Shown piece after piece: positions 1-64,000 of a stretch of DNA of 64,000 bases (position 1 is the first letter of the stretch; every line of letters starts with the position of its first letter). Below the pieces are notes generated by a model. That model was not told where the DNA came from. It saw only the letters and a list, made by a program, of their open reading frames with translations, and made no database searches. Source of the DNA: Allosphingosinicella vermicomposti (GTDB lineage: Bacteria; Pseudomonadota; Alphaproteobacteria; Sphingomonadales; Sphingomonadaceae); assembly GCF_003012815.1 (NCBI RefSeq), contig NZ_PXYJ01000002.1, forward strand, positions 1 through 64,000. Direction: 5' to 3'. The translations under genes were made by a program, and so were the position numbers.

Positions 1-69
1 GCAGGCTTCATCGTCTGGAAACTGCTTGAAGAATTGTGCAATGGTGAGAGGCTTCTTGCTCATACCCAT
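1..69 (-). CDS. IS1595-family transposase, N-terminal fragment cut by the window edge
   Basis: The minus strand reads MGMSKKPLTIAQFFKQFPDD and then EAC before running off the window. A KKPLT..QFF..FPDD start followed by a Cys is what I know from IS1595-type (ISXO2-like) transposases, whose N-terminus carries a zinc ribbon. The start may be the ATG at 69 or the one at 63; neither has a clear Shine-Dalgarno. Only about 23 codons are visible, so whether the transposase is intact cannot be judged. Confidence 0.6.
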   Translation of the reverse strand, partial: MGMSKKPLTIAQFFKQFPDDEAC

Positions 70-116
70 TGTATAGCCGAAACGGGTTACGTATGCAAGG
101 GGGATAGACCCCAAAC
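1..116. mobile_element. Probable end of an IS1595-type insertion sequence beside fabD
   Basis: About 75 bp separate the putative transposase start from the fabD stop. Within it, GGGGGATAGACCCC (about 100-113) has the look of an IS terminal sequence; the exact boundary and target duplication cannot be placed because the other end is outside the window. The element would lie directly downstream of fabD. Confidence 0.4.
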
Positions 117-144
117 GAATTCAGGGTAACGAGGTGCTTAAACT

Positions 145-1080
145 TCAAATCTCTTTCACCAGCGCTTCGATGTCGTCCATCGATATGACGCTAGTCACAT
201 TCACGTCCGGCGCGATGCGCTTGACCATGGGGCCGAGCACCTTGCCGCCGAATTCGACGAAATGGGTGACGCCCGCTTCCGCCATCGCCGCGACGCTTTC
301 GCGCCAGCGCACCATCCCGGTCACTTGCTGGACGAGCAGAGCGCGGATTTCCGCCGCGTCGGCAACCGGAGCGGCGGTGACATTCGCATAGACCGGGACG
401 ATTGGCGGCTTCATCGCGGCCTGGCCCAAAGCGTCGGCCATCGCGTCCGCAGCAGGCTGCATCAGCGGACAGTGGAAGGGTGCGGAGACAGGCAGGAGGA
501 TCGCCCGCTTCGCGCCTTTCTCCTTGGCGATCGGCAAAGCGCGCTCGACGGCGCCCTTGTGGCCGGAAATCACGACCTGACTCGGATCATTGTCATTGGC
601 GACGGTGCAGACCTCGCCTTCCGCCGCGGCATCGGCGATTTCCTGCGCCAGTTCGCGCGATGCGCCGAGGATCGCGGCCATCGCGCCCTCGCCCACCGGA
701 ACGGCGGCCTGCATCGCTTGGCCCCGCAGCTTCAGAAGCTTGGCGGTGGTCGCGAGATCGAGTGTCTCGGCAGCGCAAAGGGCGCTATATTCGCCAAGGC
801 TGTGGCCCGCGACGAAATCGGCCTTGTCGGCCAGCGCGATGCCCGCTTCTTTCTCAAGAACACGCAGGGTCGCGATGGCATTGGCCATGATCGCCGGCTG
901 CGCATTTTCGGTGAGGGTGAGCTCGTCCTGCGGCCCTTCGAACATCAGGCGGGCGAGGTTCTGGCCCAATGCCTCGTCCACTTCCTCAAACACCGCGCGC
1001 GCGGTTGCGCTGGCCTGCGCGAGCGCCTGGCCCATGCCCACCGACTGGCTGCCCTGACCCGGGAAAATATAAGCGCGCAT
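145..1080 (-). CDS. fabD: Malonyl-CoA:ACP transacylase FabD
   Basis: Transfers malonyl groups from CoA to acyl carrier protein, giving the extender unit for cytoplasmic type II fatty acid synthesis. The 311-residue product begins [17 protein letters not shown] and carries the nucleophile motif [10 protein letters not shown] and the later [10 protein letters not shown] segment with the catalytic His; the length is normal for the family. I chose the ATG at 1080 over the upstream one at 1101 because GGGAG lies 5 bases before it and the family begins with the FPGQGSQ strand. It is transcribed away from rpsF across a shared 401-bp region. fabG, the usual downstream partner, is not in view and may be separated by the IS element. 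Confidence 0.95.
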
Positions 1081-1142
1081 GGCACTCCCTTCTTCTTGCA
1101 AGAACCTCGACAGGCCCGAAGAGGCCCCGTCAGTTCACCTTG

Positions 1143-1178
1143 CCTTATAAGGGCACCTTATTAGGCAACCTTATAAGG
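1143..1178. promoter_or_regulatory. Three CCTTATWAGG palindromes at exact 13-bp spacing between fabD and rpsF
   Basis: CCTTATAAGG at 1143-1152, CCTTATTAGG at 1156-1165 and CCTTATAAGG at 1169-1178 start exactly 13 bp apart, joined by short G/C spacers. The outer copies are perfect palindromes. They lie 63-98 bp upstream of the fabD start in the 1081-1481 divergent intergenic region, which otherwise holds two terminator-like hairpins nearer rpsF and no gene that I can support. An operator array is the natural reading, but the binding protein is unknown. Confidence 0.5.
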
Positions 1179-1320
1179 GCGTTGTTTCGTCTGCCGGTTG
1201 GCGCGGAACGGGTGGAAAGGAACCGTGTGTACCCCCGACTTCATCATCCAGGCGCCTACCGCTCCTGCCCGCCTTGTCCGCATCGACTTCGGGTTCGCCT
1301 AGCCAGCCCCTCGCCCGCAC

Positions 1321-1404
1321 GCAAGCCGGGCTTGCCTTTTCAGCGCCTTTCCGCCATAGGCCGGTCCATCCGGGGCGGAGGCTTTAGCGTCCAGCCCCGG
1401 TTTT
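1321..1404 (+). promoter_or_regulatory. rpsF leader with two terminator-like hairpins
   Basis: GCAAGC-CGG-GCTTGC followed by CTTTT spans 1321-1340. CCGGGGC (1370-1376) pairs with GCCCCGG (1394-1400) and is followed by TTTTAATT. Both have the form of intrinsic terminators but sit 80-160 bp before rpsF on its strand, so they may be attenuators in a ribosomal-protein leader. No promoter was confidently placed. Confidence 0.4.
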
Positions 1405-1481
1405 AATTGCAAGACGATAGCCGGAGGGGCGTCCGTATGGTGCGGCGTCAGCGATCGGCCAACAATGAAGGACAGTGAGCC

Positions 1482-1895
1482 ATGCCGCTTTACGAGCATG
1501 TGTTTCTCGCGCGTCAGGATCTGGCACAAGCCCAGGTCGATGCGCTGGCGGAAACCGCCACCAACATCATTCAGGACAATGGCGGCAAGGTCGTGAAGAC
1601 CGAAACCTGGGGCCTTCGCAGCCTCGCCTACCGCATCCAGAAGAACCGCAAGGCGCATTATGTCGCGCTCGATTTCGAAGCGCCGGCCAATGTGATCGCG
1701 GAACTGGAGCGCCAGACCCAGATCAACGAAGACGTCATCCGTTACATGACCATCCGCGTCGACGCCCACGAGCAGGGCCCGTCCGCGATGATGCGCCGTA
1801 ACGAGCGTGACCGCGGCCGCCGTGGCGACGGTGAGCGTGGCGAACGCGGTGACCGCGGCGATCGCCGTCCGCGCGACGAATTCGAAGAAGCGTAA
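1482..1895 (+). CDS. rpsF: 30S ribosomal protein S6
   Basis: Structural protein of the 30S platform that pairs with S18. The 137-residue product starts [14 protein letters not shown] and contains the [12 protein letters not shown] strand typical of S6. The body is followed by a charged Arg/Asp/Gly-rich tail (about 105-137), common in alphaproteobacterial S6 and probably disordered. It is first of rpsF-rpsR-rplI, with 17 bp to rpsR. The start is preceded by GAAGGACAG as a Shine-Dalgarno. Confidence 0.96.
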
Positions 1896-1912
1896 GGAAA
1901 GGACCAGCAAAT

Positions 1913-2137
1913 ATGGCACGTGCATTTTTCCGCCGCCGCAAGAGCTGCCCTTTCTCCGGCAAGGACGCTCCCCGCATCGATTATAAGGACGTTCGTCTGC
2001 TCCAGGGCTTCGTGTCCGAGCGTGGCAAGATCGTCCCGAGCCGCATCACCGCGGTGTCCACGAAGAAGCAGCGCGAGCTGGCCCAGGCGATCAAGCGCGC
2101 CCGCCACCTCGGCCTTCTTCCCTATGTCGTGAAGTAA
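1913..2137 (+). CDS. rpsR: 30S ribosomal protein S18
   Basis: Small basic rRNA-binding protein that forms a heterodimer with S6 in the 30S platform. The 74 residues show the expected order: basic N-terminus [33 protein letters not shown], and the C-terminal RKQ-like block [22 protein letters not shown]. It lies between rpsF and rplI with short spacers, so it is almost certainly co-transcribed. Confidence 0.97.
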
Positions 2138-2149
2138 GGAGCGGCAGAC

Positions 2150-2755
2150 ATGCAAATCATCCTCCTCGAGCGTATCGAGAAGCTTGGCGCCATCGGCGAT
2201 GTCGTCACCGTCAAGAACGGCTATGCCCGCAACTTCCTGTTGCCGAACGGCAAGGCCCTTCGCGCCAATGAAGCCAACCGCAAGGTCTTCGAAGCCAATC
2301 GCGAGAAGATCGAAGCGCAGAACGCCGAGCGCCGCAGCGACGCCGAAAAGGAAGCCAAGACGATTGAGGGCGCGACCGTGCAGCTCATCCGTCAGGCGTC
2401 CAACACCGGCCAGCTTTACGGTTCGGTTTCGGCCCGCGACCTCGCCGAGGCGCTCGAAGCCGACGGCCACAAGGTCCAGAAGAACCAGATCGTCCTCAAC
2501 CGTCCGATCAAGACGATCGGCGTGAGCGAAGTAAAGGTTGCTCTCCACGCGGAAGTCGCCGTCACCATCAAGGTGAACGTCGCCCGTTCGCCGGAAGAAG
2601 CCGAGCTGCAGGCCCAGGGCGTCGACGTCATGGCGCAGATGTTCGAAAAGGACACGGCGAGCTTCACGGAAGAGTATGACGCAAATGCCGAGCCCGGCAC
2701 GATCGTCACCGACGAAGAAGCCGCTCCGGCCCAAGGCGAGGAAGAAGCAGCCTAA
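2150..2755 (+). CDS. rplI: 50S ribosomal protein L9
   Basis: Two-domain 23S rRNA-binding protein near the L1 stalk. The 201-residue product starts MQIILLERIEKLGAIGDVVTVKNGYARNFL..., the conserved N-terminal domain, followed by the long connecting helix (about 45-75) and a C-terminal domain. An acidic tail beyond residue 180 (EEAAPAQGEEEAA) makes it longer than the roughly 150 residues of E. coli L9, as in other alphaproteobacteria. It ends the rpsF operon and is followed by an intrinsic terminator. Confidence 0.96.
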   Translation: MQIILLERIEKLGAIGDVVTVKNGYARNFLLPNGKALRANEANRKVFEANREKIEAQNAERRSDAEKEAKTIEGATVQLIRQASNTGQLYGSVSARDLAEALEADGHKVQKNQIVLNRPIKTIGVSEVKVALHAEVAVTIKVNVARSPEEAELQAQGVDVMAQMFEKDTASFTEEYDANAEPGTIVTDEEAAPAQGEEEAA

Positions 2756-2779
2756 GGTTGCTTCCAGTCGAAAAGATCG

Positions 2780-2811
2780 AGGCCGCCCATCGCAAGATCG
2801 GCGGCCTTTTT
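2780..2811 (+). terminator. Intrinsic terminator after rplI
   Basis: AGGCCGCC (2780-2787) pairs with GGCGGCCT (2800-2807), followed by a T-rich run to 2811. It starts 24 bp after the rplI stop and fits the end of the rpsF-rpsR-rplI transcript. Confidence 0.85.
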
Positions 2812-2928
2812 CTTCGGCTGACAGGTGTGGAAGCTGGAACAGGGTTGGCCTGCGGCCGCTTTCGGCCAGACAGGCTCAGCCCGAACGGGGATAGAGCATC
2901 AGGTCAAATGTCGGGCACGGCCTCACCA

Positions 2929-3005
2929 CCGCTAGCCCTGAGCTTGTCGAAGGGCGTGTGCAACGTGCGATTTGCACCGGCTTCGACAAGCTCAGCCCTT
3001 AGCGG
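2929..3005. repeat. REPIN-like inverted repeat, family A (CTGAGCTTGTCGAAGG)
   Basis: Arms CCGCTAGCCCTGAGCTTGTC and GACAAGCTCAGCCCTTAGCGG flank a short centre. The same arms recur at 6880, 7842, 24311 and 45859. This copy lies between the convergent ends of rplI and ydbL. Confidence 0.85.
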
Positions 3006-3026
3006 AGCGGGACAGTCAATGGGCGC

Positions 3027-3413
3027 TTACCCGCAATAAGTGGGGCGGGCGACTGGCGTGTCGCCTTCGCGCTGGCGCCAGACGCCGTCTTGAAGCTGGT
3101 AATATTGGCCGGCCAGGACTCGGCTGCCGAGGATGCGGCAGGCGGCGGTTGCGCCCACTTCCTCGATCTTGGCGCCGCGTTTTGCCGCGAGATCGGTGTA
3201 GAAGGCGCGGCGCTTGATGTTGACCGCGTCCATTTCCGCGCGGACCGAGGCCGGGGCATCGCCGACAAGGCCGAGATAGCCGTCGAATCGCTCGCCCACC
3301 TTGCCGCTTGCGCGCAAATTCGCTGCGACATCCGCCGAAACGTCAGGCTGTGCCGAGGCTCCGCCCGCGAGCAGGGCGGCGGCCAGGGCCGTGAAAAGAG
3401 TGCGGCGCATCAT
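3027..3413 (-). CDS. ydbL: YdbL family periplasmic protein (DUF1318)
   Basis: A 128-residue product with an N-terminal signal peptide (MMRRTLFTALAAALLAGGASA) and a small secreted domain with NIKRRAFYTDLAAKRGAKIEEVG and two Cys near the C-terminus (TAACRILG, PTYCG). In E. coli ydbL is the last gene of ydbH-ynbE-ydbL and is reported to modulate the YdbH-YnbE interaction. Here it starts 5 bp after the ynbE stop in the same order. I start at 3413; the upstream in-frame ATG at 3446 would overlap ynbE and precede the signal peptide. Confidence 0.85.
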   Translation of the reverse strand: MMRRTLFTALAAALLAGGASAQPDVSADVAANLRASGKVGERFDGYLGLVGDAPASVRAEMDAVNIKRRAFYTDLAAKRGAKIEEVGATAACRILGSRVLAGQYYQLQDGVWRQREGDTPVARPTYCG

Positions 3414-3417
3414 GATT

Positions 3418-3624
3418 TCAGAAGATCCCCGGATTATCCTCGACAAGCTTGTTTACGTCTTCTTGCAGGCGGACGACAACCTCCTGCCGGATATTGATGT
3501 TGAGATTGATCTCGATCGGCTTTTCCGGCGCGCTCAATTGCACGCACCCGGAAAGCACCGCCGGCAAAGCCAGAGCGGCTACCCCGCGCTCGAGACGATC
3601 TCGCGTCATTATCGCCGTCTTCAT
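3418..3624 (-). CDS. ynbE: YnbE-like small outer-membrane lipoprotein
   Basis: A 68-residue protein with a lipoprotein signal (LALPAVLSGC, lipidated Cys about residue 27) followed by IEINLNINIRQEVVVRLQEDV. The alternating hydrophobic strand is what is expected for a partner that extends the YdbH beta-groove at the outer membrane. Its ATG overlaps the ydbH stop as ATGA, so translation is coupled. Size, lipobox and position match E. coli YnbE. Confidence 0.85.
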   Translation of the reverse strand: MKTAIMTRDRLERGVAALALPAVLSGCVQLSAPEKPIEINLNINIRQEVVVRLQEDVNKLVEDNPGIF

Positions 3625-6600
3625 TGCACTGTCTCGCTTTCTTCACGCTGAACGTCGGTTGTAGTCGGCACGACCTCAAGATTTTCCGGGAGCACCGGCA
3701 GGATGAGGTCGGAAGGGTCGTCGAAGGATCGCGTCATCGCGATGATCGATCGGAACGGGCCCTTGATGTTGATGTTGAAATCGATCGGCACCTTGGCGAA
3801 TTGCGCCAGCACCATATCGACGATCCCACCGCCCTTGGAATTGACGGTCCGGCTGATGCTGTCCAATTCGATCCGCGAGGTGAACTCGCCTGCCAGCGAG
3901 CCGTCAAGCTGGATGACAAGCTTCGAATAGCTGAGCGACTTCAGCGCATTGAAGGCGATGATCCCCCAGGCACCGAGATCCTTGTCGGTGAGCTCGCCCA
4001 CATAAGAGAGCGTGCCGCCACCCGGCCGCGCGACGAGACGCCCGCCCACAATGCGCCCGCCCGATTGATCGAAGACCATGGGCAGCACACCGTCCAGCGT
4101 GCCCGTCGCCGCGATGTTCGAAAATTCCATCTGTTGGACGAAGGCGGCGGCGTCCATCCCCTCGATCCGGAAAGTCAGCCGCTTTTCGCTTTCCTCGGCG
4201 AAATTGAGGATCGTTTCTTCAAGGATGAGCTGACCGCCCGCGAAGGGCCAGCGCCCCTCCTCCACCTTCACGCGCAGGTCGGGCAGCACCTGATAGCGGA
4301 TGCGCCCGTCAAACACGTCGATCCCCGCCTGCACCCGCTCGACCGTGGCGAGCTGCGAAGGCGCGGTGACGAGGCCGAGGAGGTCGGTGAAGGTGAGCGT
4401 CGTGTTCAGCCCCTGCACCGGGCCGAAGCTTGCGGCGAGATCGGTATCGACGATGGAAAAAACACCGTCGCTGGTCGTGCCGGCATCGCCCCAGCCGATG
4501 TTGCCGCGCCCTTGAAACATACCATCGACCAGCGCCACCACACCAAGTGTCAGCCGCGTCATATCCTCAGGCTGGTAACCATCCACCGCGAAACGGATAC
4601 CGGGCACGTCGAGAACTGCGTTCCCGCTGCCGCTCGCTAGATTGTGCTGGATCGTCGCGTTGGTGATGAGCACGCCCGCCTCCGGATCGCGAAGGGGCGC
4701 GAAAGCATCGATCCGGTCGCCATCCAGGGTCAGGCGAAAGGCATTGGTGATGAGTGGGTAGAAACGCGGCTCGGGATGGTCGTCCGCCACGGTGAGACCA
4801 CCCGCGACCGACAGGCGACCGCCGATCACGCTCCACTTCCCCTGCCCCCGACTGATCAGCAACGGCACGTTGGCGATCTTGCCGGACGCGCCTGCAAACG
4901 TGCCGGTGACGCCGCTGTCGCCGATCTGCCCGGCGATCCGCTCCAGTTCCAGCCGGTTGGCAAAACCGTCCGGGCCCAGCCGCACGATCACATCGGTGCC
5001 GGCAAAATCGCTCTCGTCGAATTCGAAGCGAAACCTGCCAGCGGTCAGGTCCAGCGGCGAGGAACCGAGCCGTCCGATCAGGCGCGGGCTGCGGATGTCC
5101 AGCCCCCCCTTCACGTCGCCACCCGGCGCCTTCCACACCAGAGCGCGGCCGACCGGACAGACCGGAAGCCGGGTGCGCCCGAGATTAAGGCTGCCGTAGC
5201 GAAGGCCCGCGAAATTGGCGGTGACGCAGCGTTCGTTGACCGCAAAGCCGCCCGCTCCGTCGAACCGCCCCACAAGAGGCAGGACGAGGTTCGTGACGAA
5301 GCCGCCGTCGAACGGCCCCGTCATCGCCGCCATCGTTTGGAATCGCGTGCTGCCGTCTGCCCCTTCCTGGAAGCGGATCGTGCCCAGCGCCAGCCGGGCG
5401 CTGCCCGCTCGCATCGGCTGGATCCGCGCCTCGCCGCGCACCGGCGCGCCTGCATAAGGCTGGTCGAGGCTGAGGCGCGTGGTCGGGAAACCGCCGCCGG
5501 ACAAAGCGAATTCGCCATCCGTCCGTATCGCGCCTTGCGGCCAGTAATAAGTGATGCCGTCGCCGCCCGCGAGCGCGAGCGTCATGCCGCTGCGGCTCAT
5601 GCCGTTCATCGTGTCGAAGCGCACCGCGCCGCCGCCCGGGCCGTTAACCAGCCGAACCCGCGCCCGCGCATCGAAATCGCGGCCAGCCCGGCTCAAGGCG
5701 GCGGCCAATCCTTCGCCAATCGGGTCGATGGGCGTGCCATTGGCGGACGAAAGGGCCGCTGTCACCGGCCCGAGCAATGAGGATGCCGCCGCGATGTTCC
5801 GCGCGCCGCCCTCGCCGATCAGCGACAGTCGCCCTTCTGTCAGGGACAGCGCATATTTGCCATCAAGGTCGAGTTGCCTGCCGCCAAAGGCCGCGATCTG
5901 GATCGTGCGGCTGCCGATGGCAAGATCGCCTTTGGTTTCCTTGGCCTTACCGTCGAAGGTGATGCGGCCCTCGACGCCGTCCAGCCGGTTGATGCCGGAC
6001 CGCACGGCGGCGGCGGTGATACCAGCATTGCCGCGCCACTCATTGATCGTTTCGGGAAAATTGGCGTCGAACATCAAGGCGGGCCCGGCCACCTGCAGCG
6101 CCTGCCCGCAGGTCAGATCCTGCGCTTTTAACGGCCCTTTCACCGCGGGGCGGCGGTCAGCGATCGCGACGTCGAAATAGGTGGCGGCGGCCAGCACGCG
6201 GCAAGTGCCAAAATCGATCTGGCGGGACAAGGCGGCGACCTTGCCTTTGAAGCCGTTGGAAAGATTGCCCCGCCCCTCGATCGCAAGGCCGATCCGGCCC
6301 GCAGGTCCGGTCAGCGACATGCTGACATCGGCAACGTCAACGTTGAGGTCCGGAAGCGCGAAAGGTGCGCCGCTCGGCGGCGGCAGCAATTTGTCGATCT
6401 CGCCAAGACGCAGCTTGCCGTTGACCATCCGTCCCTTCAGGCGGACACCCCGCGCCGTGATCTTTTCGACGCTTGGGTCGAGCAGGCTGACGAGGGGCAG
6501 AGTCACCTCGACAAAGCGGGCGGTGAGATCGGGATTTGCCGGATCGCCGATCACCAGATTTTCAAGCTGCTGGGTGCGAAAGCCGATGCGGCGCAGCGTG

Positions 6601-6842
6601 TAACTCGCTTTAACGCCGCGCTTTTCCAATTCCCGGTCGATAAATCCGGTCGCGATATCGACGCGCTGGCTCCACACAATGAGCAGCATCGCGACGATGA
6701 CCAAAGCCGAAATGGCCGCGATCCGTCGGCCGCCCAGACGGCGCCTCTTATACTCTACATCTTCGTCCACTGGCGCCTGTATCTTGGGAAACCCGCTAAG
6801 CTGACCTACGCATAACCTCCACCATCGCCCTCCGTTCCGCAA
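3621..6842 (-). CDS. ydbH: YdbH-like AsmA-family intermembrane lipid-transport protein
   Basis: A very long product (up to 1073 residues) with one N-terminal membrane anchor (about 38-57, RRIAAISALVIVAMLLIVWS). The remainder is beta-rich with no further membrane segment, as in AsmA-like proteins that span the periplasm as a hydrophobic groove. The C-terminal part, with a glycine-rich LDGVLP..GGRIVGGRLVARPGGG stretch and GGGIVDMVLAQF, fits YdbH. Known biology: YdbH, TamB and YhdP are redundant phospholipid transporters to the outer membrane in E. coli. The first gene of ydbH-ynbE-ydbL. The start is uncertain: the GTG about 24 codons in (VDEDVEYKRRR, just before the anchor) is as good as the ATG at 6842. 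Confidence 0.85.
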   Translation of the reverse strand: MRNGGRWWRLCVGQLSGFPKIQAPVDEDVEYKRRRLGGRRIAAISALVIVAMLLIVWSQRVDIATGFIDRELEKRGVKASYTLRRIGFRTQQLENLVIGDPANPDLTARFVEVTLPLVSLLDPSVEKITARGVRLKGRMVNGKLRLGEIDKLLPPPSGAPFALPDLNVDVADVSMSLTGPAGRIGLAIEGRGNLSNGFKGKVAALSRQIDFGTCRVLAAATYFDVAIADRRPAVKGPLKAQDLTCGQALQVAGPALMFDANFPETINEWRGNAGITAAAVRSGINRLDGVEGRITFDGKAKETKGDLAIGSRTIQIAAFGGRQLDLDGKYALSLTEGRLSLIGEGGARNIAAASSLLGPVTAALSSANGTPIDPIGEGLAAALSRAGRDFDARARVRLVNGPGGGAVRFDTMNGMSRSGMTLALAGGDGITYYWPQGAIRTDGEFALSGGGFPTTRLSLDQPYAGAPVRGEARIQPMRAGSARLALGTIRFQEGADGSTRFQTMAAMTGPFDGGFVTNLVLPLVGRFDGAGGFAVNERCVTANFAGLRYGSLNLGRTRLPVCPVGRALVWKAPGGDVKGGLDIRSPRLIGRLGSSPLDLTAGRFRFEFDESDFAGTDVIVRLGPDGFANRLELERIAGQIGDSGVTGTFAGASGKIANVPLLISRGQGKWSVIGGRLSVAGGLTVADDHPEPRFYPLITNAFRLTLDGDRIDAFAPLRDPEAGVLITNATIQHNLASGSGNAVLDVPGIRFAVDGYQPEDMTRLTLGVVALVDGMFQGRGNIGWGDAGTTSDGVFSIVDTDLAASFGPVQGLNTTLTFTDLLGLVTAPSQLATVERVQAGIDVFDGRIRYQVLPDLRVKVEEGRWPFAGGQLILEETILNFAEESEKRLTFRIEGMDAAAFVQQMEFSNIAATGTLDGVLPMVFDQSGGRIVGGRLVARPGGGTLSYVGELTDKDLGAWGIIAFNALKSLSYSKLVIQLDGSLAGEFTSRIELDSISRTVNSKGGGIVDMVLAQFAKVPIDFNINIKGPFRSIIAMTRSFDDPSDLILPVLPENLEVVPTTTDVQREESETVQ

Positions 6843-6879
6843 CCGTCACTTTGTGTATTCGCTCTCTATTTCTTCGGCT

Positions 6880-6954
6880 CCGCTAGCCCTGAGCTTGTCG
6901 AAGGGCGTGTGAATCGCACGTTGCCCACGCCCTTCGACAAGCTCAGGGCTAGCG
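6880..6954. repeat. REPIN-like inverted repeat, family A
   Basis: CCGCTAGCCCTGAGCTTGTC and GACAAGCTCAGGGCTAGCG arms between the divergent ydbH and radC. It occupies most of the intergenic space, so promoters for both genes must lie within or very near it. Confidence 0.85.
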
Positions 6955-7005
6955 TGGTGGGGCGAGGCCTTGCTTGGACCCTCATTCCTCGCCACAACAA
7001 GGGGC

Positions 7006-7689
7006 ATGGGGGATTTGCCACTTGACGGAACGGGCCATCGCGGGCGGCTTCGGCAGCGGCTGTTCGACGGCGGGCCGGATGCCTTGCTCGATCATGAGCT
7101 GGTCGAATATCTCCTCGCCCTCGCCCTTCCTCGCCGTGATACCAAGCCGCTCGCCAAGCTGTTGATCAAGGAATTTGGCGGCTATGCGCAGCTTGTCAGC
7201 GCCGATGCGGATGCGATCATGCGGATTGGCGGCATCAGCGAAGGCGCAGCCGCGGCGCTCAAGATCGCCCAAGCCTCCGCGCTGCGCCTCCTCCGCGCGG
7301 AAATCATGGATCGTCCGGTGCTCGCCAATTGGCAGGCTCTACTCGATTATCTGCAAGGGGATATGGCCGCGCAGGCGCTGGAGCGGGTGCGCGTCCTTTA
7401 CCTGAACGGCAAGAACGTGCTCATTCGCGACGAACTGTTGAGCGAAGGCACCGTGGATGAAGCCGCCGTCCACGTCCGCGAGGTGATCCGGCGCGGGCTC
7501 GACCTTCATGCCACCGGCATGATCCTGGTCCACAATCACCCGAGCGGCGATCCGACGCCCAGCAAACAGGACATCGCCCTCACCCGCCGCATCGCGGACG
7601 CGGCCAAACCGCTCGGTATCATTCTCCACGATCACATCATCGTCGGCGCGCGCGGACATTCAAGCTTCCGGGCCTTGGGGCTGATTTAG
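7006..7689 (+). CDS. radC: RadC family JAB/MPN-domain protein
   Basis: About 227 residues. The N-terminal helix-hairpin-helix-like part (RLFDGGPDALLDHELVEYLLAL, GGISEGAAAALKIAQ) precedes a JAB domain with metal-binding motif HNHPSGDPTPSKQD and EGTVDEAAVHVREV. The family has no firmly proven DNA-repair role despite its name. I start at ATG 7006 because GDLPLDGTGHRGRLRQRL is the usual N-terminus, although its AAGGGG is unusually close. A TTG at 6970 would add 12 residues. Confidence 0.88.
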   Translation: MGDLPLDGTGHRGRLRQRLFDGGPDALLDHELVEYLLALALPRRDTKPLAKLLIKEFGGYAQLVSADADAIMRIGGISEGAAAALKIAQASALRLLRAEIMDRPVLANWQALLDYLQGDMAAQALERVRVLYLNGKNVLIRDELLSEGTVDEAAVHVREVIRRGLDLHATGMILVHNHPSGDPTPSKQDIALTRRIADAAKPLGIILHDHIIVGARGHSSFRALGLI

Positions 7690-7696
7690 CTTTCTT

Positions 7697-7776
7697 CGTC
7701 ATTGCGAGCGTAGCGAAGCAATCCATCTGTCGGCTTGGCACAGGGCCTGGATTGCCGCGCTTCGCTCGCAATGACG
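7697..7776. repeat. REPIN-like inverted repeat, family G (CGTCATTGCGAGCG)
   Basis: CGTCATTGCGAGCGTAGCGA and TTCGCTCGCAATGACG arms, the only copy of this family in the window. It starts 8 bp after the radC stop. The 7690-8007 stretch holds this repeat, the next one and a terminator, and no gene that I can support. Confidence 0.8.
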
Positions 7777-7841
7777 AGGCAAGAAGGGCTGCGGCCCACG
7801 TTCATGCCCTCAAGTTAATACCCAACGTGTGACATACCCCT

Positions 7842-7911
7842 CCCGCTAGTCCTGAGCCTGTCGAAGGACGGTTCCAGCGGAACGGGCTTCGACAGGCTCA
7901 GCCCTAGCGGG
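7842..7911. repeat. REPIN-like inverted repeat, family A
   Basis: CCCGCTAGTCCTGAGCCTGT and ACAGGCTCAGCCCTAGCGGG arms with a GGACGG...CGGGC centre, the second repeat in the gap between convergent radC and the EF-hand gene. Confidence 0.85.
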
Positions 7912-7954
7912 GTGAGGTTCAGTTTTCATATCTGGCTCAATAACGCAGGCACAA

Positions 7955-7984
7955 GAAGGGGGGCCGTCCGCATCCGGACAGCCG
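7955..7984 (-). terminator. Terminator-like hairpin after the EF-hand gene
   Basis: Read on the minus strand, GGCTGTCCG pairs with CGGACGGCC around a 4-base loop (one G:U pair), followed by C/T-rich sequence. It starts 24 bp beyond the stop of the EF-hand gene. The U-tract is weak. Confidence 0.5.
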
Positions 7985-8007
7985 CCCTTGCGATCGCCGA
8001 GGAACCC

Positions 8008-8595
8008 TTACTCGGCGATCGAAGCCAGTTCGTCGCGGCTCACGCGCCAGTCATGATTGCTGTCGACCTGCGCCAGAGCGCCTGCCGTGTTGTTAAGCAC
8101 CTGCACCGATGCGATCCCCGATGCGCGGCTGCGCAGAGTCTTGTCGATTGCAGCGGACATATTCTGACCGTTGGTTTCCATCACCCATTCGCCGAATTCC
8201 AGCGGGGTGAGATAACCTTTGGAGCCAGCGTCAAAGCGGCCCCAATTTGATTCGATGTTGAGCGGGCCGCCCATGCCGGTCAGCATCGGATCGCGCGGCA
8301 TGGATTGCGCCATATTCGTGTCGGCCTGGGCGGGCCGGTTCATTTCCGCTTGAGTTGCGCGGTTCATCGTCGACATGTCGTGGCTCGTCGCGCTGGTGGT
8401 CGCGCGGTCATGCTGGGTGATCGTCGATGTTGTACTGGTTAACGACATGGTGTGATCGGGCGTGACATTCGCCTCCATCTCCATTTCCGTCATCGTGCCG
8501 GGCGTCTGGACGGCCGCTTCACCATCCGTCGTCACTTGGGCAAGGGCCGGAACCGCAAAAGTCGCGGCACCGGCAAGAAGCAGGGTGCGTAGCAT
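8008..8595 (-). CDS. Secreted EF-hand protein with Met/Thr-rich linker
   Basis: 195 residues with a clear signal peptide (MLRTLLLAGAATFAVPALAQ). A low-complexity Thr/Met/Ser/Gln-rich segment follows (about 25-105). A C-terminal EF-hand pair then has a degenerate first loop (RFDAGSKGYLTPLEFGEW) and a canonical second one, DSNHDWRVSRDE. Calcium binding outside the cytoplasm is likely from the second loop. The role is unknown. Divergent from purB. Confidence 0.75.
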   Translation of the reverse strand: MLRTLLLAGAATFAVPALAQVTTDGEAAVQTPGTMTEMEMEANVTPDHTMSLTSTTSTITQHDRATTSATSHDMSTMNRATQAEMNRPAQADTNMAQSMPRDPMLTGMGGPLNIESNWGRFDAGSKGYLTPLEFGEWVMETNGQNMSAAIDKTLRSRASGIASVQVLNNTAGALAQVDSNHDWRVSRDELASIAE

Positions 8596-8746
8596 CTCTC
8601 TCTCCTAATCATATGGCCTGCACGAAGGTGTGACCTTTGCCGGAAGAACGGTTGCCATAGCGCCGCGCTCCGCCTTTCGTCGGATTGAAGGGGCGGCTCG
8701 ACTTTGCTACCCGCCCGCAAACGCCTTCAGCTTCAGGACAAAAGCC

Positions 8747-10060
8747 ATGATCCCTCGTTACGCGCGTGCCCAGATGACCGGCATCTGGGAACCCGAGAGC
8801 CGTTTCCGCATCTGGTTCGAGATCGAGGCTCATGCGCTCGATGCGATGGCCAAGCTCGGCGTCGTGCCGGCAAGCGCGACCAAGGCGGTGTGGGACTGGT
8901 GGGCGACCAATCCGGCCATCGACGTCGCCCGCATCGACGAGATCGAGGCGGTGGTGAAGCATGACGTCATCGCCTTCCTCACCTGGGTCGCCGAACAGGT
9001 TGGCCCCGAAGCGCGCTTCCTGCATCAAGGCATGACCAGCTCCGACGTGCTCGACACCTGCCTTGCGGTGCAGCTTGCACGCGCATCCGACATCCTGATC
9101 GCCGATCTTGACGAGCTGCTCGTGGTGCTGAAGCGTCGCGCTTACGAACATAAGCTGACGCCGACCATCGGCCGCAGCCACGGCATTCACGCCGAACCGG
9201 TCACCTTCGGCCTGAAGCTCGCCCAGGCCTATGCCGAATTCGAACGCAACCGCGCCCGCCTGATCGCCGCCCGCGCGGACATTGCGACCTGCGCCATTTC
9301 CGGCGCCGTCGGCACCTTCGCCAATATCGACCCCAGCGTCGAGGCTCATGTCGCCGACAAGATGGCCCTGTCCGTCGAGCCCGTCTCTACGCAGGTCATC
9401 CCGCGCGACCGCCACGCCATGTTCTTCGCGACCCTCGGCGTCGTCGCCTCATCGATCGAGCGCCTCGCCACCGAAATCCGCCACCTTCAGCGCACCGAAG
9501 TGCTGGAAGCGGAGGAATATTTCTCGCCGGGCCAAAAAGGCTCGTCCGCCATGCCGCACAAGCGCAATCCAGTGCTGACCGAAAACCTCACCGGCCTCGC
9601 CCGCATGGTGCGCGGCTATGTGACCCCGGCGCTCGAGAACGTCGCCCTCTGGCACGAACGCGACATCAGCCACAGCTCGGTCGAACGCTATATCGGCCCG
9701 GACGCCACGGTGACGCTCGACTTTGCCCTGGCCCGCCTCACCGGTGTGATGGACAAGCTCGTCGTCTATCCGGAGCGGATGCAGAAGAATCTCGACCGCA
9801 TGGGCGGCCTCGTCCACTCCCAGCGCGTTCTCCTTGCCCTGACGCAGGCAGGCGCGAGCCGCGAGGACAGCTACCGCCTCGTCCAGCGCAACGCGATGAA
9901 GGTCTGGGAATCCGACGGCCAATTATCGCTGCTCGAGCTGCTCAAGGCCGATCCGGAAGTGACCGCCTTGCTGTCGCCGCAAGAAATCGAGGAACGTTTC
10001 GACCTCGATTATCATTATAAGCACGTGGATACGATTTTTGCGCGCGTCTTTGGAGACTGA
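8747..10060 (+). CDS. purB: Adenylosuccinate lyase
   Basis: Catalyses two fumarate-releasing steps of purine synthesis (SAICAR to AICAR and adenylosuccinate to AMP). The 437-residue product starts MIPRYARAQMTGIWEPESRF and carries the fumarase/lyase signature GSSAMPHKRNP, plus HQGMTSSDVLDT and GRSHGIHAEP with catalytic-region histidines. The ATG at 8747 matches the family start; the open frame upstream to 8630 does not. It ends directly before bphO, so read-through into the phytochrome unit is possible. Confidence 0.96.
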   Translation: MIPRYARAQMTGIWEPESRFRIWFEIEAHALDAMAKLGVVPASATKAVWDWWATNPAIDVARIDEIEAVVKHDVIAFLTWVAEQVGPEARFLHQGMTSSDVLDTCLAVQLARASDILIADLDELLVVLKRRAYEHKLTPTIGRSHGIHAEPVTFGLKLAQAYAEFERNRARLIAARADIATCAISGAVGTFANIDPSVEAHVADKMALSVEPVSTQVIPRDRHAMFFATLGVVASSIERLATEIRHLQRTEVLEAEEYFSPGQKGSSAMPHKRNPVLTENLTGLARMVRGYVTPALENVALWHERDISHSSVERYIGPDATVTLDFALARLTGVMDKLVVYPERMQKNLDRMGGLVHSQRVLLALTQAGASREDSYRLVQRNAMKVWESDGQLSLLELLKADPEVTALLSPQEIEERFDLDYHYKHVDTIFARVFGD

Positions 10061-10633
10061 GTGACAGCCCGTCAGACGTTGCGCGCGGCTACGGCTGACG
10101 ACCATGAGCGGGTGGACGCTTTGTTCTCTGCCTTCGATCTCAGCACGCGTGAAGGCTATTGCGCGTTTCTTGCAGCGCAGGCGGAGCCCTTCCTTTCAAC
10201 CGAAGCAGAACTGGAGCAGGCAGGTATCGGACGGCTGATATCTGATTGGCCGCACCGCAAGCGCGGGCATCTGCTCGCTGAGGATTTCGCATCATTGTGC
10301 TCCGGCGAAGGCCGGAGCCCAGATGAAGGGACCGCTGTCGCTGGGCTCCTGCTTCCGCAGGAGCACAATGATGCGGCCCTTCTTGGCGCACTTTACGTCC
10401 TTGAGGGATCGCGGCTTGGTGGCAAGCTGCTCGCCCGATCCGTGCCGCCGCATTTTCCGACTCGCTTCCTGTCCGCATCCGCGCTGCGGGGGGCATGGCC
10501 CAGCCTACTGGAAATGCTGGATGAATTTCTTTACGATTCAGCCCGGATCGACGCAGCGGTGGGGGCCGCGCGTGCGGTTTTTCAGCGCTTTGAACTCGGG
10601 GCAAAGCGCGTGTTGGAGTTAGAGTTAGCGTGA
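10061..10633 (+). CDS. bphO: Biliverdin-forming heme oxygenase BphO, interrupted in frame by a repeat
   Basis: Bacterial heme oxygenases open heme to biliverdin, the chromophore of bacteriophytochromes. The 190-residue product has LRAATADDHERVDALF, with His15 as likely proximal heme ligand, and the distal-helix motif LGALYVLEGSRLGGKLL. It starts with GTG immediately after the purB stop and overlaps bphP by 4 bp (GTGA), so it supplies the downstream photoreceptor. Codons about 77-105 are made from an 86-bp inverted repeat (10289-10374), giving a segment foreign to the family between the N-terminal helices and the distal helix. The frame stays open and both heme-contact motifs survive, so it may still work. 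Confidence 0.85.
   Translation: MTARQTLRAATADDHERVDALFSAFDLSTREGYCAFLAAQAEPFLSTEAELEQAGIGRLISDWPHRKRGHLLAEDFASLCSGEGRSPDEGTAVAGLLLPQEHNDAALLGALYVLEGSRLGGKLLARSVPPHFPTRFLSASALRGAWPSLLEMLDEFLYDSARIDAAVGAARAVFQRFELGAKRVLELELA
10289..10374. repeat. REPIN-like inverted repeat, family E, inside bphO
   Basis: Perfect outer arms GCATCATTGTGCTCC and GGAGCACAATGATGC enclose CGGCGAAGGCCGG-type and CTGCTTCCGCAG inner hairpins. The same family occurs downstream of priA at 36614, where it is intergenic. Here the whole repeat is translated. Confidence 0.85.
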
Positions 10634-13221
10634 TAAGCCCCCCCGAGCCGGTGAATCTCACCACTTGCGATCGCGAGCCCATTCACATTCTCGGTGCGAT
10701 CCAGCCCTTCGGTTTCCTCCTCGCGCTGTCGAGCGACTGGATGATCCAGCGCGCTTCGAAGAATATTGGGGAATTCCTGGGCGAAGACGCGAGTGCGGTC
10801 ATTGGCCGCCCGCTCGGCGAATTCGTTACGCCATCCGCGCTTCACAGCCTGCGCAACCGTCTCGCCATGTTGCGCGGCGCCGATTCCGTGGAGCGGATTT
10901 TCGATTGCGCGCTGACCGCGTCGGACGAAAGCTTCGACATCGCTATTCACATGGCGAACGGCCGCATCATCATCGAAGCCGAACCGGCCTCGGACGAACA
11001 TGGCGACGCAACTGGTGTCGTCCGCTCGATGATCGCCCGCCTCGACCAGGCCGACAGCCTCACCACCTTCTTCACCGAAGGCGCTCGGCAAGTGCGTGCG
11101 CTGACCGGTTACGACCGCGTCATGGTCTATCGCTTCGCGCCCGACGGATCGGGCGAGGTGGTGGCCGAAGCGGTTAAGCCCGCCATCGGCTCGTTCCTCG
11201 GCCTGCATTATCCGGCGAGCGACATTCCGGCCCAGGCACGCGAACTCTATCGCCGCAACCTCCTGCGCGTCATTGCGGATGTGGACGCGGAACCGGTTCG
11301 CATCTTTCCGGAGCTGGACGAGAGCGGCCAACCGCTCGACCTGTCCCTCTCCATCCTCCGCTCGGTCTCGCCCATCCATATCGAATATCTGAAGAATATG
11401 GGCGTTGCCGGATCCATGTCGATTTCGATCGTCGTGGAGGGCAAGCTGTGGGGCCTCTTTGCCTGCCACCATTATTCGCCGCGCCGCGTCACGTTCGAAC
11501 GGCGATCGGTTTGCGAGCTGTTCGCCCAGATGTTCTCGATGCGCCTCGAAAGCCGGGAGCGGCAGCAGACGGTAGAATTCGAGCGCCGCGCCCGCGATAT
11601 TTCCGATCAATTGCTCGGTGCCGTCGCATCGGACGAAACCCTTCTTAACGATCCCGATTGGCTGAGCGACATCCTGACGGGCGCGATCGCCGCGGACGGC
11701 GTCGGCGTCTGGATCAACGGAAATTACGCTTTCTCCGGCGTTACGCCGCGTACCGACGAATTCGCGCGCATCGTGAAGGCGCTGAACGGCACCGCGTCCG
11801 GCCGCATCTACGCCACCGATTGCATCGCATCGATCGTGCCGGGCGCCGAGCGTTTCGCCAACGAAGCGGCGGGCATGCTCGCCATTCCGATTTCGCGCAC
11901 GCCGCGCGATTACGTCGTGCTGTTCCGGCGCGAAATCGTCCGGTCCGTGCGGTGGGCGGGCGATCCCCACAAACCCGTCGAATATGGCCCAAACGGCCCG
12001 CGCCTGACCCCCCGCCAGAGTTTCGAGGAATGGAAGGAACTGGTCCAAGGCCGCTCCCGTCCCTTCACAGCCTCTGAAATCCGCGTCGCCGAAACCCTGC
12101 GCGCCACGCTCATCGAAGTCGTTCTTCGCCTGTCGGACGAAGCCAGCATCGAACGACAGCAGGCGAGCGAGCGGCAGGAGTTGCTGATCGCGGAGCTCAA
12201 TCACCGCGTCCGCAACATCCTGGGCGTAATCCGCGGTTTGATCCGCCAATCGCAGACGAGCAGGATCTCGATCGAGGATTTCGTGAAGCTCGTCGACGGG
12301 CGCATCCATGCGCTGGCGCGTGCGCACAATCAGATCACGGAAGACCATTGGGGCCCCGCGCCCTTGCAGAATATCATCGATGCCGAAGCCGCCGCCTTCC
12401 TCGCCGACAGCGCGGACCGGATCATCGCGGACGGCCCGATGGTCCTCCTTAATCCGCAAGCCTATTCGACAATGGCCCTCGTTATGCACGAACTGGTTAC
12501 GAACAGCGCCAAATATGGCGGCCTGTCGGATAGCGGGCGCGTGCTGCTCAATTGGTCGATCGAAGAAACTGGCGATCTCATCATCAATTGGCGGGAAGAG
12601 GGCGGGCCGCCCGTCACGCCGCCGACGCGCAAAGGGTTCGGCTCCACCATCATCGACCGCTCGGTGCCCTATGACCTCGGCGGAACGGCCAGCATGGATT
12701 ATAAGTCGGCGGGCTTGGAGGCCTCCTTCCGTATCCCTGCGCGCCACGTGTCGAAAGCGAAAGCCTCGTCCATGCCGCGCATCTCGATCCCGCGTCATCA
12801 TGAAGAGCAGGCGGTTATCGATTCCTATAACGGCCTCATCGCCAACCACCGCGTGCTGCTGGTCGAGGACAGCCTCATCATCGCTCTCGACGCCGAAGAC
12901 ATATTGAAGCGCCTCGGCGCTCGCGAAGTGGTGACCGCCGCCAATGTCGAAACCGCGCTCACGTTGATCGAGGACGTGAAGCCGACCATGGCCATGCTCG
13001 ACATTAACCTTGGCGACCAGACAAGCTTCCCGATCGCGGACCGCCTGAACGAAGTCGGCATCCCGTTCCTCTTCGCCACAGGCTATGGAGAGCAGGCGCA
13101 GCTGCCGGCCGACCACAAGGCCAGGGTCGTTCTGCAAAAGCCTTACACGCTGAAGAATGTCGCCCGCGCCATGCCGATCCTGACCGGCGGCCTGGACAAT
13201 GCGGCGGAGGCGGCGAAGTAA
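10630..13221 (+). CDS. bphP: Bacteriophytochrome: PAS-GAF-PHY, HWE-type histidine kinase and receiver domain
   Basis: Red/far-red photoreceptor kinase of 863 residues. The N-terminal PAS has the biliverdin-attachment Cys13 (TTCDREP) and GAIQPFG. The GAF has PASDIPAQARELY and SPIHIEYLKNMGV. The PHY tongue has TPRQSFEEW. The kinase is HWE/HisKA_2 type: phospho-acceptor His525 in ELNHRVRN, VMHELVTNSAKYGGLS and the diagnostic WREEGGPPV. A receiver domain follows (about 738-860) with Asp791 in MLDINLG and Lys in QKPYT. The GTG start overlaps the bphO stop. The fused receiver without output domain suggests phosphotransfer to other proteins or a phosphate sink. IQPFG has Phe where many members have His. 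Confidence 0.93.
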   Translation: MISPPEPVNLTTCDREPIHILGAIQPFGFLLALSSDWMIQRASKNIGEFLGEDASAVIGRPLGEFVTPSALHSLRNRLAMLRGADSVERIFDCALTASDESFDIAIHMANGRIIIEAEPASDEHGDATGVVRSMIARLDQADSLTTFFTEGARQVRALTGYDRVMVYRFAPDGSGEVVAEAVKPAIGSFLGLHYPASDIPAQARELYRRNLLRVIADVDAEPVRIFPELDESGQPLDLSLSILRSVSPIHIEYLKNMGVAGSMSISIVVEGKLWGLFACHHYSPRRVTFERRSVCELFAQMFSMRLESRERQQTVEFERRARDISDQLLGAVASDETLLNDPDWLSDILTGAIAADGVGVWINGNYAFSGVTPRTDEFARIVKALNGTASGRIYATDCIASIVPGAERFANEAAGMLAIPISRTPRDYVVLFRREIVRSVRWAGDPHKPVEYGPNGPRLTPRQSFEEWKELVQGRSRPFTASEIRVAETLRATLIEVVLRLSDEASIERQQASERQELLIAELNHRVRNILGVIRGLIRQSQTSRISIEDFVKLVDGRIHALARAHNQITEDHWGPAPLQNIIDAEAAAFLADSADRIIADGPMVLLNPQAYSTMALVMHELVTNSAKYGGLSDSGRVLLNWSIEETGDLIINWREEGGPPVTPPTRKGFGSTIIDRSVPYDLGGTASMDYKSAGLEASFRIPARHVSKAKASSMPRISIPRHHEEQAVIDSYNGLIANHRVLLVEDSLIIALDAEDILKRLGAREVVTAANVETALTLIEDVKPTMAMLDINLGDQTSFPIADRLNEVGIPFLFATGYGEQAQLPADHKARVVLQKPYTLKNVARAMPILTGGLDNAAEAAK

Positions 13222-13300
13222 TCGTTCAGATCACCTGGATATTGATGCTCATCCGGGTTCGCCTCCCTGTCCGTCACCTCGTCTCACCGCCCTCCCACCG

Positions 13301-13380
13301 TCACCCCGGCGGAAGCCGGGGTCTCAGGACCAGATCGCGCCTTATTCGTTACGAGACCCCGGCTTTCGCCGGGGTGACGG
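13301..13380. repeat. REPIN-like inverted repeat, family B (GTCACCCCGGCGAAAGCCGG)
   Basis: GTCACCCCGGCGGAAGCCGG and CCGGCTTTCGCCGGGGTGAC arms. Family B recurs at 14645, 18475, 20732 and 38770. This copy sits between convergent bphP and dnaJ; the rest of that 282-bp spacer shows nothing recognisable. Confidence 0.85.
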
Positions 13381-13503
13381 TGATGAGGCAAGAGGAGAAG
13401 CGGCGCTCTCGCCCCCTTAGGGAGAGAGTTGGAGAAAGCGGAATGATGTTGGGGGACTACGCAATCGCGTCCACCCGTCCCCCGGGGTCGAAGGAAAGCG
13501 AAT

Positions 13504-14628
13504 TTATTCCTTCAAATCGTCCCACATCGATTTGATCTTCGAGAAAAACCCCGTCGAAGCCGGACATTCCTCGCCCGTTTCGGTCTTGCGGAATTCTTCC
13601 AGCAATTCCTTCTGCCGGGACGAAAGCTTGGTGGGGGTTTCGACCTCCACCTCGATCACCATGTCGCCCGTTCCGCGTCCGTTGAGGATAGGCATCCCGG
13701 CGCCGCGCTGCTTCAGCTGCTTTCCGAACTGTATGCCCGCTGGAATACGGATCTCGTGCTTGGTACGGTCGAGCCCCGGCACTTCGATGCACCCGCCAAG
13801 CGCGGCGGTCGTGAAGCTGATCGGGCAACGCGCATAGAGCGTCGTGCCCTCACGCTGGAACAAAGCGTGCCGCGCAATATGGATGAAGATGTAGAGGTCA
13901 CCCGCCGGGCCGCCGCGCGACCCGGCCTCGCCTTCGCCGGACAGGCGGATGCGCGTACCTTCATCGACACCAGCCGGAATACGCACGTCCAATGACTTGC
14001 GTTTTTCAACGCGGCCTTCGCCGCGGCAGGGCTGGCAGGGATCGGCTATCACTTGGCCCGAACCCCGGCAGGTCGGGCAGACGCGTTCGACCACGAAGAA
14101 GCCCTGCTGCGCGCGAACCTGGCCGCGCCCTTCGCAATAGGTGCAGGTTCGCGCCGCCGTGCCGGGCTTGGCGCCCGATCCGCCGCACGTGTCGCAGGAT
14201 GCGGTGGTGTCGATATCCAGCGTCACCTGCTTGCCGTGATAGGCGTCTTCCAGGCTAATCTCGAGATCGTAGCGCAGGTCCGATCCGCGCAACGCGCTGG
14301 ACCGCTGCCGCCCCTGCGATCCGCCCATGAACTCGCCAAAGATATTCTCGAAGATATCGGAGAAGGAGCCGAAATCCTGCGCCCCGCCCGCGCCGCCGCC
14401 CTGCTGGAAGGCGGCATGGCCGAAGCGGTCATAGGCCGCGCGCTTCTGCGGATCTTTCAGGCAATCATAGGCCTGGCTGACCGCCTTGAACTTCTCCTCG
14501 GACATCTTGCAGCCCGGATTACGATCCGGGTGGCATTCCATCGCGATGCGGCGATAGGCGGTCTTGATCGTCTTCTCGTCCGCCGTGCGCTCGACCTGGA
14601 GCAGTTCGTAATAATCGGTATCAAGCAT
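13504..14628 (-). CDS. dnaJ: Chaperone protein DnaJ
   Basis: Hsp40 co-chaperone that delivers substrates to DnaK and stimulates its ATPase. The 374-residue protein has a J-domain with HPD at residues 33-35, a Gly/Phe-rich linker (FQQGGGAGGAQDFGSF), the zinc-binding region with four CxxCxGxG-type repeats (CDTCGGSG, CTYCEGRG, CPTCRGSG, CQPCRGEG) and a C-terminal substrate domain. It follows dnaK on the same strand 223 bp away, with a family B repeat in the gap. Confidence 0.96.
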   Translation of the reverse strand: MLDTDYYELLQVERTADEKTIKTAYRRIAMECHPDRNPGCKMSEEKFKAVSQAYDCLKDPQKRAAYDRFGHAAFQQGGGAGGAQDFGSFSDIFENIFGEFMGGSQGRQRSSALRGSDLRYDLEISLEDAYHGKQVTLDIDTTASCDTCGGSGAKPGTAARTCTYCEGRGQVRAQQGFFVVERVCPTCRGSGQVIADPCQPCRGEGRVEKRKSLDVRIPAGVDEGTRIRLSGEGEAGSRGGPAGDLYIFIHIARHALFQREGTTLYARCPISFTTAALGGCIEVPGLDRTKHEIRIPAGIQFGKQLKQRGAGMPILNGRGTGDMVIEVEVETPTKLSSRQKELLEEFRKTETGEECPASTGFFSKIKSMWDDLKE

Positions 14629-14644
14629 GACGGCGCCCCCACGC

Positions 14645-14726
14645 CGTCACCCCGGCGAAAGCCGGGGTCTCGTAGAGCAGGGCCGCAGCCCTTCCCACTG
14701 AGATTCCGGCTTCCGCCGGAGTGACG
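14645..14726. repeat. REPIN-like inverted repeat, family B, between dnaK and dnaJ
   Basis: CGTCACCCCGGCGAAAGCCG and CCGGCTTCCGCCGGAGTGACG arms, close to the dnaJ start and between two co-directional chaperone genes. A hairpin here could change the dnaK:dnaJ transcript ratio. Confidence 0.85.
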
Positions 14727-14851
14727 ATCGTTTTCATAAAAGACCTGAGAAAAGAACCCGCTCGGGCTGAGCCTTTCGAACACCTGCCTACCTTCTGATT
14801 CAAAAGAAAGGGCAGTCCTCCGATAAGCTCAGACCGAGCGGTGCGCATGCT

Positions 14852-16765
14852 TTACGCCTTGTTGTCTTCGTCCACTTCCGAGAATTCGGCGTCGACCACC
14901 TCTTCACCGCCCGCTTCGCTGCCTGTGGCAGCACCGGTTTCCGGCGAAGCAGCATTCGCCTGCTCCTTCTCGTAAATGGCCTGGCCGAGCTTCATCGCAA
15001 CCTGCGCCAGCGCCTGGCTCTTTTCGGTCATCGCATCAGCATCGCCGCTCTCGACTGCGGTCTTGGCTTCCGCAACAGCGGCCTCGATCTCGGACTTCAG
15101 CGAAGCGTCGACCTTGTCGCCATGCTCATTGAGCTGCTGTTCGGTCGTGTGGATGAGGCTCTCGGCATTATTCTTGGCTTCCGCCGCAGCACGGCGCTTC
15201 TTGTCGTCCTCGGCGAACTGCTCGGCGTCCTTCACCATCTTTTCGATGTCGTCGTCACTAAGACCGCCCGAGGCCTGGATGCGGATTTGCTGCTCCTTGC
15301 CCGTGCCCTTGTCCTTGGCGCTGACGTTCACGATGCCGTTGGCGTCGATGTCGAACGTCACCTCGATCTGCGGCACGCCGCGCGGTGCGGGTGGAATGCC
15401 GACCAGGTCAAACTGGCCGAGCATCTTGTTGTCCGCCGCCATTTCACGCTCGCCCTGAAAGACGCGGATCGTCACAGCATTCTGATTGTCGTCCGCCGTC
15501 GAATAGGTTTGCGACTTCTTCGTCGGGATCGTCGTGTTGCGGTCGATCATCTTGGTCATGATGCCGCCAAGCGTTTCGATACCGAGCGACAGCGGCGTAA
15601 CGTCGAGGAGCAGGACGTCCTTCACGTCGCCCTGTAGCACGCCCGCCTGGATCGCGGCGCCCATCGCAACGACTTCGTCCGGATTGACGCCCGTATGCGG
15701 TTCCTTGCCGAAGAAGGCCTTCACGGCTTCCCGCACCTTGGGCATGCGGGTCATGCCGCCGACCATCACGACTTCGTCGATGCCGTCGGCCTTCAGGCCC
15801 GCATCGGCGAGCGCCTTCTTCATCGGATCGATCGTGCGCTGGATGAGGCCGTCGACCAGCTTTTCAAGGTCGGTGCGGCTGATCGACTTCACAAGGTGCT
15901 TCGGCCCATTGGCGTCGGCGGTGATGAAGGGAAGGTTCACTTCCGTCGTCGCGGCGGACGACAGCTCGATCTTCGCCTTTTCCGCAGCTTCCTTCAGGCG
16001 CTGCAGCGCAAGCCGATCCTTGGTAAGATCGATGCCCTCATCCTTCTTGAAGCCCTCAGCGAGATATTCGACGAGCTTGGCGTCGAAATCTTCACCGCCA
16101 AGGAACGTGTCGCCGTTGGTCGACTTCACTTCGAACACGCCGTCGCCGATTTCCAGGATCGACACGTCGAACGTACCGCCGCCAAGATCGTAGACCGCGA
16201 TCGTCTTGTTATTGTCCTTATCGAGGCCGTAAGCGAGCGCAGCGGCCGTCGGCTCGTTGATAATGCGGAGGACTTCAAGGCCGGCAATCTGCCCGGCGTC
16301 CTTGGTCGCCTGGCGCTGCGCGTCGTTGAAGTAAGCGGGAACCGTGATGACGGCCTGCGTCACCGTTTCGCCGAGATAGGCCTCGGCGGTTTCCTTCATC
16401 TTCTGCAGCGTGAAGGCCGAAATCTGGCTGGGGGAATAATCCTGCCCGCCCGCCTGAACCCAAGCGTCGCCGTTCGAGCCCTTCACGATGTGATAGGGAA
16501 CCAGTTCGGTGTCCTTCTTGGTCACCGGATCGTCGAAGCGGCGGCCGATAAGGCGCTTCACCGCGAAAATCGTATTGTCGGGATTGGTCACCGCCTGGCG
16601 CTTGGCCGGCTGACCGATCAGCCGTTCGCCATCCTTGGCGAAGGCGACGATGGACGGCGTCGTGCGCGCGCCCTCGGCATTTTCAATGACCTTCGGCTTG
16701 CCGCCTTCCATCACGGCAACGCAGCTGTTGGTGGTGCCGAGGTCGATACCGATTACTTTTGCCAT
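14852..16765 (-). CDS. dnaK: Chaperone protein DnaK (Hsp70)
   Basis: ATP-dependent chaperone of 637 residues. It begins [20 protein letters not shown], with the phosphate loop [11 protein letters not shown] and the substrate-binding domain ending in an acidic tail ([19 protein letters not shown]). Its nucleotide exchange factor grpE and the repressor hrcA are about 11 kb away in this window. RBS AGAGGA precedes the ATG. No CIRCE element was seen upstream, so control by HrcA at this promoter is not indicated. Confidence 0.97.
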
Positions 16766-16837
16766 ATTATCCTCTTGAGCCCCTCAATTATTTACAGCCG
16801 CGCCCAGAAACGAGGCACGCAGCATGTGAACGGGGCC

Positions 16838-16865
16838 GATATAGGAGCGGTTTTGGTTGCTGCAA
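16838..16865 (-). promoter_or_regulatory. Candidate dnaK promoter
   Basis: On the minus strand TTGCAG and TATATC are separated by 16 bp, about 73 bp before the dnaK start. The -35 part reads CTTGCAG, which could also be a variant heat-shock sigma box. Only pattern evidence. Confidence 0.35.
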
Positions 16866-16917
16866 GACGGCCCGGGCGGCTATGCGCGGCGCGGGTCGTT
16901 TCACAGGAGACATATCG

Positions 16918-17424
16918 ATGCGCCGCGCCCTTCTCGCCTTTGCCAGCCTAACAGCTCTCGCTGCGTGCGACGGCGCACCGGAAGCCAATGTTTCCGCAAA
17001 CGAGATTGGAACCGAGCATGGAACCGCCGCAGAGGCCCCCGCCGGTATCTCCAATGCTACCGTCCGCCTCCCCGCCGTCGCTGGCCGCCCGGGCGCCGCT
17101 TACTTCACCTTCCGCAATGAGGGCGAAGCGCGCGTCCTGACATCGGTGTCATCGGACAAGGCCGAGCGCGCCGAAATCCACGAAAGCAAGATGGAGGACG
17201 GCGTCATGCGCATGGGGAAGCTCGAAAGTCTCGCCATCCCCGCCGGCGAAACCGTGACGCTCGCGTCGGGCGGCACCCACATCATGCTCTTCGGCCTCGA
17301 CCCCGCCCTGAAGGCTGGCGATACGGTGGCGCTCGACCTCAAGTTCGAAGACGGCACCGCAATGCGCGCCGAAGCTAAAGCGCAGACCGTCGCGGGCGAT
17401 GCGGGCAGCCATAATGTTCATTAA
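16918..17424 (+). CDS. PCu(A)C-type periplasmic copper chaperone lipoprotein
   Basis: 168 residues with a lipobox (LTALAAC, Cys about 17) and a single PCu(A)C domain. The copper-ligand pattern is present: His and Met in IHESKMEDGVMRMGKL and THIMLFGL later, the H(M)x10Mx21HxM signature. Members carry Cu(I) to cytochrome oxidase CuA sites or help copper resistance. No Sco or oxidase gene is adjacent. The strong AGGAGA before 16918 decides the start; the longer open frame begins inside the dnaK promoter region. The His at the C-terminal end (GSHNVH) may add metal affinity. Confidence 0.85.
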   Translation: MRRALLAFASLTALAACDGAPEANVSANEIGTEHGTAAEAPAGISNATVRLPAVAGRPGAAYFTFRNEGEARVLTSVSSDKAERAEIHESKMEDGVMRMGKLESLAIPAGETVTLASGGTHIMLFGLDPALKAGDTVALDLKFEDGTAMRAEAKAQTVAGDAGSHNVH

Positions 17425-17433
17425 ATCCTAAAT

Positions 17434-17547
17434 CCCCGTTCGCGCTGAGTAGAGACTGAGCTTGTCGAAGGCTCATATCGAAGCGTTTCCACCAACCCTT
17501 CGATACGCCATTTCGACAAGCTCAATGGCTACTCAGGGCGAACGGGG
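17434..17547. repeat. REPIN-like inverted repeat, family F (CGTTCGCGCTGAGTAG)
   Basis: Long arms CCCCGTTCGCGCTGAGTAG... and ...CTACTCAGGGCGAACGGGG with an inner TTTCGACAAGCTCA match to family A. A second copy is at 38914. It lies between the copper chaperone and the HExxH gene. Confidence 0.85.
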
Positions 17548-17588
17548 TGGGTTGAACTGATTGTAGTCACCGCAGTTTGAGCAGGCAC

Positions 17589-18059
17589 ATGACGTCCCGC
17601 CCCCTCACCCTCGGCGAAATCGCCCTCGCCCGCACCATATTCGGCGACACGATCGACTATACCTGCGTCACCATTCGTCGCCGCAAATGGTTTCCCTTCC
17701 AGCCCCGCAATACGGTGATGGCGCCCTGCGGCCATATCCACATCCACCCGCACAGCGATCTCTGGCAGGACGATTACAGCCTCGCCCCGCTGCCCGCTCA
17801 GGGTCTCTTCATCCACGAAATGACCCATGTCTGGCAGACGCAGCAGCGCGGGCGCTTCTATCTGCCCCTTATGCGTCATCCCTTCTGCCGTTATCGCTAC
17901 ACGCTGCAGCCGGGCTGGCCGCTCACCCGCTACGGCCTCGAACAGCAGGCGGAAATCATCCGCCACGCCTTCCTCCGGCGCCAAGGCTATCCGCTGGCCA
18001 ACGCGCCCACTCTCGGCGAACTGGAGCCGCTGGTCCGATCGGCTTCGCTCCCCGCTTGA
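17589..18059 (+). CDS. Putative zinc-dependent protease-like protein with HExxH motif
   Basis: 156 residues without signal peptide. The central HEMTHVWQTQQRG contains HExxH, the usual zinc and catalytic motif of metallopeptidases, and EQQAEIIRHAF downstream could give the third ligand. Similar short proteins in sphingomonads carry the loose name 'vgr-related', but no T6SS genes are nearby. The ATG at 17589 follows AGCAGG. Substrate and role are unknown. The next gene is 102 bp downstream. Confidence 0.65.
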   Translation: MTSRPLTLGEIALARTIFGDTIDYTCVTIRRRKWFPFQPRNTVMAPCGHIHIHPHSDLWQDDYSLAPLPAQGLFIHEMTHVWQTQQRGRFYLPLMRHPFCRYRYTLQPGWPLTRYGLEQQAEIIRHAFLRRQGYPLANAPTLGELEPLVRSASLPA

Positions 18060-18161
18060 AACAACGCGATTTCCCGCCCACTTTATCGATGCGGACCGGG
18101 CCCCTCTGGCAGCCATGGTGGCTGTGATGTCGGACCGTTTTGACCTGCAAAGGAGCCCGTC

Positions 18162-18464
18162 ATGACGAATGCCGCCGTTGGAATGCCCTGCCCCGTCTGC
18201 AAGATCCCGCTGGTGATGAGTGAGCGCCAGGGCGTCGAGATCGACTATTGCCCGCAGTGCCGGGGCGTCTGGCTCGACCGGGGCGAGCTCGACAAGATCC
18301 TGGAACGCAGCCAGCAGGATGCGCCCCCCGCCGCTCCCGTCCCTCCGCAGGCCCCGCCGCAGCCCGTTTATCAACAGCCTTATGGTTATGGCCACGGCCA
18401 CCAGGGTCATCACGGCCATTACAAAAAGCGTCGCAAATCCTTCCTGGAAGAATTGTTCGACTAA
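18162..18464 (+). CDS. Zinc-ribbon (zf-TFIIB type) small protein
   Basis: 100 residues. The N-terminal half is a two-CxxC zinc ribbon, MPCPVCKIPLVM...IDYCPQCRGVWLDRGELDKI, with the WLDxGEL ending typical of the zf-TFIIB domain family. The second half is a Pro-rich then Gly/His/Tyr-rich linker (YGYGHGHQGHHGHY) and a basic end KKRRKSFLEELFD. The linker may bind metal through its histidines. Function unknown. RBS AAAGGAG is well placed. Confidence 0.8.
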   Translation: MTNAAVGMPCPVCKIPLVMSERQGVEIDYCPQCRGVWLDRGELDKILERSQQDAPPAAPVPPQAPPQPVYQQPYGYGHGHQGHHGHYKKRRKSFLEELFD

Positions 18465-18474
18465 ATGCCTCGTC

Positions 18475-18556
18475 CGTCACCCCGGCGAAAGCCGGGGTCT
18501 CAGGCCGGAAAAGGCGCCTCTCTCGTCACGAGATTCCGGCTTGCGCCGGAATGACG
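18475..18556. repeat. REPIN-like inverted repeat, family B
   Basis: CGTCACCCCGGCGAAAGCCG and CCGGCTTGCGCCGGAATGACG arms, starting 11 bp after the zinc-ribbon gene stop. Confidence 0.85.
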
Positions 18557-18610
18557 TTGTTTCTCTTTTTCCCCATCGCTTGTTAACCATCAAAGGGTTA
18601 CACTGGCGAA

Positions 18611-19171
18611 ATGGGTACGGTGATCAACTTCGAGGATCGGGCGGTCGCGGCGCTTCAGGCGCGGGTTGCGGCGGCGGAGGAGGCCAATCAGGATCTTATC
18701 GCCTTCGCGCGCGGCCATTCGGGCGCGGTCTCTTCGATCCACGCCGCCGTCCTCGCCGCGATCGAGGCTGAGGGCTTCGATCACCTCATCCATATCGTGA
18801 CACAGGAATGGCCGCACATACTCGGCCTCGACGCAGTGGCCCTCGCCCTTTTCGTGGGCGACAAGGGCATGCGCGCCGATGCCTCAGGCCTGCAATTTGT
18901 CGATCCGCGCATCGTCGAGCATAGCATCGCCGACTTCGACGGTGTCCTGCTGCGCGGCGTCGAGCGCGGCCATCCGCTCTTCGGCCCGGCCTGCGATCTT
19001 GTCCGCGCGGAAGCGCTCATTCCGCTCAATGGCGAAGCGCCGCTGCCGCGCGGCCTCCTCGCGCTCGGCCAGCGCGCCGAGCAGGCGTTCGAGACGCGGC
19101 ATGGTTCGGAACTCCTCGTCTTCCTCGGCCACGTTCTCACCCGCACGATGGGCCGATGGCTGCTGCCCTGA
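18611..19171 (+). CDS. DUF484 family protein
   Basis: 186 residues with a short coiled N-terminus (AALQARVAAAEEANQDL) and a GAF-like body, the DUF484 pattern. In many proteobacteria DUF484 genes lie directly upstream of xerC, as here: the stop overlaps the xerC start by 16 bp, so translation is coupled. No biochemical role is established. No strong Shine-Dalgarno precedes the ATG. Confidence 0.8.
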   Translation: MGTVINFEDRAVAALQARVAAAEEANQDLIAFARGHSGAVSSIHAAVLAAIEAEGFDHLIHIVTQEWPHILGLDAVALALFVGDKGMRADASGLQFVDPRIVEHSIADFDGVLLRGVERGHPLFGPACDLVRAEALIPLNGEAPLPRGLLALGQRAEQAFETRHGSELLVFLGHVLTRTMGRWLLP

Positions 19172-20079
19172 CGGATCACCCCGCCAGCGCCCTCGCCGCG
19201 CGCTGGCACGACCACCTCTCCCAGGACCGCCGCCGTTCGGAACATACCGTGCGTGCCTATGTCGCGACCGCCCACCGGCTGATCGCATTCCTCGGCACGC
19301 ACCTCGGCCAGGCGGTGGACGGCGCCGCTTTGACCGCGCTCCAGCCCGCCGATCTTCGCGCCTTCCTTGGCCATCGCCGTATGGCGGGGCTCGGCAATGC
19401 TTCGGCCGCGCGGGAATTGTCGGCGATCCGGGGCTTTCTCTCCTATGTCGCCGAACAGCAGGGGCTGCCGGTCGCACTCCCCCGGCTCAAAGGCCCGAAA
19501 AGGCCGCGCAGCGTTCCGCGTCCCGTTTCTCCTGACGAAGCGGTCGCCTTGGCGGAGGAAGCGGCGGAGGAAGGCTCCGAAGACTGGATCGCCGCGCGCA
19601 ACCTTGCCGTTCTCCTTCTGCTTTATGGTTCGGGCCTGCGCGTCGCGGAGGCGTTGGGCCTGACGGGCGCCGTGTTGCCCTTAAGCGAAACACTGACCGT
19701 CACGGGAAAGCGCAACAAGACGCGCATCGTGCCGCTCCTCCCGCCCGTGCGCGCGGCGATCGAGGATTATCTCGCCCTCTGCTCCTATCCGGCGGCAAAG
19801 GATCAGCCTCTCTTTCGCGGCGCACGCGGCGGGCCCCTGCATGGCGAGATCGTCCGCCGCGCCGTCCGCGCGGCCCGCATGCGTCTCGGCCTGTCCGATC
19901 GGACCACGCCGCACGCTTTGCGCCACAGCTTCGCCACCCATCTTTTGGGCAGAGGCGCTGACCTCCGCTCGCTTCAGGAATTGCTCGGCCATGCGAGCCT
20001 GTCATCGACGCAAATTTACACCGCCGTCGATGCCGCCCATCTGCTGGACGTCTACCGCAACGCCCACCCGCGCGCCTGA
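19156..20079 (+). CDS. xerC: Tyrosine recombinase XerC
   Basis: Acts with XerD at dif to resolve chromosome dimers. The 307-residue protein has an N-terminal SAM-like core-binding domain (RSEHTVRAYVATAHRLIAFL) and a catalytic domain with Arg in GSGLRVAEAL, Lys in TGKRNKTR, HALRHSFATHLL (HxxR), LLGHASL and nucleophile Tyr288 in STQIYTAVD. The DUF484 pairing favours XerC over XerD or a phage integrase. Its stop abuts the convergent dedA-family stop with no spacer. Confidence 0.93.
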   Translation: MAAALTDHPASALAARWHDHLSQDRRRSEHTVRAYVATAHRLIAFLGTHLGQAVDGAALTALQPADLRAFLGHRRMAGLGNASAARELSAIRGFLSYVAEQQGLPVALPRLKGPKRPRSVPRPVSPDEAVALAEEAAEEGSEDWIAARNLAVLLLLYGSGLRVAEALGLTGAVLPLSETLTVTGKRNKTRIVPLLPPVRAAIEDYLALCSYPAAKDQPLFRGARGGPLHGEIVRRAVRAARMRLGLSDRTTPHALRHSFATHLLGRGADLRSLQELLGHASLSSTQIYTAVDAAHLLDVYRNAHPRA

Positions 20080-20703
20080 TCAGTCGGCAGGCTGGTCCTC
20101 GGCCGGGTGCCGCTTCCGCCACGTCAGCTGGCGCCACACATAGGCAAGAACGATCAGGCCGATTACCGCCGTCGAGAGCGGCCCGATAATGCTCTCGATC
20201 GCACCGAATTGCCGTCCCAGAGCGTAGCCAGCGACGGCCAGGGCGGAGCTCCACCCCGCCGTGCCGACGCTCGACCAGAACAGAAAGCTCTTGAGGCGCA
20301 TGTGGAGGAGGCCTGCCGGGATCGATACGACGGAGCGGACCGTGGGGAGAAGGCGCCCTACCCCGACGATCACCGATCCGAAGCGGCCGAAGAGCTTCTC
20401 GGCCTTCACCACATCATACCAATCGAGGGTTAGCCAGCGGCCATGCTTTTCGATAAAGGGGCGGAACCGGTCCACCCCGATCACGCGCGCGACGAGATAC
20501 CAGAAGAAATTGCCGAGCATGGCACCGGTCGTGCCGCTCGCAATCACGCCCCAAAGCGTCATCGGCCCGTTAACCGCGGCGACGCCCGCGATCGGCATGA
20601 TCACTTCGGACGGAATGGGCGGGAAGACGGTTTCGAGAAACATGAGAAAGCCGACGCCCAGATAGCCGGTCTGTTCGATCAACTGGATCACCCAATCAGT
20701 CAC
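20080..20703 (-). CDS. DedA family inner-membrane protein
   Basis: 207 residues with DedA hallmarks: FLETVFPPIPSEVIMP near the N-terminus, GxxxGNxxWYxxxR-like GAMLGNFFWYLVAR, and FGRFGSVIVGVGRLLPTVRSVVSIPAG. Several hydrophobic segments include the re-entrant halves expected of the fold. Members are linked to undecaprenyl-phosphate or phospholipid flipping and membrane energetics. The Lys/Arg-rich C-terminus is cytoplasmic by charge. Convergent with xerC. Confidence 0.9.
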   Translation of the reverse strand: MTDWVIQLIEQTGYLGVGFLMFLETVFPPIPSEVIMPIAGVAAVNGPMTLWGVIASGTTGAMLGNFFWYLVARVIGVDRFRPFIEKHGRWLTLDWYDVVKAEKLFGRFGSVIVGVGRLLPTVRSVVSIPAGLLHMRLKSFLFWSSVGTAGWSSALAVAGYALGRQFGAIESIIGPLSTAVIGLIVLAYVWRQLTWRKRHPAEDQPAD

Positions 20704-20731
20704 TTACTCAATTCCCTTATCCGCTGTTCAC

Positions 20732-20812
20732 CGTCACCCCGGCGAAAGCCGGGGTCTCAGGACGGGAAAGGCGCCCTTTCGTCAAGAGATTCCGGCGTCC
20801 GCCGGAATGGCG
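20732..20812. repeat. REPIN-like inverted repeat, family B
   Basis: CGTCACCCCGGCGAAAGCCG and CCGGCGTCCGCCGGAATGGCG arms, between dedA and gshB (both minus strand), ending 10 bp from the gshB stop. Confidence 0.85.
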
Positions 20813-20821
20813 GGGTATTGC

Positions 20822-21766
20822 TTAGCGGACCTTAGCCTCAATCGCATCCCAGATGAGGCTCGGCGTATCCGTCCCGTTGAAGCGGTCGATCGCCACGATC
20901 CCCGTGGGCGAGGTGACATTGATCTCGGTCAGATAGCCCGCGATCACGTCGATACCGACGAACAGCAGCCCGCGTCTTGCCAGTTCCGGCCCCAGCGCAT
21001 CGCAGATTTCCTGCTCGCGCGGCGTCAGGCCTGTCGCTTCCGCTCGCCCACCAGCGGCGAGGTTTGACCGGATTTCCCCTTCGCGCGGCAGTCGGTTGAT
21101 CGCCCCCGTCGGCTTGCCGTCAACCAGCACGATGCGCTTGTCGCCCTTCGACACGTCGGGAAGGAAGGCCTGCACCATGAACGGTTCGCGCCACACCTGC
21201 CCGAATAGCTCAGTCAGCGCGGCAAGATTGGCGTCGTTCCGCCCGACATGGAACACCGCCGACCCGGCATTGCCGTAAAGCGGCTTCACGACCACCTCTC
21301 CATGTTCGGCATGAAAGGCCCGCGCATCCTCCAGCCGCCGCGTGACGAGCGTCGGCGGCATGAACCGGGCATAATCGAGCACGAATAATTTCTCCGGCGC
21401 ATTTCGCACCGAGGCCGGGTCGTTCACCACGAGGGTCTTGTGCTGGATACGCTCGAGGAGGTGCGTCGCGGTGATATAGGCAAGGTCGAAAGGCGGATCC
21501 TGCCGCATCAATACGACGTCGACATCCTCGGCGAGATCGAGCGTCACCAGCTCCCCAGCCGTAAAGTGATCGCCCTCCACGCGCTGCACCGTCACCGGCC
21601 GCGCGGGTGCCGTCACTCGCCCCTCGCGATAGCTGAGATCGCCCGCTTCATAATGGAAAAGCTTATGCCCCCGCGCCTGCGCGCCCAGCATAATCGCAAA
21701 GGTCGAATCCCCCGCAATATTGATGCTTTCCAGCGGATCCATCTGCACGGCAACGCGAAGGGTCAT
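20822..21766 (-). CDS. gshB: Glutathione synthetase
   Basis: ATP-grasp ligase joining gamma-glutamylcysteine and glycine. The 314-residue product starts MTLRVAVQMDPLESINIAGDST and contains VVKPLYGNAGSAVFHV (nucleotide-binding strand), QAFLPDVSKGDKRIVLVDGKP and INVTSPTGIVAID near the end. ATG 21766 is preceded by AAGGA and matches the family start; the longer open frame runs into a repeat. It follows the yraN-rsmI pair on the same strand, a common alphaproteobacterial order. Confidence 0.95.
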   Translation of the reverse strand: MTLRVAVQMDPLESINIAGDSTFAIMLGAQARGHKLFHYEAGDLSYREGRVTAPARPVTVQRVEGDHFTAGELVTLDLAEDVDVVLMRQDPPFDLAYITATHLLERIQHKTLVVNDPASVRNAPEKLFVLDYARFMPPTLVTRRLEDARAFHAEHGEVVVKPLYGNAGSAVFHVGRNDANLAALTELFGQVWREPFMVQAFLPDVSKGDKRIVLVDGKPTGAINRLPREGEIRSNLAAGGRAEATGLTPREQEICDALGPELARRGLLFVGIDVIAGYLTEINVTSPTGIVAIDRFNGTDTPSLIWDAIEAKVR

Positions 21767-21786
21767 GAGGCTATCCTTACCAATCC

Positions 21787-21862
21787 CGTTCGTCTCGAGC
21801 GAAGTCGAGAGGCGCTGGCGCAATGCCGCTATCACGCCCCTCGACTTCGCTCGGGACGAACG
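21787..21862. repeat. REPIN-like inverted repeat, family D (CGTCTCGAGCGAAGTCGAGA)
   Basis: CGTTCGTCTCGAGCGAAGTC and GACTTCGCTCGGGACGAACG arms between yraN and gshB. The other copy is at 54319, between glmU and glmS. Confidence 0.85.
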
Positions 21863-21895
21863 TTTGTGGGTGTCTACGAAGACGGGCGCACTTTG

Positions 21896-22246
21896 TCACC
21901 CGTGCCAGACATTCTCCAAATGCCTTGGCAACCGCCCCGGAACCACGAACACCGCGTCGATCCGCATATCCTCGCCAGGTTTCACAAACCGGGGCGCGAC
22001 CGCCTCGGCCGCCGCTGCGACCCTCTTCAGCCGGTGCCGATCAAGCGCCAGCCCTACGCCATCCGCCGTTCCCCGCGCTTTGACCTCGACGAACGCCACC
22101 ATCCGCCCGCGCCGCACGATGAGGTCGATTTCCCCCACGGGCGTCCGCACCCGTCGCGCGACGATCCGCCAGCCCTTGAGGTGCAGCCATAAAGCGGCAA
22201 GGCTTTCCGCCCGTCGCCCCTGCTTCTCCGCCTCTTTCCGGTTCAT
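21896..22246 (-). CDS. yraN: YraN family (UPF0102) endonuclease-like protein
   Basis: 116 residues. It has the family's restriction-endonuclease-like core, with RVRTPVGEIDLIVRRGRMVAFVEVKAR giving the E-x-D...E-x-K pattern. An in vivo function is not established. It overlaps the rsmI stop by 4 bp (ATGA), as in the conserved rsmI-yraN arrangement. Confidence 0.9.
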   Translation of the reverse strand: MNRKEAEKQGRRAESLAALWLHLKGWRIVARRVRTPVGEIDLIVRRGRMVAFVEVKARGTADGVGLALDRHRLKRVAAAAEAVAPRFVKPGEDMRIDAVFVVPGRLPRHLENVWHG

Positions 22247-23073
22247 TTCAGCTGGAGCGCCCGCTCGTACACGTCCCGCTTCGGCAGCCCCAAGGCCTTC
22301 GAAACCTCCGCCGCCGCGCGCGAGACGGACAGCCGCTCCAACGCGTCCTTCAGTGCCGCATCGAGATCATCGGCGCTGGCCCCTTCCGGTTCACCGGGCG
22401 GGCCCACCACGATCACGATCTCGCCCTTGGGCGGCGCCTCAGAATAGCGGATGGCGAGTTCGGAAAGGGTGCCCGTCACCGTCTCCTCGAACTTCTTCGA
22501 AATCTCGCGCGATACCGCCGCTTCGCGATCACCCAGCCCCGCCGCCATCGCCTCCAGCGCTGCATTAAGCCTTGGCCCGCTCTCGTAGAAAATGAGCGTC
22601 GCCCGAACGCTCCCCACTTCCGCAATGGCCGAAGCCCGCGCCCCAGCCTTGGATGGCAGGAAGCCCATGAACAGAAACCGATCGGTCGGAAGCCCCGCCA
22701 GGGTCAGCGCCGCGATCGCCGCACACGGCCCTGCCACCGTGTACACGGCCCGCCCTGCCGCCCGTGCGTCGCGCACCAGCTTGAAGCCGGGATCGGAGAT
22801 AAGCGGCGTTCCCGCGTCCGACACCAAAGCCACCGCCTCCCCCGCCATCCGCGCGATCAGGTCCGGCCGCACCCTGTCGGCATTGTGATCGTGATAGGGG
22901 GTCATGGACTTACGGACGCCGATATGGGCGAGCAGCTTCGCGGTGACGCGGCTGTCCTCCACCGCGATGACGTCAGCGCGGGTCAGCACGTCTGCAGCAT
23001 GGGGGCTCAAATCGGAAAGATTGCCGATTGGAGTCGCCACGATATAAAGGCCGGGGGCAAGGTTCGCGTTCAT
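22243..23073 (-). CDS. rsmI: 16S rRNA 2'-O-ribose C1402 methyltransferase
   Basis: Tetrapyrrole-methylase-fold enzyme of 276 residues that methylates the ribose of C1402 in the decoding centre. Visible motifs are YIVATPIGNLSDLSPHA, VIAVEDSRVT, SDAGTPLISDPG and KFEETVTGTLSEL. I use the ATG at 23073 (MNANLAPGLYIVATP); the open frame extending to 23232 would cover the start of the divergent lpoA-like gene. Only 15 bp separate the two divergent starts. Confidence 0.94.
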   Translation of the reverse strand: MNANLAPGLYIVATPIGNLSDLSPHAADVLTRADVIAVEDSRVTAKLLAHIGVRKSMTPYHDHNADRVRPDLIARMAGEAVALVSDAGTPLISDPGFKLVRDARAAGRAVYTVAGPCAAIAALTLAGLPTDRFLFMGFLPSKAGARASAIAEVGSVRATLIFYESGPRLNAALEAMAAGLGDREAAVSREISKKFEETVTGTLSELAIRYSEAPPKGEIVIVVGPPGEPEGASADDLDAALKDALERLSVSRAAAEVSKALGLPKRDVYERALQLK

Positions 23074-23088
23074 AAGGTGAGTTTCGTC

Positions 23089-24276
23089 ATGGCAGACCAG
23101 TCCCGCATTCCGCAAGCACGTCGCTCGTTCCTCAAGATTACGGGCGCTGGACTCATCACGCTCGCCATTGCCGCTTGTCAGGTCGTGCCCAAGGGCCCGC
23201 CGCGCCAGCCGGGCGTGCCGCAGCCGGGCCACGAACCCGCCATCAATCTTCCGCCCGAAGAAACGCGCAATCGAGTCGCCGTGCTCGTGCCGCTCACCGG
23301 CGAAAATGCGGGCGTCGGAACCTCCATCGCCAATGCCGCCAATCTCGCGCTTCTCGACACGGGCGGCGAGCGTATCCGCATCACCGTTTACGACACCGCG
23401 AAATCCGGTGCGGCGGCGGCGGCCAATGAGGCGCTCGCGGCGGGCAACGGCCTCATCCTCGGCCCGCTTCTTTCCGAAGACGTGCGCGCCGTCGCGCCCA
23501 TCGCCCGCGCCGCGCGAATTCCCGTCATTTCCTTCTCAAACGATACCGGCATTGCGGGCGACGGCGTGTTCGTGATGGGCTTTACGCCCACCCAGTCGAT
23601 CGACCGGATCGTCGCTCATGCTCGATCCTCAGGCGTCCAGCGCTTCGGCGCGCTCGTTCCGGACGGCGTCTATGGCCAGCGCGCGGGCCAGGCGATGATC
23701 GATGCAGTGAAGACATCCGGCGGCCGCCTCGTCGCCATGGAAAATTTCGACCGCACTCCGGCCTCGCTCCGCTCCGCCATCACCCGCCTCAACGGCAAGG
23801 GGCAATATGATGCGGTGCTGATCGCCGACGGCGGCCGCATCGCCGTCGCCGCCGCGCCGCTCATCAAGAACGGCCCGTCCAAGGCCGCGCGCCTGCTCGG
23901 CACCGAACTCTGGTCGACCGATCGCGAGCTTGGCAAGACACCCACCCTGCGCGGCGCCTGGTTCGCGGCGCCTTCGGACACACTCTTCAACCAGCTCATC
24001 ACTCGCTACCGCGCGCGCTACCACAAAACGCCCTACCGCCTCGCGAGCCTGGGCTATGACGCGGTGCTGCTGACGGTGCGGATCGCGGGCGATTGGGACT
24101 TGGGCCGCCCCTTCCCCGCCCGCGCGATCCTGTCCGACGAAGGCTTCACCGGCGTCGACGGCGCCTTCCGCTTCAAGAGCGACGGCACCGCGCAGCGGAT
24201 GCTGGCCGTGCAGGAAGTGACGGCGACGGGGACGAATGTGGTGTCAGCCGCGCCCAAGGGCTTTGGAAGGGACTAA
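23089..24276 (+). CDS. LpoA-like penicillin-binding protein activator lipoprotein
   Basis: 395 residues with a dual export signal: twin-arginine RRSFLK and a lipobox ITLAIAAC. The mature part is a periplasmic-binding-protein fold like the C-terminal domain of LpoA (NRVAVLVPLTGENAGVGTSIANAANLA, LGPLLSEDVRAVAPIARAARIPVISFSND). LpoA stimulates PBP1a in enterobacteria, where lpoA is also divergent from rsmI and beside yraN. A peptidoglycan role here rests on that synteny. RBS AAGGTGAG supports the ATG at 23089. It lacks the TPR domain of E. coli LpoA. Confidence 0.83.
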   Translation: MADQSRIPQARRSFLKITGAGLITLAIAACQVVPKGPPRQPGVPQPGHEPAINLPPEETRNRVAVLVPLTGENAGVGTSIANAANLALLDTGGERIRITVYDTAKSGAAAAANEALAAGNGLILGPLLSEDVRAVAPIARAARIPVISFSNDTGIAGDGVFVMGFTPTQSIDRIVAHARSSGVQRFGALVPDGVYGQRAGQAMIDAVKTSGGRLVAMENFDRTPASLRSAITRLNGKGQYDAVLIADGGRIAVAAAPLIKNGPSKAARLLGTELWSTDRELGKTPTLRGAWFAAPSDTLFNQLITRYRARYHKTPYRLASLGYDAVLLTVRIAGDWDLGRPFPARAILSDEGFTGVDGAFRFKSDGTAQRMLAVQEVTATGTNVVSAAPKGFGRD

Positions 24277-24310
24277 TCCCGCTTCCCCAAAGAAATGAAC
24301 TGCCCCGACC

Positions 24311-24386
24311 CCGCTAGGGCTGAGCCCGTCGAAGCCCGTGTGAATCGTGCGTTGCACACGCCCTTCGACAAGCTCAGGGCTAGCGG
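24311..24386. repeat. REPIN-like inverted repeat, family A
   Basis: CCGCTAGGGCTGAGCCCGTC and GACAAGCTCAGGGCTAGCGG arms between the convergent lpoA-like gene and hemW, ending 6 bp from the hemW stop. Confidence 0.85.
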
Positions 24387-24392
24387 TGGTAA

Positions 24393-25535
24393 TTAAGCCC
24401 GAACCACCTCGGCAAGGATCGCGTCGAGCAGGATCATGCCGCGTGGTGTGACCGCCAGCCGTTCCCCGTCGCGCCGGATCAGCTCCGCACGCTCGAGCCG
24501 CCCGGCTGCGGCCAGATCGACGATATCCGCCACACCTTTGCCAACGAGCGCGGCGATGCGATCCAAATCCACACCCTCGCGAAGCCGAAGCCCCATAAGT
24601 AGGGCTTCCATCGCCTGATCGGTGGGCGCAAGCGGAGCCTCTTCCTGCAGCCCATGACCATTACGCGCCAATGCCGACAGCCAGTTTTCCGGCTTCCGGT
24701 GCCGCTGCGTCGCCAGCCCCCCGCGCCGCCCGTGTGCGCCCGGACCGATGCCCGCATAGGTGCCGTAGCGCCAGTAAGTGAGGTTGTGCCTACTCTCCTC
24801 GCCGGGACGGGCATGGTTGGACGTTTCGTAAGCCGGAAGGCCCGCCGCGCCCGTCATCGCCTGCGTGAGTTCGTAAAAGCCAGCCGCCTCATCCGCATCC
24901 TTCGGCGCCAATTCTCCTTTGGCGAACAAGGCGGCAAAGCGCGTCCCCGGCTCGATGGTGAGTTGATAGAGGGACATGTGCCCGGTCCCGAAGGACAAAG
25001 CCCGCGCCAGTTCCGCTTCCCACGCGGCTTCATCCTGCTCCGGAAGCGCATAGATGAGATCGAAGCTGACCCGCGAAAAATGCTTTTGCGCGGTGTCGAG
25101 CGCCCCAAGCCCTTCTTCCACGTCATGCGCGCGGCCGAGGAAGCGCAGCGCCTGATTATCGAGCGATTGCAAACCGAGCGACACCCGGTTCACCCCCGCC
25201 GCCGCGAGGTCAGCGAAGCGCGCCGCTTCGACCGACGACGGATTAGCCTCCAGTGTGATCTCGATATCGGGCGCGAGGCCCCAATGCCGCTCCGCCGCCT
25301 CAAGAAGCGCGGCGACGGTCGCGGGCGGCATGAGCGAAGGCGTACCCCCGCCGAAGAAGATGGACGTCAGCCTGCGTTCGGGAAGCAGAGCCGCCTCATG
25401 CGCCATGTCGACGAGCAGCGCCTCCCGCCACTGCGCCTGGTCCACGGCCTCGCGGACGTGACTGTTGAAGTCGCAATAAGGGCATTTCGAAACGCAGAAT
25501 GGCCAATGAATGTAGAGGGCGAGCGCATCTTCCAA
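24393..25535 (-). CDS. hemW: HemW-like radical SAM heme chaperone
   Basis: About 380 residues with the radical SAM cluster motif FCVSKCPYCDF (Cys14, 18, 21 from the proposed start) and GGGTPSLMP. It lacks the fourth upstream Cys that marks true HemN coproporphyrinogen oxidases, so HemW, which hands heme to respiratory enzymes, is the better call. I choose the TTG at 25535 because GGAGG lies just upstream. The ATG at 25580 would make the first 15 residues from the neighbouring repeat. It follows rdgB on the same strand. Confidence 0.9.
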   Translation of the reverse strand: MEDALALYIHWPFCVSKCPYCDFNSHVREAVDQAQWREALLVDMAHEAALLPERRLTSIFFGGGTPSLMPPATVAALLEAAERHWGLAPDIEITLEANPSSVEAARFADLAAAGVNRVSLGLQSLDNQALRFLGRAHDVEEGLGALDTAQKHFSRVSFDLIYALPEQDEAAWEAELARALSFGTGHMSLYQLTIEPGTRFAALFAKGELAPKDADEAAGFYELTQAMTGAAGLPAYETSNHARPGEESRHNLTYWRYGTYAGIGPGAHGRRGGLATQRHRKPENWLSALARNGHGLQEEAPLAPTDQAMEALLMGLRLREGVDLDRIAALVGKGVADIVDLAAAGRLERAELIRRDGERLAVTPRGMILLDAILAEVVRA

Positions 25536-25543
25536 GCCCCCTC

Positions 25544-25628
25544 CGTCATGCTGAACTTGTTTCAGCATCCATTTCTCCACCGACGGAATGCATGGTCAGA
25601 TGAACCCTGAACCAAGTTCAGGGTGACG
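25544..25628. repeat. REPIN-like inverted repeat, family C (GTCATGCTGAACTTGTTTCA)
   Basis: CGTCATGCTGAACTTGTTTC and GAACCAAGTTCAGGGTGACG arms between rdgB and hemW. Other copies are at 27073 and 41305. The edge touches the hemW ribosome-binding site region. Confidence 0.85.
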
Positions 25629-25632
25629 CTCG

Positions 25633-26292
25633 TCATCCGATCAAAGCCTCCACCAACTTCCGAAAAGCATCCGCACGATGGCTCATCGCGTGCTTTTCGC
25701 TCTGGTCCATCTCACCGAACGTCTCGTCCCGCCCGATCGGCTGGAACATGGGATCATAGCCAAAGCCCCGCTCTCCGCGCGGCGGCCAGACGAGCGCGCC
25801 GTCCACCCGGCCTTCGAAGCTTTCGATATGTCCATCCGGCCAGCAGACCGACAGCGCGCACACGAAATGGGCGCTGCGCCCCGCCTCCGGCCCCTTGGCG
25901 AGCAGTTCGTTGTGGACCCGCTCCATCGCATAGCCAAAGTCGCGCTCGACCTTCACGTCGCCCGCATCGTCCGCCGGATCGACCGCGCGCTCCGACCAGG
26001 GAAGCTCCGCCCAGCGCGCCGAATAGATGCCGGGCGCCCCGTCCAATCCATCGACGCAAAGGCCGCTATCGTCGGCCAGCGCGGGCAGACCCGACAGGTC
26101 CGCCGCCGCCCGCGCCTTCAGTTCGGCATTGTCGACAAAGGTGTTTCCCGTCTCGTCCGGCTCCGGCAGGCCGAGGTCCGCAGCCGACACCGGCTCGATC
26201 CCATAGGGACCGAGCAAGGCGGCGATCTCGCGAATCTTGCCCTTGTTATGGCTGGCGATCACCAGTCTGCCCGGCTCCAGACGGCGCGTCAC
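25633..26292 (-). CDS. rdgB: XTP/dITP pyrophosphatase
   Basis: Ham1/RdgB enzyme that removes deaminated purine nucleotides. The 219-residue protein has the N-terminal [19 protein letters not shown] (S/T-x-N-x-x-K), [39 protein letters not shown] and the C-terminal FGYDPMF. Its GTG start overlaps the rph stop by 4 bp (GTGA), giving a translationally coupled rph-rdgB pair. Confidence 0.94.
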
Positions 26293-27005
26293 CGGCCGCT
26301 GGCCTTGTCTTGCGCGGCGAAGATTTCCGTGCAGCCAATCCGCGCAAGGCGGAGCAGCCGGAGCAGGCCTTCCTCGTCATAGCATTCACCTTCTGCCGTC
26401 ACTTGCGCCTCGATGATGTTGCCGTCGTCAGTCAGCACGAAATTGCCGTCGGCGCCGGCGGTGGAATCCTCATCATAATCGAGGTCGAGCACGGCGGTTC
26501 CGCCATGGATGCCGCAGGACACCGCCGCGACCTTCCGCTCGATCGGATCTTCCGCGATTAGCCCTTGCGCGATCAGCTTGTCGACCGCGACGCGGAGCGC
26601 CACCCAAGCGCCGGAAATCGCCGCCGTCCGCGTGCCGCCGTCGGCCTGGATGACGTCGCAGTCGAGCGTGATCTGCCGCTCGCCGAGCTTTTGAAGGTTC
26701 ACCGCCGCGCGCAGCGACCGGCCAATGAGGCGCTGAATTTCCTGCGTCCGCCCCGATTGTTTGCCCTTCGCCGCCTCACGGCTCCCCCGCGTATGCGTTG
26801 CGCGCGGCAGCATGCCATATTCGGCCGTCACCCAGCCCTGCCCCTTGCCGCGCAGGAAGGGCGGCACCTTCTCTTCGATAGAGGCGGTGCACAGCACCTT
26901 GGTATCGCCAAAGCTCACCAGCACGCTGCCTTCGGCATGGCGGGTGAAATTGGGTTCTATGGAGATGGCCCGCATCTGATCGGGCGCGCGTCCTGAAGGG
27001 CGCAT
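26289..27005 (-). CDS. rph: Ribonuclease PH
   Basis: Phosphorolytic 3'-5' exoribonuclease for tRNA 3' trimming. The 238-residue protein carries [55 protein letters not shown] and VAAVSCGI, all family landmarks. RBS AAAGGAAT precedes the ATG at 27005. It is divergent from hrcA and upstream of rdgB and hemW, a common alphaproteobacterial heat-shock neighbourhood. Confidence 0.96.
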
Positions 27006-27072
27006 GAAATTCCTTTCGTTAGGTTTGGACGGGCCTTACCGCCGCCCCTTCGCTTGCGCCACCCCCCAACAC

Positions 27073-27157
27073 CGTCATGCTGAACTTGTTTCAGCATCCA
27101 TTTCTCCGCCAGCGGGATGCGTTTCACGATGGACCCTGAAACAAGTTCAGGGTGACG
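27073..27157. repeat. REPIN-like inverted repeat, family C
   Basis: CGTCATGCTGAACTTGTTTC and CCCTGAAACAAGTTCAGGGTGACG arms in the divergent rph/hrcA promoter region. It leaves under 40 bp to hrcA. Confidence 0.85.
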
Positions 27158-27195
27158 GTGGTGACGAACCGGTCGATCTTTACTAAATACCCCCC

Positions 27196-28242
27196 ATGAC
27201 CACCCCGCCCGTCTCCGAACTCACCGCCCGCGCCCGCGATGTGTTCCGGCTCGTGGTCGAGGGCTATCTCGACACCGGCCAGCCGGTCGGCTCGCGCACC
27301 ATATCGCGCATTTCCACGCTTAATCTCTCCCCCGCCTCGATCCGCAACGTCATGCAGGATCTGGAGGAAGAGGGCCTCCTTGCCGCGCCGCACACGTCGG
27401 CAGGTCGCATCCCCACCGAAACCGGCCTCCGCCTCTTCGTCGACGGCATGATGCAGGCCGCGCAGCCGAGCGCCGAGGAACAAGCGCAGATCGAAGCCCG
27501 CCTAGCCCGTGGCGGCGGCCCGATCGAAGACGCCCTCGCCGCCGCCACCGCTGCCCTCTCCGGACTCTCCGCCTGCGCCGGAATCGTGCTGGTGCCAAAG
27601 CGCGAGCCGGTTTTGCGGCAACTCGGTTTCGTCCAGCTCTCCGCGACACAAGCCCTCGCCGTCATGGTCGGCAATGACGGGTCGGTCGAAAACAGGGTCA
27701 TCGACCTCCCCCCCGGCGTCACCGCCTCGCAGCTCAACGAAGTCGGCAATTATGTGAGCGCTCGCCTCACCGGCCTCACCCTCGGCGAAGCGCAAGCGCG
27801 CCTCCTTGAAGAAATCGCGCAAGGCCAGGCCGCGCTCGATCAGGCCGCGCAGCAGCTCATCCAGCGCGGCCTTGCCATCTGGTCCGAAGACGGCGCCGCC
27901 CGCCCCGTCCTCATCGTGCGCGGACAGGCGAACCTCATCGATCAGGCTGCGGCCGCCGATCTGGAACGCGTCCGCCAGCTCCTCGACGAGCTGGAAGGCA
28001 AGGAGGAAATCGCGCGCCTCCTCGACAGCGCACGCGCGGGGCAAGGCATGAAGATTTTCATTGGGTCCGAAAACAAGCTCTTCGCGTTATCGGGCTCATC
28101 CGTTATCGCCGCGCCCTATCGCGGCGGCGATGGTCGCGTGGTCGGCGTAGTGGGCGTGATCGGCCCCACCCGCTTGAACTATGCGCGCGTCGTCCCAATG
28201 GTTGATTTTACTGCACAGGCATTATCGAGATTGATGGCATGA
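27196..28242 (+). CDS. hrcA: Heat-inducible transcription repressor HrcA
   Basis: Represses chaperone operons by binding CIRCE elements. The 348-residue product has an N-terminal winged helix (ARDVFRLVVEGYLDTGQPVGSRTIS, SPASIRNVMQDLEEEGLL) and a C-terminal GAF-like region with PYRGGDGRVVGVVGVIGPTRLNYARV. No CIRCE inverted repeat (TTAGCACTC-N9-GAGTGCTAA) was found in the window, so its target, likely groESL, lies elsewhere. It overlaps grpE by 4 bp. Confidence 0.95.
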   Translation: MTTPPVSELTARARDVFRLVVEGYLDTGQPVGSRTISRISTLNLSPASIRNVMQDLEEEGLLAAPHTSAGRIPTETGLRLFVDGMMQAAQPSAEEQAQIEARLARGGGPIEDALAAATAALSGLSACAGIVLVPKREPVLRQLGFVQLSATQALAVMVGNDGSVENRVIDLPPGVTASQLNEVGNYVSARLTGLTLGEAQARLLEEIAQGQAALDQAAQQLIQRGLAIWSEDGAARPVLIVRGQANLIDQAAAADLERVRQLLDELEGKEEIARLLDSARAGQGMKIFIGSENKLFALSGSSVIAAPYRGGDGRVVGVVGVIGPTRLNYARVVPMVDFTAQALSRLMA

Positions 28243-28787
28243 CCAACGAACAAAATCTGCACGACGAAGCCGAAGAGATCCGCGCGGAAACCGCCGCCGA
28301 CGCGCCTGAATTGAAGGAGCATGACGCAATCGCGCGGCTTCAGGAGGAGCTTGCCGAGGCCAAGCAGCAGACGCTCTACGCGCAGGCCGAAACCCAGAAT
28401 GTCCGCCGCCGCCTCGAAAAGGACGCGCAGGACGCCCGCGCTTATGCCGCGACCGCCTTCGCCCGCGACATCCTTTCTGTGAAGGACAATCTCGACCGCG
28501 CCCTCGCCGCTATCCCCGCAGAAATGCGCGAGGATGAAAAGATGAAGGGCCTCGTCACCGGCCTCGAAGCCACCGGCCGCGAACTCGACACGGTTTTCCA
28601 GCGCCACGGCATCACCCGCATCGACGCGATGGGCCAGCCCCTCGATCCCAACAAGCATCAGGCGATGATCGAAATCGAAAGCCCGGATGCGGAGCCCGGC
28701 ATGATCGTGCAGGAAATGCAGGCCGGTTATATGATCAAGGACCGTCTGCTGCGTCCGGCTCTCGTCGGCGTCGCGAAGAAAGGCTGA
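28239..28787 (+). CDS. grpE: Nucleotide exchange factor GrpE
   Basis: Releases ADP from DnaK. The 182-residue protein has an acidic N-terminus, a long coiled coil (AIARLQEELAEAKQQTLYAQAETQNVRRRLEKD) and the C-terminal beta domain with RIDAMGQPLDPNKHQAM and VQEMQAGYMIKDRLLRPALVGVA. Start codon overlaps the hrcA stop (ATGA), so the pair is coupled. Confidence 0.96.
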   Translation: MTNEQNLHDEAEEIRAETAADAPELKEHDAIARLQEELAEAKQQTLYAQAETQNVRRRLEKDAQDARAYAATAFARDILSVKDNLDRALAAIPAEMREDEKMKGLVTGLEATGRELDTVFQRHGITRIDAMGQPLDPNKHQAMIEIESPDAEPGMIVQEMQAGYMIKDRLLRPALVGVAKKG

Positions 28788-28867
28788 TCGGCCGATCCGT
28801 TCAGCCGCGCGTCAGGGAGCGTGGACTTAACTGTCCCGGTCAAAAGGGAATTTGGGGGATTAGGGAC

Positions 28868-29572
28868 ATGAAAACATCTTGGCTCTTGCTCGCGGGCGCT
28901 GCGGTAACGCTCGGCGGCTGCACGCTTGATGAAATGGAAATGCCCAACGCGCCGCCCGGCGCATTGGAAGACGCCGTTCTGTCCGGCATCGCGCCCGGTA
29001 TTTATAGAGGCGAATTCGCGATTGCCGGCGTTGTCGGCCCCTTCGAGCGCGGCGAAGACCGCTATCGCATGGGCGGCGAACGCAACAAGGAAGGCGGCGC
29101 GCATTTTGTCGCCCGTGGCCCCGGCGTCGACGGCGCGGTCAGCGGCGATTGCCAGTTCCGCGCCAGCGACTACGGCTCGAACAATTTCTCCTATCGCCAG
29201 AAGCCGCTCCGCTATCGCTGCCAGTTCGAACGGAACGGCCGCCAGATCGACGCGCACCTCGAACTGGAAGAACAGGCGAGCTACCGTGACGAGAGGGCCG
29301 GCTATCTCTTCTATCGCGGCGAACGGATCGAAATTCGCTCCTCCCACGATGGCGCGCTGACCACGCACCCGTCTTCGGCGCCGCTCGGCTATACGATGTC
29401 GGTCAACGGCCAGGATATTGGCGGCGTCGATCTCACCGCTGGCCAGCACAAGCGCGCCTATCTGCCGCGCGATCCCGCTTACCGCGAGGCCGCGATTATC
29501 GGCAGCATCGCGCTCGCCCTGTTCCTAGATCCGGACGCGCGACCGGAATTCGACAGCGATTATTCCAACTGA
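28868..29572 (+). CDS. Lipoprotein of unknown function
   Basis: 234 residues with a lipoprotein signal (MKTSWLLLAGAAVTLGGC, lipid Cys18). The mature part is polar with two further Cys (SGDCQFRAS, YRCQFERN) that could pair, and a hydrophobic stretch AAIIGSIALALFL near the end. I do not recognise the family. AGGGA precedes the ATG. It stands alone after grpE and converges with the transaldolase gene. Confidence 0.7.
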   Translation: MKTSWLLLAGAAVTLGGCTLDEMEMPNAPPGALEDAVLSGIAPGIYRGEFAIAGVVGPFERGEDRYRMGGERNKEGGAHFVARGPGVDGAVSGDCQFRASDYGSNNFSYRQKPLRYRCQFERNGRQIDAHLELEEQASYRDERAGYLFYRGERIEIRSSHDGALTTHPSSAPLGYTMSVNGQDIGGVDLTAGQHKRAYLPRDPAYREAAIIGSIALALFLDPDARPEFDSDYSN

Positions 29573-29579
29573 ATAGGTG

Positions 29580-29602
29580 TCCGCCGGGCCCTGCCCGGCG
29601 GA
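29580..29602. terminator. Bidirectional terminator-like hairpin
   Basis: TCCGCCGGGC pairs perfectly with GCCCGGCGGA around a 3-base loop, placed between the convergent lipoprotein and transaldolase genes. There is no strong T-run on either side. Confidence 0.5.
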
Positions 29603-29608
29603 ACGCCG

Positions 29609-30262
29609 TCAGCCGATCTTCTGGCCGGTCTTTTCCCAGTCGGCAAGGAAGGCTTTCAGGCCATTCTCGGTCAGCGGATGCTTGAACAGCTGGTGAATGA
29701 CTGACGGAGGCGCGGTCATCACGTCCGCGCCGAGCTTTGCCGCATCATGCACGTGAATGGGGTTGCGCACGCTTGCGACCAGGATTTCCGTGCCGAAATC
29801 GTAATTGTCGTAAATCTCGCGGATGTCGGCGATCAGCTCCATGCCCGGATAGCCGACATCGTCGTGACGGCCCACGAAAGGCGAGATGAACGTCGCACCG
29901 GCCTTCGCCGCAAGCAATGCCTGATTGGCCGAGAAGCAAAGGGTGACGTTCACCATCGTGCCTTCGCCGGTCAGCGCCTTGCAGGTCTTGAGGCCATCGA
30001 CGGTCAGCGGCACCTTCACCGTGATGTTGTCGGCAATTTTGCGAAGGATTTCCGCCTCGCGCATCATTTCCGCGTGGTCGAGCGCGACGACTTCGGCCGA
30101 AACCGGACCGGGCACGATCTTCGCGATCTCGGCAACCACCTCCAGGAAATCGCGACCCGATTTGTGGATCAGCGAAGGATTGGTCGTAACGCCGTCCAGC
30201 AGGCCGGTGCCGGCCAGTTCCTTGATGTCGTTAATGTCCGCGGTATCGACGAAGAATTTCAT
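29609..30262 (-). CDS. tal: Short transaldolase / fructose-6-phosphate aldolase family
   Basis: 217 residues, the short Tal/FSA subfamily. It begins [20 protein letters not shown], has [13 protein letters not shown] and the Schiff-base Lys83 in NITVKVPLT, and ends with [19 protein letters not shown]. Length and motifs do not separate pentose-phosphate transaldolase from fructose-6-phosphate aldolase; transaldolase is the more common activity of this subfamily. Confidence 0.9.
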
Positions 30263-30383
30263 GGCTGGGGCGTCCCCGAATCGTGGAAGTGATGGGCGCC
30301 CCTATAGCGCGGATCGGCGGTCGAGAATCTGATAATCTCGGCAAAGTTAGATGACGTTCTCTTCTTCAGGTCGGAGCGGCATT

Positions 30384-30887
30384 TCAATCGGCCTTTTGTG
30401 CCCCGACCATCTGATCCGTGTCAGGTTCGACAGCGCGGGCAGCGACGAAATTCTCGCCTTCCCGCCAGATCAGATGCCGCGTACCGCCCGGCGCAAAGAC
30501 CTCGATGCCCGGCATCGCCACATCCGCAATGCCCTTGACGCATTCCGGCGTGTCGCGGCCATCCGCCCGTGCACAGGCGATGGCATAGCGTCCAGGTTGC
30601 AGCAACCGGATGCCGCGATGAATGAGCGCGCCTTTGTCGGGCTGATGTGCCGCCACGATATGCACCGACCGGTTGGCCGCTTTCGCAAGAACGATATCGA
30701 TATCGTGCCTGTAACTGTGCGGCACCACGTTGATCCGCGCGACATCGTCCGCGCCGTCGCCGTCGAAATCGCCCCTTACCTGCGTCGGCAAGGACGCCGC
30801 TTCCGTCCAGGATATTTCACGGCCCCGCATTTCTTCGGCCCGATCCTGGAAGAAGGCGGCGGCAACAAGCGCCAGCATCGTGATCAT
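30384..30887 (-). CDS. Putative exported protein with FG-GAP/VCBS-like calcium loop
   Basis: About 167 residues from ATG 30887 (MITMLALVAAAFF, a short hydrophobic start that may be a signal peptide). QVRGDFDGDGADDVARINV has the DxDGDGxxD loop of FG-GAP/VCBS-like repeats, but only one copy. Two Cys (AIACARA, PECVKG) could form a disulfide. A longer frame from 30947 exists, but its N-terminus is charged and not signal-like. Function unknown. Confidence 0.55.
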   Translation of the reverse strand: MITMLALVAAAFFQDRAEEMRGREISWTEAASLPTQVRGDFDGDGADDVARINVVPHSYRHDIDIVLAKAANRSVHIVAAHQPDKGALIHRGIRLLQPGRYAIACARADGRDTPECVKGIADVAMPGIEVFAPGGTRHLIWREGENFVAARAVEPDTDQMVGAQKAD

Positions 30888-31077
30888 TGCATGCTTCTCC
30901 GCAAAAGCCGCTTTTAGCCGCTTTATTGCCGCTCCTGAAGACGGCATCGCACTTCGGCCCGAAAGATCGTCCTACCACCCTGTTTTTCCATGACGTTCCG
31001 GAACAGGCGCGCTTCGCGGCCGGTTTTTCCGACGCTCGCTTGCGGGCGGGCGAAACAACGGTGTTAGGATGTGTGAC

Positions 31078-31239
31078 ATGGCCAACAAAGACCAAGGCAG
31101 CGACCGCCAAAGTCAAGGTGCGAACAAACAGCAGCAGCAAGGCGGCAGCCGCCAAAGCGACAATAAGCAGCAACAACAGCATGGCGGTCATAAGGAACGC
31201 CAGCAGGGCGAAGGCAGCCGGGGACGCGGCCGCGAATAA
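31078..31239 (+). CDS. Small Gln/Gly/Arg-rich disordered protein (53 aa)
   Basis: A 53-codon frame starting MANKDQGSDRQSQGANKQQQ, built from Gln runs, Gly, Ser, Asn and basic residues and ending GSRGRGRE. It has no hydrophobic core, so it should be disordered. TTAGGATG before the ATG gives an AGGA at 8-9 bp spacing, and a terminator-like hairpin follows the stop. Such short hydrophilic proteins are often stress-induced, but I cannot assign it to a family. Confidence 0.5.
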   Translation: MANKDQGSDRQSQGANKQQQQGGSRQSDNKQQQQHGGHKERQQGEGSRGRGRE

Positions 31240-31249
31240 GCCCCTTTGC

Positions 31250-31280
31250 GCGGGCGCCTGCGGGCGCCCGCCTCTCTTTC
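31250..31280 (+). terminator. Terminator-like hairpin after the small Gln-rich ORF
   Basis: GCGGGCGCC (31250-31258) pairs perfectly with GGCGCCCGC (31263-31271) around a 4-base loop, followed by C/T-rich CTCTCTTTCC. It begins 11 bp after the stop of the 53-codon ORF. Confidence 0.55.
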
Positions 31281-31399
31281 CGTCTTATCGTCCACCCCAA
31301 CCCGCAAGTCTATTTTCGTTATAGCGACGAAACCGAACAGCCCGGCGCGAAATCTCCGTTTTCGCATCCACCGCCTTGAAAAGCGGGCATTACCGGGGC

Positions 31400-31424
31400 G
31401 GAACGTTTCCAACGGCTTATCGTT
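31400..31424 (+). promoter_or_regulatory. EcfG-type general-stress promoter
   Basis: GGAAC (31400-31404), a 16-bp spacer, then CGTT (31421-31424). This matches the alphaproteobacterial EcfG consensus GGAAC-N16/17-CGTT exactly and sits about 85 bp before the glycine-zipper lipoprotein gene, leaving a plausible 5' leader. Confidence 0.6.
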
Positions 31425-31508
31425 TTCGACATGCCAAATATGCGGGCCGCCCGGCATCCCCTAGCTGGGCTTTCGCCCCTTTGGTCCGCAATAAACGGGA
31501 GAAGCAAC

Positions 31509-31877
31509 ATGAAGAATGCCCTCATCGCAGTCCTTTCGGCTGGTGCTCTGTCTCTTGGTGCGTGCAGCACCACCGACACCGCCCAGAATGAAGAAACCCT
31601 GCAGTCCGCAGGCACCGGTGCCGCTATTGGCGCCGCAGCCGGTGCTGGTGTAGGCGCCGTCGTCGGCGGCCTCAGCCCGATCGAAGGCGCCGTGATCGGT
31701 GCCGCAGTCGGCGGCATTGCCGGCGCCATCTGGGCCGACCGCGACAATGACGGACGCGCCGATGGTTATTACCAGAACGGCACTTATTATGAAGGCCGTC
31801 CGCCGGCAAACACCCAGCCCGTCTATCAGGCTCCGCCGCCCGCCCAGGCTCCGATGGCTTCCGGCGAACGCGGCTAA
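31509..31877 (+). CDS. Glycine-zipper lipoprotein
   Basis: 122 residues with a lipobox (ALSLGAC, Cys19). A Gly/Ala-rich double hydrophobic region with GxxxG spacing follows (GTGAAIGAAAGAGVGAVVGG and GAVIGAAVGGIAGAIWADRD), as in YMGG/OmpA-like glycine-zipper proteins of the outer membrane. The C-terminus is Tyr/Pro/Gln-rich. GGGAGAAG is a good ribosome-binding site for ATG 31509. The EcfG-like promoter upstream suggests general stress induction. Confidence 0.8.
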   Translation: MKNALIAVLSAGALSLGACSTTDTAQNEETLQSAGTGAAIGAAAGAGVGAVVGGLSPIEGAVIGAAVGGIAGAIWADRDNDGRADGYYQNGTYYEGRPPANTQPVYQAPPPAQAPMASGERG

Positions 31878-31897
31878 GAGCGTATCGACTTCGAAAA

Positions 31898-33280
31898 ATG
31901 ACAATATCTCTATCCTCATGCGCCGGCCGACACCCCCGACGGTCGGCGCATATTTTCCTCCTCTCGGCCGTCATGCCCGCTTTGCTCGCCTTCGCGAGTC
32001 CGGCGATGGCGGACGTGCGCGTTCCCACTACGCTTCAAGAGCTTAAGGATGAAATCCGCGCGGAAGGCGGGAAGAAAGAGATACGGGAATTCTACCGGGC
32101 GCGGGATTATCGTCCGGTCTGGGTTTCGGGAACGGTTGTCCGCCCGGAGGCGGACCGGCTCGTCGCCCTCCTTCAACATGCTGGAGTCGATGGGCTCGAC
32201 CCCGACGATTACAAGCCGCGCGCACTCGCCGCAGCTTTGGCGAAAGCCCGCACCGGCGATGCTGAAGCGCTGGCCGAAGTGGAGCTCCGCCTGTCCCGCG
32301 CTTATGCGGATTATGCGCGCGATGTCGCGAAGCCGGGTAAGCTCGATATTCATTATGTGGACCCTGAATTGGCGCCCGACGCGCTGAGCCGCCGTGCGGC
32401 GCTCGACGCACTGGGTGCCGCGCCTTCGCTCCGCACCTTCCTCGATACGATGGGCTGGATGCATCCGTCTTATGGGGCTCTCCGGGCGGCATATATCGCC
32501 GCGCCGGGCCGTTATGGCCCTGCCGAACGTCAAATCCTGAACCTCAATCTCGATCGGCTGCGTACCCTGCCCGCCCAGGGCCGCTATGTCCTTGTCGATG
32601 CCGCAGCCCAGCGCCTCTATCTCTATGACAATGGCAAGGTACAGGATTCGATGCGCGTCGTCGTTGGCAAGGAAAGCCAGCAGACGCCGATGATGGCGGG
32701 CTTCATCCGCTATACCGCGGTCAATCCCTATTGGAACGTGCCGCCCGATCTCGTCGCCGAACGCATCGCGCCGCATGTGCTGTCGAGCGGGCTGCCCTAC
32801 CTTCAATCCCGAGGTTATGAAATTCTGTCCGACTGGTCGGACAATGCCGTTCCAGTCGATCCGACGCGCATCGATTGGCGGGCGGTGGCCAATGGCGCGA
32901 CGCAGCTTCGCGTCCGGCAGAAACCCGGCCCCGCCAATGCCATGGGCCGGATGAAGTTCATGTTTCCCAACAAGCTCGGCGTCTATCTGCACGACACGCC
33001 CGACAAGGATTTGTTCGGCGATAGCGACCGCCGGGCGAGTGCGGGCTGCGTGCGCCTTGAAGATGCGCCGCGTCTCGCCCGCTGGCTCTATGGCAAGCCG
33101 GTCGCCGTACCGCGCGGCAAGCCCGAACAGCGCCTCGACCTGCCCAAGCCCGTTCCGGTTTACATCACCTACCTGACAGCGGCCGCCGACAAGGGCCGCA
33201 TCGCCTTCCGCGACGACATCTATAATCGCGACGGGATCCAGCTGGCCGGCGGCTCGTATACCCACGCGGCTGCGCGATAA
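31898..33280 (+). CDS. YcbB-type L,D-transpeptidase
   Basis: Forms 3-3 peptidoglycan crosslinks or anchors proteins to peptidoglycan. The 460-residue product has an N-terminal hydrophobic export segment (about 19-38, ending SPAMA), a scaffold region (about 45-220) and a YkuD catalytic domain beginning RYVLVDAAAQRLYLYDNGK. The active site YLHDTPDKDLFGDSDRRASAGCVR holds the conserved His and nucleophile Cys in SAGCVR. It starts 20 bp after the glycine-zipper gene and may share its transcript. Confidence 0.9.
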   Translation: MTISLSSCAGRHPRRSAHIFLLSAVMPALLAFASPAMADVRVPTTLQELKDEIRAEGGKKEIREFYRARDYRPVWVSGTVVRPEADRLVALLQHAGVDGLDPDDYKPRALAAALAKARTGDAEALAEVELRLSRAYADYARDVAKPGKLDIHYVDPELAPDALSRRAALDALGAAPSLRTFLDTMGWMHPSYGALRAAYIAAPGRYGPAERQILNLNLDRLRTLPAQGRYVLVDAAAQRLYLYDNGKVQDSMRVVVGKESQQTPMMAGFIRYTAVNPYWNVPPDLVAERIAPHVLSSGLPYLQSRGYEILSDWSDNAVPVDPTRIDWRAVANGATQLRVRQKPGPANAMGRMKFMFPNKLGVYLHDTPDKDLFGDSDRRASAGCVRLEDAPRLARWLYGKPVAVPRGKPEQRLDLPKPVPVYITYLTAAADKGRIAFRDDIYNRDGIQLAGGSYTHAAAR

Positions 33281-33379
33281 ACCGGTCGCGCCGGCACCTG
33301 TCTTTCCCAATGCGCTCCCCGGCCCGATTGCACTGTCAGCAGACTTGATGCACGACACGGGAAAATGCTTGGGGGACGC

Positions 33380-34361
33380 ATGGCTGCGATCGATCATTAC
33401 GCCATTCTGGGCGTCTCGCCGTCATCGGACGACGTCGTCATCCGCGCTGCCTTCAAAGCGCTTATGCTCAAATATCATCCAGACACGAATCGCTCGGCGG
33501 ACGCGACGCGCCGAGCGGCTGAGATCAATGCGGCTTATCACATCCTCGGCGACCCGGAGCGCCGTCGCGCTTACGACGCCTTAAAAGGCGGAGGAGCATC
33601 ATCAGCTCCACCTCCACCTCCACCTCCACCTCCACCTCCACCTCCACCTCCACCTCCACCCACACCCCACAGCGGAGGGGAGACCTCTGACAACGGCAAG
33701 GCTTGGTCGTGGGACCGCCTGTTCGTTCCGGGCGGGATCGTAGCACTCCTTCTCATCATCGCGGCCTTTCGCGATGATGAGTCGAGCCTCGCCAACGTCG
33801 CCATGACCGAATTGGGGAACGAGTTGGTCCTCGACACGGCCGACTCCCTCGCCGCCGAAGCGCCACCATCGGATTGGCTGACTGCGGACACCAATGCCCA
33901 GGTGGATCTGGCCAATATTTCCGAGCCGCTTTTCCAGCCGCCGGCGCCCCCCACGCCGTTGAGCTTCACCGATATTGAGCGCGCGGCCTATGACTTCGAC
34001 CGAGTTATGGCGCATAAGGGCCTGGCGGGCGCCCCGGGCATTCAGCCAGCGCTGCCACAAGGCAGAAGAGCAGGCGCCGTCCTGGCAAGCCGCGGATCGC
34101 TGCGCCGCTTTCGACTTCGCGGCGCGCTATATCGATCGCGGCATCGCGCAGGCGGGGGGCACCTCCGATGATCCCTATTTCGCTTTCATGGCCGACAATC
34201 AGGCCGATACTTATCAGCCTTTCGACCTCACCCCGTATTTGCTGCGCGATCGGCTGGAAAAGATCAGACGGGCCGTTGAGCCGGTGGTAGCCCAGGCTAT
34301 CACCGCGCGCCTTGCCAGCAGCGAGGGTGAAATGCCCCAGGCCGATGACTTGGAACCTTGA
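33380..34361 (+). pseudogene. J-domain, poly-proline, membrane-anchored protein with an apparent +1 frameshift
   Basis: The first frame gives a J-domain (MAAIDHYAILGVSPSSDDVV, KYHPDTN with HPD, ILGDPERRRAYDAL), then 18 consecutive prolines, then one membrane segment (VPGGIVALLLIIAAF) and a polar region to VMAHKGLAGA. A second frame (stop at 34361) continues ARAFSQRCHKAEEQAP...CAAFDFAARYIDRGI to the end. Removing one C from CCCC at 34032-34035 joins them into one protein of about 326 residues. The gene is either disabled, carries a sequencing indel, or shifts frame. The cytoplasmic J-domain would recruit DnaK to the membrane. Start ATG 33380 follows GGGGGA. Confidence 0.7.
33608..33661 (+). 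repeat. Hexanucleotide microsatellite (CCACCT)9 encoding 18 prolines
   Basis: Nine in-frame CCACCT units (the last CCACCC) between the J-domain and the membrane segment. Unit changes would keep frame and alter linker length by two prolines. Such a run would need EF-P for efficient translation. Confidence 0.9.
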
Positions 34362-34429
34362 GGAACGGCAAAGAGTGTACGGCCCGTTCGGTCCGGGCCG
34401 TGCTTCCCAACGTCCGAACTCCACCTTAG

Positions 34430-36604
34430 ATGGAGGGCGTGAGCCGGGTCCGTGTCATCATCCTGAATTCCGCCCTCGGCCCGCTCGACTATCGCGTGCC
34501 CCATGGCATGAACGTCGAGCCGGGCTCGATCGTCATCGCCCCGCTCGGTCCGCGCCAGCTGGTCGGCGTCGTCTGGGAGCCTGACCGGCTCGCGACCGAG
34601 GAAGTGGGCGACAATCGCCTCCGCCCCCTTCTCCACGCCTATGACGCTCCACCTTTATCGGAGCCGTTGCGACGCCTGATCCAATGGACGGCGAATTACT
34701 ATCTCGCGCCGCTCCCCTCGGTTCTGCGCATGGCGCTCGCCTCGATGAGCGCGCTGGAGGGCGCCCGCACGATCACCGAATATCGCCCCACAGGCCTCGT
34801 CCCCGATCGCCTGACGCCGCAACGCGCGCAGGCACTGGATCGGATCGCCGGGCGTCAGGGGCTGGTGAAGGAACTCGCCCTCGCGGCCGACGTCTCCGAC
34901 GCCGTCATCCGCGGCCTCGTCAAGGCAGGCGCGGTGGAGGCGGTGGAAGTCGATATCGACGCCCCGTTCCCCCTTCCCGATCCAGACCACGCTCCGCCCG
35001 AGCTGGAACAGCAGCAGCAGGACGCCGCAGCCCTCTTCATCGACGCCGTTCAGAAGGCAGAATTCGCCCCCTTCCTCCTCGACGGCGTCACCGGCTCGGG
35101 CAAGACCGAAGTCTATTTCGAAGCCGTCGCGCAGGCGCTTCGCAACGACCGCCAGACCCTCGTCCTCCTCCCCGAAATTGCGCTGACCGAGCCCTTCCTG
35201 AAGCGCTTCTCCGCCCGCTTCGGCGTCGAGCCCGTCGCCTGGCATTCGGGCCTGCGCCAATCCCAGCGCCGCCGCGCCTGGCGGGCCATATCCGCCGGAC
35301 AGGCAAGGGTCGTGGTCGGCGCCCGCTCCGCCCTCTTCCTGCCCTACGCCAATCTCGGCCTCATCGTCGTCGACGAAGCGCATGAGGTGAGCTTCAAGCA
35401 GGAAGACGGGGTCCAATATCACGCCCGCGACGTCGCGGTGATGCGCGCCAAGCTCGAAGCCGTTCCGGTCGTCCTCGCCTCCGCCACCCCCGCCATTGAA
35501 ACGCGCCAGATGGCCGAGATCGGCGTCTATCGCGAAGTGAAGCTCGAAGGCCGCTATGGCGCCGCGCAAATGCCGGACATAGAGGCGATCGACCTCATCG
35601 CCGATCCGCCCGTGCGCGGCCGCTGGCTCGCTCCCCGCCTCGTCCGCGAGATCGAGGATAACCTGGAGCGGGGCGAGCAGACCCTGCTCTTCCTTAACCG
35701 TCGCGGCTATGCGCCGCTCACCCTGTGCCGCACCTGCGGGCATCGCTTCCAATGCCCCAATTGCACCGCATGGATGGTCGAGCACCGGCTGATGCACCGC
35801 CTCGCCTGCCACCATTGCGGCCATGTCATGCCTCCACCTCGCGCCTGCCCGGAATGCAGTGAGGAAGACAGCCTTGTCGCCTGCGGCCCCGGCGTCGAGC
35901 GCATCGCGGACGAAGTCGCCGCCCTCTGGCCCGAGGCGCGCACCGCGATCGTTACGTCCGACACCATCTGGTCCCCCGCCAAGGCCGCCGAATTCGTCGG
36001 CCGCATGGAACGCGGCGAGATTGACATCGTCGTCGGCACGCAACTCGTCACAAAGGGCTATCATTTCCCGAACCTCACCCTCGTCGGCGTGGTCGACGCG
36101 GACCTCGGCCTGCAAGGGGGCGACCTCCGCGCCGCCGAACGGAGCTTCCAGCAGATTTGCCAGGTATCGGGCCGCGCCGGACGTGGCGAAAAGCCGGGCC
36201 GAGTCCTCGTCCAAACCCACGAACCCCTGGCCCCCGTCATCAGCGCCCTGGTCAGCGGCGATGTCGAAGGCTTCTACGCCGCCGAAACCGAGGCTCGCCG
36301 CAGCGCCGCCATGCCCCCCTTCGGCCGCCTCGCCGGGATCATCGTCTCATCCGAAGACCTCGCTGAAGCCACCGAAACCGCCCGCCTCATCGGCAAGACC
36401 GCGCCAATTGTCGAAAATATGGCGGTCTTCGGCCCCGCCCCCGCCCCGCTCGCCATGCTCCGGGGCCGCCACCGCCAGCGCCTTCTCGTCCATGCCGCGC
36501 GGTCATTGGACGTGCAGGACATCATCCGCGAATGGCTAGGCAAGCTCGATTGGCCGCGCGGCGTGCGCGTCGCGGTGGACGTCGATCCTTATAGCTTTCT
36601 CTAA
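34430..36604 (+). CDS. priA: Primosomal replication helicase PriA
   Basis: Restarts stalled replication forks. The 724-residue protein has an N-terminal 3'-DNA-binding domain (VRVIILNSALGPLDYRVP), a helicase core with Walker A GVTGSGKTEVYF, DEAH (VVDEAHEVSFKQEDG), SATPAIET and GRAGRGEKPGRVLVQT. Between helicase motifs sits a zinc region with CRTCGHRFQCPNC and CHHCGHVMPPPRACPEC. ATG 34430 has no separate Shine-Dalgarno; a GTG at 34439 is possible. Confidence 0.95.
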   Translation: MEGVSRVRVIILNSALGPLDYRVPHGMNVEPGSIVIAPLGPRQLVGVVWEPDRLATEEVGDNRLRPLLHAYDAPPLSEPLRRLIQWTANYYLAPLPSVLRMALASMSALEGARTITEYRPTGLVPDRLTPQRAQALDRIAGRQGLVKELALAADVSDAVIRGLVKAGAVEAVEVDIDAPFPLPDPDHAPPELEQQQQDAAALFIDAVQKAEFAPFLLDGVTGSGKTEVYFEAVAQALRNDRQTLVLLPEIALTEPFLKRFSARFGVEPVAWHSGLRQSQRRRAWRAISAGQARVVVGARSALFLPYANLGLIVVDEAHEVSFKQEDGVQYHARDVAVMRAKLEAVPVVLASATPAIETRQMAEIGVYREVKLEGRYGAAQMPDIEAIDLIADPPVRGRWLAPRLVREIEDNLERGEQTLLFLNRRGYAPLTLCRTCGHRFQCPNCTAWMVEHRLMHRLACHHCGHVMPPPRACPECSEEDSLVACGPGVERIADEVAALWPEARTAIVTSDTIWSPAKAAEFVGRMERGEIDIVVGTQLVTKGYHFPNLTLVGVVDADLGLQGGDLRAAERSFQQICQVSGRAGRGEKPGRVLVQTHEPLAPVISALVSGDVEGFYAAETEARRSAAMPPFGRLAGIIVSSEDLAEATETARLIGKTAPIVENMAVFGPAPAPLAMLRGRHRQRLLVHAARSLDVQDIIREWLGKLDWPRGVRVAVDVDPYSFL

Positions 36605-36613
36605 GCCCATCAC

Positions 36614-36693
36614 CTTCGTGCTCCTGCGAAAGCAGGAGCCCCGTCGCGCCACCGGAAGAGCTGGACTCCTGCTTTCGCAGGAGCACAATGATG
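36614..36693. repeat. REPIN-like inverted repeat, family E
   Basis: GTGCTCCTGCGAAAGCAGGAG and CTCCTGCTTTCGCAGGAGCA arms between convergent priA and the DUF2171 gene. Its right end AGCACAATGATG is the same as that of the copy inside bphO. Confidence 0.85.
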
Positions 36694-36697
36694 CTGC

Positions 36698-37147
36698 CTA
36701 CTGCCCGTTCGCTGCCCCCGTACCCGTCGCGTCACTGTCGGCGGATGGCAGCGCCTGCTCGGTATTGGTGCTTTCATCCACGGCATAACCGCAACTCCGC
36801 ACCGCGAAGACCAGAATGGCGAGCAGAAAGATGATACCAATAATGATCATCGGAAGGTTGCGTTTGGCCTCCTTCCGATCGACCTCCCCCGTCACGTCGC
36901 CCGAAGCCCAGGCCGATGCGGATACCGTTTCAGTATCGCCCACCCACCGGTCGCGCGCGGTGGCGGCGGGCAAAGAGAGGTGAACATGATCGTCCACTCG
37001 CGCGACCCATTCCGACCGGATGAAATAATGGCCCTGCGGATGCACGGTCGAGTGGATGCGAATGCGCTCGCGATCATCCCGATCAACGACACCGATCATT
37101 CCGCCGTCGGAGCCAAGCACCTGCTGGCCAATGCGAATCCCATTCAT
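36698..37147 (-). CDS. DUF2171 protein with C-terminal membrane anchor
   Basis: 149 residues. The first 65 form a DUF2171 (PRC-barrel-like) domain: IRIGQQVLGSDGGMIGVVDRDD...HYFIRSEWVARVDDHVHLSL. A membrane helix (LPMIIIGIIFLLAILVFAV) and an acidic tail follow. AAGGAGG lies 5 bp before ATG 37147, which fixes that start. Domain function is unknown; cytoplasmic orientation of the barrel is inferred. Confidence 0.8.
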   Translation of the reverse strand: MNGIRIGQQVLGSDGGMIGVVDRDDRERIRIHSTVHPQGHYFIRSEWVARVDDHVHLSLPAATARDRWVGDTETVSASAWASGDVTGEVDRKEAKRNLPMIIIGIIFLLAILVFAVRSCGYAVDESTNTEQALPSADSDATGTGAANGQ

Positions 37148-37201
37148 CGCAGCCTCCTTTTTCAGAAACGGCAATGCGGAAGCGGCCTTTCTGGTTCCGG
37201 A

Positions 37202-37672
37202 TCAGATCCGATCGGCGCGGGCGGCGAAGCAGCCACGCCGGGCATTGTGAATGTGGAGATAGCTGACGTGTGGATTGCCGAACATGCGTTCGATCAACGG
37301 CTCGAGTTCCGCGCCCTCCACACATTCCGCATCCACCATCATGTGCATCGCGTCGAAAGCGCGGATGGACAATAATCTTATGCCAAGGACGGCCGGCACC
37401 TCATTTTCGAACAGGGCGGGTTCACGCGCATTTTCACGAACGAAAATGGCGTGACGCGACCGGTAGGGCGTGTCGGCGCCCTGATGTTCGTGATTGAGGA
37501 GAAGCAACGTCTCGCCCGGCTCTGCATCCTCCAACGTGATACGACATGGAAAGCCCGGCTTGCTGTCCGCAACCATGCGAAGGACGCCACGCGCCTTCAG
37601 CGCTTCATCGCTAAGGCCGAATAGCGGCTGGAAGTCCGCAAGCGGTAAGCCGCTGATACGATAACCCGTCAT
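37202..37672 (-). CDS. DUF1203 family protein
   Basis: 156 residues with the DUF1203 pattern: GFPCRITLEDAEPGETLLLLNHEHQ, SPYRSRHAIFV-like TPYRSRHAIFV, and HVSYLHIHNARRGCFAARA at the end. It overlaps the ada stop by 4 bp and is probably co-transcribed after ada. No biochemical role is known. Confidence 0.8.
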   Translation of the reverse strand: MTGYRISGLPLADFQPLFGLSDEALKARGVLRMVADSKPGFPCRITLEDAEPGETLLLLNHEHQGADTPYRSRHAIFVRENAREPALFENEVPAVLGIRLLSIRAFDAMHMMVDAECVEGAELEPLIERMFGNPHVSYLHIHNARRGCFAARADRI

Positions 37673-38703
37673 ACGTCTTTCTCCCGCTCAAGCAATTTCA
37701 CCTTCCGCTCCAGCCCATAAGCGTAGCCGCCGAGCGTCCCGTCGCCGCGTTTGGCGCGGTGGCAAGGAATGAGGATAGCGATCTGATTGGCGCCGCATGC
37801 CGTACCCGCCGCGCGGACGGCCTTTGCATTGCCCGCCTGGGCCGCGAGCGCCGCATAACTCAGCGTCTCGCCCGGTGGAATGCGGGAAAGCTCGCGCCAC
37901 ACCGCTTCCTGAAAGGCCGTGCCGCGCACGTCGAGCGGCAGATCGTGCGGCTTTTCCGGCGCGTTCACCGCAGCCACAGCGCGCTGGACGAGATTGGCGA
38001 GGTCCGCGCCGCCCTCCTCAATCACCGCATGTGGAAAGCGCGCCCGCAACATCGCCTCATCCTCGTCGAACGACAGGCGGCAGATGCCCTTATCCGTCGC
38101 GGCAAGGAACATGGTGCCAAGCGCCGTCTCCGCCGTCGTCCAGCGGATCGTCTCGCCACGCCCGCCGTCCCGCCATGATTTGGGGTTCATGCCCAGCCTC
38201 CCCTTCGCATCCGCATAGAAACGCGACGATCCGGAATAGCCCGCCGCATAAATCGCCTCGGTAACGCTTGCGCTATCGCCCAGCGCCTCCTTCAGCCGCC
38301 CGGCGCGCAGGGCCCGCGAATAAGCGGCGGGCGTGATGCCCGTCGCGCGCTTGAAGATGCGGTGAAGGTGAAAGGGCGAATAGCCGGTGGCGGCAGCCAG
38401 ATCTTCGAGCGAGGGGGCCTCCTCCGCATTCGCCATCAGCTCGAAACACTGCGCCAGAGCTCCCTCGTCGCGGCTCACCTCATCCGGCTTGCAGCGCAAA
38501 CAGGCGCGAAGGCCCGTCGCAGCCGCATCCGACCCGGTGGCGAAAAAGCGCACATTCTCCCGCTTGGGATGCCGTGCCGCGCAGGACGGGCGGCAATAGA
38601 TGCCTGTGGTCAGCACACCCGTCACGAACCGCCCATCCATGCGGCGATCGCGCGCCAAGACAGCGCTCCAGGCTTCGTCGTCGGTGATGGGCTGGATAGA
38701 CAT
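37669..38703 (-). CDS. ada: Ada: methylphosphotriester sensor/activator fused to O6-alkylguanine-DNA alkyltransferase
   Basis: Adaptive response to DNA alkylation. The 344-residue protein has the Ada zinc domain with Cys37, 41, 68, 71 ([31 protein letters not shown]), in which Cys37 or its neighbour accepts methyl from phosphotriesters. An AraC-type helix-turn-helix follows (SLEDLAAATGYSPFHLHRIFK), then the alkyltransferase with Cys314 in ILIPCHRA. Both methyl-acceptor modules and the DNA-binding module are intact, so self-activation is expected. DUF1203 follows with overlapping codons. Confidence 0.93.
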   Translation of the reverse strand: MSIQPITDDEAWSAVLARDRRMDGRFVTGVLTTGIYCRPSCAARHPKRENVRFFATGSDAAATGLRACLRCKPDEVSRDEGALAQCFELMANAEEAPSLEDLAAATGYSPFHLHRIFKRATGITPAAYSRALRAGRLKEALGDSASVTEAIYAAGYSGSSRFYADAKGRLGMNPKSWRDGGRGETIRWTTAETALGTMFLAATDKGICRLSFDEDEAMLRARFPHAVIEEGGADLANLVQRAVAAVNAPEKPHDLPLDVRGTAFQEAVWRELSRIPPGETLSYAALAAQAGNAKAVRAAGTACGANQIAILIPCHRAKRGDGTLGGYAYGLERKVKLLEREKDV

Positions 38704-38732
38704 AAGGGCTATTTAGGCGCTGGCGATGCGAG

Positions 38733-38888
38733 CCGCACTCCAAAGCTTGCGATCAAACATTCTAATTAGCGTCATTCCGGCGAAAGCCGGAATCTCATGA
38801 CGAGAACGCGCCTCTCTTGCCAAGAGACCCCGGCTTCCGCCGGGGTGACGAAAGACAGGACGGGAGGGATCCGCACTCCAAGCTTGCG
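38733..38888. repeat. Direct repeat CCGCACTCCA(A)AGCTTGCG flanking a REPIN
   Basis: CCGCACTCCAAAGCTTGCG at 38733-38751 and CCGCACTCCAAGCTTGCG at 38871-38888 differ by one base and lie either side of the family B repeat at 38770-38850. The 38704-39215 stretch (512 bp) holds these, two REPIN-like repeats and the atp promoter region, which I could not resolve. I support no gene in it. Confidence 0.55.
38770..38850. repeat. REPIN-like inverted repeat, family B
   Basis: CGTCATTCCGGCGAAAGCCG and CCGGCTTCCGCCGGGGTGACG arms in the spacer between divergent ada and atpH. Confidence 0.85.
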
Positions 38889-38913
38889 GCTAAATGAATG
38901 AATCGCAGAAAAA

Positions 38914-39027
38914 CCGTTCGTGCTGAGTAGGGGCTGAGCGAAGTCGAAGACCCGTATCGAAGCATCGTCCCATGGAGCCCTTCGATACGCCGTTTCGGCA
39001 AGCTCAAAGGCTACTCAGGGCGAACGG
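38914..39027. repeat. REPIN-like inverted repeat, family F
   Basis: CCGTTCGTGCTGAGTAG and CTACTCAGGGCGAACGG arms, second copy of the family seen at 17434. It lies about 190 bp before atpH. Confidence 0.85.
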
Positions 39028-39215
39028 CCTTTGTGGTCTGAGAACCCTGCGCTTGCCGAAAGCCAACACCCCAGTTGCATCCCCCGCACCCGCCTGCTAG
39101 GGGCCGCGCAACCCGATGAGAGGTGTGTGTCGAGACCCGTGTGGCAATGCTCCACGGACCCCGCCCCATAACCTCTCTTTCGCATGGAAAATCCTTTACG
39201 GGAGTGACAGGGCGC

Positions 39216-41302
<2,087 letters not shown>

Positions 41303-41304
41303 TC

Positions 41305-41388
41305 CGTCACCCTGAACTTGTTTCAGGGTCCATGCGGATGAAGTTTTGGATGCTCGCAGTTGGATGCTGAAACAAGTTCAGCATGACG
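41305..41388. repeat. REPIN-like inverted repeat, family C, inside the atp operon
   Basis: CGTCACCCTGAACTTGTTTC and GAAACAAGTTCAGCATGACG arms fill almost all of the 110-bp atpA-atpG gap, starting 2 bp after the atpA stop. Confidence 0.85.
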
Positions 41389-41412
41389 ATTAGGGAAGAA
41401 GAGTAGGAAATC

Positions 41413-42300
41413 ATGGCCTCTCTCAAGGCACTCAAAGGGCGGATCAACTCGGTCAAATCGACCCAGAAGATCACCAAGGCGATGAAGATGGTCGCCGCGG
41501 CGAAGCTGCGCCGCGCGCAGGCCTCTGCCGAGGCTGGCCGTCCCTATGCGGAACGCCTGCAAGCGGTGATGGCGAGCCTCGCCTCCAAGGTCAGCGTCGG
41601 TCCGGAAGGTCCGAAGCTCCTGACCGGCACTGGCAAGGACGACACCCACCTGCTGATCGTCTGCACGTCGGATCGCGGCCTCGCTGGCGCGTTCAACTCG
41701 AACATCGTCCGCGCCGCCCGCAAGAAGGCGGACGCACTTCAGGCTCAGGGCAAGACGGTCTACTTCTACCTCGTGGGCCGCAAGGGCCGCGCGGTAATCG
41801 CCCGCCTCTTCCCGAAGCAGATCGTGCATCAATATGACACGTCTGCGATCAAATATGTCAACTTCGGCGACGCCCAGGCGATCGCGGAGGAAGTGATCGA
41901 GCGCTACAATAGCGGCGGCTTCGACGTCGCCCACCTCTTCTACGCCCGCTTCCAATCGGCTTTGGTTCAGGAACCGACCGAGCAGCAGATCATCCCGGTC
42001 CAAATGTCGCCCTCCGCATCATCTTCGCCAACTTCCGGCGCCGATGCGGTCGTCGAATACGAACCGGGCGAAGAGGAAATCCTCACCGATCTCCTCCCCC
42101 GCAACATTGCCGTGCAGATCTTCCGCGCGATGCTCGAAAATGCCGCGTCCGAACAGGGCAGCCGCATGACCGCGATGGACAATGCGACGCGCAATGCGGG
42201 CGACATGATCAACCGCCTGTCGATCCAGTATAACCGCACCCGCCAGGCCGCGATCACGACCGAACTCGTCGAAATCATCTCCGGCGCCGAAGCGCTTTAA
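41413..42300 (+). CDS. atpG: ATP synthase F1 gamma subunit
   Basis: Central rotor shaft. 295 residues beginning [36 protein letters not shown], and ending with the coiled coil [39 protein letters not shown], both diagnostic. RBS AAGAGTAGGA precedes the ATG. Confidence 0.97.
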
Positions 42301-43785
<1,485 letters not shown>

Positions 43786-43986
43786 GTGACACTGACGCCA
43801 CGCCTCGAAGACGCCGTTAACGAACTCTGTCCTTGGTCCGGGAAACCGGTCTCGGCAGATTCACTGACGCTCTATCGAGGCGCGGTCGTCGGATTTTGCA
43901 ACACCGGCTGCCGCGACAAGTTCGAGGCAGCGACCAAGGCCTTCGATCAGGCGATCGACGGCACCAGGGATCAAGGCAATGACTGA
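43786..43986 (+). CDS. Small YHS/TRASH-like Cys protein inside the atp operon
   Basis: 66 residues: [38 protein letters not shown]. The Cys spacing and the [12 protein letters not shown] motif resemble YHS/TRASH metal-binding domains, with one Cys in the first knuckle instead of two. GTG starts immediately after the atpD stop, and the stop lies 8 bp inside atpC, so it is coupled to both. It is not a known F1 subunit. A metal-sensing or assembly role is only a guess. Confidence 0.7.
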
Positions 43987-44245
43987 CCTTCACTTCGAAC
44001 TCGTCACTCCGGAAAAGCTCGTCCGTTCGGACGATGTGCACATGGTCGTGGTGCCGGGCACCGATGGCGATTTCGGCGTGCTTGCCGGTCACGCGCCCTT
44101 TATGTCGACGATCCGCAACGGCGACCTCCTCATCCACCGCACCGCTGGCGGCCCGGCTGAGCGCATCGCCATCGAAGGCGGCTTTGCCGAAGTGAACGAC
44201 AAGGGCCTCACCGTCCTCGCCGAAAAGGCCAGCGTCGAAGGCTAA
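43979..44245 (+). CDS. atpC: ATP synthase F1 epsilon subunit, short form
   Basis: 88 residues comprising only the N-terminal beta-sandwich: [45 protein letters not shown]...[17 protein letters not shown]. The C-terminal helical hairpin, which inhibits ATP hydrolysis in E. coli, is absent: the frame stops at 44245. A short epsilon is known in some alphaproteobacteria, which may use the zeta protein instead. Start overlaps the preceding small gene by 8 bp. Confidence 0.92.
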
Positions 44246-44321
44246 GCTCCTCGCTCCTTCACGCCCTGTTTACCAATTTCGTCCATAAACGCGCCAATTC
44301 GGTAGGAAGAGTGCGCTCGCG

Positions 44322-45833
44322 ATGAATGCTTTTGGACGGCGTGGTGGAATGAATGCAGGCGGTCAGCGGCCCGCCTTCGGCAATGCAAGCCCGATGAAGG
44401 GCGGCACCCCGGTCCGTGCCGCCGAAGCTGCCTCGGAGCAGTTTCCGCCAGTCGAAACCGCGCCCCTGCCCACCGATAGCGACACGCCGCCCGCGAAGGC
44501 CGACGCGATGACGCGTCTTCAGGATCGGGTTACAGGGTCGGCCGAACAGGGCTCGTCGAAGGTCGAGGGCTTCGAAGCCTCCGTCCACCGTATCAAGGAA
44601 CAGGTTCTTCCCCGCCTCCTCGAACGCGTCGACCCCGAAGCGGCTTCGATGCTGACAAAGGACGAGCTGGCCGAGGAATTCCGCCCGATCATCGGCGAGG
44701 TGCTGGCCGAGCTCAAGATCAACCTCAATCGCCGCGAGCAATTCGCGCTGGAAAAGGTACTGGTCGACGAACTGCTCGGCCTCGGGCCGTTGGAAGAATT
44801 GCTGAACGACCCTGAAATCTCCGACATCATGGTCAATGGCCCCGCCCAGACCTTCGTCGAAAAGAAGGGCAAGCTGCAGATCGCGCAGATCCAGTTCCGC
44901 GACGAGGAGCATCTGTTTCAGATCGCCCAGCGCATCGTGAACAAGGTCGGCCGCCGTGTCGACCAGACCACGCCCCTCGCCGACGCGCGCCTCCCCGACG
45001 GCAGCCGCGTCAACGTGATTGTGCCGCCGCTCTCTTTGCGCGGCACCGCGATTTCTATTCGTAAATTCTCCGAAAAGCCGATCACGCTCGACATGATGAA
45101 GGGCTTCGGCTCGATGTCGGACAAGATGGCGACGGCCCTGAAGGTCGCGGGCGCGAGCCGCTTCAACATCGTCATTTCCGGCGGTACGGGTTCGGGCAAG
45201 ACGACGATGCTCAACGCTTTGTCGAAGATGATCGACCCGGGCGAGCGAGTGATTACCATCGAAGACGCCGCCGAACTTCGCCTGCAGCAGCCGCACTGGC
45301 TGCCGCTCGAAACCCGCCCGCCAAATCTGGAGGGCCAGGGCGCGATCACCATCCGCGACCTCGTCGTCAACGCGCTGCGTATGCGTCCGGACCGCATCAT
45401 CCTGGGCGAAATTCGCGGATCGGAATGTTTCGACATGCTCGCGGCCATGAATACCGGCCACGATGGATCCATGTGTACGCTCCACTCGAACAGTCCGCGC
45501 GAGGCGCTGGCGCGTATGGAGAACATGGTGATGATGTCCGACATCAAGGTGCCGAAGGAAGCGATCTCGCGTCAGATCGCGGATTCTGTCGACCTCATCG
45601 TTCAGGTGAAGCGTCTGCGCGACGGTACCCGCCGCACCACCAACATCACCGAAGTGATCGGCATGGAAGGCGACGTGATCGTCACCCAAGAACTCTTCAA
45701 GTTCGAATATCTCGATGAAACGCCGGACGGTAAGATCATCGGCGAATATCGGGCCATGGGCCTGCGCCCCTACACGCTCGAAAAGGCCAAGCAGTTCGGC
45801 TTCGACCAGCCCTTCCTCGAGGCGTGCCTGTAA
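44322..45833 (+). CDS. cpaF: CpaF/TadA-type secretion ATPase
   Basis: Hexameric motor ATPase of Flp/Tad pilus systems. The 503-residue protein has a Gly/Pro-rich disordered N-terminus (about 1-60), a helical domain and the GSPE core: Walker A ISGGTGSGKTTMLNAL, Walker B-like RMRPDRIILGEIRGSECFDML and the His box TGHDGSMCTLHSNS. No other tad/cpa gene is adjacent, so the gene appears solitary here. GGAAGAG before the ATG supports the start. Confidence 0.93.
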   Translation: MNAFGRRGGMNAGGQRPAFGNASPMKGGTPVRAAEAASEQFPPVETAPLPTDSDTPPAKADAMTRLQDRVTGSAEQGSSKVEGFEASVHRIKEQVLPRLLERVDPEAASMLTKDELAEEFRPIIGEVLAELKINLNRREQFALEKVLVDELLGLGPLEELLNDPEISDIMVNGPAQTFVEKKGKLQIAQIQFRDEEHLFQIAQRIVNKVGRRVDQTTPLADARLPDGSRVNVIVPPLSLRGTAISIRKFSEKPITLDMMKGFGSMSDKMATALKVAGASRFNIVISGGTGSGKTTMLNALSKMIDPGERVITIEDAAELRLQQPHWLPLETRPPNLEGQGAITIRDLVVNALRMRPDRIILGEIRGSECFDMLAAMNTGHDGSMCTLHSNSPREALARMENMVMMSDIKVPKEAISRQIADSVDLIVQVKRLRDGTRRTTNITEVIGMEGDVIVTQELFKFEYLDETPDGKIIGEYRAMGLRPYTLEKAKQFGFDQPFLEACL

Positions 45834-45858
45834 GAGAAAGAGGCAAATATTTCTCGAT

Positions 45859-45926
45859 CCGCTAGTCCTGAGCTTGTCGAAGGACGGTTCCAGCTTGTTC
45901 CGGGCTTCGACAGGCTCAGCCCTAGC
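45859..45926. repeat. REPIN-like inverted repeat, family A
   Basis: CCGCTAGTCCTGAGCTTGTC and GACAGGCTCAGCCCTAGC arms between convergent cpaF and a small membrane protein gene. Confidence 0.85.
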
Positions 45927-45949
45927 TGGAATTGGATTAGCGGGGCGCG

Positions 45950-46141
45950 CTAAAGACGCAGCGAATAAGCGAAGGCAAGCACCGCAACGAGCCCCCCCAT
46001 CACCTGAATAAGGTTCCAGGGCATCCAGCCGACGCTATCGAGGTTGCGGCGGCGCTGGCGCCGATGCTCGGCAAGACCGGCGGTCGCAGCGACCGCGAAG
46101 GCGCTTCCCGAAACCGTCCATAACAAATGTTGCGCCGTCAT
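45950..46141 (-). CDS. Small two-segment membrane protein
   Basis: 63 residues with two hydrophobic stretches (LLWTVSGSAFAVAATAGLA and NLIQVMGGLVAVLAFAYSL) joined by a basic loop (EHRRQRRRNLDS). By the positive-inside rule the loop would be cytoplasmic. No family recognised. Divergent from the exported methyltransferase, with a 48-bp gap. Confidence 0.5.
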   Translation of the reverse strand: MTAQHLLWTVSGSAFAVAATAGLAEHRRQRRRNLDSVGWMPWNLIQVMGGLVAVLAFAYSLRL

Positions 46142-46189
46142 CGTCCTTCCCGCATCAAGCTTTCAACATCATTTAGGGAGGGTTTACCG

Positions 46190-47014
46190 ATGCGCCAATC
46201 CATTGTCCGGAGCCTCGCGCTCCTTTCATTTCTCGCTGCCGGCACCGCAGGCGCCGCCATCGTTCAGCATGAAGAGCACGGCGCCCATGCAAGCGATGGC
46301 CTTGCCAAGGCGATCGCTGCGCCAAGCCGTACGCCTGCCAATCTTGCCCGCGATCAGTATCGCCACCCGGCCGAAACGCTCGCCTTCTTTGGCGTGAAGC
46401 CTTCTAACACAGTCGTGGAAATCTGGCCGGGCGACGGCTGGTACACCGAAATCCTCGCGCCCTACGTCGCGTCGGGCGGCGGCACGCTTTATACGGTCGC
46501 GTCCGGCCGGGGTCTTGGCGGCGTCAACCGGCTAAAGGAAGCCAATCCCGCCGTTTATGGCGCGATCAAGACCGCGGATTTCCCGGCCATGGGCGCTGAA
46601 GCTTCCCGCGTTCCCGACGGTACGGCGGACGCCGTCCTCACCTTCCGCAACGTTCACAATTGGCAGATGGGAAACAGCCCGTTCGCTCCCGAAGCCTTTA
46701 AGCAAATGTTCGCCATGCTGAAATCAGGCGGCACGCTCGGCATCGTCGAACATCGCTTGCCGGAAAGCGCCGACGATGCGCTCGAAAAGAGCAGTGGCTA
46801 TACGAAGGTTTCCACCGTCCGTCGGCTCGCCGAAGAAGCCGGTTTCAAGTTCGTGGGCGCGTCCGAAGTGAATGCCAATGCAAAGGACACGGCGAACCAT
46901 CCGAATGGGGTTTGGTCCCTGCCCCCGACTTTTCGGGGTGGCGACGCGGATCGTGAGAAATATACCGCGATCGGTGAGAGCGACCGCATGACGCTTAAGT
47001 TTGTGAAGCCGTAA
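46190..47014 (+). CDS. Exported SAM-dependent methyltransferase-like protein (COG4798 type)
   Basis: 274 residues with a clear signal peptide (MRQSIVRSLALLSFLAAGTAGAA), then a class I methyltransferase fold: RHPAETLAFFGVKPSNTVVEIWPGDGWYTEILAPYV (motif I E-x-x-P-G-x-G), DAVLTFRNVHNW and LKSGGTLGIVEHR. SAM is not expected in the periplasm, so either the substrate is something else or the fold has been reused. GGGAGGG before ATG 46190 fixes the start. Confidence 0.82.
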   Translation: MRQSIVRSLALLSFLAAGTAGAAIVQHEEHGAHASDGLAKAIAAPSRTPANLARDQYRHPAETLAFFGVKPSNTVVEIWPGDGWYTEILAPYVASGGGTLYTVASGRGLGGVNRLKEANPAVYGAIKTADFPAMGAEASRVPDGTADAVLTFRNVHNWQMGNSPFAPEAFKQMFAMLKSGGTLGIVEHRLPESADDALEKSSGYTKVSTVRRLAEEAGFKFVGASEVNANAKDTANHPNGVWSLPPTFRGGDADREKYTAIGESDRMTLKFVKP

Positions 47015-47023
47015 GTTCGAGCG

Positions 47024-47047
47024 GGCGGCTTCGTTCGCGGAGCCGCC
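47024..47047. terminator. Hairpin between convergent methyltransferase and phaR
   Basis: GGCGGCT (47024-47030) pairs with AGCCGCC (47041-47047). It is placed as a shared terminator, but no T-run follows on either strand. Confidence 0.35.
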
Positions 47048-47052
47048 TCGTC

Positions 47053-47580
47053 TCAGCTCATCTTGTCGAGCTTGTCCTGAAGCGAGGCGAGCTGTGCCTT
47101 GAGCTCGGCAAGCTCGGCCTTCGTCCCTTCCTCAGATTTCGGCTGGGGCTGAATGCCACGCGTCGCCGCGTGGAACATTTCCATGTTCCGCCGGGCCATC
47201 TCCGCGAACGGGCTCCCGGCAAATGCGCCGGTCATTGCATCCTGAAACTGGCTCTGGTTGCGCTGAAACGCCTCCAGCGAGGCCTCCAGATATTGCGGCA
47301 CCATATTCTGCATGGAATCGCCGTACATGGTGATGAGCTGCCGCAGGAAATTCACCGGCAACATCGTCTCGCCACGCGATTCTTCTTCCATGATAATCTG
47401 CGTCAACACGCCCCGGGTGATATCCTCTCCCGATTTCGCGTCGATCACCTTGAACTCCTTCTTCTCGCGCACCATCGCGGCGAGATGATCGAGCGTGATG
47501 TAGGACGACGATCCCGTGTCGTAGAGGCGCCGATTGGCATATTTCTTGATGATGACAGTGCCGTCGGGGGAAGTGGCCAT
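47053..47580 (-). CDS. phaR: Polyhydroxyalkanoate synthesis repressor PhaR
   Basis: 175 residues. The N-terminal PHA-accumulation DNA-binding domain is clear: VIIKKYANRRLYDTGSSSYITLDHLAAMVREKKEFKVIDAKSGEDIT. A granule-binding region follows (MLPVNFLRQLITMYGDSMQNMVPQYLE...F..N), then a C-terminal coiled coil. In other bacteria PhaR releases DNA on binding nascent PHB granules and controls phasin genes. No pha genes are adjacent. The 215-bp gap to the next gene has several TGC/GCA motifs that could be autoregulatory sites. Confidence 0.93.
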   Translation of the reverse strand: MATSPDGTVIIKKYANRRLYDTGSSSYITLDHLAAMVREKKEFKVIDAKSGEDITRGVLTQIIMEEESRGETMLPVNFLRQLITMYGDSMQNMVPQYLEASLEAFQRNQSQFQDAMTGAFAGSPFAEMARRNMEMFHAATRGIQPQPKSEEGTKAELAELKAQLASLQDKLDKMS

Positions 47581-47795
47581 CCAGCGCTCCTTATTTCCGA
47601 TAGGCTACAATGGCATGCCGCAACCTGCAACTCGGGCGCCTCCGGACAGGCTTGTCAATGACCCACATTGTTGCAATTTGGCGACAGTATTGAATTTAAA
47701 CGGAAAATCCGCACGACCCTGGTTGCACAATAAAACTCCTTGCCGCAGCCTTTCACCGGACTGACCCACCGTCAGCCAATAATTTGGGGTGAAAA

Positions 47796-50700
47796 ATGAA
47801 TAGATTAGGATTGCTCGGCACGAGCGCATTGCGCTCGTCCGCTGTTTTTGGCTTGGCGCTTGTCGTCGCTGCTCCGGCTGTTGCACAGGATACGACGACC
47901 GACGAAGTCGAAGTTGTTGAAACCGCCGAGCAGGGCGAGGGTGAGATCGTCGTGACCGGATCGCGTATCCGCAGGGACGAATATTCCACGATTGAGCCGA
48001 TCACGGTCGTAACCGCCGAAGAAATCACCCAGGCAGGCTTCAACAGCGCCACGGACGCACTGCAAAGCAATGCGGTCACCGCCGGATCGGGTCAGATCAA
48101 CAATTATTATGGCGGCTTCGTCACCGATGGCGGCACTGGCGCGAACACGCTGGGCCTGCGCAACCTCGGCCCCGCTCGCACGCTCATTCTGCTGAATGGC
48201 CGCCGCCTCTCGCCAGCCGGTACGCGCGGATCGGTTCTCGCAGCCGACCTTAACGTGTTGCCGACCGCCATCGTCGAACGCATCGAAGTCCTGAAGGCGG
48301 GCGCGTCGTCGGTTTACGGTTCGGATGCCGTCGCCGGCGTGGTGAACATCATCACCGACCAGAAGGTCCGCGGCCTTTCAATTGAAGCTCAGGTCAACGT
48401 GCCGGAAGTGGGCGCCGGCGTGGATCGCCGCGTGGCTGCTACTTTCGGCTTCGGCACCACTCGTCTCAACATCATCGGATCGCTCGAATACCGTAAGCGC
48501 GACGGCTTTTCGATCAACGATGCCAGCTTCACCGGCTGCCCGATCCCAGGCTACCTCGACGGTGAGGGTTCGGAATTCGGCTCTGCCGACCCGTATCCGA
48601 TCGGTGATCCCCGTAATTGCTTCACGATCGACAATGGTGGCGCGACCATCAACACCCTCGGCGTCCCAACTCGCGATGCGATCGGCCGCACCAGCGGTGT
48701 GGTTGGACGGTTCAATCGTCTCGTCCCGGACGCGAGCGTCACCACGGGCCCGACGCCCGGATATGCTGGCGTTGGTCTCTATGATCGTGACAGCTACGAC
48801 CCGGCCATGGGCGAAGAATATGTCGTAACGCCGACAGAAATCTATACGGGCTTCTTCTCGGGCACGTACGATCTCGACGCCCTCGGTAACGCCGAGCTTT
48901 ACGGCGAAGTCTTGGCAACCCGCCGTAAGTCTTCTGCATACCTCTACCGCCAGCTGTCCCTCGATTATCTTCGGGGAAGCCCACTTCTTCCGACCGAGTT
49001 CCGTAATGGCGCGTTTCTGGCGCCGAACGAAACGTCGAGCGGGCAGATCGTAGCAGCGCGCGCCTTCATTGGCTTCGGGCTGACGGACTCGCGTCAGAAT
49101 GTCGATTATGTCCGAGCTGGCGGCGGTATTCGCGGCGACTTCGCCCTGCCAGGCTGGCGTTACGATGCCTATATCGGCAAATCTTGGACGGACGCGACGT
49201 ATGAGGTCGAATCGTTCCTGATCGACAGGATCGCGAATTCGCTTCTCGTTACCCAGAATACGGACGGCACGTTCAGCTGCACCAACGCGGCGACCTTCGC
49301 CAATTGCGTCGCGGCTCCGGAGCTTAATGCCGACACGATCGGCGGCCGTTTGCCGCAAGCCTATCGCGATTACATCCTCGCGAACACGGTCGGCACGAAC
49401 AAATTCCGTGAAACGACGTTTGCGGTTGGTATCGACGGTCCGATCTTCGCACTCCCCGGTGGCGATGCGCAGCTGGCAATCGGGGCCGAATACCGCCAGC
49501 AACGGATCGACGACACGCCCGACGAGAATGCGATCAACGGCAACCTGCTCGGCCTGACCTCGTCTTTGCCGACGCGCGGCACCGACTCCGTTCGCGAAGT
49601 CTTCGGTGAAGTTTTCCTGCCGATCCTCTCGAACCGTCCGTTCTTCGAAAACCTCAATCTGAACGCATCCGCACGCTACACGGATTATGAATCATACGGC
49701 AGCGATGTGACCTACAAGATTGCTGGTGAATGGGAGGTTGTCCGCGGTTTTGGGCTACGTGCAAGCTACGGCACGTCCTATCGTGCACCGGCACTGGCAG
49801 AACAGTTCCTGGGCGCGACCAGCGGCTTCCTTGGCGCAGGCACTGATCCCTGCGATTCGGACAACTTCCCCAGCGATCCGTCCGATTATTCGGCCAACGA
49901 TCAATTGGTCGCACAAAATTGCGCGGCAGTCGGCCTTGATGTCACGACCTTTGTCCAGAACAACAGCATCAAGACATTCACTCGTGGCGGTGCGGAATTC
50001 GGACTTGAAGCTGAAACGTCGACCAACTGGTCTGTCGGCGCCGTTGCGCGTCCGACGCTGGGCTCGGCCGGTTCACTCAGCCTTGCGCTCGATTATTTCG
50101 ACATCAAAGTCGAAAACGGCGTGTCCAGCCTCGGCGCAGGAACGATCCTCAACCGCTGCTATGGCGACACGGCGTTCGATCCGGATGCAGGCTTCTGTCG
50201 CTTCGTGGTACGCGATGCGAACAACGAACTGGAAGTCAACAGCGACTATGTGAACCTGTCGACCGACATTGTTAAGGGCTTCGAATTCAACGCACGTTAC
50301 GCTGTGGATGTTTTCGATGGCCGCTTCACGCTCAATGCCAATGTCACCAAGTATACGGAACAGTCGAGCCGCCTCTTCCCTGAAGAGTATCTGACCGACG
50401 CCAACGGCACTTATGTAACTCCAGATTGGGTCGGCTCGTTCGACGCCACGTTCCGGACAGGCAAAGTGACCTTCCGTTATGGTCTGGATTGGATCGACAG
50501 CAGCAGCGGAACCTACGACTACTTCGCCTATGACGAACAGACGGGCCAAGTGGACGAAGACCTCGCTCAGGCCTATCGTGACAGCTACATCCTCGAAGTG
50601 CCGGACTATTTCCTGCACTCCGCGTCGGTGCAGTTCAACGTTGCCGAAGACTTCGAACTTACGGCCGGTGTCCGGAACCTGTTTGACAAGCAGCCGCCGC

Positions 50701-50801
50701 GCATCTCGGCAGCCGTCAACACGATCGGCAATGCGCCGCTCTACTCAGGCTACGACTATATCGGTCGCAGCTTCTTTGTGAACACTGCCTTCAAGTTCTG
50801 A
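47796..50801 (+). CDS. TonB-dependent outer-membrane receptor
   Basis: 1001 residues with signal peptide (about 1-31, ending AAPAVAQ), an acidic linker, and a plug domain: EIVVTGSRIRRDEYSTIEPITVVTAEEI, LGLRNLGPARTLILLNGRRL, VERIEVLKAGASSVYGSDAVAGVVNIIT. A large beta barrel follows and the chain ends in Phe (NTAFKF), as outer-membrane barrels do. Such large sphingomonad receptors often import glycans or peptides; no neighbour indicates the substrate. GGGGTG precedes ATG 47796. Expression probably single-gene: a strong terminator follows. Confidence 0.93.
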   Translation: MNRLGLLGTSALRSSAVFGLALVVAAPAVAQDTTTDEVEVVETAEQGEGEIVVTGSRIRRDEYSTIEPITVVTAEEITQAGFNSATDALQSNAVTAGSGQINNYYGGFVTDGGTGANTLGLRNLGPARTLILLNGRRLSPAGTRGSVLAADLNVLPTAIVERIEVLKAGASSVYGSDAVAGVVNIITDQKVRGLSIEAQVNVPEVGAGVDRRVAATFGFGTTRLNIIGSLEYRKRDGFSINDASFTGCPIPGYLDGEGSEFGSADPYPIGDPRNCFTIDNGGATINTLGVPTRDAIGRTSGVVGRFNRLVPDASVTTGPTPGYAGVGLYDRDSYDPAMGEEYVVTPTEIYTGFFSGTYDLDALGNAELYGEVLATRRKSSAYLYRQLSLDYLRGSPLLPTEFRNGAFLAPNETSSGQIVAARAFIGFGLTDSRQNVDYVRAGGGIRGDFALPGWRYDAYIGKSWTDATYEVESFLIDRIANSLLVTQNTDGTFSCTNAATFANCVAAPELNADTIGGRLPQAYRDYILANTVGTNKFRETTFAVGIDGPIFALPGGDAQLAIGAEYRQQRIDDTPDENAINGNLLGLTSSLPTRGTDSVREVFGEVFLPILSNRPFFENLNLNASARYTDYESYGSDVTYKIAGEWEVVRGFGLRASYGTSYRAPALAEQFLGATSGFLGAGTDPCDSDNFPSDPSDYSANDQLVAQNCAAVGLDVTTFVQNNSIKTFTRGGAEFGLEAETSTNWSVGAVARPTLGSAGSLSLALDYFDIKVENGVSSLGAGTILNRCYGDTAFDPDAGFCRFVVRDANNELEVNSDYVNLSTDIVKGFEFNARYAVDVFDGRFTLNANVTKYTEQSSRLFPEEYLTDANGTYVTPDWVGSFDATFRTGKVTFRYGLDWIDSSSGTYDYFAYDEQTGQVDEDLAQAYRDSYILEVPDYFLHSASVQFNVAEDFELTAGVRNLFDKQPPRISAAVNTIGNAPLYSGYDYIGRSFFVNTAFKF

Positions 50802-50824
50802 TTTCGATCAGACTTAACTTTAGG

Positions 50825-50854
50825 AAGGGGCCTCAGGAAACTGAGGCCCCTTTT
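50825..50854 (+). terminator. Strong intrinsic terminator after the TonB-dependent receptor
   Basis: AAGGGGCCTCAG pairs with CTGAGGCCCCTT around a GAAA tetraloop and is followed by TTTTG, 24 bp after the stop. Confidence 0.93.
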
Positions 50855-50989
50855 GTCGCCAGTCACATTGATTTCGATGCGATCACCTGAGCTAAGGTAA
50901 TTTGCCGAGCCAGCTAGGGCCCGTCCTTTGATCGCCGACACAATCCCCGCCCCAGGATCAACGGTTTAAATGAAGAATGGTTTGGCGTC

Positions 50990-52048
50990 TCAACCCACTA
51001 GGGTGCCCCGCGAATAGCGCGATCCTAATAACGTCAGAACTTCATACTGCGACAAGCCGGATTGAGCCGACGCCTTTGGCAAATCGAGTTGGATTTCGAC
51101 CCAATCGCCCTCGTCCAAACTTGAGGCGACTGGCACTTGCACCGCCGTAAGGTCCATAGAAACGCGGCCGAGCACGGGAACCGTCTCTCCTGCCACTCGC
51201 GCTTCGCCGATGTTGGAGAAGCAGCGGAGATAGCCGTCGGCATAGCCGACGTTCACGATTGCGATTTCCATGTCGCGCGGCGCCGTAAACGTCGCGTTAT
51301 AGCCGATCGTATCACCGGCGCGCACGGTGCGGCGTTGCACCACTTGTGCTTCCACTTTGAAGGCGGGGCGAATGTGCCCCTGCCCCTCCTTCCGCGGTAT
51401 GCCGCCATAAAGCGCCAGGCCGGGGCGTGTCAGGTCGAAATGATAATCTGAACCCAGAAGAATGCCGGCGCTGTTTGACAAGCTGCGGCGCTTCACCGCG
51501 ACTTGTGAGGCGACCGTTTCAAATGTTCGAAGCTGCCTCTCATTTTGCGGAACATCCTCATCAGCGGAAGCAAGATGGCTGAGCAGAATGTCGACATCGA
51601 GCCCGCTGAGCGCGCCGCTCAGCGCCTCTTCCGGGGACAGGCCGAGGCGGTTCATGCCCGTATCGATCATGACGTCACAAGGGCGGCCGGGAGCGGCCTC
51701 TTTCCATCGCGCGATTTGCTGCAGGCTATTGAGGATCGGGCGGACGCCGGACGGCGCCGCAGCGACATCGGCCACATCCTCTCTCGAAACACCGTGAAGC
51801 AAGGAGAGAGATGCATTTTCGAGAAGGTGCAGGATGGGTTGGGCCTCGGACCAGGTCGTCACGAAGAAATCCCGGCACCCCGCATCGAGGAGGGCCTTGA
51901 CCACCTTCTCAGCGCCCAAACCATAAGCATTCGCCTTGACCGCCGCCCCGCACGCGGCGCCGCCGCTCATCCTGTCGAGCCAGCGCCAATTGGCCTGAAT
52001 GGCAGGGAGATCGACGGTGAGGCGGAGAGGAACATGGGGCTTTGTCAC
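50990..52048 (-). CDS. alr: Alanine racemase
   Basis: PLP enzyme making D-alanine for peptidoglycan. 352 residues with PLP Lys38 in CGAAVKANAYGLG, MIDTGMNRLGL, RPGLALYGG and the catalytic-Tyr region TIGYNATFTAPRD, then VNVGYADGYLR. GTG start at 52048. It lies near glmS and glmU, other cell-wall precursor genes, though not overlapping them. Confidence 0.95.
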   Translation of the reverse strand: MTKPHVPLRLTVDLPAIQANWRWLDRMSGGAACGAAVKANAYGLGAEKVVKALLDAGCRDFFVTTWSEAQPILHLLENASLSLLHGVSREDVADVAAAPSGVRPILNSLQQIARWKEAAPGRPCDVMIDTGMNRLGLSPEEALSGALSGLDVDILLSHLASADEDVPQNERQLRTFETVASQVAVKRRSLSNSAGILLGSDYHFDLTRPGLALYGGIPRKEGQGHIRPAFKVEAQVVQRRTVRAGDTIGYNATFTAPRDMEIAIVNVGYADGYLRCFSNIGEARVAGETVPVLGRVSMDLTAVQVPVASSLDEGDWVEIQLDLPKASAQSGLSQYEVLTLLGSRYSRGTLVG

Positions 52049-52107
52049 GCAGTGGGCGATAGCCGTTCCCGTTGCCTAGTCCAACTCTCTTCCACTCGTT
52101 TCGCGCG

Positions 52108-52478
52108 TCAGAAAAGCCGTGCTCCATTGGGAACCGGCCGGTCGGGGCGGGTCAGAACGACGGCGCCCTGCTCATCGGGAAAGCCCACGGTGAGCACTTC
52201 GGACATGAACGGGCCGATCTGGCGCGGCGGGAAGTTCACCACCGCCGCCACCTGCGTACCGATCAGATCGTCGGGCCGATAATGCTCGACGATCTGCGCG
52301 CTCGATTTCTTGACGCCGATACCGGAACCAAAATCGATCTTCAGCTTCCAAGCCGGTTTTCGCGCCTCCGGGAAGGGCTCAACCTCGACAACCGTGCCGA
52401 CGCGGATATCGACCTTCAGGAACATGTCGAAATCAATCGGATCTGCGGCAGGCGCGACGGGATCGGAGAGCTTATGCG

Positions 52479-52482
<4 letters not shown>
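52108..52482 (-). CDS. csaA: CsaA-like tRNA-binding-domain protein
   Basis: 124 residues with an OB-fold tRNA-binding domain like that of CsaA and the C-terminus of MetRS: FLKVDIRVGTVVEVEPFPEARKPAWKLKIDFG...SSAQIVEHY...VAAVVNFPPRQIGPFMSEVLTVGF. Proposed as an export-related chaperone in Bacillus; its role in proteobacteria is unclear. Its GTG start overlaps the glmS stop (GTGA), so it is coupled to glmS. Confidence 0.88.
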
Positions 52483-54302
<1,820 letters not shown>

Positions 54303-54318
54303 ATACTCTTCCAACCTT

Positions 54319-54393
54319 CCGTTCGTCTCGAGCGAAGTCGAGAGACGTTTTGCACTTTCATATATGCTTCTCGACTACGCTCGAAGCGAACGG
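54319..54393. repeat. REPIN-like inverted repeat, family D, between glmU and glmS
   Basis: CCGTTCGTCTCGAGCGAAGT and ACTACGCTCGAAGCGAACGG arms fill most of the 99-bp gap between two co-directional genes of one pathway, 17 bp upstream of the glmS start. Confidence 0.85.
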
Positions 54394-54401
54394 TGATGCT
54401 G

Positions 54402-55760
54402 TTACTTGTTCTTCTTCTTCGCCGCCATAGCCGTGCGGAAGCGGGCCGCCCACCCGGGGCGCTCTTCCTGGCTCCCCCGCGCGACAGCCAAAGCGTTTTC
54501 GGCGACATCCTTCGTCACGACCGAACCCGCGCCGACGATGGCGCCCTTGCCCACCGTGACCGGCGCGACGAGGGCGGTGTTGGAGCCGATAAAGGCCCCC
54601 TCCCCGATCACCGTCCGATATTTGAGGAAACCGTCATAATTGCAGGTAATCGTGCCCGCGCCGACATTGGCGTTCGCGCCAACATCGGCGTCGCCGATAT
54701 AAGACAGGTGATTGGCCTTGGCGCCCTTGCCCAAGCGGCTTTTCTTCACCTCGACGAAATTGCCGACCTTGGCCTTCTCGCCGATCTCCGCGCCGGGGCG
54801 GAGACGGGCATAGGGGCCGATTTCGGCGCCGGACGCGATGGTGGCGCCCTCGATATGGCTGAAGGCGCGGATATTCACGTTCTCCCCGATGCGGACGTTG
54901 GGGCCGAAGACGACGTTCGGCTCGACGACGGTGTCACGGCCGATCTGCGTGTCGTGGGAGAAGAAGACGGTTTCCGGCGCGATGAGCGTCACGCCGTCGG
55001 TCATGGCCTGTAGGCGGCGGCGGTCCTGCCACTGGCGCTCGACTTCGGCCAGTTCGGCGCGGCTGTTGATGCCCGCCACTTCCCACGGTTTGGCCTCGAT
55101 CGCGGCGGAGCGGCGGCCATTGGCGGCGGCGAGTACGACCACGTCGGGCAGATAATATTCACCCGCCGCATTATCGTTGCCGATGCGGGCGAGGAGCGGC
55201 CAGAGGTCGGCGGCGCGGGTGGCGATAAGGCCCGAATTGCAGAGGGTGCAGGCGCGCTCCTTTTCGCTCGCATCCTTATGCTCGACCATCTTTTCGATCG
55301 TGCCGTCTTCGCGCGTGATGACGCGACCATAGGAGAGCGTATCGGCGGGGCGGAAGGCGAGGACGACGCTGGCGGGCTTGTCCGGACCGTGGAGCCGGTC
55401 CAGCATCCGCTGCATCGTCGCGCTGGTGACGAGCGGGGCGTCGCCGAAGAGGATCAGGACGTCGCCGTCAAAGCCCGCGAGGCTCGCCTCTGCCTGCTGC
55501 ACCGCATGGCCGGTCCCGAGCTGCGGTTCCTGCACCACCACATTCCCGCCGTGGCGCTGCGCAACCGGCTCGACCTGTTCACGTCCGCTGCCGACCACCA
55601 CCACCGTATGCGCGGGCGAAAGCGCATCCACACTGGCGAGCAGATGCTCCAGCATCGGGCGCCCGGCAATCGGGTGCAACACCTTGTGAAGATCGGATTT
55701 CATGCGCGTGCCCTTGCCTGCGGCAAGGACGATGGCGGCGACGCTGTGTGGACTCGGCAT
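54402..55760 (-). CDS. glmU: Bifunctional GlmU: glucosamine-1-P acetyltransferase / UDP-GlcNAc pyrophosphorylase
   Basis: 452 residues. The N-terminal pyrophosphorylase has AAIVLAAGKGTRMKSDLHKVLHPIAGRPML. The C-terminal left-handed beta-helix of hexapeptide repeats includes NANVGAGTITCNYDG and KYRTVIGEGAFIGSNTALVAPV. ATG 55760 follows GGGAG; the open frame beyond it runs into gph on the other strand. It makes UDP-GlcNAc for peptidoglycan and LPS and lies upstream of glmS. Confidence 0.96.
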   Translation of the reverse strand: MPSPHSVAAIVLAAGKGTRMKSDLHKVLHPIAGRPMLEHLLASVDALSPAHTVVVVGSGREQVEPVAQRHGGNVVVQEPQLGTGHAVQQAEASLAGFDGDVLILFGDAPLVTSATMQRMLDRLHGPDKPASVVLAFRPADTLSYGRVITREDGTIEKMVEHKDASEKERACTLCNSGLIATRAADLWPLLARIGNDNAAGEYYLPDVVVLAAANGRRSAAIEAKPWEVAGINSRAELAEVERQWQDRRRLQAMTDGVTLIAPETVFFSHDTQIGRDTVVEPNVVFGPNVRIGENVNIRAFSHIEGATIASGAEIGPYARLRPGAEIGEKAKVGNFVEVKKSRLGKGAKANHLSYIGDADVGANANVGAGTITCNYDGFLKYRTVIGEGAFIGSNTALVAPVTVGKGAIVGAGSVVTKDVAENALAVARGSQEERPGWAARFRTAMAAKKKNK

Positions 55761-55836
55761 TGAGGCTCCCTGACTTCTCCGCCCAATGGCATGGCGCCCT
55801 TGCCATTTCCAGAGGGCTTGCCCAAAGCGGAGAGCC

Positions 55837-56511
55837 ATGACCGCAATCGGCTTCGACATCGTCGCCTTTGACCTCGACGGAACCCTTGTCGACGCCGCAC
55901 CGGACATCGCGACCGCGCTCAACCGCGCGCTCGAAGAACTGGACCGTAAGACGATCCCTGAAAACGAAGTGATCGGGATGGTCGGCCATGGCGCCCGGGC
56001 GCTCATCCGCAAGGGGCTGGCCGCGACAGGTGGCGCGACCGAGCCGCTCGTCGATCAAGCCCTAGCTGCATTCATGGACCATTATGCGCGTCATATTTGC
56101 GTCAGGACCCGCCCCTATGAGGGCGCGGAGGAAGCCATGGACGCATTGATCGAAAGCGGCGCCGCGCTCGCCATCTGCACCAACAAACCGGAAGCGCTGA
56201 CACGCAGCCTGATCGACGCGCTCGGCTGGTCCGATCGGTTCAAGGCGATCGTCGGGGGCGATACGCTCGGCGCGCGCAAGCCCGATCCCGCGCCGCTTCA
56301 CGCTGCGATCACGGCAGCGGGCGGCGGCAAAGCGATATTCGTGGGCGATTCCATCACGGACGCCGACACCGCCCGCGCTGCCGGGATACCGCTTGTCGCG
56401 GTGAGCTTCGGCTATGCGGATCGCCCGGCAGGCGAGCTTGGCGCCGATGCGGTGATCGATCATTTCGACGCCCTCGTCCCCACGATCCGATCGCTAGCGG
56501 GGAGAGGCTGA
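55837..56511 (+). CDS. gph: Phosphoglycolate phosphatase
   Basis: HAD-family enzyme of 224 residues that removes 2-phosphoglycolate. Motif I is FDLDGTLVD (nucleophile Asp12, acid Asp14), then CTNKPEAL, KPDPAPLHAAI and GDSITDADTARAAG. ATG 55837 is preceded by CGGAGAG. Its TGA shares one base with the phoR ATG (TGATG), so it is coupled to the phosphate cluster. Confidence 0.92.
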   Translation: MTAIGFDIVAFDLDGTLVDAAPDIATALNRALEELDRKTIPENEVIGMVGHGARALIRKGLAATGGATEPLVDQALAAFMDHYARHICVRTRPYEGAEEAMDALIESGAALAICTNKPEALTRSLIDALGWSDRFKAIVGGDTLGARKPDPAPLHAAITAAGGGKAIFVGDSITDADTARAAGIPLVAVSFGYADRPAGELGADAVIDHFDALVPTIRSLAGRG

Positions 56512-57725
56512 TGCGATTCCGGCCCAAAAATGTGCTGATCGGCCTCGCCCTGGCTGGCAGCGGCATTGCGATATCCGCTCTTGCTGGAGCAAACCTACTC
56601 GCCATTATCCTGGCCTTGTTCGCAGGCGCCGCGGCGGCCCTGCTGATCGTTCAACCCGACCAACCAGAGGAAGAAATCGCAGCGGCCGACGGAGCGGTTC
56701 CGGCGCCTCCGTCGATCGAGGCTGGCCCGATCCTGGACGCGATTGAAGACCCCCTCCTCCTCGTTCGCGAACGGCGGGTGGTGCTTGCCAATGCGGCGGC
56801 GCGAGCGGTGTTGGGCGAACATATCGGCGGCGCGGACGTGCGCCTCGCCATCCGTCACCCGGCAGCGGCGGAACGTCTTGCCGATCTTGGTGAAGAGGGT
56901 GGCAAAGGCCGCATCGAATTGCTCGGCCTTGGCGGCAATGAGCGGCGCTGGGAAATGGCGGTGACGCGCTTGCCCGATCGCAGCCGCCTCGTCCGCCTCA
57001 CTGACCGCAGCCAGATGCACGCGGCGGAGCAAATGCGAACCGACTTCATCGCCAATGCCAGTCACGAGCTTCGCACGCCGCTCGCAACCGTGCTCGGCTT
57101 TCTCGAAACCTTGCTCGACGATCCGGATGCACCGGAGGGCGCACGCAATCGCTTTCTCAAAATCATGCTCGATGAAGCGACGCGGATGCGACAGATCGTC
57201 AACGACCTCATCTCTCTCTCGCGGATCGAGGCGGAGCGTTACACCCTGCCGGATGAGCCAGTGGATCTGATCCCGATGCTGCGCGAGGTCGAGGACACGC
57301 TAGAAAATGTCGTCCGCGCCCAAATGTCGGAAGTCCGCGTGGAGCAACTGGCTGGGACTGCCATGGTGCCAGGCGATCGCGCTCAACTTCACCAGCTTTT
57401 CAGCAATCTCGTCGCCAATGCGCTGAAATATGGACGAGAAGGCCATCCCGTCACGATCCGGCTCGAAGAAGCCGGAGCAATGCTGAAAGTGAGCGTGGTC
57501 GACGAAGGCGAAGGCATCGCGCCCGAACATCTTCCCCGTCTCACCGAGCGATTCTACCGCGTGGATGCCGGGCGCAGCCGCTCGGTCGGCGGAACCGGCC
57601 TCGGCCTTGCAATCGTAAAACATATAATTGGTCGTCACCGCGGGCGGCTCGATATCAAGAGCATGCTTGGGAAAGGCACTGAAGTTCAGGTCTTTTTGCC
57701 ACGCTGGCGGGATGCCGAGTCATAA
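56511..57725 (+). CDS. phoR: Phosphate-regulon sensor histidine kinase PhoR
   Basis: 404 residues: two N-terminal membrane segments (about 8-30 and 31-46), a PAS-like region (about 70-150), HisKA with phospho-acceptor His185 in NASHELRTPLATVLGF, and the ATPase domain with NALKYG, DEGEGIAPEHLPRLTERFYR and GTGLGLAIVKHI. The short periplasmic loop fits PhoR, which senses phosphate through PstSCAB-PhoU. phoB, its partner, is the last gene of the cluster. Confidence 0.93.
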   Translation: MRFRPKNVLIGLALAGSGIAISALAGANLLAIILALFAGAAAALLIVQPDQPEEEIAAADGAVPAPPSIEAGPILDAIEDPLLLVRERRVVLANAAARAVLGEHIGGADVRLAIRHPAAAERLADLGEEGGKGRIELLGLGGNERRWEMAVTRLPDRSRLVRLTDRSQMHAAEQMRTDFIANASHELRTPLATVLGFLETLLDDPDAPEGARNRFLKIMLDEATRMRQIVNDLISLSRIEAERYTLPDEPVDLIPMLREVEDTLENVVRAQMSEVRVEQLAGTAMVPGDRAQLHQLFSNLVANALKYGREGHPVTIRLEEAGAMLKVSVVDEGEGIAPEHLPRLTERFYRVDAGRSRSVGGTGLGLAIVKHIIGRHRGRLDIKSMLGKGTEVQVFLPRWRDAES

Positions 57726-57727
57726 AA

Positions 57728-57745
57728 GTGTAATCAAAGCGTCAC
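57728..57745 (+). promoter_or_regulatory. Candidate Pho box upstream of pstS
   Basis: GTGTAAT-CAAA-GCGTCAC: two 7-bp half sites separated by 4 bp, close to the PhoB consensus CTGTCAT-N4-CTGTCAY. It lies 68 bp before the pstS ATG, in the only gap of the phoR-pst run long enough for a promoter. Confidence 0.6.
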
Positions 57746-57812
57746 AGGAATGGCTTCGACCTGTCTTACCTGCGCCTTCGATCTCGAAGAGCAGGTCCAT
57801 GGAGGGCACAAA

Positions 57813-58859
57813 ATGAAGAAGTCGATTCTCTCGATCGCGCTGATTGCGGCGCTTGCCGGTTGCGGCCAAAGTGGCGGCGCGGGTTCCGAAGGCGGTGCGC
57901 GCAGCCAGATTCGCATCGTCGGATCGTCCACCGTCTATCCGTTCACCAAGGCGGTGGCGGAGCGGTTTGCTCAGCTCAATCCGCAGTTCAAGGCGCCGAT
58001 CCTCGAATCGACCGGTACGGGCGCGGGCCTGAAGCTTTTCTGCGCCGGCGTCGGCGCCCAGCATCCCGATGTCGCCAACGCGTCGCGCCGCATCAAGGCG
58101 AGCGAGCTTGCCGATTGCCAGAAGAATGGCGTCAACCAGGTGGTCGAAGTGCAGGTCGGCATCGACGGCCTCGCGCTCATCGAAGCCAATAATGCGGCTC
58201 CGCTGCAATTGAGCCTCGAAGACGTATACAAGGCGCTCGCCGCCAATCCTTATGGCAAGCCCAATACCACAAAGACGTGGCGCGATGTGAACCCGGCGCT
58301 GCCTGCCGTCGCCATTCAGGTTTACGGCCCGCCGCCCACCTCCGGCACCCGCGACGCGCTTGCCGAAATGATCCTTGAAAAGGGCTGCGCCCAGAATGCC
58401 GAGATGAAGGCGCTGAAGCAAAGCGACGAGGACAAATATAAGGACGTCTGCACGAAGGTTCGCGAGGACGGCGCGTTCATCGAAGCGGGCGAAAATGATA
58501 ACCTGCTCGTCCAGAAGGTTTCGGCAAATCCGGGCGCGATCGGCGTGATGGGCTACAGCTTCCTTGAAGAAAATAAGGACAAGGTGCGCGGCATCTCGCT
58601 CGGCGGCATCATGCCGACGACGGCGACCATTTCGTCCTTCGAATATCCGGGCGCCCGTCCGCTCTACATCTATGTGAAGGGCGAGCATGTGAACGCCATT
58701 CCGGGTATCAAGGAATTCCTGGCCGAATTCGCCAAGGCTTGGGTGCCCGGCGGTTATCTCGCCCAGCATGGCCTCATCCCCTCGCCCGCCGATGCGCAGG
58801 CGAAGGCGGCTGCGGCGGCAACCGGCCTCACGGCTGTTGCGGCCAATGAACTGAAGTAA
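57813..58859 (+). CDS. pstS: Phosphate-binding protein PstS
   Basis: 348-residue periplasmic phosphate receptor with a lipobox-like signal (MKKSILSIALIAALAGC). The phosphate loops are visible: IVGSSTVYPFTKAVAERF and TGTGAGLKLFCAGVGAQHPDVANASRRIK, and later PPPTSGTRDALAEMIL. Start ATG 57813 follows GGAGGG. It stands between the Pho box and a strong hairpin, separate from pstC by 56 bp. Confidence 0.95.
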   Translation: MKKSILSIALIAALAGCGQSGGAGSEGGARSQIRIVGSSTVYPFTKAVAERFAQLNPQFKAPILESTGTGAGLKLFCAGVGAQHPDVANASRRIKASELADCQKNGVNQVVEVQVGIDGLALIEANNAAPLQLSLEDVYKALAANPYGKPNTTKTWRDVNPALPAVAIQVYGPPPTSGTRDALAEMILEKGCAQNAEMKALKQSDEDKYKDVCTKVREDGAFIEAGENDNLLVQKVSANPGAIGVMGYSFLEENKDKVRGISLGGIMPTTATISSFEYPGARPLYIYVKGEHVNAIPGIKEFLAEFAKAWVPGGYLAQHGLIPSPADAQAKAAAAATGLTAVAANELK

Positions 58860-58861
58860 AA

Positions 58862-58896
58862 GGCGGCTGGCCGGGCTCTTTCGGGGCCCGGCCGCC
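58862..58896 (+). promoter_or_regulatory. Stable hairpin between pstS and pstC
   Basis: GCCGGGC (58870-58876) pairs with GCCCGGC (58886-58892) and is extended by GGCG/CGCC. There is no T-run. In binding-protein operons such hairpins commonly protect the 5' message, giving more PstS than permease. Confidence 0.6.
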
Positions 58897-58915
58897 ATCA
58901 TAAGGAAAGAGCCGA

Positions 58916-60301
58916 GTGTCGCTGTTTGCCATCGCGTTGATGATCCTTGGGCTTGGCCTTGTCGCTTGGCTGACGTCGCGCGCGAAGGCGCAGGCCTTTG
59001 CCCGTGGCGGCGAAACCCGCGCGCACTCCCTGCCCGGCTATCACGGCTGGTATGTTGCCCTTTGGGCGGTCGTTCCTGCCCTTCTCTTCCTCGTCGTGTG
59101 GAGCAGCGTTTCAGGATCGCTGATCGACCAGGCTGTGCTGTCCAGCCCCGCCGCCGCGAGCCTCCCGCCCGAAGCGATCCAGCGTGCCGCGATCCTTTCC
59201 GAAGCGCGCGGCCTCGCGACTGGTGCCATCCAGGGTGCCTTCAATCCGCAGGCGAACACGCTCGCTCCGGCTTATGAAGACGCAATCCTCCGCTACGGCC
59301 TGATTGGCGGCGGCGCGGCCTTGCTGCTTGCGTTCGCGACCGGCGCCTTCGCCTTTACCCGGTTGTCGCCCAGCTTCCGGGCGCGCACGAAGGTGGAACG
59401 GCTGGTGATGGGCGCCCTTCTTGTCGCCTCGCTCGTCGCGATCCTGACGACGCTCGGCATCGCCCTGTCGCTCCTTTTTGAATCGATGCGTTTTTTCGCT
59501 CGCGTATCGCCCATCGAGTTTCTGTTCGGCCTTAACTGGAGCCCGCAAATGGCGATCCGCGCCGATCAGGCGGGTTCGTCCGGCGCATTCGGCGCGGTGC
59601 CGCTTTTCTGGGGTACGATCTTCATCGGCGCGATCATCGCGATGATCGTCGCGATCCCATTGGGCCTGATGAGCGCCATTTACCTGACCCAATATGCCGC
59701 GCCGCGCACCCGCCGAATCATGAAGCCGATGCTGGAGGTGCTCGCAGGCGTTCCGACCGTCGTTTACGGCTATTTCGCGGCGTTGACCGTGGCGCCCGCC
59801 ATCCGCAATTTCGCGGTGGCGGTCGGCATTCCCGGCGCCTCGTCGGAATCCGCGCTCGCCGCCGGCCTCGTCATGGGCATCATGATCATTCCGTTCGTTT
59901 CATCCATGGCCGACGACAGCATCGCCGCCGTGCCGCAGGCGATGCGCGACGGGTCGCTGGCTCTGGGTTCGACCAAGTCGGAAACGATCAAGAAGGTGCT
60001 CCTTCCCGCCGCGCTTCCGGGCGTTGTCGGCGGCGTCCTCTTGGCCGTCAGCCGCGCCATCGGCGAGACGATGATCGTGGTGATGGCGGCAGGGCTTGCC
60101 GCCAACCTGACAGCCAATCCGTTTCAGAGCGTCACCACCGTTACGACGCAGATCGTTCAGCTGCTGACCGGCGACCAGGAATTCGACAGCGCCAAAACCC
60201 TATCCGCCTTCGCGCTCGGCCTCGTGCTGTTCATCGTCACCCTTCTCCTCAACATCGTCGCCCTGCGCGTCGTGAAGAAGTATCGCGAAGCTTATGAATA
60301 A
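58916..60301 (+). CDS. pstC: Phosphate ABC transporter permease PstC
   Basis: 461 residues starting with GTG after AAGGAAAG. Six or more membrane segments; the cytoplasmic coupling loop DDSIAAVPQAMRDGSLALGSTKSETIKKVLLPAALPGVVGGV is the permease EAA-type loop. A long periplasmic region (about 60-125) is inserted before the conserved core, making it longer than E. coli PstC. Its stop overlaps the pstA start by 8 bp. Confidence 0.94.
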   Translation: MSLFAIALMILGLGLVAWLTSRAKAQAFARGGETRAHSLPGYHGWYVALWAVVPALLFLVVWSSVSGSLIDQAVLSSPAAASLPPEAIQRAAILSEARGLATGAIQGAFNPQANTLAPAYEDAILRYGLIGGGAALLLAFATGAFAFTRLSPSFRARTKVERLVMGALLVASLVAILTTLGIALSLLFESMRFFARVSPIEFLFGLNWSPQMAIRADQAGSSGAFGAVPLFWGTIFIGAIIAMIVAIPLGLMSAIYLTQYAAPRTRRIMKPMLEVLAGVPTVVYGYFAALTVAPAIRNFAVAVGIPGASSESALAAGLVMGIMIIPFVSSMADDSIAAVPQAMRDGSLALGSTKSETIKKVLLPAALPGVVGGVLLAVSRAIGETMIVVMAAGLAANLTANPFQSVTTVTTQIVQLLTGDQEFDSAKTLSAFALGLVLFIVTLLLNIVALRVVKKYREAYE

Positions 60302-61574
60302 GGCCGACATCTTGGGCGAAGGGCCCCAGCCGACCGACTGGAAGAGCGATGCGATGCAGCGCCGCATCCGCCGCCGTTACGGTGCCGAACGGCGGTTCAA
60401 GGCGCTCGGCCTTTTCTCGGTCCTCCTCTCGGCGGGCTTCCTTGCCTTCCTGCTTGTGACGATGCTGTCCAACGGCCTGCGCGGTTTCACGCAGACCGAG
60501 ATGCGGCTGGACATGAACTTCGCGGCGAGCACTCTGATCCTCGATCCCGTGCAGATCGGCGCCGGTGGATCGGCGGCCGATACCGCGCTCGCCGCAGCCG
60601 ACATCGATGGCGCGGTGCGTGCGGCCGCAACTGCGCAATATGGCGAGAGCGGCCCTGCCCTCCTTTCCGGCGGCGCCTGGCTACGGGTGCGCGAAGCGAT
60701 CAAGAATGATCCTTCCATCCTCCAGCGCACCGAAACCTTGTGGCTACCCACTTCAAGCGGCATTGATCTCGCCGCAAAAGCGGATGGCGCGCCGCAGGAT
60801 GAGCAGGCCTATGCGATGCTCGATGGCCGCGATGTGGTAAAAACCGGGATCAATTGGGGCTTCCTCACCGGCGCGGACGCCACGGACCCGACCCTCGTCG
60901 GCATCTGGGGCGCGTTCAAGGGGTCGCTGCTCACCATGCTGGTGACCCTGGTGCTGGCCTTCCCGATCGGCGTGCTGTCGGCCGTTTACCTCGAAGAATA
61001 TGCGCCGAAGAACCGCTGGACCGACCTGATCGAGGTGTCGATCAACAACCTTGCGGCAGTGCCGTCGATCATCTTTGGCCTTCTGGGCCTCGCGGTGTTC
61101 CTCAATTTCATGCACCTTCCGCGTTCGGCCCCGCTTGTCGGCGGCCTAACTCTGGCGCTGATGACCATGCCCGTCATCGTCATCGCCGGTCGCAACGCCA
61201 TCAAGTCGGTGCCGCCGTCCATCCGCGACGCCGCGCTCGGCATCGGGGCGAGCCCGGTGCAGGTCGTGTTTCACCACGTATTGCCGCTCGCCCTTCCCGG
61301 CATCCTCACCGGCACGATCATCGGCATGGCTCGCGCACTCGGTGAAACAGCGCCGCTCCTGATGATCGGCATGCGCGCCTTCATCGCCTCGCCGCCGGGC
61401 GGGATCGTCGATCCGGCGACGGTGCTGCCGGTACAGATCTTCCTGTGGTCGGATGAGGTCAGCCGCGGGTTCGTGGAAAAGACGTCGGCGGGGATCATCG
61501 TCCTGCTCATCTTCCTCCTCGCCATGAACGGCCTCGCAATTTATCTCCGCAACAAGTTCGAAAGACGCTGGTAA
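60294..61574 (+). CDS. pstA: Phosphate ABC transporter permease PstA
   Basis: 426 residues. After a cytoplasmic N-terminus (RRRYGAERRFKAL) and the first membrane segment there is a long polar region (about 65-200) before the permease core, longer than in enterobacteria. The coupling loop is KSVPPSIRDAALGIGASPVQVVFHHVLPLALPGILTG. Translation is coupled to pstC; pstB starts 6 bp after its stop. Confidence 0.93.
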   Translation: MNKADILGEGPQPTDWKSDAMQRRIRRRYGAERRFKALGLFSVLLSAGFLAFLLVTMLSNGLRGFTQTEMRLDMNFAASTLILDPVQIGAGGSAADTALAAADIDGAVRAAATAQYGESGPALLSGGAWLRVREAIKNDPSILQRTETLWLPTSSGIDLAAKADGAPQDEQAYAMLDGRDVVKTGINWGFLTGADATDPTLVGIWGAFKGSLLTMLVTLVLAFPIGVLSAVYLEEYAPKNRWTDLIEVSINNLAAVPSIIFGLLGLAVFLNFMHLPRSAPLVGGLTLALMTMPVIVIAGRNAIKSVPPSIRDAALGIGASPVQVVFHHVLPLALPGILTGTIIGMARALGETAPLLMIGMRAFIASPPGGIVDPATVLPVQIFLWSDEVSRGFVEKTSAGIIVLLIFLLAMNGLAIYLRNKFERRW

Positions 61575-61580
61575 ACGCTC

Positions 61581-62393
61581 ATGACCGACACATCCTTGAA
61601 CGACATCGCGGCGCACCAGCAACCGGCGGAAACGCACACGCCCAAAATGACGGCGCGCGGCATCAACGTCTTCTATGGCGACAAGCAGGCGATCAACGAC
61701 GTCTCCATCGATATCACGCAGGAAGACGTAACCGCCTTCATCGGCCCGTCGGGCTGCGGCAAGTCGACTTTCCTGCGCACGCTCAACCGCATGAACGACA
61801 CGATCGGCAATGCACGGGTCGAAGGAAAGATCGAATTGGACGGCGAGGACATCTACTCCTCGTCCATGGACGTGGTGCAGCTCCGCGCCCGCGTCGGCAT
61901 GGTGTTCCAGAAGCCGAACCCCTTTCCCAAGTCGATCTACGAAAACGTCGCTTACGGCCCGCGCATCCATGGACTTGCGGCGGGCAAGACTGAACTGGAC
62001 CAGATCGTCGAGAAGTCGCTCCGCCGCGCCGGCCTATGGGACGAAGTGAAGGACCGCCTTTCCGACAGCGGCACGGCGCTCTCGGGCGGCCAGCAGCAGC
62101 GCCTCTGCATCGCCCGCGCCATCGCGGTGAACCCGGAAGTGATCCTGATGGACGAACCCTGCTCGGCGCTCGATCCAATCGCGACGGCGAAGATCGAAGA
62201 GCTGATCCACGAACTGCGCGGCCGCTACGCCATCGCAATCGTCACGCATAACATGCAGCAGGCGGCGCGCGTATCGCAGCGTACCGCCTTTTTCCACCTC
62301 GGCACGCTCGTCGAATATGGCGATACGTCGGAAATCTTCACCAATCCGCGCGAAACCCGCACCAAGGATTATATCACCGGCCGTTACGGCTAA
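61581..62393 (+). CDS. pstB: Phosphate ABC transporter ATPase PstB
   Basis: 270 residues. It has Walker [23 protein letters not shown] signature [14 protein letters not shown], Walker [17 protein letters not shown], and the PstB ending [24 protein letters not shown]. It energises phosphate import and takes part in the signalling complex with PhoU and PhoR. Confidence 0.97.
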
Positions 62394-62405
62394 GAGGATA
62401 AGAGC

Positions 62406-63104
62406 ATGGCCCCGACCAGCGGACATACGATCAAGGCGTTCGACGACGAACTGGACCAGCTGCGCGGCAGCATCGCGCAGATGGGCGGCCTTGCCGAGCG
62501 CGCGATCATGGAATCGATGCGCGCGCTGATGCAGCGCGACACCGAAACCGCCGCCCGCGTCGTCCAGGACGACAAGAAGATCGACGCTCTTGAGGCGGAG
62601 GTCGAGCGTACCGCCGTCCAGATTATCGCACTGCGCGCGCCGATGGCGGACGATTTGCGCGATGTCGTGGCGGCCCTCAAGATCGGTGGCGTCGTCGAGC
62701 GCATCGGCGATTATGCCAAGAATATCGCCAAGCGCGTGCCGGTGCTGGGACAGGCAACGAGCATCCAGCCTTTGTCCCTCCTCCCCGAAATGGGCCGGAT
62801 CGCGGGTGAGATGGTCGCTTCATCCTTGAACGCCTTCGCGGCGCGCGATGCCAAGGCGGCGCTCGCCGTGTGTGAGCGGGATCAGGCGTTGGACGATTTC
62901 TACAACAGCATTTTCCGCACCCTGCTCACCTTCATGATGGAAAATCCGCACAATATCACGCAGGCGACGCACCTTCTCTTTATCGCGAAGAATTTGGAGC
63001 GGATCGGCGATCACGCCACCAACGTTGCGGAAATGGTCTATTTCGCGGCAACCGGCGAACAGATGGGCGAGCGCTCCAAGGGCGCGGATCCGTCCGAAGG
63101 CTGA
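62406..63104 (+). CDS. phoU: Phosphate signalling protein PhoU
   Basis: 232 residues in two PhoU repeats: HTIKAFDDELDQLRGSIAQMGGLAERAI with EVERTAVQIIALRAPMADDLRDVVAALKIGGVVERIGDYAKNIAKR, and later FIAKNLERIGDHATNVAEMVYF. E-R-x-x-D metal-binding patterns (ERIGDYA, ERIGDHA) are intact. It damps PhoR when phosphate is plentiful. Lies 12 bp after pstB and 4 bp before phoB. Confidence 0.95.
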   Translation: MAPTSGHTIKAFDDELDQLRGSIAQMGGLAERAIMESMRALMQRDTETAARVVQDDKKIDALEAEVERTAVQIIALRAPMADDLRDVVAALKIGGVVERIGDYAKNIAKRVPVLGQATSIQPLSLLPEMGRIAGEMVASSLNAFAARDAKAALAVCERDQALDDFYNSIFRTLLTFMMENPHNITQATHLLFIAKNLERIGDHATNVAEMVYFAATGEQMGERSKGADPSEG

Positions 63105-63108
63105 TGCC

Positions 63109-63807
63109 ATGAGCAAGGGCCGCATCCTGCTCGTCGAGGACGATAAAAGCCTCGCCGAATTGCTCATCTACAACCTCGAACGGGAAGAGTTCGCGGTCGA
63201 GCATACCGTGGATGGCGAAGAAGCCCTGATGCTGGCCGCCGAAAGCCCCCCCGATCTCGTCCTGCTCGACTGGATGATCGAGGGCGTGTCTGGGATCGAG
63301 GTCTGCCGCCGCCTGCGCCGTCATCCCGATACCGCCAACGTGCCGATCATCATGCTGACGGCGCGCGGCGAGGAGCCTGATCGGCTCCGCGGCTTCGAAA
63401 CCGGCGCCGACGATTATGTCGTAAAGCCCTTCTCACCCAAGGAACTGGTCGCCCGCGTCGGCGCCGTGCTGCGCCGCGTGCGGCCCGCGCTCGCCGGGGA
63501 GCAACTCTCTTATGCCGACATCGAGATGGACATCGTCGCCCACAAGGTGAAGCGCGGCGGCGAGACGATCGCGCTCGGGCCCACCGAGTTCCGCCTGCTG
63601 AAGCACTTCCTTGAGCACCCGGGCCGCGTCTTTTCGCGCGAGCGGCTGCTCGACAATGTCTGGGGCCGCGACACGGATATCGAAACCCGCACCGTCGACG
63701 TCCATATCCGCCGCCTGCGCAAGGCGATCAATGAAGGCGGCCGCGCAGACATCATCCGCACCGTGCGCTCCGCAGGCTACGCCCTGGATAGTGAGGACAG
63801 GCTCTAA
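63109..63807 (+). CDS. phoB: Phosphate-regulon response regulator PhoB
   Basis: 232 residues. The receiver has LLVEDDKSL, phospho-acceptor Asp54 in LLDWMIEG, Thr in MLTARGEE and Lys in VVKPFSPKEL. The OmpR-type winged helix has LGPTEFRLLKHFLEHPGRVFSRERLL and VDVHIRRLRKAI. Start ATG 63109 just after phoU. Partner of PhoR and likely reader of the Pho box at 57728. Confidence 0.96.
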   Translation: MSKGRILLVEDDKSLAELLIYNLEREEFAVEHTVDGEEALMLAAESPPDLVLLDWMIEGVSGIEVCRRLRRHPDTANVPIIMLTARGEEPDRLRGFETGADDYVVKPFSPKELVARVGAVLRRVRPALAGEQLSYADIEMDIVAHKVKRGGETIALGPTEFRLLKHFLEHPGRVFSRERLLDNVWGRDTDIETRTVDVHIRRLRKAINEGGRADIIRTVRSAGYALDSEDRL

Positions 63808-63917
63808 CTCTCTGGTTTCCGGGTTTGGGAAATTGGGAGAAAAACCCGCCCAGCATCGTTGACCGGGCCGGAGGGGCTTTCGGGCAAGCCTTATATGGGC
63901 TGCCGCTAGGAGGTCTG

Positions 63918-64000
63918 ATGAAGACGATGCTTTTCACCGCCGCGCTGCTTTTGTCTGGCGCAGCCGCTGCGCAGGATACCCAAACTCCGACGGAGACGGA
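63918..64000 (+). CDS. Start of an exported protein, cut by the window edge
   Basis: AGGAGG lies 5 bp before ATG 63918, followed by a signal peptide MKTMLFTAALLLSGAAAAQ and then DTQTPTET at the window end. Only 27 codons are visible, so no family can be named. Confidence 0.7.
   Translation, partial: MKTMLFTAALLLSGAAAAQDTQTPTET

Follow-up and report, generated by a model that had tools for sequence, protein, structure and literature searches.

How does an inverted repeat with perfect outer arms come to lie within the coding sequence of a heme oxygenase gene, and what has it done to the protein? The question is raised by bphO of Allosphingosinicella vermicomposti (genome G000, 99.97% complete), which lies in the 64,000-nucleotide stretch of DNA analysed here (the window). 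The gene (10061-10633, plus strand) encodes a product of 190 residues and starts with a GTG directly 3' of the stop codon of a purB-like gene (8630-10060, plus strand; motif GSSAMPHKRNP). Its stop codon overlaps by 4 nt the start of bphP (10630-13221, plus strand), which encodes a bacteriophytochrome histidine kinase with a PAS_2-GAF-PHY-HWE kinase-receiver architecture and the N-terminal chromophore Cys motif CDREPIHILGAIQ. The order purB-bphO-bphP is common to relatives, and bphO therefore sits at its ancestral locus. The original prediction held that a REPIN-like repeat had here become coding sequence, and that the heme oxygenase, if functional, tolerates it as an extra palindromic insertion.

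The repeat is a head-to-head REP doublet at 10289-10374, encoding residues 77-105 (ASLCSGEGRSPDEGTAVAGLLLPQEHNDA), and, as predicted, it lies wholly within the bphO reading frame and keeps it open. Its arms (10288-10322 and 10341-10375) are 35 nt long and 89% complementary, with an 18-nt spacer between them, and they pair without mismatch over their outer 16 bp, where 15 had first been proposed. The hairpin scores -68.8 kcal/mol as RNA (z -9.1 against shuffles) and z -6.9 against shuffles as DNA. A covariance model (R1), built from 19 copies and spanning both REP units, matches exactly 10289-10374 on both strands (E 4e-22 and 1e-21). The left unit (10295-10322, plus strand) consists of the tag TTGT, the stem GCTCCGGC, the loop GAAG, the stem GCCGGAGC and the tail CCAG; after a variable spacer (10323-10340), the right unit (10341-10368, minus strand) has the same tag and tail, with the stem GCTCCTGC, the loop GGAA and the stem GCAGGAGC. 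Since the right stem is of the CCTGC subtype and the left of the CCGGC subtype, the doublet is a heterodimer.

Is this palindrome more than an accident of sequence? In relatives, the corresponding segment of BphO is hypervariable in sequence and has a similar length, which might suggest that the palindrome arose by chance in a loop that varies in any case. Membership of a repeat family refutes this. The window contains exactly three copies of the 14-mer GGAGCACAATGATG, one in each bphO arm and one at 36680-36693; with two mismatches allowed, 0.42 matches would be expected, and no shuffle gave three. The intergenic family member first placed at 36614-36693 is borne out by a doublet at 36608-36696, recognised in a spacer both as an inverted repeat and by the covariance model. 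Against other copies the bphO repeat reaches 85% identity over 68 bp, with one of them it shares an unbroken run of 31 bases, its hairpin departs from shuffles as given above, and the roughly 38 strong copies that the covariance model finds in the genome (about 40 places by DNA query) exclude chance for the family. The original prediction would have read a loop of similar length and unrelated sequence in close relatives as a sign of coincidence; such a loop does occur, by length, in G008, the nearest relative among the genomes compared, but the inference fails for a multicopy family, and we give coincidence a negligible probability.

The family is more abundant in G008, with about 80 copies by covariance model, while most other genomes of the genus have weaker or fewer matches to the REP model. 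At most places R1 matches at full length on both strands, that is, the copies are mostly head-to-head dimers. The unit is laid out as the tag TTGT, an 8-bp stem GCTCC(T/G)GC, a GAAA or GAAG loop, the closing stem and a CCAG tail. Among 151 REP units, from a scan that itself demanded an 8-bp stem and a 4-nt loop, the tag was TTGT in 62, TCGT in 20 and ATGT in 12, with CGTC not among the commonest; 87 had the loop GAAA and 125 the tail CCAG. The stems start with GC or GT and not with complementary A-T at the first two positions.

The closest known elements are the CGTC REPs of alphaproteobacteria, which form head-to-head dimers, have no dedicated transposase and also occur inside ORFs (Di Nocera et al. 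2013, PMC3733652). Many of the intragenic CGTC REPs are dimers encoding 20-30 residues; examples are reported also from sphingomonads, namely E. litoralis and S. alaskensis, and their neutrality in linkers and loops has been suggested (PMC3733652). The bphO family falls within the structural definition of these elements, which allows stems of 8-9 bp and loops of 4-5 nt and asks for a CCA tail: its stem is 8 bp long, its 4-nt loop is mostly GAAA, and it has both the tail and the head-to-head pairs; many of its copies lie in spacers, some lie wholly within ORFs and encode 20-30 residues, and it too is without a dedicated transposase. It differs in its tag, TTGT instead of CGTC (or TGTC/CCTC), and in a stem that begins with GC or GT instead of AT. 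The family also has the arrangement of RAYT-mobilised REPINs (PMC3116915), in that a pair of inverted REPs around a short variable spacer acts as one multicopy repeat. Unlike for REPINs, no Y1/RAYT transposase gene (PF01797) was detected in G000 or G008; the gene is present in 11 of 26 genomes of the genus. The name REPIN in its strict sense is therefore unsupported, and what stands of the original designation is that a member of a repeat family occupies an open coding frame.

Other repeats share the window. A second, CGTC-type REP doublet family occurs at 13296-13382 (match from 13293), 14638-14733, 18469-18562 and 38763-38857; these copies are weaker R1 matches and belong to a different family of related architecture, with no convincing coding frame through any of the four. 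The window holds at least four more palindromic families, namely CCCTGAGCTTGTCGAAGGG (6881-6954, 7842-7911 and 17434-17547), CGTCATTGCGAGCG... (7690-7783), CGTCACCCTGAACTTGTTTCAGGG (27067-27163 and 41305-41388) and TCGAGCGAAGTCGAG (21787-21862 and 54325-54387). An Rfam terC RNA motif (RF03067) lies at 18088-18142 (plus strand, 58.7 bits).

Comparison of BphO with 13 aligned homologues shows what the repeat did to the protein. One helix ends in DLxxL and the distal helix reads LLGALYVLEG; the segment between them has 30 residues in the window protein, 28 in G008 and 20-22 in three further congeneric species (L027-L029). The relatives' loops, of 20-28 residues, are all unrelated in sequence to the repeat-encoded one. 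The expectation of about 29 residues unlike the heme oxygenase family thus holds for their sequence, and residues 77-105 are repeat-derived in the window BphO only, among the relatives compared. These residues are not a surplus, however. Conserved sequence directly flanks the repeat on both sides, so that the variable loop was replaced, together with the final residues of the helix before it, and it is now the repeat that codes for the conserved Leu79. As the alignment reads, the repeat overwrote a native variable loop; it is not a 29-residue addition to an otherwise normal heme oxygenase, and the idea of a tolerated extra insertion gives way to a replacement (30 versus 28 versus 20-22 residues). 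A profile search matches BphO to the solved heme oxygenases 1sk7 and 1j77 (E 4e-33 and 7e-33) and puts the repeat-encoded loop in this known fold; these enzymes (pa-HO/HemO) have a natural loop in the same helix-loop-distal-helix region, but one unrelated in sequence. Solved structures searched with the single BphO sequence returned nothing, and AlphaFold2, given a two-sequence alignment of too little depth, produced a poor model (mean pLDDT 43.8) that lends the loop placement no direct support.

When did the repeat arrive? The palindrome is absent from the nearest BphO, that of G008 (~60-62% identical), and from all other BphO compared; the comparison with uninterrupted alleles rests on one isolate of the window species. 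An insertion older than the split of the two species, of which the 28-residue G008 loop would be a decayed relic, could account for the 6-8 residues by which that loop exceeds those of L027-L029 and for a weak resemblance between the loops at protein level, which lies for the most part in L, GR-P and AA (shuffle p 0.007), and the family does occupy common sites in rsmB and a cysteine desulfurase of both species. Yet the DNA of the G008 loop neither resembles the repeat (shuffle p 0.45) nor is self-complementary (p 0.81), in a comparison where a true G008 repeat copy, as a control, scores far above shuffles. The rsmB and cysteine desulfurase copies themselves predate the split but have stayed obvious palindromes in both species. 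We regard so old an insertion into bphO as distinctly unlikely.

Does the altered protein still work? BphO has the features expected of a heme oxygenase: its product matches Pfam Heme_oxygenase (PF01126) over residues 4-177 above the cut-off (E 1.9e-5; 25.1 bits against 23), with the proximal His and the distal-helix motif GxxxVxxGSxxG. His15, Gly109, Val113, Gly116, Ser117 and Gly120 are invariant in the 14 aligned sequences, the window protein retains every column that is invariant in the family alignment, and the same alignment reveals no other stop or frameshift. With the loop left out, dN/dS against G008 is ~0.32, a value that reflects mostly the time before the insertion. No second BphO was found in G000, where the bphO query matches only itself at E<=1e-5; a scan of genome contigs with BphO returned one relative only. 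The invariant residues, the lack of a second BphO and the dN/dS value together indicate that the window BphO is probably functional.

The opposite reading is that bphO is an early pseudogene, in which the REP killed function and left the frame open by luck, so that the phytochrome would draw biliverdin from elsewhere or go without. Some signs point this way: the dN of bphO between G000 and G008 is the highest of the three genes compared (0.25 versus 0.09 for rsmB and cysteine desulfurase), marking it as faster-evolving, so that relaxed constraint is possible, its codon score is weak, and a frame left open by chance is not rare for a REP element. REP cores are in fact free of stops in 81-94% of entry frames, against a figure of 49% in shuffled DNA, and their length (usually 69 nt) is a multiple of three in 53 of 95 cases; both properties would help copies to persist in frame with no need for a special mechanism. 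Against loss of function stand the invariant family residues, all kept, with no other stop or frameshift; the intact purB-bphO-bphP order, with the chromophore Cys present in bphP; and the essential-type genes ispE and odhB of G008, which carry an in-frame repeat and still score above family cut-offs. We therefore think it unlikely that bphO is a pseudogene.

A further possibility is that the hairpin is kept for a role in DNA or RNA, for example in mRNA stability or in translational coupling of bphO to bphP, the protein loop being incidental. The very stable hairpin predicted in the mRNA and the 4-nt overlap of the two genes would suit such a role, but the family is found in unrelated genes and spacers with no shared context, and the repeat is missing from relatives' bphO despite the conserved gene order. 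We hold this explanation to be very improbable.

The same family turned out to be in frame in many other genes, an observation that goes beyond the bphO case first noticed. A frame scan of 118 copies from G000 and G008, followed by Pfam and NCBIfam searches, identified nine in-frame sites, bphO included, at which the copies are surrounded by recognised domains or by family matches. In rsmB and one cysteine desulfurase the REP is in frame at the same sites in both species; in G008 it is also in frame in a second cysteine desulfurase, nnrD, ispE, egtB, edd and odhB. Orthologues were aligned at seven of the nine sites (bphO, rsmB, two cysteine desulfurases, edd, odhB and nnrD, leaving aside ispE and egtB), and, as with Rickettsia palindromic elements (RPE), in-frame copies lie in unrelated conserved genes and are absent from relatives' orthologues. 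Several sit at domain boundaries: NusB/methyltransferase in rsmB, E3-binding/catalytic in odhB, the N and C domains in edd, and DinB/FGE in egtB. The G008 odhB, edd, egtB and ispE products exceed the NCBIfam curated cut-offs with their inserts, and the host genes are, judging from their sequences, apparently unbroken. Eight further loci are open through the repeat (L003, L092, L101, L114, L125, L144, L148 and L152); they contain no Pfam domain and were set aside as antisense or chance frames. A G008 semialdehyde dehydrogenase-like gene (L118:117-1331, minus strand) has the repeat at its extreme N-terminus, before the Pfam domains, where it may be leader, and was left out of the site count because the true start may lie downstream.

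The rsmB doublet, in the linker between the NusB and methyltransferase domains (L048:775-2061 and L145:477-1826, minus strand, in G000 and G008), has no counterpart in the 23 further genomes of the genus that were compared. Its stems differ between the two species on both arms, CCTGC in one and CCGGC in the other, which suggests a paired change, conversion or re-insertion. At the second cysteine desulfurase site, G008 has the REP family while G000 has a different palindrome in frame (L010:2430-2520; CCGTTCGCTTCGAGCGAAGTCGAGAA...TTCTCGACTGCGCTCGAACCGAACGG, the latter a near complement of CCGTTCGCTTCGAGCGAAGTCGAGAA); neither palindrome is found at this site in relatives.

Replacement, as in bphO, is not confined to that gene. 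A native segment was overwritten at four sites, and sequence was added at rsmB (~29 residues gained) and nnrD (~25). In odhB, 23 repeat-encoded residues of G008 replace ~21 native Ala/Pro linker residues of G000, in proteins that are 92% identical; the first cysteine desulfurase has 27 repeat residues in place of 13-19, and edd 25 in place of 7. Overwriting is therefore frequent, and it could be the outcome of insertion plus deletion or of copy-in gap repair from another REP copy. One may tentatively go further and suppose that the REP doublets of this clade overwrite native stretches of comparable length through gap repair or gene conversion, with no RAYT, and thus serve as interchangeable linker cassettes, a reading with which the two palindrome families at one cysteine desulfurase site in sister species can be cited; we consider it conceivable but doubtful.

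The explanation that we favour, and think likely, is that a CGTC-like REP doublet, its tag now TTGT, entered bphO after the split from G008, replaced a hypervariable loop and is tolerated as a linker in an active BphO. The doublet would have landed in the G000 lineage and replaced the native loop between the DLxxL-ending helix and the distal helix LLGALYVLEGSRLGG. It would have survived there since its landing place would be a solvent-exposed loop or linker, and since the repeat is open in most reading frames with a usual core of 69 nt, which is divisible by three; gene-breaking insertions would have been purged. The Gly/Pro/Ser-rich repeat peptide would then act as a passive linker, and BphO may still supply biliverdin to the adjacent bacteriophytochrome. 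The data support this account in the family membership of the repeat, its lineage specificity among the genomes compared, the open frame, the near length-neutral swap, the invariant residues and the recurrence in other genes.

Palindromes that code for protein are already known from Rickettsia, from a few other bacteria and, since 2013, from sphingomonads. RPE occupy open frames within housekeeping genes that are unrelated to one another, and these palindromic repeats are thought to be compatible with fold and function (Ogata et al. 2000, 2002, as summarised in PMC10969869 and PMC3733652). The bphO family resembles the RPE of these accounts in lying in frame inside unrelated conserved genes; in contrast to RPE so described, which are ~150 bp long and belong to obligate intracellular hosts, it is ~70-88 bp long, belongs to a GC-rich sphingomonad and has often overwritten native segments. 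The present analysis adds a comparison of two species in which sites are shared, empty or used by two palindromes, and in which native sequence has been overwritten. For annotators, residues 77-105 of the window BphO should not be taken as heme oxygenase family sequence. More broadly, this GC-rich sphingomonad allows protein-coding palindromes to be traced site by site between two related species, and with shared, empty and two-palindrome sites in hand, both the spread of REPs without a RAYT and the question whether repeat peptides are tolerated or used as linkers become testable.
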